Origin: Parcubacteria group bacterium GW2011_GWC2_48_17
GTDB taxonomy: Bacteria > Patescibacteriota > Minisyncoccia > Phycocordibacterales > UBA10002
Length of the DNA: 44,283 nt
Reading direction: 5' to 3'
NCBI GenBank assembly: GCA_001003605.1
Contig: LCPL01000011.1
Location: forward strand, 1-44,283
The number at the start of each line of letters is the position of its first letter. The stretch's first letter is position 1. The translations under genes were made by a program, and so were the position numbers. A model generated the notes under the pieces. The model saw only the letters and a program-made list of their open reading frames with translations. It made no database searches and was not told the origin of the DNA. Below, one piece after another: positions 1 to 44,283 of this stretch.

Positions 1-85
1 TTCGATTCCCCGACGCAAGGCAAGTAGTTGCCTTGCTTGGGGTCATTGAACAAAAACGGCGCTGACGCGCTCATTTTTGTACCAA

Positions 86-157
86 TGACCCCACGGGGAA
101 TCGAACCCCGATTCCGAGCTTGAAAAGCTCGTGTCCTGACCGTTAGACGATAGGGCC
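86..157 (-). tRNA. tRNA-Glu(TTC)
   Basis: Reverse complement GGCCCTATCGTCTAACGG..CGAGCTTTTCAAGCTCG..GGGGTTCGATTCCCCGTGGGGTCA; acceptor, anticodon and T stems pair; loop TTTTCAA gives TTC. Confidence 0.95.
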
Positions 158-251
158 GGTGCCATGAATCATGAAGTATGAATTATGCAGGAAAATCATA
201 GCACTTTTTTGTAAAAATCGCCAAAAATGCTATATTTTGATACCAAGGCTT

Positions 252-338
252 GGAGGCGTGGGTGAGTGGTTGAAATCACCGGTTTCGAAAACCGGCATAC
301 CCGCAAGGGTATCGGAGGTTCAAATCCTCCCGCCTCCG
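252..338 (+). tRNA. tRNA-Ser(CGA)
   Basis: GGAGGCG..CCGGTTTCGAAAACCGG..long variable arm (TACCCGCAAGGGTA)..GGAGGTTCAAATCCTCCCGCCTCCG; anticodon CGA. Confidence 0.95.
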
Positions 339-507
339 CAAAATAATGAGCGTGAGCGAATATATTTTGCGAGAGGCGAGCAATGTGCCTGTGCACATTG
401 CGGGGAGGATTTGAAAACCTTCTCCCATATTTTCGAGCGATTCCTATTGTGAGAAAATGGGAAAGGTATACTGACCCTGTAAGGGTTTCAAAACTCTTCC
501 CGCCTCC
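339..507 (+). repeat. Hairpin-rich tRNA-trailing segment ending in a degenerate copy of the tRNA-Ser 3' end
   Basis: Hairpin 337-371 (CGCAAAATA..TATTTTGCG), hairpin CAATGTGCctgtGCACATTG (~381-400), inverted T-arm copy at 401-420, direct copy CTTCCCGCCTCC ending at 507. Confidence 0.7.
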
Positions 508-592
508 CTTTCTGCTGTGAGCGAGATTTTGCAAAATTGCCAACAAAAAGGCGCCCCTATGAAAAGGCGCCAAGAGACTTGAGGGGAGACGC

Positions 593-886
593 TTATATTA
601 CTTTGAGTTCCGCTCTACAGCAGGGACATTTTTCGCAGTCTGTGCCAAAACCGCATGATGCGCAAAAATATCTTCCTTTTGACCTCCCGTTGCTGGTACC
701 GGGCGCTTGATGTTTGAAAGAAAACGTACCGACATAGCTTTCTCTTCTGCAACCTGTGCAGATGTATCTTTCGACCGCATCTCCCCCGCCTTCAATGGTC
801 TCAACTGAATTTGTGGGCGAACGGCAGATTGAGCAATAGGATAGTGATTTCATTTCAAACTCGGCGACGTTGTTTCCCTTGTCCAT
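593..886 (-). CDS. Small Cys-rich zinc-ribbon-like protein
   Basis: CxxC motifs: CSIC, CTGC, CASC, CEKCPCC. Confidence 0.5.
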   Translation of the reverse strand: MDKGNNVAEFEMKSLSYCSICRSPTNSVETIEGGGDAVERYICTGCRRESYVGTFSFKHQAPGTSNGRSKGRYFCASCGFGTDCEKCPCCRAELKVI

Positions 887-1091
887 AATGCCGTGTCCTG
901 TGGATGCTAAGCCAATTGGCGATTACATCGGGGCCGTTTTGTGGCTCGAAATCTTCGCGAGCGTATGGCGGTATAAAGGAGAGACTACACATTGTACAGC
1001 CAGTTGAAGATGACGGTAGTTGCAGTTCGACGAGTTTTTTGCAGTTGCGGCACCAAAATTTTCTTGAAGTAACTTTCATATCTTTTTGCAT
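855..1091 (-). CDS. Small zinc-ribbon-like protein
   Basis: CRNC and CTMC motifs; overlaps the next ORF. Confidence 0.4.
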   Translation of the reverse strand: MQKDMKVTSRKFWCRNCKKLVELQLPSSSTGCTMCSLSFIPPYAREDFEPQNGPDVIANWLSIHRTRHYGQGKQRRRV

Positions 1092-1184
1092 ACGCTGACA
1101 TTCGTGCGCTGTCCATGCCGTTTGATTTTCACCTTTGTCAAAGAGCCCGCGGTTGTGATTTCTTGCTCACGCGAGCAAAACAAA

Positions 1185-1233
1185 AATCCCGCCCTTAGTA
1201 CACAACAAAACGTTGCGTAATAAGGGCGGGATT
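1185..1233 (-). terminator. Rho-independent terminator / T-box terminator
   Basis: Minus strand AATCCCGCCCTTA..TAAGGGCGGGATT followed by TTTGTTTT. Confidence 0.75.
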
Positions 1234-1570
1234 TATTTTCCGAATCCGCGGAGCGGACGGAAGAAAGCCCACGGTGCCACCTTATTTTAGGAAAATCCGA
1301 AATTCGAATATCGAAATCCGAAAAATCCTCTTTCATCAGCTCGTACTCCTCTGGCCTAAGCCTTTTGGAAGACACTGATTAGCTCATGATTACGGAAGCT
1401 ACCGGATTTCCACATGTCCGCAAGCGGCGAACGAGCAGAAACCACCTTTCCGCCTTTTGCATTGGCGGGTTATTAGGCCCAACCCCCATCGTAGCGCAGA
1501 ACTACGCAGACTTGACGCGGAAACACGCGGAACAATGAGGACCTAAAAGGTTTGACAAGATGTAATGTGC
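1234..1570 (-). promoter_or_regulatory. Probable T-box riboswitch leader
   Basis: Minus strand AAGGTGGCACCGTGGGC..CGTCC (T-box consensus GGTGGNACCGCG) directly before the terminator; upstream promoter TTGACA-16 nt-TACACT (1604-1609 / 1582-1587). Stem I / specifier not resolved by eye. Confidence 0.6.
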
Positions 1571-1659
1571 TACCTCCAAAAAGTGTAGCAGAGTGTGAAA
1601 AGCTGTCAACCCCGTGTACTAGATGAGTAGGTACGTCATCTTGAACGCATGCTCAAAAT

Positions 1660-3591
1660 GTGGCATTCTATAATTTCTGCAAGCTAAAGCGTTCTATGGA
1701 AAAGATACAATATCCTCACATACGCCTCACGGACATCTTGCGCGCATTCTGGAACGGGGCGCGTCGCTATAAACTGCGCCTTGCTATACTGATTGGTTCC
1801 GTCAGCGCCGTTGGCGTGGTGGAAATTATCGTGCCACTCTTGTATAAGCGGTTTTTTGACGTGATTATCGCCGCCACCGACAAAGTGCAGACAGCGCAGG
1901 TTCTTACCGAAATTATCGTCTATATCCTCGGATTAAACCTTCTCATCTGGCTCTTTTATCGCATCGCGACATTCGCGGACAATCGTTTTTTGACAAGCGT
2001 TACCGCAATCCTGCGGCAGAATGCCTTTGACTATTTGATTCATCATTCTTTTTCGTTTTTCAATAACAACTTCACCGGCTCGCTAGTGCAGCGCGTAAAC
2101 AGGTTCGCGCGGGCGTTCGACCGCCTCGCCGACAAGGTAATCTGGCAGGTGATACCGCTGTTTCTGAAGATTGTGGGCGTGGGTGTCGTCTTGTACCTCT
2201 ACAAGCCGGCGATAGCGCTTATAATGCTTTGCTGGGCGCTGCTTTTTTTGCTGTTCAATTATCTGGTCTCAATTTGGAAGCTCAAGTACGACATTCGCGT
2301 ATCGGAAGCCGACTCGAAGACCACCGGCGTCCTTGCCGACACGATTACCAACCACACTACCGTGCAGCTCTTTACCGGCACCGTCTACGAGTCACGCAAT
2401 TTTAGGAAGGTAACGGAACATCAAGCACGGACGCACAAGCTCTCGCTTGATATCAGCTCGTTTGTGGAGGCCGGCCAGGCGTTCCTTATCTTTCTCATAG
2501 AATTCTTTGTCTTCTACGTCACCATCGGTGCGTGGCAGGCGGGTACTGCCACGATAGGTTTTTTCGTACTCATGCAGGCATATATATTAGGCCTCACGCA
2601 CCGCCTTTGGGAGTTTTCCCGCGTCGTGCGCGACTTGTACGAAAGCTATGCCGATGCCAAAGAAATGGTCGAAATCATGCGCCTTCCGTACGAGATACAA
2701 GATATACCGGCGGCAAAACAACTTGATGTGAAAAACGGAAAAATAGAATTCAAGAATGTTTCTTTTGGCTTTCATAAAACACGCGAGGTTCTGCATGATT
2801 TTAGCATTACTATCGCGCCGGGAGAAAAGATAGCTCTTGTCGGACCGTCAGGAGCCGGTAAGTCAACTATCATAAAACTGCTGCTGCGCGCGCATGAGCT
2901 TACAAAAGGCCACATTCTCATTGACGGCGAGGACATACGCTCCGTCACGCTTGAAAGCCTGCGGCAAAGCATTGGTCTTGTGCCGCAAGACACGCTCCTT
3001 TTTCACCGCACACTCAAGGAAAACATCCGCTATGGCCGTGTGGAGGCGGTGGACGAGGAAATCCTGCAAGCGGCGATACTCTCGCACTCCGACGAATTCA
3101 TAAAAGAGTTGCCGCTCGGCATCGAAACGTACGTGGGAGAGCGCGGCATTAAGCTCTCTGGCGGCGAGCGTCAGCGAGTCTCAATCGCGCGGGCTATTCT
3201 TAAAAATCCCCCCATCCTTGTGCTCGATGAGGCGACCTCGAGTCTCGACTCGCATTCCGAAATGCTCATTCAAGACGCGCTTGATATGCTCATGCGCGGG
3301 AAGACGGTTATCGTCATCGCGCACCGGCTTTCCACTATCAGAAAGATGGACCGTATCGTTGTTATAGAAAAAGGACGCGTCGTCGAAACAGGAACTCACG
3401 ATGAGCTTCTTGCTAAAGGAACAGGACTGTACAGGCGGCTGTGGACTTTGCAGGCTGGGGGCTTCATACAGGACGGCGCGCAAATGGAGAACATTTCTGA
3501 AACGACAGAGCCGCTCTTGGCGAATGAAGATGGCGGCGTGTCTGCCGATGAAAAAAATGCGAATGCTTTGAAGGGCCATTCGGCCCCTTGA
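1660..3591 (+). CDS. ABC transporter, fused permease/ATPase (MsbA-like)
   Basis: TM region, Walker A GPSGAGKST, signature LSGGERQR, Walker B ILVLDEATSSLD. Start may be 1696. Confidence 0.95.
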   Translation: MAFYNFCKLKRSMEKIQYPHIRLTDILRAFWNGARRYKLRLAILIGSVSAVGVVEIIVPLLYKRFFDVIIAATDKVQTAQVLTEIIVYILGLNLLIWLFYRIATFADNRFLTSVTAILRQNAFDYLIHHSFSFFNNNFTGSLVQRVNRFARAFDRLADKVIWQVIPLFLKIVGVGVVLYLYKPAIALIMLCWALLFLLFNYLVSIWKLKYDIRVSEADSKTTGVLADTITNHTTVQLFTGTVYESRNFRKVTEHQARTHKLSLDISSFVEAGQAFLIFLIEFFVFYVTIGAWQAGTATIGFFVLMQAYILGLTHRLWEFSRVVRDLYESYADAKEMVEIMRLPYEIQDIPAAKQLDVKNGKIEFKNVSFGFHKTREVLHDFSITIAPGEKIALVGPSGAGKSTIIKLLLRAHELTKGHILIDGEDIRSVTLESLRQSIGLVPQDTLLFHRTLKENIRYGRVEAVDEEILQAAILSHSDEFIKELPLGIETYVGERGIKLSGGERQRVSIARAILKNPPILVLDEATSSLDSHSEMLIQDALDMLMRGKTVIVIAHRLSTIRKMDRIVVIEKGRVVETGTHDELLAKGTGLYRRLWTLQAGGFIQDGAQMENISETTEPLLANEDGGVSADEKNANALKGHSAP

Positions 3592-3598
3592 GTATAAA

Positions 3599-3710
3599 TT
3601 TGAAGAGCGGTACCGCAGGGCGCTTTACCCTGCGGGCCGCCCCGACTTCCCTGAGCAAAGTGCAGGGTGTTCCCCATTCGTGTGCGCCATTCGTTAAACG
3701 TATCTACTAT
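3599..3710 (+). repeat. Dispersed intergenic repeat, copy A
   Basis: About 80% identical over ~110 bp to the reverse complement of 5301-5411. Confidence 0.8.
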
Positions 3711-3719
3711 AAAACCCAT

Positions 3720-5015
3720 ATGATTATTCTTGGCATTGAGACTTCCTGTGACGAGACAGCACTTGCTCTGATTGAGGCGGAGGGTGATTCGGTGCGCGTG
3801 CTCGCGAACATTACCCATTCGCAGGCGGCGCTGCACGCCAAGTACGGCGGCGTGTTTCCAAATCTTGCGAAACGCGAACACAGCCGAAACCTGATTCCAT
3901 TGTTGAAAAATGTCTTAACGGAATCAGGTTTCGGAAAGCCCAAATCACAAGCGCCCGATTCCGAACAAATTCAAAGTGTTAAATCCAAAACACTAAACGC
4001 TAAACGCTCTACGCTAAACGCTATCCTCGAACGGGAACCTGAACTGCTGGGACAATTTCTTGAATTCATTCCTACAATTGAAAAGCCCCCAATTGACGCT
4101 ATCGCTGTTACCGAAGGACCAGGACTCGAACCGTGCCTCTGGACAGGCATCAATCTGGCGAATGCGCTTTCTCTTGTTTGGAATATCAAAGTCGTGCCGG
4201 TGAATCACATGGAGGGACATATCTTTTCTGCGCTTATGCGCAGAAAAGAGTGTAGCGCGAATCGTATAACGCGAAGCGCTAGAGAGGTTCTTCCGCTACA
4301 CGCTATACGCTATGCGTTACACGCCCCTCGCTTCCCCGCTCTGGCTCTGCTCATCTCCGGCGGACACACCGAGCTAGTACTCATAAAGAGTCAATTCAGC
4401 TACGAAATTATCGGGCAAACGCGAGACGACGCCGTCGGAGAAGCGTTTGATAAAGTGGCGCGGCTTCTTGGGCTTCCCTACCCCGGCGGCCCGGAGATTT
4501 CAAGACTTGCTGAAAATGCAAGGCACGCAAAACAAGGTTCGCCCTTGGAGTCGGGAGAAAGGTCGAACCTTGTTTTGCCCAGGCCAATGTTGTATTCGGG
4601 AGATTATAATTTTTCCTTTTCCGGACTGAAAACTGCCGTCTTATACACAGTCAAGAAAATCCCGAAACTGACCGAGAAAATAAAAATGGAGTTAGCAAAA
4701 GAATTTGAAGACGCTGTAACGGAAGTGCTTATAGCGAAAACAAAGAAGGCTATGGAACACTATGATGTGAAAGCGCTCCTCATCGGCGGCGGCGTCATCG
4801 CCAACAAGCATATTCGCCGTGCTTTTGAGGATTTAGCAAATACATACGATCGTATGTATTTGCTAAAAGAAGAAAAGTTTTTGCATATCCCGGAAGCGAA
4901 CTTGACGACGGACAACGCGCTTATGATAGCGGTCGCGGGGCTTATCCAACATATGGGGGGCAGGGTCTCGAAAAAAGCCAACCTGACTGCAAGAGGAAAT
5001 CTGCGTTTGACATAA
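3720..5015 (+). CDS. tsaD: tRNA N6-adenosine threonylcarbamoyltransferase TsaD with several insertions
   Basis: MIILGIETSCDETALALIE, NHMEGHIFSAL, LALLISGGHTELV, LPRPMLYSGDYNFSFSGLKTAV, GGGVIANKHIRR. Confidence 0.95.
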   Translation: MIILGIETSCDETALALIEAEGDSVRVLANITHSQAALHAKYGGVFPNLAKREHSRNLIPLLKNVLTESGFGKPKSQAPDSEQIQSVKSKTLNAKRSTLNAILEREPELLGQFLEFIPTIEKPPIDAIAVTEGPGLEPCLWTGINLANALSLVWNIKVVPVNHMEGHIFSALMRRKECSANRITRSAREVLPLHAIRYALHAPRFPALALLISGGHTELVLIKSQFSYEIIGQTRDDAVGEAFDKVARLLGLPYPGGPEISRLAENARHAKQGSPLESGERSNLVLPRPMLYSGDYNFSFSGLKTAVLYTVKKIPKLTEKIKMELAKEFEDAVTEVLIAKTKKAMEHYDVKALLIGGGVIANKHIRRAFEDLANTYDRMYLLKEEKFLHIPEANLTTDNALMIAVAGLIQHMGGRVSKKANLTARGNLRLT

Positions 5016-5042
5016 AGGCCGAGGCAGGGTAATATACTATAG

Positions 5043-5270
5043 GTTTTCGGCCGGTGCCTGGCGGAATCTGAACGGCACGCACATTGTGCGGCGTCAGAAC
5101 AAACGTCCATGGGGACGGAACACGAAAGCACGAGCAGCTAGGAAGCTGATAGAAATATCTGATTCTTTCGTTGCTTTGAGACCGGAATGTGGGATGGGAT
5201 TGATTTGACTCATCTCTTGCATCGTTTCCGCTCTCGACGGCCATGGTCGCGAATCGGCGCGACCCCACAA
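5043..5270 (+). ncRNA. Candidate unidentified ncRNA
   Basis: Promoter TTGACA-17 nt-TAATATACTAT at ~5005-5038 followed by >200 nt with no convincing ORF. Confidence 0.3.
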
Positions 5271-5300
5271 AATGCCTCGCGGCTTGTACGCGAGGCATTC

Positions 5301-5411
5301 ATAGTAGATACGCTTAACGAATGGCGCATGCGAATGAGGACACCCTGCGCTCCCGCGCATGGAAGTCGGGGCGGCCGACAGGATCTAACGCCCGCGGTGC
5401 CGCTCTTCAAT
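5301..5411 (-). repeat. Dispersed intergenic repeat, copy B (inverted)
   Basis: Reverse complement TTGAAGAGCGGCACCGCGGGCG..GGCCGCCCCGACTTCC..GCGCCATTCGTTAAGCGTATCTACTAT matches copy A. Confidence 0.8.
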
Positions 5412-5451
5412 TTACTTTGAATAATGCTTCGATTCTTGCTAAAATGGATGT

Positions 5452-7626
5452 GTGATTCCAGAAAAATTATTAAAGCCATACAATCCAAAGGAAACTGAAG
5501 AACGTATCTACAAGCTCTGGGAGGAGAGCGGTTTTTTTAATCCCGACTCACTCCCTACTGAACGCTATCCGCTAAACGCTAAACGCTTCTCTATCGTCAT
5601 GCCTCCGACCAACGCCAACGGCTCCCTCCACGCCGGCCACGGTCTGGTGATGGCGGTTGAGGACATAATGATTCGGTATAAGAGAATGCGGGGTTACAAA
5701 ACGCTTTGGCTCCCCGGTCTTGACCACGCGGGTTTTGAAACACAAGTCGTATATGAAAAGCAGCTGGAAAAGGAAGGGCGTTCTCGCTTTGCGATAGAGC
5801 CCAAAAAGCTTTATGAGGAAATTCTGGACTTTACGCTAAATAATTCCGCCAACATCAAGTCCCAGGTTAGAAAAATGGGCGCTTCGTGCGATTGGTCCCG
5901 CGAAAAATTCACTCTGGACCCCGACATAGTAAAAACTGTCTACACGACATTCAAAAAACTCGGCGACGACGGCCTTATCTACCGAGGCAATAGAATTGTC
6001 TCTTGGTGTCCAAAACACCAAACCTCTTTCTCCGACCTTGAAATTGAAGATGTGGAAAAAACGGAACCGTTCTATTACTTAAAATACGGGCCATTCACTA
6101 TTTCAACATCAAGACCGGAAACGAAATTCGGCGACAAATATGTCGTTATGCATCCCAAAGATAATCGCTACGAAAAATACAAAGACGGCCAAAAAATTGA
6201 GTTGGAATGGATAAGCGGCAAAATTACCGCTACCGTCGTTAAGGACGAAGTGATTGACATGGAATTCGGCACTGGCGTTATGACCATTACTCCGTGGCAC
6301 GACCCCGTGGACTTTGAAATATCCGAAAGGCACGGCCTGCTCAAAGAGCAAATTATTGACGAACGAGGGAAGCTCCTGCCGATTGCCGGCGAGTTTGCCG
6401 GAATGTCGATAGTTAAAGCCAGACCGCTTGTCGTCGAAAAACTCAAAGCCAAAGGCCTTCTAGAGAAAGTTGATGAAAAATACAAACATGTCGTGCGCAC
6501 CTGCTACAAATGCGGGACGACGATAGAACCGCAAATCCGCAATCAGTGGTTTATAAAAATGAAGCCGCTCGCGGAAAAGGCGCTCCAGAAAATTAACGCC
6601 GGTGAAATTACGTACATCCCCGAACATTACAAAAAAATAACCGTGCATTGGCTTGAGAACATCCGTGATTGGAACATCTCTCGCCAGATTGTCTGGGGCA
6701 TTCCCATACCGGCAAAAATCTGCGCCGCGTGCGGTTCGGGCTTTATTGACCTGGAAAATAAAATAGGCACATGCGAAAAATGCGGTGGCGAGCTTACGCC
6801 GGACAAAGATACTTTTGACACGTGGTTTTCATCTGGACAGTGGCCATTTGCCGTGCTTGAGTTTCCTGATGGAAATGATTTCAAAAATTTCTACCCGACC
6901 GACGTGATGGAAACTGCAGGCGAAATTATTTTCTTCTGGGTTGCGAGAATGATCATGCTTGGGCTCTACATTACCGGCAAAGTGCCTTTTAAAATTGTTT
7001 ATCTCCACGGTCTGGTATTAGACGCTAAAGGCCAGAAGATGAGCAAGAGCAAGGGAAATGTCATCAATCCTCTCGACTTAACTGCGAAATACGGCACCGA
7101 CGCTTTCCGGATGGGACTGGTCATCGGCAATACCCCTGGCACTTCTCTCGCCCTGTCTGAAGACAAAATTCGCGCTTACAAACATTTCGCCAACAAATTC
7201 TGGAATATTGCCCGATTTGTTATTGAGAACACCGAGGGAGAAACAACGGAAGCGCATTTCACTGAATACTCGCCAAAAGATGCGGCGCTCCAGAAAGAAC
7301 TTCAGACGGCGCTTTCCGACGTAACTGTCGACATGGATGCCTACCGATTTTATCTGGCGGCTGAAAAGTTGTATCATTACGCGTGGCACAATCTGGCTGA
7401 CCGGATACTGGAAGAGAGTAAGGACATCTTGAAAAACGCTTCACTAGAAGAAAAGAGGAGCCGGAAGCAATTTCTCATTCACACGCTTGATAAGATTCTT
7501 AGAGCGCTACATCCCTTCATACCGTTCGTGACGGAGGAAATCTGGCAGTTGTGGAAACAACCGACCGCGAAAGAGCAGATGCTCATGGTGGCGGAATGGC
7601 CAACCGCAGCAAAAGGTAGACCGTAG
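5452..7626 (+). CDS. valS: Valyl-tRNA synthetase (short)
   Basis: MPPTNANGSLHAGHGL (HIGH), KMSKSKGNVINPLDL (KMSKS), NISRQIVWGIPIPA, Cys4 zinc motif. Confidence 0.92.
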   Translation: MIPEKLLKPYNPKETEERIYKLWEESGFFNPDSLPTERYPLNAKRFSIVMPPTNANGSLHAGHGLVMAVEDIMIRYKRMRGYKTLWLPGLDHAGFETQVVYEKQLEKEGRSRFAIEPKKLYEEILDFTLNNSANIKSQVRKMGASCDWSREKFTLDPDIVKTVYTTFKKLGDDGLIYRGNRIVSWCPKHQTSFSDLEIEDVEKTEPFYYLKYGPFTISTSRPETKFGDKYVVMHPKDNRYEKYKDGQKIELEWISGKITATVVKDEVIDMEFGTGVMTITPWHDPVDFEISERHGLLKEQIIDERGKLLPIAGEFAGMSIVKARPLVVEKLKAKGLLEKVDEKYKHVVRTCYKCGTTIEPQIRNQWFIKMKPLAEKALQKINAGEITYIPEHYKKITVHWLENIRDWNISRQIVWGIPIPAKICAACGSGFIDLENKIGTCEKCGGELTPDKDTFDTWFSSGQWPFAVLEFPDGNDFKNFYPTDVMETAGEIIFFWVARMIMLGLYITGKVPFKIVYLHGLVLDAKGQKMSKSKGNVINPLDLTAKYGTDAFRMGLVIGNTPGTSLALSEDKIRAYKHFANKFWNIARFVIENTEGETTEAHFTEYSPKDAALQKELQTALSDVTVDMDAYRFYLAAEKLYHYAWHNLADRILEESKDILKNASLEEKRSRKQFLIHTLDKILRALHPFIPFVTEEIWQLWKQPTAKEQMLMVAEWPTAAKGRP

Positions 7627-7715
7627 CACGTAGAAGGTAGGAGAGAATGTAGTAGAATATATGTATCATGATTTTTAATCTACTGTCTACTTTCTACTAG
7701 CTACTTTCTTACCCA

Positions 7716-8447
7716 ATGTCCCCTTCGACATTATTCTTCTCCATCCTCGGCGGTGTTCTTCCAGCCATATTTTGGCTTTGGTTCTGGCTCCGTGAAGACA
7801 GACTACATCCTGAACCGCGCTCGCTTATTGCCCTGTCGTTTCTGTGCGGTATGGTCGCTGTTCTTTTTGCTCTTCCGGCTGAACAATGGATATGCGGACA
7901 AGTAATTGGCGGGTTAGCGGCGGAATGCGCGGTGGAGCTTCCAATTACGATTAAAATTCTTTTAATCGTTGCGGGATTATCCATCATCGAGGAGGTACTG
8001 AAATTCGCCGCTTCTTATTTAGGAGCTTTACGCTTCCGCGACAATGACGAGCCCATTGACTCGCTCATCTATCTTATTACTGCGGCGCTTGGATTCGCCG
8101 CTCTTGAAAATACGCTTTTTCTTGCCGGAGCAATCAAAACCGGCGGATTCGTCGCGGGTTTCGACCTTGGAGTGCTCCGCTTTATAGGAGCGTCGCTTCT
8201 TCATGTGGTTTCGTCTGGGACGCTTGGGTTCTTCCTTGCCTTAGGGTTCTACAAGCGTGGCAGAATAAAGAAGATGGACGCAATCATTGGTCTCTTCGCC
8301 GCGATTGTATTGCATGCGCTCTTTAACTTGTTTATACTTAAGAGTGAAGGAAGTAGTCTGCAAATGTTCACCGTGTTCGCGTTTGTTTGGCTTGCCGTAA
8401 TTTTGCTTCTTATCGGGTTTGAGAAGGTGAAGCAATTAAAAGCTTAA
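7716..8447 (+). CDS. PrsW family membrane protease
   Basis: Multiple TM helices; EEVLKFAA and ENTLFLAGA motifs. Confidence 0.8.
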   Translation: MSPSTLFFSILGGVLPAIFWLWFWLREDRLHPEPRSLIALSFLCGMVAVLFALPAEQWICGQVIGGLAAECAVELPITIKILLIVAGLSIIEEVLKFAASYLGALRFRDNDEPIDSLIYLITAALGFAALENTLFLAGAIKTGGFVAGFDLGVLRFIGASLLHVVSSGTLGFFLALGFYKRGRIKKMDAIIGLFAAIVLHALFNLFILKSEGSSLQMFTVFAFVWLAVILLLIGFEKVKQLKA

Positions 8448-8568
8448 TATAATGCAAATACTACGAATGAAGAATGCGAATACAGCGAATTGTTCGCCTA
8501 ATTTATTTGTAGGAGTTCTTAATTTGTGGGATTAGAATTATAATGTGTAGTATTCGCATTAAAAATAT

Positions 8569-9051
8569 ATGAAGGACAAACGATCTTTTTTTGAACGACT
8601 TACTGGAGCCGTGAATCCGCGTGAGATTGAGGAGGAAGATGCGGTGGAGGAGCGACGTCTTCCAATAAAAGGCGCGGACAAGCGTAAGGCTTCAGAGGTA
8701 AAGGAGGAAAGCGGTCCGGAGGAGGGAGAACTTACAGTTGACGTATATCAAACGCCGGATGACATAATCATAAAGACGATTGTCGCGGGCGTGCGGCCGG
8801 AAGATTTGGATGTTTCTATTACCCGCGACATGGTAACAATCCGCGGCTCCAGGCAGGAATCAAGCGAAGTAAACGATGGGGATTACTTCCATAAAGAACT
8901 TTACTGGGGTATGTTTTCCAGAAACATCCTCCTTCCACAGGAAATTGACGTTGATGCGTCAGAGGCGAGCGAGAAGCACGGTCTCCTAATTCTTCGGCTT
9001 CCCAAGCTTGATAAAAGTCGGCAGACGAAGTTGAAGGTGAGAAGCAGTTAG
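8569..9051 (+). CDS. Hsp20/alpha-crystallin family small heat-shock protein
   Basis: DVYQTPDDIIIKTIVAGVRPEDLDVSI..GLLILRLPKL. Confidence 0.9.
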   Translation: MKDKRSFFERLTGAVNPREIEEEDAVEERRLPIKGADKRKASEVKEESGPEEGELTVDVYQTPDDIIIKTIVAGVRPEDLDVSITRDMVTIRGSRQESSEVNDGDYFHKELYWGMFSRNILLPQEIDVDASEASEKHGLLILRLPKLDKSRQTKLKVRSS

Positions 9052-9081
9052 TAGTAAGTAGATAGTAGAGTAGCCCAAGAA

Positions 9082-9114
9082 ACGAAAACTGCCCCGAAGT
9101 GGGCAGTTTTCGTT
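9082..9114. terminator. Bidirectional terminator-like hairpin
   Basis: CGAAAACTGCCC-cgaagt-GGGCAGTTTTCG. Confidence 0.7.
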
Positions 9115-9117
9115 TTG

Positions 9118-9296
9118 ATGCCGAGGCCCAGGAACAGAACATGCTCGCTTCGCTGCGCTCTAAGAACCCATGGTTCTCAGCACTTCGTTGCTCTCCTCCA
9201 CGGGAAACTCCCGTTTCCCGACCCCTTCCCAAGTTCGACCCTGTCAGGAGTTAACAAACAAAAACAGAGCTGCTTCAGCTCTGTTTTTGTTTGTTA
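9118..9296 (-). repeat. Hairpin-rich tRNA-trailing segment with duplicated tRNA-Phe 3' end
   Basis: 16-nt exact repeat atgccgaggcccagga at 9118-9133 and 9296-9311; 21-bp stem TAACAAACAAAAACAGAGCTG-ctt-CAGCTCTGTTTTTGTTTGTTA; CGGGAAAC-tccc-GTTTCCCG. Confidence 0.75.
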
Positions 9297-9369
9297 TGCC
9301 GAGGCCCAGGATCGAACTGGGGACCTATCGCTCTTCAGGCGAGCGCTCTACCAACTGAGCTACCTCGGC
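9297..9369 (-). tRNA. tRNA-Phe(GAA)
   Basis: GCCGAGGTAGCTCAGTTGGTAGAGCGCTCGCCTGAAGAGCG..CCCAGTTCGATCCTGGGCCTCGGCA; loop CTGAAGA. Confidence 0.93.
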
Positions 9370-9412
9370 GACTTCAGCATGATAGCGTAACTTTCTCGAC
9401 GCTTCAAGCGCG

Positions 9413-9703
9413 CTACTCGCCGATGTTTTGAAACAGTTCGCCGACGCCGGAAAGCGCGCTTGCCGCGCTACCTTTTACGCTTTCAACATTTCCTTTGAAA
9501 CCGTCATATATCCCCCGAATCTGGTCCACATACGGCTGGATAACGTAGTACGCGCCGACCGAAAAACCGATGATAATTGCCCAGTACAGCAGATGAATAA
9601 CGCGCCCCACAATGGCGCTGCGCCGCATCTTGCGGAGAAGGGCGTTATTCTCCTCTACCAGGCGATGGGTCTGTATTAAGAGTTGTCGTTCTTCGGGAGT
9701 CAT
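9413..9703 (-). CDS. Hypothetical single-TM protein
   Basis: One TM helix and a coherent 96-aa ORF on the gene-dense strand. Confidence 0.5.
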   Translation of the reverse strand: MTPEERQLLIQTHRLVEENNALLRKMRRSAIVGRVIHLLYWAIIIGFSVGAYYVIQPYVDQIRGIYDGFKGNVESVKGSAASALSGVGELFQNIGE

Positions 9704-9820
9704 GGAATAGGTGCTAGTTGTTGGGTTCTAGGTTCTAGGAGAAACTAAAAGAGTGATACGGAGAGTATAGCATAAAGAAGGAAGAACGTTCACATGAGAC
9801 GGCAGAATAGTGCGTCGTTA

Positions 9821-9889
9821 TGCCACCGGCAGGAATTGAACCTACATCTAGGGTTTAGGAAACCCTTGTTCTATCCGTTGAACTACGGC
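9821..9889 (-). tRNA. tRNA-Arg(CCT)
   Basis: AGGGT-TTCCTAA-ACCCT anticodon arm; GTAGGTTCAATTCCTGC T arm; acceptor pairs with G-U wobbles. Confidence 0.85.
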
Positions 9890-9994
9890 AGCTCTTACTC
9901 CATCAACTTACCACACAAAACAAAAACCTTGAAGCGCGTGCATCGAGGTCTTTGTCTTCTCCTCCTTTTTCTACTTTCTACTCTCTACCTTCTA

Positions 9995-10231
9995 CTAGCT
10001 AATCTTCAACAATTGCTTTATTTTCGGCTGGTTGAATCCGACTACGAGTTCCCCATCAATAGCGATTACCGGCACGCCCATTTGTCCGCTTTTCTCAATC
10101 ATTTCCTTCCGTCGTTCCATATCCGCCCCCACATTATGTTCGGTGTATGCCACCCCTTTTTCCTTGAAAAAGGCCTTGGCCGCATTGCAGTACACACATG
10201 TCGGAGTGGAATAAATAGTTACTTGCGCCAT
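9995..10231 (-). CDS. Glutaredoxin-like protein
   Basis: YSTPTCVYCNAAKAFF (CxxC), MGVPVIAIDGELVVGFNQPKI. Confidence 0.9.
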   Translation of the reverse strand: MAQVTIYSTPTCVYCNAAKAFFKEKGVAYTEHNVGADMERRKEMIEKSGQMGVPVIAIDGELVVGFNQPKIKQLLKIS

Positions 10232-10495
10232 CGTAATGTTGAGTTACTCTGTTAATAATTAATCCGAACGTCTATTTGCACACTAGTGGTGCTAAAAACG
10301 ACACCGCGGGGCATTAGACTCTGCGAGCCACGCTGAACTTGTTTGCGCGCGGGCATGTAGTATTCGTATGAGCGGCGTTCGTGGTGCCGCGATCATATCT
10401 ACCCACAGTGAGATATGATGACACAGTATATCAGAAGACCAGCAAAAAGAATCTTGCGGAAAGATATTTCCGTGGTTAAAACATATGAACATATT

Positions 10496-10708
10496 GCGGG
10501 TAGCGAGAATCTCTCCCCTTACAGGACTGCTGTTTGTAACTAATCGCTTCGCTCTTAGACAAACAGGGAGCCTACATGAGCAGTACAGGTTTCCCATCCA
10601 GCGCTTTTCAGAAAAAGTGGAGGATAAGGGAGAACCTTTTCGATTCTCGCCGTAATGTGCGAAGGTACATTCCTACCTCGCAAAATATATTCGTTTCACT
10701 CATTATTT
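10496..10708 (-). repeat. Hairpin-rich segment trailing the interrupted tRNA-Gly, ending in a 16-nt copy of its 3' end
   Basis: gcgggtagcgagaatc at 10496-10511 and 10710-10725; hairpin 10679-10712; inverted copy ttcgattctcgc at 10639-10650; CTGTTTGT..ACAAACAG hairpin ~10530-10566. Confidence 0.7.
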
Positions 10709-10745
10709 TGCGGGTAGCGAGAATCGAACTCGCGTCTCATGCTTG
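10709..10745 (-). tRNA. 3' half of interrupted tRNA-Gly
   Basis: CAA-GCATG-AGAC-GCGAG-TTCGATT-CTCGC-TACCCGC-A; acceptor strand perfectly complements the 5' half at 11012-11018. Confidence 0.8.
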
Positions 10746-10984
10746 TCCCGAAAAATACAGAGCGCGATGCGCGATGATATTTTTCGAGGATCCCGTGGCA
10801 AGAAGCGAACGAACAAATTGATTATGCGAGTGGCGGGAATCGGACCCGCGCCCTATGCTTGGGAAGCACATGTACTGCCACTATACTACACTCGCAATGT
10901 TACCATAATTCACCACTCCGACAAATCGCACTCTGTATAACGGGATCGCCGAAAACATAGTCGCTTCGCTTCTTGTTTTCGGGA
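10746..10984 (-). mobile_element. 239-bp inverted-repeat element inside the tRNA-Gly anticodon loop
   Basis: Ends TCCCGAAAA..TTTTCGGGA; 44-50-nt imperfect TIRs (TCCCGAAAA..CGATCCCG and TCCCGAAAAA..GGATCCCG), each itself a hairpin. Confidence 0.65.
10825..10895 (-). tRNA. tRNA-Gly(CCC)
   Basis: GCGAGTG..TGTGC-TTCCCAA-GCATA..GCGGG-TCCGATT-CCCGC-CACTCGC-A. Confidence 0.9.
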
Positions 10985-11018
10985 GGAAGCACGCATTCTA
11001 CCACTAAACCATACCCGC
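10985..11018 (-). tRNA. 5' half of interrupted tRNA-Gly
   Basis: GCGGGTATGGTTTAGTGGTAGAATGCGTGCTTCC; anticodon-stem strand CGTGC complements GCATG in the 3' half. Confidence 0.8.
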
Positions 11019-11025
11019 GTTATTC

Positions 11026-11400
11026 TTAGCGAAACAAATTAAAGAATCTTGAAACGAGCGATTGTTCTTTAATATTTTGTTCCGGTTCGGATTTCTTATT
11101 GTTAACAAGTACAACCATTCTCTCACCGGGTCTTGCTACCTGAAATTGTTCCCTAATTTCTGTCTCAATTCCTTCCGGCGTTTCTAGGCGCGCGATATCG
11201 GCGCGAAGACGGTCTTCGCGAAGATTGAGATTAAGTAGTTCTGCTTCAACTCTATCGAGATTTTTGCGACTCTCGTGCTCTTTAGCGTAGAGTCCCCACG
11301 TAGCCTTGCCTACTAGCACTAGCAAAAAAAGCAAGAGGAGAAGCGTTCCTTTGGAGTACAGTACTTTGCGAATGTTCCGTTTTCGTTGGAAATCCCTCAT
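11026..11400 (-). CDS. FtsB/DivIC-like septum formation initiator
   Basis: N-terminal TM plus coiled coil (LDRVEAELLNLNLREDRLRADIARL). Confidence 0.7.
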   Translation of the reverse strand: MRDFQRKRNIRKVLYSKGTLLLLLFLLVLVGKATWGLYAKEHESRKNLDRVEAELLNLNLREDRLRADIARLETPEGIETEIREQFQVARPGERMVVLVNNKKSEPEQNIKEQSLVSRFFNLFR

Positions 11401-11541
11401 AAATAAGAAGCGTTTAGCGATTAGCGTTCAGCGTTTAGTGAAAGAGACTATTCACATCTTCGTGCAGAAATGCTAAGATAATGTCTATTATATCAAGCAA
11501 ATCGTTTTGTACTAAACGCTAGACGCTAAACGCTTCTGTAT

Positions 11542-11652
11542 ATGTTGTTCAACAAAAAACATCGCGGAAAAATCAATCTTATTTGGGGCATTCTCTGCGT
11601 CTTAATCATAATAAGCATGATTCTTCTCTATGTCCCCGCCTTGTATCAGTAG
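11542..11652 (+). CDS. Small single-TM protein (36 aa)
   Basis: ATG..TAG: MLFNKKHRGKINLIWGILCVLIIISMILLYVPALYQ; basic N-terminus plus one TM. Confidence 0.45.
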   Translation: MLFNKKHRGKINLIWGILCVLIIISMILLYVPALYQ

Positions 11653-11744
11653 GTAGAAGGTAGACAGTAGAAAGTAGCGCAGAAGAAAAGTGGATTCGTT
11701 TTTTGTCTTGCCCCTTCTACTATCTACCTACTACTAGCTACTAT

Positions 11745-13649
11745 CTAGCTTTGCACCATCTTCACGAAAACATCGTGCGGGATTCTAACTCGCCCCGTAC
11801 CCTGCTCTTTCAGGCGTTTTTTGCCTTCCTTTTGCTGTTGCCAGAGTTTCATCTTTCTCGTACGGTCGCCTCCATAAAGATATCCTGTGACGTCTTTCGC
11901 CATGGCCCGCACGGTCCTAGATGAGATTATGCGCCCAAGAGCTTGCCCTTGTATTTTGGTAGTGAAAAGCTGGCGCGGCAAGATGCTGTGAAGTTTCTCC
12001 ACAGCCGCTTCAGCATCGAGCTCTACCCTTTTGCGGGAAACTATGCGCGAGAACGCCGGCACCACCTCCTCGGCCACAAGGAGCTCGAGCTTGACTACGT
12101 CGGCTCGGCGCTTGTCCATGATTTTGTATGAAAGAGACGCGAAACCGGAAGAAAGGCTTTTTATTTCGTCAAAGAATCCGCGCATAAGTTCGCGTAGCGG
12201 CATGATAAGCACCACAAGATTTCTATTATCTCCGAAATTCTCTGTTACCTGCACCTCCCCTTCATGGCTATAGAACATCGGCATAAGAGCGGACATATAA
12301 TCAGATGGCGTGATAATGCGCGCCTCAACCATTGGCTCATACACTTCCGCGATTTCTCCGTATTCCGGGAAACGAGCCGCTGAATAAACAGTTTCGCGTT
12401 TTCCTCGCTTCGTAACGACTTCATAAGTGATGGACGGCGTTGTTACTACGAGTGAGAGGTTCCATTCACGCCGAAGACGTTCGGTAATAATTTCAAGGTG
12501 AAGCATGCCCAAAAATCCGCATCGAAAACCGCGCCCCAGAAGACCTCCGGACTCCTCCTCATAGGTAAATGAAGAATCGGAAAGCCGCAGCCGGCCGATT
12601 GCCTGTCTTAATTGGTTAAAATCGTCTTGGCTCTCTGGATAGATTGACGCCCACACCACAGGTTTCGGGCGGTCGTACCCGGGAAGAGGAGTTACGCTCC
12701 CCTTCGCCGCGAGAATCGTATCGCCAACAGAAGCGACGCCAGGCTCCTTTATGCCGGTCGTGATGTAGCCTATCTCTCCTGCCGAGAGAGACTCTACCGA
12801 AGTTTCTTCTGGGGAAAAGATGCCGACATCAAGTACTGTGAAAATCTGCTGTGACGCGGCGAATTGGAGCTTATCTCCTTTTCTTGCCGTGCCGCCAAAT
12901 ACTCGCAAAAAGACTATTACTCCAGCGTGATTTGAATATTTGAAATCAAAAATCAATCCTCGGAAGGATTGCTCGGAATCTCGCTGGCTTAACGCAGGAT
13001 TACGCGGGAACTTTGCTTCTGCGCTCTTCTGCGTGCTGTCTGCGTCCTTCTGCGGAGTTGCTGGCGATGGAATCCTCTCGACAATTGCGGCCAGCAACTC
13101 AGGAACCCCTTCTCCTGTTTTCCCAGAAACCAAAAGCACATCGCTTTCCGGCAAGCCGACAAGCTGCGCTATTTGTTTTCTTGTTTCCGGAACGCGAGCA
13201 AGCGGTGAGTCTATTTTGTTTACTGCAGGAATAATCTTGAGATTGGCCTCTCGAGCCATTTGAAGCACCGAAATGGTTTGAGCTTGAACGCCCTGCGTCG
13301 CGTCAACGAGTACGATGGCGCCCTCAACAGCCTTCATGGCTCGTGAGACTTCGTAAGCGAAGTCTATATGCCCGGGAGTATCAATTAAATTTAGCGTATA
13401 GCGTGTAGCGTCTAGCGTATAGTTCATGCGGACGGGCGTCATTTTGATGGTGATGCCGCGCTCCCGCTCAAGTTCCATGGAATCTAGCACTTGGTCGCGC
13501 ATTTTGCGCTTTTCAATCGTGCCGGTAATCTCAAGCAACCGGTCGGCCAAGGTGCTCTTCCCGTGGTCTATGTGAGCCAATATTGCAAAATTTCTTATGC
13601 GTTCCTGCCCATCTCCCGCTGGTTGCGTAGTATGTATTCCAGATTGCAT
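11745..13649 (-). CDS. lepA: Elongation factor 4 (LepA)
   Basis: NFAILAHIDHGKSTLADRLLE, LIDTPGHIDFAYEVSRAM, LGRGFRCGFLGMLHLEI. Confidence 0.96.
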   Translation of the reverse strand: MQSGIHTTQPAGDGQERIRNFAILAHIDHGKSTLADRLLEITGTIEKRKMRDQVLDSMELERERGITIKMTPVRMNYTLDATRYTLNLIDTPGHIDFAYEVSRAMKAVEGAIVLVDATQGVQAQTISVLQMAREANLKIIPAVNKIDSPLARVPETRKQIAQLVGLPESDVLLVSGKTGEGVPELLAAIVERIPSPATPQKDADSTQKSAEAKFPRNPALSQRDSEQSFRGLIFDFKYSNHAGVIVFLRVFGGTARKGDKLQFAASQQIFTVLDVGIFSPEETSVESLSAGEIGYITTGIKEPGVASVGDTILAAKGSVTPLPGYDRPKPVVWASIYPESQDDFNQLRQAIGRLRLSDSSFTYEEESGGLLGRGFRCGFLGMLHLEIITERLRREWNLSLVVTTPSITYEVVTKRGKRETVYSAARFPEYGEIAEVYEPMVEARIITPSDYMSALMPMFYSHEGEVQVTENFGDNRNLVVLIMPLRELMRGFFDEIKSLSSGFASLSYKIMDKRRADVVKLELLVAEEVVPAFSRIVSRKRVELDAEAAVEKLHSILPRQLFTTKIQGQALGRIISSRTVRAMAKDVTGYLYGGDRTRKMKLWQQQKEGKKRLKEQGTGRVRIPHDVFVKMVQS

Positions 13650-13723
13650 GACAGGGTCATACTAACAGAAATGAGCTGTAAAAAAAAGGAATCATTTCTT
13701 CTTGCTTCTTAAATCATCGGATT

Positions 13724-13843
13724 TGTGCGCGCCCGATTTTTTCTGAAAAAAGAAAGGACATTTTTCTTTTTGGTGTCCTGCCCTAGAAGTTTCTGGGCAG
13801 TGTGGCGGGGAGAAATGCGGGGCGGGTTTTTGGCGGGAGGGAT
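13724..13843 (+). repeat. Dispersed repeat, short copy
   Basis: Matches the reverse complement of the 17158-17403 region (GAAAGGACATTTTTCTTTTTGG..GAAGTTTCTGGGCAGTGTGGCGGGGAGAAATGCGG..TTTTTGGCGGGAGGG). Confidence 0.75.
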
Positions 13844-13905
13844 TAAGATATCCAACAGAATCCTTAACTTACTGTTGTTGTACGGCTACGAGAATCCCTA
13901 CCACA

Positions 13906-14610
13906 TCAATGTCTCGACAATTTCGAAAAAAGCGGACGGTACATATCTTCTTGGATATCAATACGTAGCTCCGCACGGTTTATTTTATCGCAGAATTCCA
14001 CCGGCGCTCTTTCAACAATCGCCAAAGGTTGTCGTTCATTCCCTTCGCCCATAACTAAAACTGCGGCGGTAGCAAGACTGTCGGCTATATCAGTCCGAGA
14101 AAATTTGAATTTTCGGCCGAAAATATCCGGCATACCGCGGTAGTCCTTAATTCCGCGAAAGCCCGCATAGCCCACGGCGACACCGGTTACTCCGGCACGA
14201 AGCGGTATCGTACGGCTGTCGGTAATGAGAACACCGAGATGTCTCACGCCGTATTTCTGTCGCAATTTATTGCGCAGAAAGCGAGCTGTCTTAAAACTGT
14301 CTTTTGGCAAAAGAATGAGCTTGCCGTTAGCGTTTGACTCGTCAATTCCGGCGGAAGCCATAACCATACCGTCTTTGATGGTGAGCCAAACATATTTGGT
14401 GGGTATGGCAAGCTCGCTTTCTGCGCGGATCAGTTTTTCTTTCATCTGCGCATTTTCTGCGATAGCCGTTCGTCTTTCCGCAAGGGCGACGATTTTTGAG
14501 GTAATGACGACTACGGGTTTTTCTGGAAGCTTCTTGAAGTAGTCCGTAATGAAAGCAAACAAATCGTCGCCCTCTTGAAAAACACGGGTTTTGATTGGTC
14601 GGATGATCAT
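13906..14610 (-). CDS. CofE-like gamma-glutamyl ligase (F420-0 ligase / folate gamma-glutamate ligase-like)
   Basis: VVVITSKIVALAERR, ITDSRTIPLRAGVTGVAVGYAGF, DIADSLATAAVLVMGEGNERQPLAIV. Confidence 0.8.
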   Translation of the reverse strand: MIIRPIKTRVFQEGDDLFAFITDYFKKLPEKPVVVITSKIVALAERRTAIAENAQMKEKLIRAESELAIPTKYVWLTIKDGMVMASAGIDESNANGKLILLPKDSFKTARFLRNKLRQKYGVRHLGVLITDSRTIPLRAGVTGVAVGYAGFRGIKDYRGMPDIFGRKFKFSRTDIADSLATAAVLVMGEGNERQPLAIVERAPVEFCDKINRAELRIDIQEDMYRPLFSKLSRH

Positions 14611-15203
14611 AGTTGTTGATGGTTAATCTGATAGTGAAGCAAGAGCGTACCGGCGCGATTGAGCCGTTTTACAGACAGCAAACTAACTCGTGTTGTTCGA
14701 GTGCCGTCGACAAACATCTCCTTTCCGCGACCGAAAATGAACGGCTCAACAGTAATAAAAATTTCGTCCAGAAGTCCACTTTCCAACATGAAGCGGTATA
14801 CCGCTCCGCCACCGAGCACGGCCACTGTTTTGTATTTTGCAAGCAAAGAAGCCAGATCAACATTCGCGGGATTCACGAAAGTTATGCTTCCTCTGCGCGC
14901 CATCGCTTTCAAGCGGTTTGAGAGAACAAATGTATTTCGTTTGCGCAATCGCTTCGCGGCCGCTCTATAGGTATTGCGGCCGACAACAACGGCATCCGTA
15001 CGCGAAAGCGAGCGCTCCAAAAATCGCCAATCTTCCTTACTCGTCCATCGCGGCAAAGTTTTTTCTGACAGTGAAATGCGTCCGTCAATACTTGCGGCAA
15101 CGAACGCGACAAAACGCGTTTTACGTTGTAGAAGGCGTTGCGGGCGCATTTTGTTCATTGCGAAGAACTGGAACGAGATATTTCTGGTCAATGTAAAAGC
15201 CAA
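14607..15203 (-). CDS. RibD C-terminal / dihydrofolate reductase-like protein
   Basis: FVAFVAASIDGRISLS, VVVGRNTYRAA, VAVLGGGAVYRFMLESGLLDEIFITVEPFIFGRG. Confidence 0.85.
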   Translation of the reverse strand: MAFTLTRNISFQFFAMNKMRPQRLLQRKTRFVAFVAASIDGRISLSEKTLPRWTSKEDWRFLERSLSRTDAVVVGRNTYRAAAKRLRKRNTFVLSNRLKAMARRGSITFVNPANVDLASLLAKYKTVAVLGGGAVYRFMLESGLLDEIFITVEPFIFGRGKEMFVDGTRTTRVSLLSVKRLNRAGTLLLHYQINHQQL

Positions 15204-15849
15204 GGTTTAGAAAACGCTTTTTCTCTAAGAAACCAAGAAGGTTATTGACGAGAATAAACGATCCGCAGATGCCGAGCGCAAAGAGTAGCCGCTCCGCGAT
15301 AACGACCATGATAAGGGAATTCCAAACCGGGGCCGGAAGCGCGAAGACCCAAATCCACAACGCGCCTCCAACCGCGTGCGCAGTGAATGTGGCGCCGAGC
15401 GCGCGGGCAAGGAGGAATCGGTCGCGAAAGAAATGCGCGATAATGGGAATAAGCCAGAAAAGCGGGAAATACCAAACCGTCCGACCGATGGGGTGGGCGA
15501 TGAACGCCACAATGGCGAGCGCGGGGATGATAAGATTTACCATCCCTTTCTTCGAGAAATAAAGCACGGCAAAGAGCATGGGGAAGAAACGAATAACCGT
15601 TCCGGCGTCTTCAATTTGCGCTCCGTGAACCAAAAAATTAAAAAACTGCATAAGAAAGACGGCTATTGCGCCTGGAATACTTCCGATAAACGAGCCCGCG
15701 ACAGGAGCAAACGCGTCATAGATCGTAAATTTAACTTTCGATCCCGCCAGTTGCGCTACCGGAATCTGTAAGGCGATAAACCCAAGAATCACAAAAATGC
15801 TTATAAAGAGCACATTTTTCTTTGTTATGAATTGATGAAAGTATTTCAT
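15121..15849 (-). CDS. Polytopic membrane protein, function unknown
   Basis: Multiple TM helices; overlaps the downstream gene start. Confidence 0.6.
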   Translation of the reverse strand: MKYFHQFITKKNVLFISIFVILGFIALQIPVAQLAGSKVKFTIYDAFAPVAGSFIGSIPGAIAVFLMQFFNFLVHGAQIEDAGTVIRFFPMLFAVLYFSKKGMVNLIIPALAIVAFIAHPIGRTVWYFPLFWLIPIIAHFFRDRFLLARALGATFTAHAVGGALWIWVFALPAPVWNSLIMVVIAERLLFALGICGSFILVNNLLGFLEKKRFLNLGFYIDQKYLVPVLRNEQNAPATPSTT

Positions 15850-16053
15850 AATGATTAGATTAGATAGGTTAATGGCAGGAAAATAATGCTGACTAGAAAA
15901 GTATTCTAATCAAATATAGCCAGACCAAGTTTTTATCTTATAATTGTGAAGCATATCGTTTGAAGTTTATCAAAGTCATTATACCACAGAAATTTGAGTA
16001 AGAAAAAAGCTAGAGCGAGAATGCTCCAGCTTGAGGATTGGGTTATCTCCCAC

Positions 16054-17076
16054 CTAGCGATCCAAACTGCGAAGAACCTTCAGGTACAGCTCCTCGACGA
16101 TTTTTCCTTGCGCCTTACCAGTCTTGGCGTAGTGGTCGAGACCAGGTGCGGCGTTGACTTCCAACACCCAGTACTTCCCGGGAATGGGCGGTTCGCCTAT
16201 GTCACCGTCGACCATCAGGTCAACGCCGCACAAACGCAAGTTCATGTCGCTTGTAAGTTGTACTGCGAGCTCTCGGAAAGCGATGTTGACGCTTGCGGTC
16301 ACATCAACTGCGTCGCCGCCAGAAGACAGATTGGCATTATCAAGCAAAAACACCCGCTCGTGAAGAGACGGCACCGAGTGAAGCGTCAATCCCTGCCGCT
16401 TTAGTTTTTCAGCAATGCGCGGATCGTTCATCTTGATGCGCGTTCCTCGCTTTGCGGCGATAAACTGATGTTGCTTCATTTGGAGTAGCCGCTGGATTGA
16501 TGTCTTACCATCACCGACAATGTTAAGCGGTATCCGTTCGTAGGCGGAGATTACTTCGTCGTCCAGAACGACCAACCGATAATCTTGACCATGCACCGGT
16601 CTTTGCACCAACGCCACGCGGTCAAGCTTGAAAGCGGCTCGCATGGTGCGGTAGAACTCGCGCCTGTTGTGGACAATCGCAACGCCGGAGCCCTGACTGC
16701 CGCTGTTTGGTTTCACTACGATAGGAAAGCCGAGACGCTTTGCGTACACATACGCATCGTCAATTGTGCGGCGAGATGTTCCAATTGCTTGCGCCCATTC
16801 TTTTGAAAAGAATGTTTTGCTATCAGACACGATAGGGTAACCAAGTCGCCGCATAAACAGATTTGCGTAATCTTTGTCTTTGGCGATGTCCGATGCCCCG
16901 ACCGGATTAAGGTCAACGGTGTTGTACCGGAAGTAAGACTTCTTTCCGCTCTTGAATGTGATCTGTCCAGCGATTCCTCATTCGGGCTCCAGAAACACAC
17001 TTGCTCCAATGCGCGGAGCGATTTTCTTAAGCAACTTCCCTAACACCAGTGATTCTTTTTTAAGTTGTCTTTTCAT
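16054..17076 (-). pseudogene. ATP-grasp ligase with an in-frame UGA at codon 33 (16978-16980)
   Basis: ATP-grasp motifs GFPIVVKPNSGSQGSGV, VLEVNAAPGLDHYAK; the same frame reads MKRQLKKESLVLGKLLKKIAPRIGASVFLEPE*GIAGQITFKSGKKSYFRYNTVDLNPVGASDIAKDKDYANLFMRRLGYPIV from ATG at 17076. Confidence 0.75.
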
Positions 17077-17157
17077 ATTTTTCAGGATTGCGCTTCCTTC
17101 TCTTGATTGTCAAAGAATACCTTTAACTGCTTTACATTCTTACATTAATTTTTGATT

Positions 17158-17403
17158 TTGTTCAACCCCCTCCCGCCAAAAATCCGCCACGCATTCCTCC
17201 CGCATCCTCCTGCGCAGCGGATACAAAATTTCCGTCGTTCTGGAAAAGAGCCCAGGCAAAGCAAATCCTTTTCCTTCCGCAAAAATAGTTTCGCTTTGCC
17301 TCGTCCGCATTTCTCCCCGCCACACTGCCCAGAAACTTCACGGGCAGAAGTCCAAAAAGAAAAATGTCCTTTCCTTTTTCAAAAAGAATTCCCCGCGCGC
17401 AAA
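17158..17403 (-). repeat. Dispersed repeat, long copy
   Basis: Reverse complement shares both ends with 13724-13843 but carries ~130 bp extra internal sequence. Confidence 0.75.
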
Positions 17404-17646
17404 TCAGAAAAGCAAGGAACATTCTTTCTTTTTGGGGTTGCCGAGTGAAGCGAGGTGAGAAGCGAATACCTGGAGCTTCGCAAGACCTTGAGCGTTTTGT
17501 CTTCAAAATGCGAAAGGTGTACAGTGTCTGTAAGACGGTGGCGGAGCTTTCTCGGAGCGTATGATTAAGTTAGAAGCCACCACGCGCTCCGCGCGTGCGA
17601 GACATCAGCGATTTTGAAAATAGGCGCGAGCTGGGCAACATAGAGA

Positions 17647-17693
17647 CACCTCCTTAGCATGTGCGGAGGCCGTCCGCACATGCTAAGGAGGTG
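17647..17693. terminator. Perfect 21-bp stem hairpin downstream of murJ
   Basis: CACCTCCTTAGCATGTGCGGA-ggccg-TCCGCACATGCTAAGGAGGTG; no U tract. Confidence 0.6.
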
Positions 17694-17745
17694 CAGGAAT
17701 GGGAGTGGAAATGGAGTGAATCCATGCCGTGATGTGATGCGGGTT

Positions 17746-19428
17746 TTAAAATGTAGTTTCAGTCGGATCGGGTCCGATGAATTTCGCTTTCCAGATTTTA
17801 TGGTGGAAGGTCCTCCAGATTTCCCGTATCTCAAGATTACCAAGAAGATAGAGTACAGAAATGCCAACAGCAAGCCCACCCAGTCCGGAAAAGAGTCCCT
17901 GAAGAAAAATGCCAAGCGTGGTGTGAAGGTCGAACACCGCATTGAATACATTGAGAAGTAAATAGGAGGCAAATCCCATGATGATGGAGGAGGCAAAGCT
18001 TTGCCAAAAGGTGCTGGACACTCCGGACTCAAATTTCTGGAAATCACGCGTGTAGAGTATCCAAAAGACGAACGCGCTCACTATGGCACCCACGGAATAA
18101 GAGAGTGGCAGAATGAGCATCAAAGTGCCGTTAAGGTCAGATACGCGAAGAAGAGATTCAAGAAAATAGCGCGCGAAAGGTTCTCTTGTAAAGAGCTCGG
18201 AGAAGAGAAACGCAGAGCATACGGTTACCAGAGCCCCGCCAAGCGCGATAAAAAGCGGCGTACGGCTTTTTCCGGCGGCATAGTAGCTGCGCGTAAAAAG
18301 AAGCGAGATGCTTTGCGCGACTACCGATACCGCGAAGAGAGCGAGCGCGGCCGCCGTAAGCCTCGTGTCGCTCCAATCGAACGCTCCGCTTCCGAGGACC
18401 GTGCGCACAATCTGCGCGCGCAAAACAACAAAGAGCACGAGAGCCGGCATGGACCAAAACAAGATATGACGTAGCGCGGCGGAAAGAGTTGAAACGAATA
18501 TCCCCTTTTCCCCTTTTGTCCAGAGTCCAGCGAGAGTCGGAAAAGCCGCGATTGAATAGCTGGCGCCGACAATGGAGAGTGGCACAGATTGCAGATTCCA
18601 TGACAAATTGAAGATGGCGATTGAACCAGCGCCAAGAAGCGAGCCAAAGGCCGTGAGAAGAAGTACGGTGATGTTTTGAAGCGACAGCGCGAGCGTGCGT
18701 GGCAACGATACCAAGAGGACTTCCCTTATGAGCGCGAAGTCTTTCGAGAAGCGAAAACGGGGCATCATGCCGGTGCGTAGAAGTACCGGGACTTGAATCC
18801 CAAGATGTAGGAACGCACCGAGAACGACCCCCCACGCAAGACCCTGAAGCCCCATAAGAGGGAAAAAGAAAAACACGCCAATGATGATGCCGAGATTGTA
18901 GAGGATGGGGCTAACGGCGTAGATGAAAAAACGGCGCTCAAGTTGGGTAATGCTCGCGAAGAGGTTGGAAAGTCCAAGAAATATCGGCTGGAGAAGCATG
19001 ATGCGCATAAGGTATGCCGTCATGGAAAGCATTTCTGCGCTAAAGCCGGGAAAGAGAAGTGAAGCTAGCTTTGGAGCCATGAGAAACGCGACTATGCCAA
19101 CGAGCAGTATGAAAGCGAAAAACGCGGAAAATACAGAATCAAGAAATTCTCGCGCGGCTGCTTTGCCTTCTTCGCGTTTCCTTGAAAGAAAAGGAATCAA
19201 CACTGAGAGCGAAACCATTGACGCGCTCCAAATGAATATAAGGTCTGGTACGCGGAACGCGGCATAATATATATCAAGCGCTTCTCCCGCGCCAAAGTAC
19301 GACGCTAGAAGACGGTCGCGAAGGAAACCGAGCAGTTGCGAAAGAAGAGCGAAGAAACCCAAAAGATAAGCGGCCTCGTGAAGTCCGCTTATCTCCCGCT
19401 CAATAAACTGGAACAGTCTTTTTACCAT
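17746..19428 (-). CDS. murJ: Lipid II flippase MurJ
   Basis: Polytopic MVF-family protein: LGFLRDRLLASYFGAGEALDIYYAAFRVPDLI, LERRFFIYAVSPILYNLGIIIG. Confidence 0.92.
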   Translation of the reverse strand: MVKRLFQFIEREISGLHEAAYLLGFFALLSQLLGFLRDRLLASYFGAGEALDIYYAAFRVPDLIFIWSASMVSLSVLIPFLSRKREEGKAAAREFLDSVFSAFFAFILLVGIVAFLMAPKLASLLFPGFSAEMLSMTAYLMRIMLLQPIFLGLSNLFASITQLERRFFIYAVSPILYNLGIIIGVFFFFPLMGLQGLAWGVVLGAFLHLGIQVPVLLRTGMMPRFRFSKDFALIREVLLVSLPRTLALSLQNITVLLLTAFGSLLGAGSIAIFNLSWNLQSVPLSIVGASYSIAAFPTLAGLWTKGEKGIFVSTLSAALRHILFWSMPALVLFVVLRAQIVRTVLGSGAFDWSDTRLTAAALALFAVSVVAQSISLLFTRSYYAAGKSRTPLFIALGGALVTVCSAFLFSELFTREPFARYFLESLLRVSDLNGTLMLILPLSYSVGAIVSAFVFWILYTRDFQKFESGVSSTFWQSFASSIIMGFASYLLLNVFNAVFDLHTTLGIFLQGLFSGLGGLAVGISVLYLLGNLEIREIWRTFHHKIWKAKFIGPDPTETTF

Positions 19429-19630
19429 TCTCGCTCTATGTCGCTTGTAAGCTGTTTTTTACTGAATACCACGAGAGGATATGTCGAAATGGCTTCAACT
19501 AGTACTGCCATGGTAGGGTTTTGAGATGAGTTCTGGAACACTTCCTCAAATCTATCATGGAACACCCGCACCCTGCGCTCCGCGCAGGGTGAGTTTTGAG
19601 CGATTACGCCTTGCGGGTTGCTCCTCCAAC

Positions 19631-22081
19631 TTATTCCTCTGAATCTGGAATGGATTCGGCTACAGGAAGTTTAGAGCGCTTTTCGGGAACGGCATCAACC
19701 GGGGGCGCGGCATCTGCGAACGGTTCTCTTTCGGCCTTGAGGTTCTTTAAGATAAGGTCAACTTCGTTATTATCCGGGTTAGTTACTTTAAGATCCGTGA
19801 ACTCTCTGATTGCTTCAGCGTCACGCCCAAGCTTTTCGTAAGAGAGGCCGAGGAAATATTTCGCGTTTGCGTAGGATGGATTCAGCGCGACTGCTTTCTC
19901 CAAAGCGCTTGCCGCGCCACGAAAATCTTTGTCGTTAAATCGGAGGATTCCAAGCTGGAAAAACACGGATGCGTCATTCGGAGCGATTACCGATGCCGCT
20001 TCTACCGAAGATATGGCGGCTTTAATGTTTCCCTCCGCCGCTTCTATCTGCGATAGAAAGAAAATAGCCTCTGTGTAATTGTTTTTTTCTCGAAGGGCGA
20101 GTGCGATACTTTCACGCGCCTTTCCGTTATTACCCTTTGCCGCCTCAAGTCTGGCGATTGTAAGGTGGATAGCGGGACTTTTAGGGTTTAGCGTGAGGGC
20201 CTCGCTATAGGACGCAAGCGCGGCTTCATAAGACCCTTCTATTTTAAGCGGTACAACGGCCTCATATACGCGGCCGAGAGTCATGTGGTTTTCATAGTTT
20301 CTTCCATTTTGCGCGACTGCTTGCCGCGCGTTAAGAATGGCCGCGCTTAAAAGCTCTTGGAACTTTGTTCTCACTGATTCCGCGGATACTTTGGCTGGGT
20401 CGCTCCTTAGCACAGTATTCATTCTCATCAAGCTAAGCTCGGTAAGAAAACGGTAGTAAATATCGGTAGGAGCCATAGCCGCCGCGCGCGCGATTAGCCC
20501 TTCTGATTTGTCTATGCTTCCTTCCGTGTTGAATGAGATTACTCCTTGCTGAAACAAGACGGCCGCTATGTACTTTTGTACCACATCGTACCCGAGCGTA
20601 ATGCTCCCAATAAGTAGAAGGATAAGGACGAGCACGGATACGAAGCCCGCGCGCGGGTCGTTCGCGAAAGAAATAGTTTTAAGAGGCGCCTTGTGCAATA
20701 TGGCGAGAGAAGCGATAAAAAGTCCAGTGAAAATGAACGTCAGGGCAAAGATGGTGAGTGACGGAATATAAAAGATGGCGAATATCCAAAGAAATAGCGA
20801 GACGAGGAACGACGATGTAACAAGATACTGGGAAAGTTTATCGGAAAAATCAGAAAGAATTGCCTTGAAACCCGCGTAAAGAAACGCGAGAAAGAATGCG
20901 ACCCACGCGAGTACGCCTAAGATTCCTGTTGTAGCCAGGAATGTAGGTATGAGACCTACGCCGAAATTGAAATCAACATTCCAGAACACGGTGCTGTTGA
21001 TGCCATTCGGCTTATATTTCAACCACTCTGAAGCAAACTGGTTGGGCCCAGAGCCAAGAAGCGGGTCTTTGACTAACGTCTGACGAGATACATCGAAAGT
21101 GGCACCCCATGAAGGACGCACCTCGAGCTGTGAGATACCGAGCGACGCGCCAATCTTGCTTCCGATAAAGTTTCCAGCAAGTATAAAGATTACAGAAATG
21201 GCGAGAACCGCGAGAGAAGGAATCGGAAAGCGCCGAAATGGCAACGCGTTTTGAGGAACGGCGGTAGTCCCACCTTCGCTTGTCAACTCCTGCACTCTCG
21301 AGCGGCTGAATGAAATGGTGTACACCAGAAAGATAAGAGAGAACACGCCGAGAACGAACCATATCATTGAGAAATTAACGACGGCAAGGAAAAGAATTGA
21401 GAGCGCGAGTGTAATGTAGATGAGAGCTTTGAACAACTTGCCAAGTGAGAGAAATTCAATCGTAATAAGGGAAAGCAGGGCAGAAACTCCGAAGAAGATT
21501 CCTAGGTCGTTCCACTTTCCCACGGTGTTGGAAACCAAGTCGGTAAAAATGCCAAAAGAAAGAAAATCCGCGCCTAAAGCAAGGCGGAGTAAATGGAACA
21601 ACGCAACCAACAAAAAAGAGGCGAGAAACGCGATATAGCTCCAGAAGATTTGTTCCTTCGCGCGAAATATCACAGGAACGAGGAAAGTTAACACGGAAAG
21701 GACGAGTATGTTCAGCGCGGTACCAACTTCAAACCCTTGTCCAAGTAACGACGAAACTATTGACCCGGAAAGCAAACTGGAAATCGTGAAAATACACAGC
21801 ACGGCTGAAAGCGCGATGAGCATTGGGGAGTTTGGGACGACAAATCTGCCGTCTTTGAGCCTTGCTACAACCCATATACAGAAAGCCACAAGTACGAGAG
21901 CGAAAAGTAGTAGCGCTTTGCTAAACTGGATTGGAAATGAGAGAGCCGGTACAAAGAATATCGGCAGAAGAAAAACAAGAATAAAAAGACCCCACGAGGA
22001 AACTCGTTCGACTCCCCATTTGCTTTTTACTTCTCCGCCCGCCACATTGGCGCCAAAATCAGGTTTTGTCATATACAACAA
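19631..22081 (-). CDS. O-antigen ligase/Wzy-like membrane protein with C-terminal TPR repeats
   Basis: About 12 TM helices, GSGPNQFASEWLKYKP motif, then TPRs (AIREFTDLKV, AASALEKAVALNPSYANAKYFLGLSYEKLG). Confidence 0.85.
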   Translation of the reverse strand: MLYMTKPDFGANVAGGEVKSKWGVERVSSWGLFILVFLLPIFFVPALSFPIQFSKALLLFALVLVAFCIWVVARLKDGRFVVPNSPMLIALSAVLCIFTISSLLSGSIVSSLLGQGFEVGTALNILVLSVLTFLVPVIFRAKEQIFWSYIAFLASFLLVALFHLLRLALGADFLSFGIFTDLVSNTVGKWNDLGIFFGVSALLSLITIEFLSLGKLFKALIYITLALSILFLAVVNFSMIWFVLGVFSLIFLVYTISFSRSRVQELTSEGGTTAVPQNALPFRRFPIPSLAVLAISVIFILAGNFIGSKIGASLGISQLEVRPSWGATFDVSRQTLVKDPLLGSGPNQFASEWLKYKPNGINSTVFWNVDFNFGVGLIPTFLATTGILGVLAWVAFFLAFLYAGFKAILSDFSDKLSQYLVTSSFLVSLFLWIFAIFYIPSLTIFALTFIFTGLFIASLAILHKAPLKTISFANDPRAGFVSVLVLILLLIGSITLGYDVVQKYIAAVLFQQGVISFNTEGSIDKSEGLIARAAAMAPTDIYYRFLTELSLMRMNTVLRSDPAKVSAESVRTKFQELLSAAILNARQAVAQNGRNYENHMTLGRVYEAVVPLKIEGSYEAALASYSEALTLNPKSPAIHLTIARLEAAKGNNGKARESIALALREKNNYTEAIFFLSQIEAAEGNIKAAISSVEAASVIAPNDASVFFQLGILRFNDKDFRGAASALEKAVALNPSYANAKYFLGLSYEKLGRDAEAIREFTDLKVTNPDNNEVDLILKNLKAEREPFADAAPPVDAVPEKRSKLPVAESIPDSEE

Positions 22082-22178
22082 AATTGATATTAAATGCTCT
22101 CCAATTCTCGTAAGTATAATCTTTTGAGGAAACAGCGCAATCTGTGCATAAGACTAGACAACATTGCGTGGTAGTCAC

Positions 22179-22212
22179 GCAACAAAGCCCCGTTTCCGGG
22201 GCTTTGTTAACT
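22179..22212 (-). terminator. Terminator downstream of rnpB
   Basis: AACAAAGCCCC-ggaaac-GGGGCTTTGTT on the minus strand. Confidence 0.7.
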
Positions 22213-22215
22213 TTC

Positions 22216-22961
22216 GATTTATACCTATAAGCCGAATTCTGTGCCGATTTTGCCCACCGAAGGTGGCGCAAAATTGAGCATCCTGATGAGTCTTCGAGGA
22301 AGGATTGTCTTCGAAATACCAAGGACGCTCAATTTTGTGGTTCGATTTGACCCACCACAGTGAGCCTGTCGAATCTGTATCCGCCTGCGGCGGACAAAAT
22401 TGACGGTAATCATTTATCTAGCCCAGCAATTGCTCACTGGGTCAAGCGGCACTGCCTCGTGCAAAGCGCGGAAAAACAAACTTTTCAAAGCACAGTGTCC
22501 AAAAATCCAAACAAAACACAATGTACCAAAGCACAAACGAAGAAGTGTTCGGGAGGTTTGGAATGTTTTGTGTTTTGCTTGGTTTTTTGTGTACGTCTGT
22601 GTTTTGTGTTTTGTTCCTCTGTGCTTTGCACAAGGCCACGGCCTTGCACTGAAGTAAGAATTTAGCCGTTTCAGCCGAGTCTTCGAGGCTGCCCTTCGAA
22701 GCTTTACGCGAAGAAGGACTGCGCTTTATAACTCGAATCGCCCTGCTCCGCATAAAGCTTCGCAGGGCGGTCTTGACCTTTCGGTCTCGACCGTCTCTGT
22801 TCGCATCTCGCGCCTTGCGGCGGACGGGCGTTACCCGCTACCATTCTCCGAGCCCCAGCTTTGACTCACGTTCCGTGGGTCAAAATTGGAGCTCGGCAGT
22901 GTTCGGACTTTCCTCACCAATCCGCTAGCTGGCTGATTGGTGCGATTACCCAGTATAAACC
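22216..22961 (-). ncRNA. rnpB: RNase P RNA, bacterial class A-like, greatly expanded
   Basis: GGTGAGGAAAGTCCGAACAC (P4 5'), GGGTAACGCCC, GCTTGACCCAGTGAGCAATTGCTGGGCTAGATAAATGATTACCGTC, CACAGAATTCGGCTTATAGG (P4 3'/P1); terminal P1 GGTTTATAC/GTATAAATC. Confidence 0.93.
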
Positions 22962-22999
22962 GGAATGTATTGTACCCCAAAAAGAAGATACGGACAACA

Positions 23000-23593
23000 T
23001 TACTTCAACGTAAGAACCGAGCCGATAGTGATGTCGTTTCTAGCTGCAGCGCCTCCTTTCATTTCCAAGACGTATGACGCTGCCTTCATTGGGGAAAATA
23101 CCGTCGGATATGTTTCTGGAGCTACGTTTTCTTTTATATCGACGACAATTAAGCATTTGTTTTCTTCTGCGTAGTTTCGCGCTGTGCCCTGTAGTGAACC
23201 GAGTTCTTGAGGTTCTACTACCGGGGTGCAGTCTGCGTCAGTCTGCGCGGGAGAAAGCCACACGATATCAATAGGAAACCGCATTCCACTCATCCATATG
23301 CCGTGATAGTCGCTTGTCTCAAACACGAATAACATGCCTTCATTGTCGTATATGCTTTCTCTACCCCCGAGGCCGAGTATCCTCTCCTCCTTTGTGGTGG
23401 CAAGTAAAACAGGAATGGAAACTTTGCCAAAAGAAAGAGTCACACTCTTTTGCCCGGTATCATTTCCCGCGGAAAATTCGCCAGCGGCATTATCGGGCAC
23501 GGACACAGCTGGAGCCTCCGCCCGATTCTGCATTCCAAGCAGAACAAAAAGACCAAGAGTGATACCTAAACCAATTAGAATAATGTGTCGCAT
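23000..23593 (-). CDS. DUF192 family protein
   Basis: TKEERILGLGGRESIYDNEGMLFVFETSDYHGIWMSGMRFPIDIVWLS. Confidence 0.9.
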   Translation of the reverse strand: MRHIILIGLGITLGLFVLLGMQNRAEAPAVSVPDNAAGEFSAGNDTGQKSVTLSFGKVSIPVLLATTKEERILGLGGRESIYDNEGMLFVFETSDYHGIWMSGMRFPIDIVWLSPAQTDADCTPVVEPQELGSLQGTARNYAEENKCLIVVDIKENVAPETYPTVFSPMKAASYVLEMKGGAAARNDITIGSVLTLK

Positions 23594-23647
23594 TAGCCAA
23601 TTATATATGCTGTGACGCTAGAAACCTAAAAAACATTTACACCGAGA

Positions 23648-23680
23648 AAAAAAGCGTCCCGAGCCGATCTCGGGACGCTG
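23648..23680. terminator. Terminator-like hairpin
   Basis: AGCGTCCCGAG-ccgat-CTCGGGACGCT. Confidence 0.6.
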
Positions 23681-23939
23681 TGTTTGTGTGACGAGTTATT
23701 CGAACCCGTCCGGATGTTCGTGTTCGTTGGTATCATACGCCTCTTGGTTTTGATACAACCTGTCAAGGCCGGACCAAAACCCGGTTGGCGGTCTTTCCCG
23801 CTGCGATTTCTCTTCCCGAGCAATCGCTTGCCAATCAAACTCTGTTGCCACAGAGCGTACCCTTCGGAGGCCATTTCTTGGCCGAACGACACACAGCTTT
23901 GCCATGCCGACGCAAGAATACCACGCCGCGCAAAAAGAG

Positions 23940-24761
23940 TCATTTCATTTTTTGATGCAAAACCAGAAAAATCCAGAGTCGGAGTGGAATAAGCGTAAAC
24001 AGGAACCACAAAATCCAAAACCACAACGGAAGACCCAGCGCCGATAAATTAAGAAAGGGAGCGTCAAGGTACACCCATTCGCGGGCGATTGCATTCGGAA
24101 GCTCATAAGAGATGGCCGCGATTAGCGCTGTTAAAACAAGAATGAGCGCGTAATGCCCTGGATGGCGGATGTGGAACTTTATTTTTACCATTGCCGCCAG
24201 AATCCAAATAATCGAGATAATGATTGCGACAGGCGCTCCTATTTCCGGCCCGATGCCTATTGCTCCTTTTACGATAACTCCTATCATGGCCAAGAAAATT
24301 AAAGGCTCAAGCACATCAAAAAAATCGTGCCGTCGTGTCTCCGGACGCCTCTCGAACCGAAGAGGTTCTCCAAAATAACTGGACAAAAAATAGAGCAGTT
24401 CTAGCGTGGCAAGGCCGCCGAATGGATAAAGCCCGAGCCACACGAAAAGGAGCGCAAATCCTTTGTAAAAAGGATAGAACCAAAGATGCATATTCAGGCC
24501 GAATTGGTCTCCAAGAAATAACGTGCCGGCAAGAGCCGCGTAGAACAGTGCAAAGAGTCGCGGCTTGTTGTGGAACAGCCAGACTGAACTCTTCTCCTTG
24601 TAATTAATCATTCCGAATGCAAGCCAGAAACAAAGCACGAATCCGCCGTACCAAAATGGAAACCCTTTGAATCCCGCGAACGCGGAAACAATCCAGCCTA
24701 CGCTTGCGATTAGAATGGCAACGCGCGAATAGAGAAATTTCTGCTCTTTAGAGAGTCGCAT
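23940..24761 (-). CDS. Polytopic membrane protein, function unknown
   Basis: MRLSKEQKFLYSRV.. with many TM helices. Confidence 0.65.
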   Translation of the reverse strand: MRLSKEQKFLYSRVAILIASVGWIVSAFAGFKGFPFWYGGFVLCFWLAFGMINYKEKSSVWLFHNKPRLFALFYAALAGTLFLGDQFGLNMHLWFYPFYKGFALLFVWLGLYPFGGLATLELLYFLSSYFGEPLRFERRPETRRHDFFDVLEPLIFLAMIGVIVKGAIGIGPEIGAPVAIIISIIWILAAMVKIKFHIRHPGHYALILVLTALIAAISYELPNAIAREWVYLDAPFLNLSALGLPLWFWILWFLFTLIPLRLWIFLVLHQKMK

Positions 24762-24882
24762 ATGGGTATTGTAGCAAAATGTCTCAAAAAGAGGACTGGG
24801 CGTTACAAACAGAGTATACTTACACAAGTGTTCTTTGATTTCTGGTTAGTGAGATAGTGAACCTCAACCCCTTTATAGCATT

Positions 24883-25479
24883 ATGTTGATTACTATAGTC
24901 CTGACTGCCCTCTTTGCCATCCCATACGCGTCCTTTTTCGAATGGACCCTGCATAGGTTTTTGATGCATCGGCCAATCGGAAGATTCGATTACGCTTATA
25001 AGGCGCACGCACTGGTGCATCACCGCATATTCAAGGCAGACCATACCTACCACCTCATGAAAGAAGAAGACAAGCGCACTATTCCCATGGCGTGGTGGAA
25101 CGGATTTGCGCTTGTCCTCATATCCGGCATACCTTTTGACCTCATCGGCTGGTATCTCGGAACATGGGCCGTTCCCATCACGGCCGCTTTGACCATCTAC
25201 GCTTACTACGGAGTATACGAATACCTGCACTGGTGCATGCACCTTCCGAAAAGACGGGGTGTGGAGCGCACGGGGGTTTTCTTTCGGCTAAACGGACATC
25301 ATGTCCTCCACCATAGGTACATGGGGAAAAACTTCAATGTAGTTCTGCCGCTTGCTGACCTTTGTCTTGGGACTTTGCTCCTCCGCTCAAAAGTTGCATT
25401 CGCGCAAGTGAAAGGCGACACGGTACCGAATCTGCAGCCGCGCGAACATACGCGGCGCGATATGTTTGTTTCCGTTTGA
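24883..25479 (+). CDS. Fatty acid hydroxylase / carotene hydroxylase-like membrane protein
   Basis: His-box motifs EWTLHRFLMH, HALVHHRIFKADH, LHWCMH, GHHVLHHRYMG. Confidence 0.8.
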   Translation: MLITIVLTALFAIPYASFFEWTLHRFLMHRPIGRFDYAYKAHALVHHRIFKADHTYHLMKEEDKRTIPMAWWNGFALVLISGIPFDLIGWYLGTWAVPITAALTIYAYYGVYEYLHWCMHLPKRRGVERTGVFFRLNGHHVLHHRYMGKNFNVVLPLADLCLGTLLLRSKVAFAQVKGDTVPNLQPREHTRRDMFVSV

Positions 25480-25552
25480 AGTCGCCCGCGGAAACGCGAA
25501 GCGTACAGACAAAACCGAAAGGCCGAGATGACATCTTGGCCTTTTTCTTTAC

Positions 25553-26668
25553 CTAAAGCACAATGAGCTTTTTCGTCACCTTTTCCGTCAAATTCACATT
25601 TCCTTTCTTCGTAAGTATGAGTGCGTCTTCAATACGCACTCCCCCAACACTCGGGATGTAGATACCGGGTTCGCAGGTGATGACTGCCCCAGCCTGTAGT
25701 TTTCCCTTGCTTCCATTGTAATGTGAAGCGACTGGGAGTTCGTGTACCTCCGTGCCGATTCCGTGTCCGGTGCTGTGCGTAAAATATCTCCCGAATCCCC
25801 GCCTTGCCAAATAGCTGCGACACACCGCATCCAGTTCCTGTCCGGTTATGCCAGCTTTCGCCTTCTTGCACCCAAGCTCTTGCGCAATTCTCCCAGCTTC
25901 ATACATTTTAAAAAGCCGCGGAGCTATTTTCCCCACAGCAACAGTCCTTGTCATATCCGAAACATATCCTTTATAGCGCACTCCGAAGTCAATTGTGATA
26001 AGTTCTCCCTCCCGTATCTTTTTCTCCGTTGGTTCCGCGTGCGGAAACGCCCCATTTTTCCCTGAAGAAACGATTATAGGAAACGCGAGATTGTCCGCTC
26101 CTTCTTCAAGACAAAGTGATTCGAGCTTCCGCGCAATTTCCTTCTCTGTCATTCCAACTTGAATGAATGGAATGAGTTTTGTAAACGAATGGCAAGCGAT
26201 TTTAGCGGCTTTAGAAAGAAGCTTCAGCTCTTCTTTTTCCTTCACAATCCTAAGTTCCTGCAAGATGTGTTTTCGTGACGAGAAAACAACTGGAGAAAGT
26301 TCTTTTCGTAAATCCTCCACTGCACTGTACGGCGTAACCGTTCCATCGAATAAAATGTGTTTTACTTTGTGCCACTTCACAAACCGGCGCAGTATTCTAG
26401 ATGATGAATTCGTTTGAGAAGTAATGAATATCTTATATCCTTTCGCTTCCTTCTTGCTTTGCGCCGTATACCGTCCGTCAGCTATTAAAAATCGTTTTGT
26501 TCGGGTTATCAAAAGAATTGACCACGTTCCCGTAAACCCCGAAAGCCACTCCGTTGCCGGCTGTCCGCTTCCCTCGCTGTTCCACACCAAAAGCGCATTA
26601 GCCTTTTCCGCTTTCAATACCAATAACACCTTTTTAACTCTGGTTCGCATGCGCACAACTGCCAACAT
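25553..26668 (-). CDS. pepP: Xaa-Pro aminopeptidase (M24)
   Basis: ITIDFGVRYKGYVSDMTRTVAVG, HSTGHGIGTEVHELP, ITCEPGIYIP. Confidence 0.93.
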   Translation of the reverse strand: MLAVVRMRTRVKKVLLVLKAEKANALLVWNSEGSGQPATEWLSGFTGTWSILLITRTKRFLIADGRYTAQSKKEAKGYKIFITSQTNSSSRILRRFVKWHKVKHILFDGTVTPYSAVEDLRKELSPVVFSSRKHILQELRIVKEKEELKLLSKAAKIACHSFTKLIPFIQVGMTEKEIARKLESLCLEEGADNLAFPIIVSSGKNGAFPHAEPTEKKIREGELITIDFGVRYKGYVSDMTRTVAVGKIAPRLFKMYEAGRIAQELGCKKAKAGITGQELDAVCRSYLARRGFGRYFTHSTGHGIGTEVHELPVASHYNGSKGKLQAGAVITCEPGIYIPSVGGVRIEDALILTKKGNVNLTEKVTKKLIVL

Positions 26669-26672
26669 TTAA

Positions 26673-26710
26673 CATCTATTCCAATGTTCCTAGGAACATT
26701 GGAATAGATG
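26673..26710. repeat. Perfect 38-bp palindrome
   Basis: CATCTATTCCAATGTTCCTAGGAACATTGGAATAGATG. Confidence 0.95.
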
Positions 26711-26723
26711 CGACCATGCTATT

Positions 26724-27269
26724 TTAGTTTATCCCATACACCCATAACGGCGGGATGTTTCTAAACACGAACGATATCTTTCGTACGGGGAGACTTTTGT
26801 ACGCGCGCTTCATGAACGGAGGATTATAGGTGAAAAATCTGAAGATCGTATTGTTTGAGGTGTGCCTCCGAATGGACAGAAAAAGCTCTTTTCTCACGGG
26901 TTCGGGTAATGAAAACGGAAGGCCGGAGATAATCAGACCGACTTTTTCAATGCGGTGCTTCGCAAGAAACGAATCCAATAAATGGGCGCTCGCGCGTTCA
27001 ATGATGACTTTGCCCCCAAATTGCTCGCGCAACATTGTGACATACGACTCTTCAACCTCAAGCAAAAGGACTGTAGTGTCTGGCTTGCATCGTTTCAGGA
27101 TTTCCTTAGTAAATACTCCGGTTCCAGGACCGAGTTCCACTACAGAAGTGACGGTAGAAAAATCAATGCCGTCAAGCATTGCTTTGCTCGCGCGATAGGA
27201 ACTCGGAATAAGCGAAGCATTTTGCAGGGGACGGAGAAGGAAATTTAAGGCAAATTGAAGTTTATTTTT
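26724..27269 (-). CDS. Phospholipid N-methyltransferase-like SAM methyltransferase
   Basis: VVELGPGTGVFTKEIL (motif I), IISGLPFSLP. Confidence 0.75.
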   Translation of the reverse strand, partial: KNKLQFALNFLLRPLQNASLIPSSYRASKAMLDGIDFSTVTSVVELGPGTGVFTKEILKRCKPDTTVLLLEVEESYVTMLREQFGGKVIIERASAHLLDSFLAKHRIEKVGLIISGLPFSLPEPVRKELFLSIRRHTSNNTIFRFFTYNPPFMKRAYKSLPVRKISFVFRNIPPLWVYGIN

Positions 27270-27343
27270 CATGTTTCCAAGACTAGAACTCACCCCAAAA
27301 CCCATCACCTGCACCAACTAGCCAATCTATATACTTAACATCG

Positions 27344-27371
27344 CTCCACTTTACTTGGGTAAAGTGGAGCT
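27344..27371. terminator. Hairpin GCTCCACTTTAC-ttgg-GTAAAGTGGAGC
   Basis: Perfect 12-bp stem downstream of the add-like gene. Confidence 0.6.
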
Positions 27372-27382
27372 GGATGGATTCG

Positions 27383-28417
27383 CTACTTTTTTGGAGACTT
27401 AACTCTCTGTTTGCTTCCATTATTCCTCGGGCGTATGAAAGTCCCCTCAAACGCCCACCGCATGCACTGCGCAAGTTCCTTCTCGTTCATGATGCCGCGC
27501 GCGAGCAGGAATTCCTCCTCTTTAAGGACACTCGTGCGATACATTTCCGGCCCGTCAGTGTTGATAGTAAATCGCACGCCGTTATCAATAAACGCGCGGA
27601 TGGTTGCATACAGCTCCTCCACGCTTTTGAGAATGCTATTGCAAAGATTGGAGGTGGGACACACCTCCAGAATGATTTTCTGCCGCGCAATTTCTTTGAG
27701 CAGTTTCTTGTTCTGTGCGGCGATAAGGCCGTGTCCGATTCGGTCCGGTTTCAAAACACGCACGACATACTCAAGTTCTCTCATGTTCCCGGTCTCCCCC
27801 GCATGGATGGTAATTCCAAGGCCAGCTTTCTTCGCGCGTGTAATGAGCGGCGCGTGCGCCGCCATGGAAAATGTCTTGCGGTCAGGCCCGGCGATATCAA
27901 TGCCGACGATGCCGTCGGACATGTAACGGATGGCCTTATCGGCGGTAATAGCATTTTGAGCCGGTGTAAACGAACGGTCTAAGGAAATGATGAGACCCGC
28001 ATTTACTTGCGGATATTCCACTATTGCTCTTCGCATCCCCCAGAGCGCGGCAAGAATGATAAGGTCTAGGTCGCGCTCGCCGGTGCGGTTGCGCTTCATC
28101 GGGCTAAAGCGAAGTTCCTGCAACACGAGATTACATTTGCGATAGCCGCCGCCGATAACAGCGTGTACCGCCTCTTCAATGGCCTCCGGTGACGACTGGA
28201 TGAGCTCCGTCCAGTGGTAATAATTCTTATCCATCTGGTCCAAACTGAGATTCTTTTTTTCCGGAGTAACGGTAATCATTTCTTCAAAATCCCAGTAATC
28301 TTTTACCGGAAGTTTGATTCCCTGTCGGTGTGCGATGGTCCACATGATGACCGGGTCCACGGCGGCACCGAGGTGGGTATGGAGTTCTGCTCGGGGAGTT
28401 GTGGTTCTTTGAGACAT
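27383..28417 (-). CDS. Adenosine deaminase family protein
   Basis: RAELHTHLGAAVDP, ITIHAGETGN, RIGHGLIA, EVCPTSNLCN, FTINTDGPEMY. Confidence 0.9.
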   Translation of the reverse strand: MSQRTTTPRAELHTHLGAAVDPVIMWTIAHRQGIKLPVKDYWDFEEMITVTPEKKNLSLDQMDKNYYHWTELIQSSPEAIEEAVHAVIGGGYRKCNLVLQELRFSPMKRNRTGERDLDLIILAALWGMRRAIVEYPQVNAGLIISLDRSFTPAQNAITADKAIRYMSDGIVGIDIAGPDRKTFSMAAHAPLITRAKKAGLGITIHAGETGNMRELEYVVRVLKPDRIGHGLIAAQNKKLLKEIARQKIILEVCPTSNLCNSILKSVEELYATIRAFIDNGVRFTINTDGPEMYRTSVLKEEEFLLARGIMNEKELAQCMRWAFEGTFIRPRNNGSKQRVKSPKK

Positions 28418-28600
28418 GAGATGAGATAGTAGCTGGTAGAAAGTAGAGGGTAGGTAGAGGGTAGAAGATTGGAGCTAGAAGAGTAGATGGTAGGAGATAA
28501 TAGATGACAGCACATAGGCAGTAGAAGGTAGTTATGTAAGGTGAAATACTCAAGTTGATTGCTCTCTCTGCTTGCTACTGTCTACCTTCTACTGTCTTCT

Positions 28601-30148
28601 TCATTCCCACTCCACCGTTCCCGGAGGTTTGGAGGTAATATCATACGCGACGCGGTTAATGCCGGCAACCTCATTCGTGATGCGTGCGGAGGCGCGCGCA
28701 AGAAGCGTATGCGGGAGCCGCGCCCAGTCGGCGGTCATAAAATCAGCCGTGGTAATCGCGCGCAAGATGATGAGATGTCCGTAGGTGCGCGCATCTCCCT
28801 GCACTCCAACGGAGCGGATGTCCGGAAGTACGGCAAAGTATTGCGCTACCTGCTTTGCCTTTCCGGCTACGATAAGCTCTTCACGAAAGATAGCGTCCGC
28901 CTTGCGAAGCGTTGCCAGTTTCTCTTTGGTCACTTCGCCGATGATACGCACGGCAAGGCCGGGACCGGGAAACGGTTGGCGCGATACTATTTCCTCGGGC
29001 ACGCCAAGACTCCGCCCAAGGAGGCGCACCTCATCTTTGTAGAGGTCGCGAAGCGGCTCAATAAGGCGAAATGCCACATCTTTCGGAAGCCCGCCGACAT
29101 TATGATGCGATTTGATGACGGCTGCCTTGCCTCCGACCGAAACGCCGGAGGTAATGGCGTCGGTATAGAGCGTCCCCTGCACCAGAAAATCGGTGCGCCG
29201 AAGCTTCGTCTGTTCCCTCTCAAACAAACGGACAAAGAGCCTGCCGATGACCTTGCGTTTTTGTTCCGGGTCAGTGACGCCCTTGAGCGCCTTCAGAAAT
29301 TCCCGTTCAGCATGCACAACTCTAAAATCAAGTTTCGGAAGCTTCGCGAATGTCCTCTTGATTTGTTCCGTCTCACCCTGCCTCATAAGTCCCGTATCTA
29401 CATACACGCAGGTAAGCTTTTTCCCTATCGCGCGATGCGTAAGATATGCCGCGACCGTTGAATCAACACCGCCCGAGAGCGCACAGAGCGCGCGTCCCAT
29501 TCCAACTTGTGCTCTCACATCCGCGACCGTCTTGTCTATCCAGTCTTTTCCGAGACGCCAGGTGTGCTTCGCCCCGGTTATGCGCACGAAATTTTGGAGC
29601 ACCTTCATGCCGTGCGTCGTGTGCTTCACTTCCGGGTGGAACTGTATGCCGAACAAGCGCCGTTTCCTATCTTCCATCGCCGCAATGGGACATACCTCCG
29701 ACCGTGCGGTGATTTTGAATCCATTGGGTACGCGCGTAACTTGGTCCCCATGCGACATCCATGTTGGTTCACTTCTGGGCAGACCCTTAAAAAGGGGCGA
29801 GCGCGTCGCAACGGTTACGCAAGCCGGACCATACTCGCGCGTCTTTCCCGCTCGTACCTCCCCGCCAAGTTGGTGAGCCATAAGCTGGAAACCGTAGCAA
29901 ATGCCTAACATCGGAATCCCAAGCGCGTACAGCTTCGGGTCGGCTTGGAGCGCGTCCGAGGCTGACAGATTCTGCGGCCCGCCGGAAAGCACAATTGCCG
30001 AGAATTCTTGAAGTTTCTCGCTGGGTGTTTCGGGAGACAAAAGCTCGGCATAGACGCCGAGCTCCCGCATCCGCCGCACAATAAGATGGCTGTACTGTGA
30101 GCCAAAATCCAGTACTGCGATGGTATTTTTCTCGGCGTTTCTTTGCAT
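28601..30148 (-). CDS. guaA: GMP synthase (glutamine-hydrolysing)
   Basis: VLDFGSQYSHLIVRRMRELGV, GICYGFQLMAHQLGG, ALSGGVDSTVAAYL, KSHHNVGGLP. Confidence 0.97.
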   Translation of the reverse strand: MQRNAEKNTIAVLDFGSQYSHLIVRRMRELGVYAELLSPETPSEKLQEFSAIVLSGGPQNLSASDALQADPKLYALGIPMLGICYGFQLMAHQLGGEVRAGKTREYGPACVTVATRSPLFKGLPRSEPTWMSHGDQVTRVPNGFKITARSEVCPIAAMEDRKRRLFGIQFHPEVKHTTHGMKVLQNFVRITGAKHTWRLGKDWIDKTVADVRAQVGMGRALCALSGGVDSTVAAYLTHRAIGKKLTCVYVDTGLMRQGETEQIKRTFAKLPKLDFRVVHAEREFLKALKGVTDPEQKRKVIGRLFVRLFEREQTKLRRTDFLVQGTLYTDAITSGVSVGGKAAVIKSHHNVGGLPKDVAFRLIEPLRDLYKDEVRLLGRSLGVPEEIVSRQPFPGPGLAVRIIGEVTKEKLATLRKADAIFREELIVAGKAKQVAQYFAVLPDIRSVGVQGDARTYGHLIILRAITTADFMTADWARLPHTLLARASARITNEVAGINRVAYDITSKPPGTVEWE

Positions 30149-30192
30149 TCTTTGTTTTCTCTACCTTCTACTTTCTACTTTCTAATTGCTAG

Positions 30193-31215
30193 TCACTGTA
30201 TTGAATGCGTATGCGACTCTTTTAGCCCAGCATTGGTAATCTGTATGAACCGCGCCTGCTTCGGTATGTCTTCAATCGTCGCCGCGCCGATGTAACCCAT
30301 GCCGGATTTAATGCCGCCCACAAGTTCTTCAACGATACCTTTCAAACTCCCACGATACGGCACTTTACCGGAAACCCCTTCGGCAACTGAATGTTCTTTG
30401 GTGTTGCCATAGCGATCCATCGCGTGGCGTTTCGCTTGCGCCTCTGTACTCCCCATGCCTCGGTATGCCTTGTACTTCACTCCATTTTCTTCAATAAGTT
30501 CCCCCGGCGCTTCTTCGGCTCCGGCAAAAAGCGAGCCGAGCATGACCGAAGACGCGCCAGCCGCGAGCGCTTTTACGATATCTCCTGATGAACGAATGCC
30601 GCCGTCGGCGATGACCGGAATGCCTTTTTTACGAGCAACCGAGACGACATCCATGACGGCGGTGAGCTGTGGCACGCCGACGCCGCTTACAATTCGCGTC
30701 GTGCAGATGGAGCCGGGCCCGATGCCGACTTTAAAGGCATCGGCGACCGCGGCAAAATCTTGCGCCGCTTCTTTCGTAACGATATTTCCGACAATGAGTT
30801 GGGCTTTTATTTTGCGTTTCATTTCTTTCGCCGCGGCGATAATTCCCGGCGCGTGCGCGTGCGCGCAGTCTATAAAAATAGCCGAAGCTCCCGCCTCAGC
30901 GAGCGCGATGGCGCGGGCTACATCTTTCGGGCCAACAGCGGCTCCGACCGAAACTCCTGTCTTCTGGACTTCCATTACCATTTCCACCTGCTCCTTCAGC
31001 GTGCAATTCCGATGAAGCACTCCCATGCCGCCAAGTTTTCCCAGCGCAATCGCAAACCGCGCGTCCGTCACCGTATCGGAAGCGGCCGAGAGGAGCGGGA
31101 TAGCAAGACGCGCCTTTTTAGTAAGGCGCGTCAGAACATTCGTATCCCGCCGATTGACGGAAGTTTTCCGCGGTTCTAGAAGTACATCATCAAACGTTAG
31201 TCCCAAACGTATCAT
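30193..31215 (-). CDS. guaB: IMP dehydrogenase lacking CBS domains
   Basis: [49 protein letters not shown]; the barrel passes straight from [22 protein letters not shown] to VGAAVG. Confidence 0.95.
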
Positions 31216-31291
31216 ATGTGTGCGAAAGTATACCCCCACGCCGCCTTTTACGCAAAGTTGGCGTGGAAGTATAGCGCCATTATGCACTGGG

Positions 31292-31789
31292 CTAAAAAAC
31301 CAGCCGATTGACCCACGCGGGAACAGTGGCGCCGTTCACGCGGTCGTAGTGCGGTGTGTAAGGCTTAATGTCCAAAACAGGGGTGCCGTCAAGAATATCC
31401 AGTCCTTTCACCCTAATGCGATTGCCTGTGCGCGAGAGCAATTTCACGGTGGACATGGCAAGACGGTTCGGCCGTTGCGGACATCGGCACGCAAAAATGC
31501 CTCCATACGGTACATCTCCTCTTCCTTGCGGATGATGCTTTAAGTGGCACTCTTTTTCCGCGCCCATCCAGTAGATAATAATCACATGCGAGTAGTCGGT
31601 AACGCCGTGGAGTCCTTTTGCGTATTTCCGGTCAAGCACAATCTCTGTCACAAGCTCTTTCCAGCCGGTAAGCGTTGGCCTTTTCACCGTATTCTTTGCC
31701 AACCCAATCGGCGTGAGGATAATGTTCCCTTTCTTATCCATCCGGTCTGGAAACGCGCAAAGTTCTATCCTTTTTTCAGATGATTTCAT
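31292..31789 (-). CDS. trmO: tRNA (N6-threonylcarbamoyladenosine37-N6)-methyltransferase TrmO
   Basis: LHGVTDYSHVIIIYWM, GGIFACRCPQRPNRLAMSTVKLL, LDILDGTPVLDIKPYTPHYD. Confidence 0.88.
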   Translation of the reverse strand: MKSSEKRIELCAFPDRMDKKGNIILTPIGLAKNTVKRPTLTGWKELVTEIVLDRKYAKGLHGVTDYSHVIIIYWMGAEKECHLKHHPQGRGDVPYGGIFACRCPQRPNRLAMSTVKLLSRTGNRIRVKGLDILDGTPVLDIKPYTPHYDRVNGATVPAWVNRLVF

Positions 31790-31898
31790 AGCGGCGAAAC
31801 TCCATCAAAAACAGCGTATTCTTGAAATGGCTCGGACGGAGTTTGCTCGCCGTACTTCGCGCGGATCGGGTGGGGGTTGAATAAAATCCGTAGCGGCT

Positions 31899-31924
31899 CC
31901 CTGCCCGTCCGGCAGGCGGGCGCC
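31899..31924. repeat. CPR-type palindrome, copy 1
   Basis: ccctgcccgtccggcaggcgggcgcc. Confidence 0.9.
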
Positions 31925-31961
31925 GCACATTAACAATTTCAAGTTTTTTTGGCGGCAAATT

Positions 31962-32681
31962 CTAAGCCAAATCCTTTTTCTTCTCCTCAAATTCCTTCTT
32001 GTCTATCTCCCCCTTGGCGTATCGTTCTTTCAAAACCTCAAGCGCGGATTTCTCACGATTGTAAGTGCCACGCGATTGGCTCGTGAGCCATTTGATAAGC
32101 GCGACAATGCCAGCGATTATCAATACCCACCAAAGGATCATAAATATCCAGCCGAAACCACCAAAAGACCCGAATCCAAAGTTCATCATATTGTTTGTTG
32201 AATTATTACTGCCAAAGGGAGACGACCACCCTCCCCACATCATATTCATCATGGGCATCCAACTACTACCTCCAGAAGAGAATGCCGCAGAAGTATCACA
32301 TCCAGAAAGCCGTTTGCCCATAATGATGTGAATCTGCTCTTCTCCCTCTTCGCCGTGCGTCTGTATCATCATCGCGTTCATTGCCGCGTGCGAATCTCCG
32401 GCCATCTGCCCCATAAAGTATTCGCCGAGAACTCCGAATTGCTCATCGCTCAAATTCTCGCAAGTAAGCTCCTTTGCTTGGAGTTTATCCCAAACCTCTT
32501 TACCTTCCTGTTCTTCGCGGAGCGTGTGTTCAACAACCGCGTCCCAATCCGCCGAGGAATTGGAAAATCCCTGCCCGTCCGGCAGGCGGGCGCCCATCAT
32601 CTGCGCGCAAGAATTGTGAAAATAAGTTTTTTCATATTTTATTAAGTTAGCCAAACACCAAAACCTTGTCCGACCTTTCAA
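31962..32681 (-). CDS. SHOCT-domain membrane protein with a disrupted N-terminus
   Basis: C-terminal ALEVLKERYAKGEIDKKEFEEKKKDLA; TM domain; N-terminal reading frame interrupted (see findings). Confidence 0.75.
   Translation of the reverse strand: MKGRTRFWCLANLIKYEKTYFHNSCAQMMGARLPDGQGFSNSSADWDAVVEHTLREEQEGKEVWDKLQAKELTCENLSDEQFGVLGEYFMGQMAGDSHAAMNAMMIQTHGEEGEEQIHIIMGKRLSGCDTSAAFSSGGSSWMPMMNMMWGGWSSPFGSNNSTNNMMNFGFGSFGGFGWIFMILWWVLIIAGIVALIKWLTSQSRGTYNREKSALEVLKERYAKGEIDKKEFEEKKKDLA
32569..32594. repeat. CPR-type palindrome, copy 2
   Basis: ccctgcccgtccggcaggcgggcgcc, same 22-bp core as copy 1. Confidence 0.9.
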
Positions 32682-32973
32682 CCATTTTTAATAAATCGGG
32701 CATCGTGGAAACGGGGCAAATTTTGCTTTCTCCCTTGCCACGCACTTTAAGACAAGAGCCGCAAGCGTAGATTTCACCTTTCAACTCTTTGAATTCCGCC
32801 ACTTTTACCGAAACATCAAAATCTTTACTGTCTGGAATAGTGTCTAATTCCGAGCCCTCACTCATCAGAAAAATCTCCACTTGATGATTGGCTTTAAGCG
32901 CGGTAATTCCGAGGCGGAATGTATTCCATGCGTGCTCCGGTTTGTTTGACTGTAAAATGATACCAAGTTTCAT
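32647..32973 (-). CDS. DsrE/DsrF-like family protein
   Basis: MKLGIILQSNKPEHAWNTFRLGITALKANHQVEIFLMSEG..GEIYACGSCLKVRG. Confidence 0.8.
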   Translation of the reverse strand: MKLGIILQSNKPEHAWNTFRLGITALKANHQVEIFLMSEGSELDTIPDSKDFDVSVKVAEFKELKGEIYACGSCLKVRGKGESKICPVSTMPDLLKMVERSDKVLVFG

Positions 32974-32993
32974 AAAATTACTTTAACATTTTT

Positions 32994-33767
32994 TCAAGTT
33001 TTTCTTTGCCGGCAAATTTCTGAACCGATATTTTCTTTATCGCTTTTCCCCAGATTACATTCTTGACACAACGTTTGTAGATTTTCAAGTGTGGTTTTTC
33101 CGCCTTTTGAAAAAGGTACTATGTGATCTATGTGTAGTTTAATGCCTAAATCTGTCGCGGGGCTTCTGCCACAGAAAACACAACGGAAATTATCCCTATC
33201 TAAGACACGAATTCGCATACTCATCGGGATATTTCTCGAATAACTAATTTTTACATGCTGTGCTTTTCCTTCAGCGATAACACGTGTATCGGTCTCCGCT
33301 GTTTTTTCAGTCATTGGTTCAACAACTATGCTCCCGCCCATTTTGTGTTCAATAAATTTAAGACAAGCATTTGACCAGCCATTAAACTTATAACGATATG
33401 TTCCGTAGCTAAAAGCGGGGTTTGAGTTTTTCCATTCTGTGGAAGATGGGCGATGGCCCAATTTTTTCCATACCCTATCCATTTCTTCAAGAAGCTGTTC
33501 TTCTGTTGGATTCAATAAATTACTTCTAGATTTTCGAGGCGATAAATCCAGGTCCTTTTCGCGGAGCTTGTCTTTGAGAGCGGTTAGAGCTTTATGCCAA
33601 GAGCCAAATGTATTTTTTACTGTCCCAGGGCTAATTTTAGAAACATCGTTAAATTCATCGGAGCTAAACTCGCGATAATTAAAATTACGAGCCACCTTCT
33701 CAAGCTCCTCTAAAACTTTTTCCCTAGGGATTTTATCCGATCTGTGCCTTTGAAATTCGTAATCCAT
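32994..33767 (-). CDS. HNH endonuclease with N-terminal homing-endonuclease-associated repeats
   Basis: Two helical repeats (GTVKNTFGSWHKALTALKDKL; GTYRYKFNGWSNACLKFIE) and HNH core CVFCGRSP..LHIDHIVPFSKGGKTTLENLQTLCQECNLGKSDK. Confidence 0.88.
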   Translation of the reverse strand: MDYEFQRHRSDKIPREKVLEELEKVARNFNYREFSSDEFNDVSKISPGTVKNTFGSWHKALTALKDKLREKDLDLSPRKSRSNLLNPTEEQLLEEMDRVWKKLGHRPSSTEWKNSNPAFSYGTYRYKFNGWSNACLKFIEHKMGGSIVVEPMTEKTAETDTRVIAEGKAQHVKISYSRNIPMSMRIRVLDRDNFRCVFCGRSPATDLGIKLHIDHIVPFSKGGKTTLENLQTLCQECNLGKSDKENIGSEICRQRKT

Positions 33768-33769
33768 AA

Positions 33770-33976
33770 TTATTTTAATAAATCCTCAATAGAAACGCCG
33801 AGGGCTTTCGCAATTCTTGCCATTAAAAGTACGGAGGGTTTTTTAATAACCCCAGTTTCAATCTTGGTAAGTGTAGTGTATTTCACGCCCGACTTTTGGG
33901 CAAAATCCTCTTGCGAAAGCCCCAATTTTGTCCGGCGTTTCTTTATGTTTTCACCTATATTGTTTCCAGTTGCCAT
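33770..33976 (-). CDS. XRE-family HTH regulator
   Basis: IGENIKKRRTKLGLSQEDFAQKSGVKYTTLTKIETG. Confidence 0.9.
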   Translation of the reverse strand: MATGNNIGENIKKRRTKLGLSQEDFAQKSGVKYTTLTKIETGVIKKPSVLLMARIAKALGVSIEDLLK

Positions 33977-34136
33977 ACTTTCAGTATCTTGATAGTATTA
34001 AAATGATTTGATACACTATCAGTATCATACTATCAAATAATATGATTTATTTCAATTCCGAAAAGAAAAGCCCGCCTTTGGCCTTACTGAATTCAAAACG
34101 GCTTGAAATTTCCCCGAAAAACGGCTGGCGAGCCCG

Positions 34137-34158
34137 CGCCCGCCTGCCGGACGGGCAG
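34137..34158. repeat. CPR-type palindrome, copy 3 (inverted)
   Basis: cgcccgcctgccggacgggcag is the reverse complement of the copy 1/2 core. Confidence 0.9.
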
Positions 34159-34229
34159 GTAACGGGCGAGCCAACGACTTCATTTCCTAACTGGCGGTGT
34201 CTGTTTGAAAATATCCGAACGGAACTGAC

Positions 34230-34310
34230 TGGGCTCGGCGGGCGGAATTCCCCCCAAACCTCCCTTCCGCCATGCCCTCGCTCGGACGGACGGAATTTTC
34301 GGCGGCTAGA
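34230..34310 (-). repeat. Flanking inverted repeat, left of the RM module
   Basis: Reverse complement TAGCCGCCGAAAATTCCGTCCGTCC..GGTTTGGGGGGAATTCCGCC. Confidence 0.6.
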
Positions 34311-34574
34311 TTATACTTTCCGTTTCATTTTTGTATTGACGGTGGTTTTCTCACCGGGGATTCTTGCTTCCACCACTTTTCTTCCGTATGACTGGGCAAG
34401 TTCTTTTACGATAAGTTCCTCTCCTCCAATCATGTTTTGTAAGGCCTCTTTTGCCTTGTTGTAGCCACGCTCTTTCTTTTCTGGCGCATCAACTTCTGCC
34501 AGACGAAAGAAACGATGGCGGGTATCCTCGAAAGTGTCGCCATCAATAATTTTCTTTACTTTAACTCTTGTCAT
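34311..34574 (-). CDS. Staphylococcal nuclease-like (SNase) domain protein
   Basis: VKKIIDGDTFEDTRHRFFRLAEVDAPEKKERGYNKAKEAL. Confidence 0.8.
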   Translation of the reverse strand: MTRVKVKKIIDGDTFEDTRHRFFRLAEVDAPEKKERGYNKAKEALQNMIGGEELIVKELAQSYGRKVVEARIPGEKTTVNTKMKRKV

Positions 34575-34577
34575 AGT

Positions 34578-34934
34578 TTAATCAAAATTAATTTCTATCG
34601 GTTCTACGTCAGGAATCCGTTCGACACAGGTCGGCTTAAAGTGATTATAAAGCGCGACCTCGGTTCCGTTTCGATCAGTTTGCCGCGATATAGCCGCGGC
34701 GTGCAAATAGTAGGTGTAGTCGCTAAGATAGCCTTGGCAACACTTGCTAGTTTCTGTGTCTGAAAGATGTTGCCCGAGTCGTTCGTTCAAATCTTCAGCC
34801 TGACCGACATAGTAGATAAGGTATTTATCTTTTTGGGCGTCGTGATAAATAAGACGATAGACTCCGGCTACGGCTTTTATTCTCGAAACACCCGATTTTG
34901 TGAGCGGAATACGCTCTGTCCAGTTTAGTTGCAT
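34578..34934 (-). CDS. GIY-YIG nuclease superfamily protein
   Basis: AGVYRLIYHD..YLIYYVGQAEDLNERLGQHL. Confidence 0.8.
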   Translation of the reverse strand: MQLNWTERIPLTKSGVSRIKAVAGVYRLIYHDAQKDKYLIYYVGQAEDLNERLGQHLSDTETSKCCQGYLSDYTYYLHAAAISRQTDRNGTEVALYNHFKPTCVERIPDVEPIEINFD

Positions 34935-35005
34935 ATTGTTGTTGATAATATTAGTTGGGGATAACTTCTCTTGTTTAGGTTATCTTTAGGTAGTATACTC
35001 TAGGT

Positions 35006-35629
35006 ATGGAAAAGAAGTCAATGGGGTCAGGCAAGCCGTCAAAACGGCAAGCTGAAATCCTACAATTTGTTACAAAATTTCAAAAGGAGAAAGACTACTC
35101 TCCCTCTCTTGGCGAGATAGCCGAGAATTTTGGGGTTTCTATTCCGACAATTCACCAACACATTTCCTATCTGCGAAAGAAAAATTTGCTTTCTGCGGAC
35201 AAAGGCAAAAGGCGTTCGATTCAAGCGTTCAACGATCAAAAAAGAGACTTAGTAGAAATTCCACTTATGGGACTTATCGCCGCCGGAGGGCCGATTGAAG
35301 CAATCAGAAATCCTGAACCGATAGAAGTCCCACGTAGTATGCTTTCAAGAGGCGCAAATTACTATGCCTTGAAAGTTGCTGGAACAAGTATGATTGAGGA
35401 GGGTATATCGGATGGCGATGTTGTAATTGTTCGTGAACAGCAAACAGTTGATGACGGAGAAAAAGCAGTTGTGTATTTGCCCGATAGAAACGCGGTTACG
35501 CTCAAGAAAATTTACAGAGAGAAAAAGCGAATAAAACTTGTTCCGGCGAATAAGTATATGAAGCCGTTTTATGAAACCAATGTGGAAATACAGGGCAAGG
35601 TCGTTGGTGTGCTTAGGCGGGAACTCTAG
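35006..35629 (+). CDS. lexA: LexA-like repressor (S24 peptidase)
   Basis: N-terminal winged HTH, AAG cleavage-site context PLMGLIAAGGPIEA, catalytic GTSMIEEGISDGD (Ser) and DGEKAVVYL (Lys). Confidence 0.93.
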   Translation: MEKKSMGSGKPSKRQAEILQFVTKFQKEKDYSPSLGEIAENFGVSIPTIHQHISYLRKKNLLSADKGKRRSIQAFNDQKRDLVEIPLMGLIAAGGPIEAIRNPEPIEVPRSMLSRGANYYALKVAGTSMIEEGISDGDVVIVREQQTVDDGEKAVVYLPDRNAVTLKKIYREKKRIKLVPANKYMKPFYETNVEIQGKVVGVLRREL

Positions 35630-35655
35630 TTTAGTTGTATAATAATCTATAATCT

Positions 35656-37536
35656 ATGAACGAAATATTTAAAATTTATAATTCATTTTGTTCTTACTAT
35701 TCAGATTCACAAAATCTTTTAACAAGACTTTTTAGCTTTTTTGATAACAATCCACGATTAGACAATCAAACAGATGAGCTACTCTATAAAAGTTTACAAA
35801 CTGAAAATAAAATTGACCCATTAAAAATTTATCAGTTAATTGGATTGTTACACCAGAAGCATGCGGAGTCTGAAAAAATTGTAAACACAGATAAAAGAAA
35901 GCATTTTGGTATTTATTATACCGATTATTCAATCGCCCGCTTAATCGCTAAAGAGAGCCTCAGCGAGTCAGATAATAAAGATATTTTGGGATTGAGTTTC
36001 TACGAACCATGTTCGGGTACGGGCATTTTTGTAATTGCTTACATTGATGAAGTGTTGGGAAGAGTTGGAAGGCTTGATTCTAAAGCTTTTCAAAAATTTA
36101 TTGATCAAATTTACTTCTCAGATATTGACGGTGAAGCCATTGATCTTCTTGTTAAACTACTGCCCCTTTATATCAAATCTAAATACGGTTTATCAATAAA
36201 AATAAATTCAAAAAATTACTTTAAGGGCGACGTTTTGTTTGATAGTCGGGGTGAAGAAATCAAAAAAGTAAATCCAAAGGACATTTTTGGAATTACTAAG
36301 GGTTTTGATGTAGTTTTGACAAATCCTCCTTATAAATTACTTAAGGCAAACGGCAACAAATATAAAGATGAGTTAAATTCAAATCAACACGCGCTTGACA
36401 TCAAGGGTGTTCTAGACTTTATCAGAACAAACAATGTCTATAAATTTAATCAAGGAACACTTAATTACTATAAGATTTTTTTGGAAGAAATCCTTGAAAA
36501 TTATACACATCAATCAAGTAAGGTTGGTGCGATTATTCCCATTACGTTGCTTAATGACAAGCAGAGCGAGCTTCTTAGAAAAAGAATAATAAATAAATAC
36601 AAGCTATTTAAGATTTACATAATTCCTGAGAAAAACGAATTTTTTCCGGATATATCTCAGGCTTTTTGCTTCTTTGCTTTAGATAAAAAAGAGCCAGGAA
36701 ATATTATACGAATCAATCCGAAAGTAGTTAGTCAAAAGGACTTTCTCAATGAGGGGGTTGAAGTAAATATTGAACATATCGAACAAATAAGCGAAACTGC
36801 ACCGATTGTTATAGAAAATGAAATCGGGTGGAAAATTTTACAAAAATTAAACGCATTTCCAAAACTTCGTAGCTTATCTTCAGTTTGTAATGCTCGAGGA
36901 GAACTAGACCTGACTTTGGACAAGGGTTTTATAACAAAAGAAAGAACAACCCTACCGCTTCTGAGAGGAAATAATGTAAGTGAATTTTCTTATACACTGG
37001 GCGAATTCTTTACTGATGAAAAATTTATAAAAAGAACAGCTGAGAAAAATAAATATATTTCAAGAGAAAGACTAGTTTGTCAGCAAATATCAAACATTCA
37101 TCTTGAAAAACGTTTGAAGTTTACTAAAATACCTGAAAATATTGTTTTGGGTAATTCTTGTAATTTTCTTACATTTGATGACTCTCTCTTTGGGAATCAA
37201 GAAGTTGGTCTTGATTATTTATTAGGAATACTCAATTCTATGTTGCTGAACTGGAGATTTAAAATAACAAATTCAAATAATCACATTAGTAATTACGAAC
37301 TAGCAGAATTACCAATTGTTATGCCTTCAATTTCTGATAGAAAAGAAATAGAGAAATTGGTTTCTCTTATTAAAAATAGTGATGATCGGGAAAATGTATA
37401 CAAGTTAAATACAAAAGTATTTGAGTTATACGGATTAAACGAAGAAGAGATAAATTATGTATTAGGAAAACATGAAAAATTAGTCAGTTTTATCTCTAAG
37501 CCACAAAAAGAAAGTCTATTTGCTTATGGTCTATAA
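35656..37536 (+). CDS. N6-adenine DNA methyltransferase (type II-like)
   Basis: FYEPCSGTGIFVIAY (motif I), DVVLTNPPYKLL (motif IV NPPY). Confidence 0.9.
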   Translation: MNEIFKIYNSFCSYYSDSQNLLTRLFSFFDNNPRLDNQTDELLYKSLQTENKIDPLKIYQLIGLLHQKHAESEKIVNTDKRKHFGIYYTDYSIARLIAKESLSESDNKDILGLSFYEPCSGTGIFVIAYIDEVLGRVGRLDSKAFQKFIDQIYFSDIDGEAIDLLVKLLPLYIKSKYGLSIKINSKNYFKGDVLFDSRGEEIKKVNPKDIFGITKGFDVVLTNPPYKLLKANGNKYKDELNSNQHALDIKGVLDFIRTNNVYKFNQGTLNYYKIFLEEILENYTHQSSKVGAIIPITLLNDKQSELLRKRIINKYKLFKIYIIPEKNEFFPDISQAFCFFALDKKEPGNIIRINPKVVSQKDFLNEGVEVNIEHIEQISETAPIVIENEIGWKILQKLNAFPKLRSLSSVCNARGELDLTLDKGFITKERTTLPLLRGNNVSEFSYTLGEFFTDEKFIKRTAEKNKYISRERLVCQQISNIHLEKRLKFTKIPENIVLGNSCNFLTFDDSLFGNQEVGLDYLLGILNSMLLNWRFKITNSNNHISNYELAELPIVMPSISDRKEIEKLVSLIKNSDDRENVYKLNTKVFELYGLNEEEINYVLGKHEKLVSFISKPQKESLFAYGL

Positions 37537-38647
37537 TCACATAACTTATTCGCTTAGTAAAAACGATCTTAGAATGGTTAAGTCTGTTCCGCCTGGCGGA
37601 AACTGGAAAAATATTCCTCTTAATATTCCATCCAAAAGACTTGAACAGATACGAGTGTCTGGAGGGCGAACTACTTTATATGGACGCCTTTCTTTTGAGA
37701 AACCTAGCTATACAATAACCACATATTTTAATCGTCCGGGGAACGGTACATACATTCATCCTATTCACGATCGTGTGATAAGCGCTCGTGAAGCAGCGCG
37801 GTTTCAATCTTTTCCGGATGATTATATTTTTCAAGGATCAAAGGGTTCTTTATGTAAACAAATTGGTAATGCAGTCCCTCCATTACTTGCTTTCTCTATC
37901 GCAACTCAAATTAAAAAAAGGACAAAAACAAAAAATTTACTTGACCTTTTTTGTGGTGCGGGCGGGTTAAGCCTCGGTTTTGGTTGGGCTGGATATAATA
38001 TTGTTGTTGCTAATGATAATTTCAAACAAGCATGCGAAACATACAGAGCTAATCACAAAGACACTCTTTTAATTGAAGGTGATATTTCTAATAAGAAAAT
38101 TCAGGAGGAAATTTTAGAAAAATCTAAAAATGATAAAGTCGATATAGTTGTCGGGGGGCCACCTTGTCAGGGCTTTTCTCATGCAGGAAAAAGGATGATA
38201 GATGATCCTCGTAATCTTCTGTATAAAGAGTTTGTAAATGTTGTAAAAAAACTTAAACCGAAGGTTTTTTTGTTGGAGAATGTAGAGGGTATTATGACCA
38301 TAAATGGCGGTAAGATTTATGAGGAAGTCAAAAGTAATTTTGAGGAATTAGGTTACTCTGTAGTTGGGCATAAGCTACATGCTGTTAAGTTTGGCGTACC
38401 TCAAAAAAGAAAGCGAGTTGTTATAATTGGATCTTTACAAGGAAATCCTGAAGCATTTTTTCCTAATCCTCTTATTTGTGACGAGAAAGATTATATTACT
38501 ACACAAAACGCGATAGGTGATTTATTTAACACCGAGGTTGGTGATCAATATACCCCGACTAAAATAACAACGAAACCAACACATTTTTTTCAAAAGTTTG
38601 TTAGAGGATTACTTTCTCCGCAGGAATACATTAAGCTTTTTAGTTAA
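37526..38647 (+). CDS. Circularly permuted C5-cytosine DNA methyltransferase
   Basis: Motifs IX/X (NRPGNGTYIHPIHDRVISAREAARFQSFPDDY..KQIGNAVPPLLA) precede motif I (LLDLFCGAGGLSLGF), IV (GGPPCQGFS), VI (LLENVEG) and VIII (PQKRKRVV). Confidence 0.92.
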   Translation: MVYNHITYSLSKNDLRMVKSVPPGGNWKNIPLNIPSKRLEQIRVSGGRTTLYGRLSFEKPSYTITTYFNRPGNGTYIHPIHDRVISAREAARFQSFPDDYIFQGSKGSLCKQIGNAVPPLLAFSIATQIKKRTKTKNLLDLFCGAGGLSLGFGWAGYNIVVANDNFKQACETYRANHKDTLLIEGDISNKKIQEEILEKSKNDKVDIVVGGPPCQGFSHAGKRMIDDPRNLLYKEFVNVVKKLKPKVFLLENVEGIMTINGGKIYEEVKSNFEELGYSVVGHKLHAVKFGVPQKRKRVVIIGSLQGNPEAFFPNPLICDEKDYITTQNAIGDLFNTEVGDQYTPTKITTKPTHFFQKFVRGLLSPQEYIKLFS

Positions 38648-39777
38648 ATTTTGTAGAGAGATGTTTGGCAACAACCTCAAATGTTTCAAAAAGTTTTGAC
38701 AGAGCTTTCTTTTCGTTTCCACTCTCAAGGTATTTAACAACTTGAGCAAGGTTTTCTTCTGTATCATCATTGAGCCATTTCTTTAAGTTCCTGTTTTTCT
38801 TCAGAGAATACTGCTTCAATGATTCAAGCGAAATTCTTATGTACCTCTTTGCATTATTTGCATACTGCTTTTTTGTTCCGCTAGTCTTTATCATTTCTTT
38901 ATATGTTCCAGTTTTTGGATCAAAAATCTCAAACTTTATTGAATAATTTGCATATTCTGGATGTAAAAAATTCCTAATCAAAAAATCTTTATAACCTTTT
39001 TTGGCAAGATACGAAAATATTGAAAGGATATGATGCATATTTTCGCGCATCAGCTTTCCGAGTTTTAATGCATCTGTATCGTTTCTAACTTTATTTTTAA
39101 GTAGGTCCCAAATGCTTTTTGAGTGGGCAGATATAATTGGTTCGGTTATCTCCTCTACGAGAAGTAGTTTTATATCTTCAAATGTCATTCTGTTGTTTCG
39201 TGCAGAATTAGCCGCTCTAGTCAGCGGTCTGAATTTCGGTCTATGGTTGAAACCAAGTGAAATGGGTCCGAGGTGGTCAGGACTAACACCATATTTTTGA
39301 AATTCTTTCATCAGCCAGCTCGCGGCCTTCCAATCTCCTTCAGACCAATTTTCATAAGCACGTCTATCTTCCCCATAGCGGGCAAGATTACTTTTATGCC
39401 TTCCCGTGTCCTGTTTGCTTCGGCAACATAGATTATAAGTATGATAACCATCCAAACGATCCGGAGCATTACTCATAGCTCCAGGACTCATAGAGTTGCG
39501 TTTGTTCGGGTAAATATAATCTAGACTCATAACATTTCCGCAAATTTGACAGGGTTTTTCTCCTGTTGGATGTATTGCTCGAGCGGTTTTTGATATCCAA
39601 GCATCACCTTTTAGTAAACCTAGCCTGTCCCGCCTCACTGTTCCTAGTTACTACCCAACGAATAGATCCGTCTTTCTTGTATAAAAAAGGCATACCCGCA
39701 TAATTCGGGTGTTCAGAAATAAACTTCATATATTTTTTAAAATTGGGATGCCAATCTCTTTTTGTTCGTTTCGTCAT
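38640..39777 (-). pseudogene. Alw26I/Eco31I/Esp3I-family type IIS restriction endonuclease, frameshifted near the N-terminus
   Basis: PCQICGNVMSLDYIYPNKRN..HTYNLCCRSKQDTGRHKSNLARYGEDRRAYENWSEGDWKAA resembles this family. An ATG at 39777 directly after the HTH gene gives 57 aa (MTKRTKRDWHPNFKKYMKFISEHPNYAGMPFLYKKDGSIRWVVTRNSEAGQARFTKR*) in another frame. Confidence 0.75.
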
Positions 39778-39778
39778 A

Positions 39779-40000
39779 TTATTTTATGAAAAAGGAAACA
39801 TCTTTTTTATAGATAGTGGCAAACTTCTTTATTTCTGCCACGTCAAGCCGTCTTTCGCCGGACTCGATTTTTGAGATATACGACTGTGGTTTGCCAAGTT
39901 TATCAGCAACATCTTGCTGGGCAAGCCCAGCCTCAATACGCGCTGTTTTCAAGCGTTCTATGATGTCTTTGTAGTCTTTTGAGTAAACGGACTTGCTCAT
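39779..40000 (-). CDS. XRE-family HTH, candidate RM controller protein
   Basis: MSKSVYSKDYKDIIERLKTARIEAGLAQQDVADKLGKPQSYISKIESGERRLDVAEIKKFATIYKKDVSFFIK. Confidence 0.88.
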   Translation of the reverse strand: MSKSVYSKDYKDIIERLKTARIEAGLAQQDVADKLGKPQSYISKIESGERRLDVAEIKKFATIYKKDVSFFIK

Positions 40001-40066
40001 ATATATTTCTATGATATATCCTATTGTGGTATAATCCCAAAATGGGATACAATATATTTGTGCATT

Positions 40067-40190
40067 TAGCCACTGCCGAAAAATCCGTCCGTCCAAAAGT
40101 TTGGGGGCGAAGCCCCCTCCAGAGGCGGGCAGGCAATCAGGGGGCAAAAAGGAAGAGGGTTGGGGAGAATTCCGCCATGTCCGAGCGAAA
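40067..40190 (+). repeat. Flanking inverted repeat, right of the RM module
   Basis: TAGCCACTGCCGAAAAATCCGTCCGTCC..GGTTGGGGAGAATTCCGCC; inverted relative to 34230-34310. Confidence 0.6.
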
Positions 40191-40202
40191 TCAAAAAGTG
40201 GA

Positions 40203-40370
40203 CAGCCCCGCCGTTCTGCTCGAAGAAGCAGGACGTCACAGAAAAATACTCTTTTCATTAGGAGAAAAAGAAATCCGGCGCGCGCCATGCCTACCGGCAG
40301 GCAAAATAAAAAGAGCAAAGAGTATTTTTCTGTGGTATGGCGAGCAAGGCGCGCAGTGGCGGGGCCGGCT
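40203..40370. repeat. Long imperfect inverted repeat
   Basis: 18-bp perfect arms CACAGAAAAATACTCTTT (40237-40254) / AAAGAGTATTTTTCTGTG (40317-40334), with outer GCCCCGCC/GGCGGGGC arms and inner palindromes GGCGCGCGCC and GCCTACCGGCAGGC. Confidence 0.85.
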
Positions 40371-40442
40371 TCCTTAGTGGGGGTTTTGCTCAAAGAATGT
40401 TCGAACTTCGTCCAAAAAACACCGTTTTTCGCGGACTCAAAA

Positions 40443-40527
40443 CGGAGGGTGAGAGATTCGAACTCTCGGTGGGTTGCCCCACGCATGCTTTCCAAGCATG
40501 TGCACTAGACCACTATGCGAACCCTCC
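40443..40527 (-). tRNA. tRNA-Ser(GGA)
   Basis: GGAGGGT..CATGC-TTGGAAA-GCATG..long variable arm..GAGAGTTCGAATCTCTCACCCTCCG. Confidence 0.95.
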
Positions 40528-40619
40528 CTAATCCCGCTAGACGGGCACGGGCGACGGTTTGCCCCACAAACCGTTTAGCCATCCGCCTTACTTTAAACTT
40601 TTAACTCTAAACTTTCAAC

Positions 40620-41279
40620 TTATACGGAGCGGTACACGAAGAGACTCAGCAGGCCGAAGAGAACCGCGGCGTAGAGAATGTACGCCCCGAGTATAAGGAT
40701 TAACGGATCCGGAATAATGCCGTACAGAAGCACAAAACCGACGCCAACGCACTGCAAGGTCATTTTAATCTTTCCCACTGTTTTGGCGGGCATGAGCTTC
40801 CCGCGGTAGCGGAAGTAGGCCGAGCCGGCAAGAATAAGTTCTATTGCGACAAGCGCCGCGACAAGCGGCCAGCCCAGTTCCTTCCCAACAACAAGTAGCG
40901 CGACAGAGCCGATGAGTAGTTTGTCGGCGATGGGGTCGGCGACAATACCCCATTTGGTGATGCGATGTTTGGTGCGCGCGAGCGCGCCGTCAAGCGCGTC
41001 CGAAAGAGCGGATATGACAAAAAGAATCGTTCCAGCGAGATTATAGCCGGAGAGTAAAAGAAAAAGAATGAAAGGAATGGAGATAAATCGGAATATTGTA
41101 ATGCGATTCGGAGAGATGAAACGCGGCAAGAGCCGCAAGAGTGTGGCGGCAAAAAAGCGGTCAAACAGCGTGACGCGCGTAAGATATTCCAAACGAGCCC
41201 CCACCAAGTTAAGACGCCTTAGACGCTTCCATTGAAGCGCTTGTGGACCGGATGAGAATGTGGGTTGTCCTTCATCCAT
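40620..41279 (-). CDS. pgsA: CDP-alcohol phosphatidyltransferase (PgsA-like)
   Basis: SDALDGALARTKHRITKWGIVADPIADK is close to the CDP-OH-P motif DGx2ARx8Gx3Dx3D. Confidence 0.9.
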   Translation of the reverse strand: MDEGQPTFSSGPQALQWKRLRRLNLVGARLEYLTRVTLFDRFFAATLLRLLPRFISPNRITIFRFISIPFILFLLLSGYNLAGTILFVISALSDALDGALARTKHRITKWGIVADPIADKLLIGSVALLVVGKELGWPLVAALVAIELILAGSAYFRYRGKLMPAKTVGKIKMTLQCVGVGFVLLYGIIPDPLILILGAYILYAAVLFGLLSLFVYRSV

Positions 41280-41319
41280 AATGAGTGTGCGAGCAGTAAA
41301 TACCTACGATCGTAGGGAT

Positions 41320-42240
41320 TTACTGGGCTACTGTGTGTTCCCCGAGAAGTGCTTTGACGCGCTCCTCAACTGGCGGATGAGTCGAGAAGATTTTGGTGAA
41401 AAAACCGATTGAGCCATTCGCGCGTCGTCCGAAAGGATTTGAAATGAAGAGATGCGCGGTCGCGTGGTTGGCTTTTAGCATGGGCCGTGAGTACTCCGAT
41501 ATTTTTTGTAGAGCCGAGGCAAGCCCATCGGGAAAGCGGGTCAAAAGCGCACCAGAGGCGTCTGCAAGAAATTCGCGCTTTCTTGAGATGGCAAGTTGCA
41601 TGAGAGTGGCGATGATTGGAGAAAGAATGGTAAGCACAACGCCAATAAGCATCAGTATCGTGCCGAGTTGCCCGCCTGCTTTGTGTTCCCTATTGCCGCC
41701 TCCCCACATCATTGACCGCATAAAGAAATCAGCGAGAAGCGTGATGAATCCGACGAGTACGACCACTACTGTTGAGAGTAGAATGTCGCGATTGCCGATA
41801 TGGGAGAGCTCATGCGCAATGACGCCTTCAAGCTCGCTCCGATTTAGAATCTGAAGCAGTCCGGTGGTCGCGCAAACTACCGCGTGTTCTTTGTTACGGC
41901 CTGTTGCAAACGCATTTGGCGCGGGGTCGTTAATCACATAAATTCTCGGGAGAGGAAGCCCTGCAGTGATAGAAAGATTTTCCGTTACCGTGTAGAGGTC
42001 GAAGAACTCTTCGCGGCTTGCGGGTTTTGCCCCGCTCATCTTTAGCACAATCTTATCCGACCACCAGTAGCTCGCGATATTCATTACGACGCTAAAAATA
42101 AAGAACCCGTATAGAATAACTGGATTACCGTAGTACTGGCTCAAAAACCACCCGAGAAAGATGATGATGATGAAAAAGACCGACATGAGAAGCCATGTCT
42201 TTCGGGTGTTTTGAGATTGATGGGTGTAGAGAGAAGACAT
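41320..42240 (-). CDS. htpX: Zinc metalloprotease HtpX
   Basis: VIAHELSHIGNRDILLSTV, NAFATGRNKEHAVVCATTGLL. Confidence 0.95.
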   Translation of the reverse strand: MSSLYTHQSQNTRKTWLLMSVFFIIIIFLGWFLSQYYGNPVILYGFFIFSVVMNIASYWWSDKIVLKMSGAKPASREEFFDLYTVTENLSITAGLPLPRIYVINDPAPNAFATGRNKEHAVVCATTGLLQILNRSELEGVIAHELSHIGNRDILLSTVVVVLVGFITLLADFFMRSMMWGGGNREHKAGGQLGTILMLIGVVLTILSPIIATLMQLAISRKREFLADASGALLTRFPDGLASALQKISEYSRPMLKANHATAHLFISNPFGRRANGSIGFFTKIFSTHPPVEERVKALLGEHTVAQ

Positions 42241-42351
42241 TAGGAAAATGAATTATGAAGTATGAAGTATGAATAAAATCACAAACAAATCTGCTGACCA
42301 CTGATTGGAAAGAGTTTCCCGACCAGGGTTAAACTTCACCCACTATGCTAA

Positions 42352-42738
42352 CTACTTAACTTTTGATTCCAGGAGGCGGACGCGACGCTCCAGGGAAACG
42401 AACTCGTTCCGATTAATCTTTTGCTTTAAGTCATTCTTCACCTCGCTCATATCTCCTTTGAGAATCTCGATATCTGTCATGATTTTCCCGATCATTTCCG
42501 TATGAGAATCCAATTTCCCCGTGTGAGAATTGAGTTTTTCCGTGTGGGAATCAAGAATTTGGGTGTGGGAATCAAGCGTTGACTTGACCCCCGCAATATC
42601 CCTTCGTACATCTACAAATTGCTCCGAGACGACTGCTACTTTGTCGTCAAAATGCTCTTTAAGAATGCCGAGGTAGCGTTTTACATCGCCGCCGGAGTAG
42701 CTTCTTTTCATATTTTGCTTTGACGCCGGTTTTTTCAT
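42352..42738 (-). CDS. Coiled-coil protein with LDSHTEK heptad repeats
   Basis: LDSHTQI LDSHTEK LNSHTGK LDSHTEM repeats, then a coiled-coil C-terminus. Confidence 0.75.
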   Translation of the reverse strand: MKKPASKQNMKRSYSGGDVKRYLGILKEHFDDKVAVVSEQFVDVRRDIAGVKSTLDSHTQILDSHTEKLNSHTGKLDSHTEMIGKIMTDIEILKGDMSEVKNDLKQKINRNEFVSLERRVRLLESKVK

Positions 42739-42742
42739 CCGA

Positions 42743-43306
42743 TTAGAACTTTACGCTGACTGGTTTTTTCGCGGCTGCCGCCTCATCCGCCTCAAGCTCA
42801 AAGAATTCAAGCTTGGTGAATTTGAAGAAACTGGCGATAAGGTTGTTCGGAAAAGTTTCAACCGCGGTGTTGAGGTCGCGGACATTGCCGTTGTAGAATC
42901 TGCGAGACGCCTGGATTTTATTTTCCGTGTCAGAGAGCTCGCGCTGAAGTTCAAGAAAGTTCGTGTTCGCTTTGAGGTCAGGATACGCCTCCGCAATCGC
43001 AAACAAAGACTTCAAAGCTCCGGTAAGTCCAAGCTCCGCCTGCGACTTCTCGGCGAGGTTCCCCGCACCCATCGCCGCCGCGCGTGCCTGCGTTACTTTT
43101 TCAAACGCGGTTGATTCATGCGCCGCGTATCCTTTGACAGTGTTAACAAGATTTGGAATGAGGTCGTAACGACGCTTAAGCTGAACATCAATGTCAGACC
43201 ACGCTTCCTTCGCGCGATTGACGAGCGTAATAAAGCGATTGTAGGCGAATACGACCCATAGCACGAGGAGGACGAGTATTATAATGCCGATATAGATAGG
43301 GGACAT
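42743..43306 (-). CDS. lemA: LemA family protein
   Basis: N-terminal TM, NRAKEAWSDIDVQLKRRYDLIPNLVNTVKGYAAHE. Confidence 0.94.
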   Translation of the reverse strand: MSPIYIGIIILVLLVLWVVFAYNRFITLVNRAKEAWSDIDVQLKRRYDLIPNLVNTVKGYAAHESTAFEKVTQARAAAMGAGNLAEKSQAELGLTGALKSLFAIAEAYPDLKANTNFLELQRELSDTENKIQASRRFYNGNVRDLNTAVETFPNNLIASFFKFTKLEFFELEADEAAAAKKPVSVKF

Positions 43307-43384
43307 AGTTAGTAGAAGGTAGCTAGTAGTAAGTAGAAAGAATCGACAAAATGAAGTATAGCACAAAATCGGGTTTTCGTGGGT

Positions 43385-43960
43385 TTATTTTGTGAATTTG
43401 AAGGTGGAGAGGATTTTGAAAAACACATCCTCATTACCAGCGTACATTTTGAAGTCGTAAACATGATTATCGTACTCCCAATAAGCGCTGTGGCCGAAAC
43501 CTCTAGCAGATTTTACCGAAAGAAGTCTGGCTTCTGTTCCCGACACATATACCTCCGACTCCTCGACTGACAACACACCTTTTTCATTTTCGTATAATCT
43601 TTTGAATCCATCGTACCACTGTTGAATCGAAACCGGCCAATTCACTGAGAGGGTGCCATAACAATCACCATGGCCAACATTCTCTGGGTTAAGACAGATA
43701 AGAAATTGATTACGCCCACTAAATTCATTATACGGGTAAAGATTATCTTTAGAAAACCAACCAGGTGGGTACTGAAACTCAAACCCGTACTTTTCATTGC
43801 GATAGGTCTTCCAGTCCTTTGTTTCTGCCACTTCTAAACTCCTGTTGTTGTCGGTCGTTGGTTGTTGGTAATTTCGATACACCGCATATCCACCGCCGAG
43901 AAGAATGGCGGTGATGATGACCCAAACGAGCGGCGCGAAGCCTTTTTGAGTTTGAGACAT
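43385..43960 (-). CDS. Hypothetical membrane-anchored protein
   Basis: N-terminal TM and coherent extracytoplasmic domain (YGFEFQYPPGWF). Confidence 0.6.
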   Translation of the reverse strand: MSQTQKGFAPLVWVIITAILLGGGYAVYRNYQQPTTDNNRSLEVAETKDWKTYRNEKYGFEFQYPPGWFSKDNLYPYNEFSGRNQFLICLNPENVGHGDCYGTLSVNWPVSIQQWYDGFKRLYENEKGVLSVEESEVYVSGTEARLLSVKSARGFGHSAYWEYDNHVYDFKMYAGNEDVFFKILSTFKFTK

Positions 43961-43962
43961 AG

Positions 43963-44148
43963 TTATCTGACTTTTGATTCAAGCCGCAGGACACGGCGTT
44001 CGAGTACCGCAAATTCACTTCTATCAACTTTTTGCTTCAGGTCGGTTTTGATAACACCGATATCGGACTTTATAACTTCAATATCCGATTTGACGACATT
44101 GAGGTCTGTTTTTACGACTTCAAGGTCTTCCGCCACCTTCCCAATCAT
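43963..44148 (-). CDS. Coiled-coil protein, paralogue of 42352-42738 (N-terminus unclear)
   Basis: C-terminal IKTDLKQKVDRSEFAVLERRVLRLESKVR resembles VKNDLKQKINRNEFVSLERRVRLLESKVK; SHTEMIGK is shared upstream. Confidence 0.6.
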   Translation of the reverse strand: MIGKVAEDLEVVKTDLNVVKSDIEVIKSDIGVIKTDLKQKVDRSEFAVLERRVLRLESKVR

Positions 44149-44283
44149 TTCCGTATGACTTTCCTGCGTTCTTTCAACACGGTCAAGTCAACGACCACCG
44201 CCAAAGGCGGTGGCATGAACACCAGCCTAGAAGGCATGAATTGTTAATGTTACCTGTAGTCGTAGACTAGCCTTTTGGTTCTC

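Follow-up and report, generated by a model that had tools for sequence, protein, structure and literature searches.

A small hairpin-ended insert that probably disrupted a tRNA-Gly(CCC) gene in a Patescibacteria genome and carries a probable replacement tRNA

Why would an intact tRNA gene lie within the anticodon loop of a broken tRNA gene that has the same anticodon? This question is raised by a window of 44,283 nucleotides (the whole stretch of DNA that we analyzed) from Parcubacteria group bacterium GW2011_GWC2_48_17, a bacterium with a tiny genome that is available as a 29-contig draft. The original prediction described a tRNA-Gly that is split by a 239-bp insert with its own intact tRNA-Gly(CCC), and our reexamination agrees with that description base for base and at every coordinate. 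We argue that the insert is probably a small non-autonomous mobile element that disrupted the resident tRNA-Gly(CCC) and that supplies a replacement tRNA-Gly(CCC) of another lineage.

The locus is best read on the minus strand. The gene for DivIC (septum formation initiator; 11026–11400, Pfam PF04977) lies directly upstream, followed by the 5' half of the outer tRNA (10985–11018), whose last base is C35 of the anticodon loop (TTCC|). Next come the insert (10746–10984) and the 3' half of the outer tRNA (10709–10745), which begins |CAAGCATG, with a glutaredoxin gene (9995–10231, also on the minus strand; identified by Pfam PF00462 and from relatives) further downstream. In several relatives, too, DivIC is recognizable by eye next to tRNA-Gly(CCC). 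If the outer halves are joined, they give a tRNA of 71 nt that forms 7 of 7 acceptor pairs and has a fully paired anticodon arm (CGTGC-TTCCCAA-GCATG, anticodon CCC) and T arm (GCGAG-TTCGATT-CTCGC). ARAGORN calls the joined flanks tRNA-Gly(CCC). The inner tRNA, or cargo (10825–10895), is on the minus strand as well, parallel to the outer tRNA; it is found by ARAGORN, by Rfam (64.6 bits), and in the genome's tRNA set. The two tRNAs are identical at just 54 of 71 positions, which implies that they belong to different lineages.

The prediction also suggested searching relatives for an uninterrupted allele, and G010, from the same genus, has one: the joined outer tRNA is present there without interruption and is identical at 71/71 positions. 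This empty site, along with the catalogue of homologous elements described below, defines the extent of the insert. Where the insert meets the target (TTCC|insert|CAA), the target sequence does not extend into either end of the insert, which makes the insertion precise and free of target duplication. The split arrangement is not due to chance, given the exact copy in G010, a predicted fold that is stronger than in all shuffles, and homologous ends that recur around other tRNAs in independent assemblies.

Where did the cargo come from? In G016, which belongs to another family, the tRNA that resides between DivIC and glutaredoxin matches it at 69/71 positions. The cargo is also identical to the cargo of an element in G004 whose ends have diverged, which implies that the ends and the cargo have different histories. 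The genome has 46 tRNA matches, and on the extracted loci, ARAGORN found no Gly tRNAs other than GCC, TCC, and the inner CCC. Similarly, a pattern for an intact Gly(CCC) anticodon arm matched once in the genome; the cargo is the only intact CCC tRNA that we found.

A separate tRNA-derived repeat lies downstream. The outer tRNA ends in 17 nt (GATTCTCGCTACCCGCA, 10709–10725) that are repeated 214 bp away at 10495–10511, with an inverted copy of the T arm (GGCGAGAATCGAA) between the two repeats. We noticed comparable tRNA-tail repeats downstream of tRNA-Gly(CCC) in G035 (L039) and other genomes. The repeat at 10495–10511 may be a separate small element or the remnant of an island at the 3' end of the tRNA. 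Another reading in the original prediction, a nested and decayed array of tRNAs, is wrong for the main feature, although there is this separate duplication of the tRNA tail.

The insert is organized around two hairpins. On the minus strand (10984–10746) its termini are TCCCGAAAA...TTTTCGGGA, and its natural orientation, with the TTG| target at the left, is the plus strand: TTG|TCCCGAAAAATA-hairpin-GGATCCCGT...cargo...ACGGGATC-hairpin-GTTTTCGGGA. The left-end hairpin (TCCCGAAAAATA...TATTTTTCGAGGATCC, 10746–10793, plus strand) adjoins the target TTG, and the right-end hairpin (TCCCGAAAAC...GTTTTCGGCGATCC, 10943–10984, minus strand) is inverted relative to it. Both hairpins are supported by covariation. 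Across 27 distinct pairs of arms, 95.8% of positions are paired; when the partners were shuffled 2000 times, the mean was 66% and the highest value 76.4%. The covariation is strong, with several types of base pairs at each position. There is also a central stem, visible in the sequence and present in long copies, between GGATCCCG (10788–10795, plus strand) and GATCCCG on the minus strand (10941–10947).

Besides these stems, the hairpins are complementary to the flanks of the cargo. The left-hairpin segment ATACAGAGCGCGAT (10755–10768, plus strand) is complementary to the cargo-adjacent segment ATACAGAGTGCGAT (10925–10938, minus strand) at 13 of 14 positions, and CAAGAAGCGAACGA on the cargo's other side (10799–10812, plus strand) is complementary to the right-hairpin segment CAAGAAGCGAAGCGA (10961–10975, minus strand). 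The long copies show the same interleaved arrangement, in which the left hairpin pairs with the far-side flank of the cargo and the near-side flank pairs with the right hairpin: mean scores were 19.4 and 19.7 for a copy's own pairs, 11.9 and 13.0 for cross pairs, and 9.5 and 9.8 for shuffled pairs. (It is missing from 2 of 13 copies, L191 and L217.) Because the complementarity is interleaved, the long copies can adopt two mutually exclusive folds, which suggests selection on a single-stranded form, either DNA or RNA. The minimum free energies were lower than for every shuffle (z = -3.60, -4.29, and -4.01).

If the insert is a mobile element, then its ends should be found elsewhere, and the original prediction proposed looking for other copies of the terminal repeats. 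A pattern for one end matched in 9 of the 397 genomes of the order. The family's ends, TTG|TCCCGA-hairpin ... hairpin-TCGGGA, surround tRNA-Leu(CAG) in G055 and tRNA-Leu(TAG) in G251; they bracket tRNA-Ala(TGC) in G023, G035, G122, and G012, and tRNA-Gly(TCC) in G201, as well as the window's tRNA-Gly(CCC). G085 has the ends without a tRNA. Scanning 85,462 species genomes with a related pattern gave 25 loci, of which we judged about 17 by eye to be true members. Nearly all of these are from Patescibacteria (Taylor-, Lloyd-, Lipton-, Jorgensen-, and Gottesmanbacteria, and unnamed Parcubacteria or Microgenomates). One member is from a metagenome-assembled genome (MAG) that is labelled Nanoarchaeota, and two cargo-less members are from MAGs that are named only "bacterium." L208 has a sequence identical to one in G012, which is from the same genus as the window's genome; judging by this identity, G012 is a member of Candidatus Taylorbacteria. 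All of these copies were found with patterns based on the ends, and unusual members may be missed. In collections of phages and plasmids and in IMG/VR, we found only weak matches to tRNAs or a single chance match to the pattern.

The minimal form of the element is a twin hairpin of 54–57 bp with no cargo, TCCCGA-x-x'-TCGnGGATCCnCGA-y-y'-TCGGGA. Several copies lie between genes in G201, which also has a 56-bp copy inside the gene for RNase P RNA (L242, 1501–1556; RF00010, 102 bits). G023 has two short copies within a tRNA-Ala that was already broken. And at L206, one element appears, by eye, to lie inside a hairpin of another.

To describe the tRNA-carrying form, we curated 16 copies, not all of which are independent events. 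All 16 contain an intact cargo tRNA for Gly, Ala, or Leu, and in all 16, the flanking tRNA halves or remnants share the cargo's isotype (decayed flanks were identified by eye). The cargo is parallel to the outer gene, whichever way the element faces relative to the tRNA. Joining the flanks restored a tRNA that ARAGORN recognizes in 6 of the 12 testable copies: the window, L069, L213, L216, L220, and L191 (whose anticodon loop is odd). The outer tRNAs of the rest have decayed, so the outer gene is not maintained while the cargo is kept. If the outer gene is dead yet still fully paired, as in the window and some others, then insertion would have to be recent. The elements are 212–249 bp long, and the copy at L191 is 1173 bp; besides a tRNA, it has a short reading frame, which does not resemble a transposase by eye. 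The empty site, the Ala and Leu homologues with cargo of the same isotype, and the decay of outer tRNAs all favor the first reading in the original prediction, in which an element disrupts tRNA-Gly and supplies a substitute.

The window's element sits directly 3' of a TTG that is read antisense to the anticodon loop of the tRNA-Gly (CTTG|GGAA), and insertion follows TTG in either orientation. All of the tRNA insertions from the TTG-anchored pattern have this flank by construction, and it was also present in the tRNA insertions from an earlier pattern that fixed only one base of the flank. Outside of tRNAs, the flank in G085 reads GTG, and short copies have G on one side. As for the enzyme, Y1 transposases are encoded by the window's genome (G000) and by 6 of the 8 other carriers, and are absent from G012 and G055. 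None of the Y1 genes that could be located had a clean pair of the element's ends (twin hairpins) around it.

We propose that a two-hairpin element inserts into the anticodon loop of the resident tRNA-Gly(CCC), without target duplication, and brings along a complete and parallel tRNA-Gly(CCC). The outer tRNA would be dead upon insertion. The cargo tRNA would be transcribed via the outer gene's transcription unit and would take over decoding; transcription from the broken gene's unit fits the parallel orientation. Replacement would make insertion into an important gene survivable and would make the element hard to lose. We speculate, with less confidence, that the element moves as folded single-stranded DNA by the action of an enzyme in trans. 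A bolder idea is that the break in a tRNA gene and the arrival of a parallel replacement of matching isotype are linked by mechanism, instead of being a by-product of which insertions survive, which would make this a new category of element. The matching tRNA would be copied or captured during insertion into the loops of structured RNA genes, and the interleaved pairing between the ends and the cargo's flanks would be the driving switch. We view this coupling as a tentative suggestion that is probably not correct.

We also considered a homology-driven event, in which the cargo arose by local duplication, template switching, or recombination among tRNA-Gly genes, and the hairpins are by-products. 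This would explain why the cargo's isotype always matches and its orientation is always parallel, and in L220 from Jorgensenbacteria, the 3' parts of the inner and outer tRNA-Leu look identical. Furthermore, two other types of insert (CCCTTAAAA.. in G003; CCCCGTTAGA.. in G060 and G248) also place Gly(CCC) within Gly(CCC) at the same or an adjacent site. However, homologous ends are found around three isotypes, without cargo between genes, within an RNase P RNA gene, and nested in one another, and insertion follows TTG in either orientation. Also, the window's cargo is much closer to the resident tRNA of G016 than to the outer tRNA (69/71 versus 54/71). A homology-driven origin seems improbable to us.

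The other types of insert deserve a closer look. The insert of G003 (CCCTTAAAAATTT...AAATTTTAGAGGG; L063) puts its Gly(CCC) inside the anticodon loop of Gly(CCC), and its site is empty in G002 (L040, from the same genus). G060 (L061) and G248 (L130) have a second hairpin-ended type, CCCCGTTAGA...TCTAACGGGG, and in G060 there are two nested levels. The inserts in these three genomes are at or adjoining the anticodon-loop position of the window's insert. Most of the copies found with TTGCCCCGTTAGA have no tRNA, and such copies are scattered through the order. We considered whether the CCCCGTTAGA...TCTAACGGGG type belongs to the family of the window's element and rejected this, as its ends differ. 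In G160 (L289), an insert of the second type has a tRNA-Ala(CGC) that adjoins other tRNAs. The flank may be a remnant of tRNA-Val, so the matching of isotypes may fail in this second family.

We also noticed smaller disruptions of tRNA-Gly. At L103, L142, L061, and L088, T-arm insertions or copies of the tRNA tail have a small hairpin with a TGTAA loop (for instance, GAAACTGTAAGTTTC) that sits just before GATTCTC.. of the tRNA-Gly. And at L140, L120, L165, and L142, there are more broken copies of tRNA-Gly adjoining an intact one; in these, short hairpins are inserted into the D arm or the anticodon stem.

Another explanation is that the insert is an intron at the RNA level, and that the outer tRNA is spliced, by itself or by enzymes, so that both tRNAs are functional. 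Consistent with splicing, the outer halves in the window are perfectly paired, several outer Leu tRNAs are recognized once they are joined, the predicted RNA fold brings the outer halves together, the element's hairpins covary, and the insertions are located in structured RNA genes (tRNA and RNase P RNA). But searches of the genome for the tRNA splicing endonuclease (PF01974) and RtcB (PF01139) found neither, while the controls were positive. In the insert and the further regions that we scanned, no Rfam model for a group I intron (even at lax E-values) or other intron matched; apart from tRNAs and RNase P RNA, scans for introns, riboswitches, and known motifs gave nothing but chance matches. 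(Low-scoring matches to tmRNA were set aside as similarity to the T arm.) In the predicted fold, there is no bulge-helix-bulge at the junction, where the anticodon stem and the terminal stem are joined by a CC/C internal loop. Finally, the outer halves are mutated or lost in about half of the copies, and cargo-less copies are also found between protein-coding genes. The spliced or trans-assembled tRNA of the original prediction, for which it proposed looking for group I introns and bulge-helix-bulge motifs, is thus disfavored, and we consider it very unlikely, also in the form of a self-splicing RNA of a novel kind. As for misassembly or a chimera of tRNA repeats, the window does come from a 29-contig draft, but this is exceedingly improbable, because the same architecture, with homologous ends around other tRNAs, recurs, each time with different flanks, across many genomes that were assembled independently, and because an exact empty site exists.

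If the insert is a mobile element, then what is it for, and what is it like? tRNA genes are favored landing sites for mobile DNA, which usually rebuilds its target. Members of this family seem instead to put a carried copy in the target's place, and the host would then depend on the element. The same kind of element in tRNA genes for Ala and Leu suggests a strategy of breaking an important gene and supplying a substitute, which would be a natural system for the horizontal replacement of important tRNA genes. It would also account for nested tRNA genes that annotation of Patescibacteria has missed, and the conserved, covarying ends offer a handle to search for the transposition enzyme. Among the results listed by searches of the open-access literature, there was no description of such elements, but there are several partial parallels.

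Genomic islands and phages are integrated into tRNA genes by tyrosine recombinases, and the 3' part of the target is restored by the att repeat. The window's element likewise targets a tRNA gene and would preserve tRNA function, but it supplies a whole second tRNA and leaves the target broken. Its junctions have no att duplication or other repeat of the target, and it has no integrase, for which 239 bp leaves no room. Archaeal split or intron-containing tRNAs are also made of two halves with complementary leaders, and they rely on a bulge-helix-bulge and on an endonuclease plus a ligase; at our locus, we saw no bulge-helix-bulge, and the genome lacks the endonuclease and RtcB. Rickettsia palindromic elements are small palindromic inserts that are scattered through reduced genomes. 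They differ in sequence and in host group from our family, and to our knowledge, they do not carry tRNAs. Group I introns occur in the anticodon loops of bacterial tRNAs (PMC4090602), and share this position with our element, which has no Rfam match as an intron, often has a decayed outer tRNA, and has a tRNA inside.

IS200/IS605 elements and their non-autonomous derivatives resemble our element in that each end has a subterminal hairpin, the left end is flanked by a short sequence that is fixed (PMC6006769), and insertion is precise, which for our element is 3' of a fixed short sequence and without target duplication. In contrast, our element does not encode a TnpA (Y1 HUH) between its ends, its ends are inverted copies of each other, and it carries a tRNA. 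REP/REPIN sequences, with TnpA_REP (RAYT), have hairpins whose foot is a GTAG/GTGG tetranucleotide (PMC8266576, PMC6006769). As with our 54–57-bp twin hairpins, the unit is a short inverted doublet of hairpins, with several intergenic copies per genome, that is non-autonomous and is believed to be mobilized in trans (PMC8266576, PMC6006769). In our family, however, the foot is TCCC..GGGA in nearly all copies instead of GTAG/GTGG, and among the Y1 genes that could be located, we found no RAYT gene flanked by the ends; what sets it further apart from REPINs is its tRNA cargo, its interleaved complementary segments, and its sites within RNA genes.
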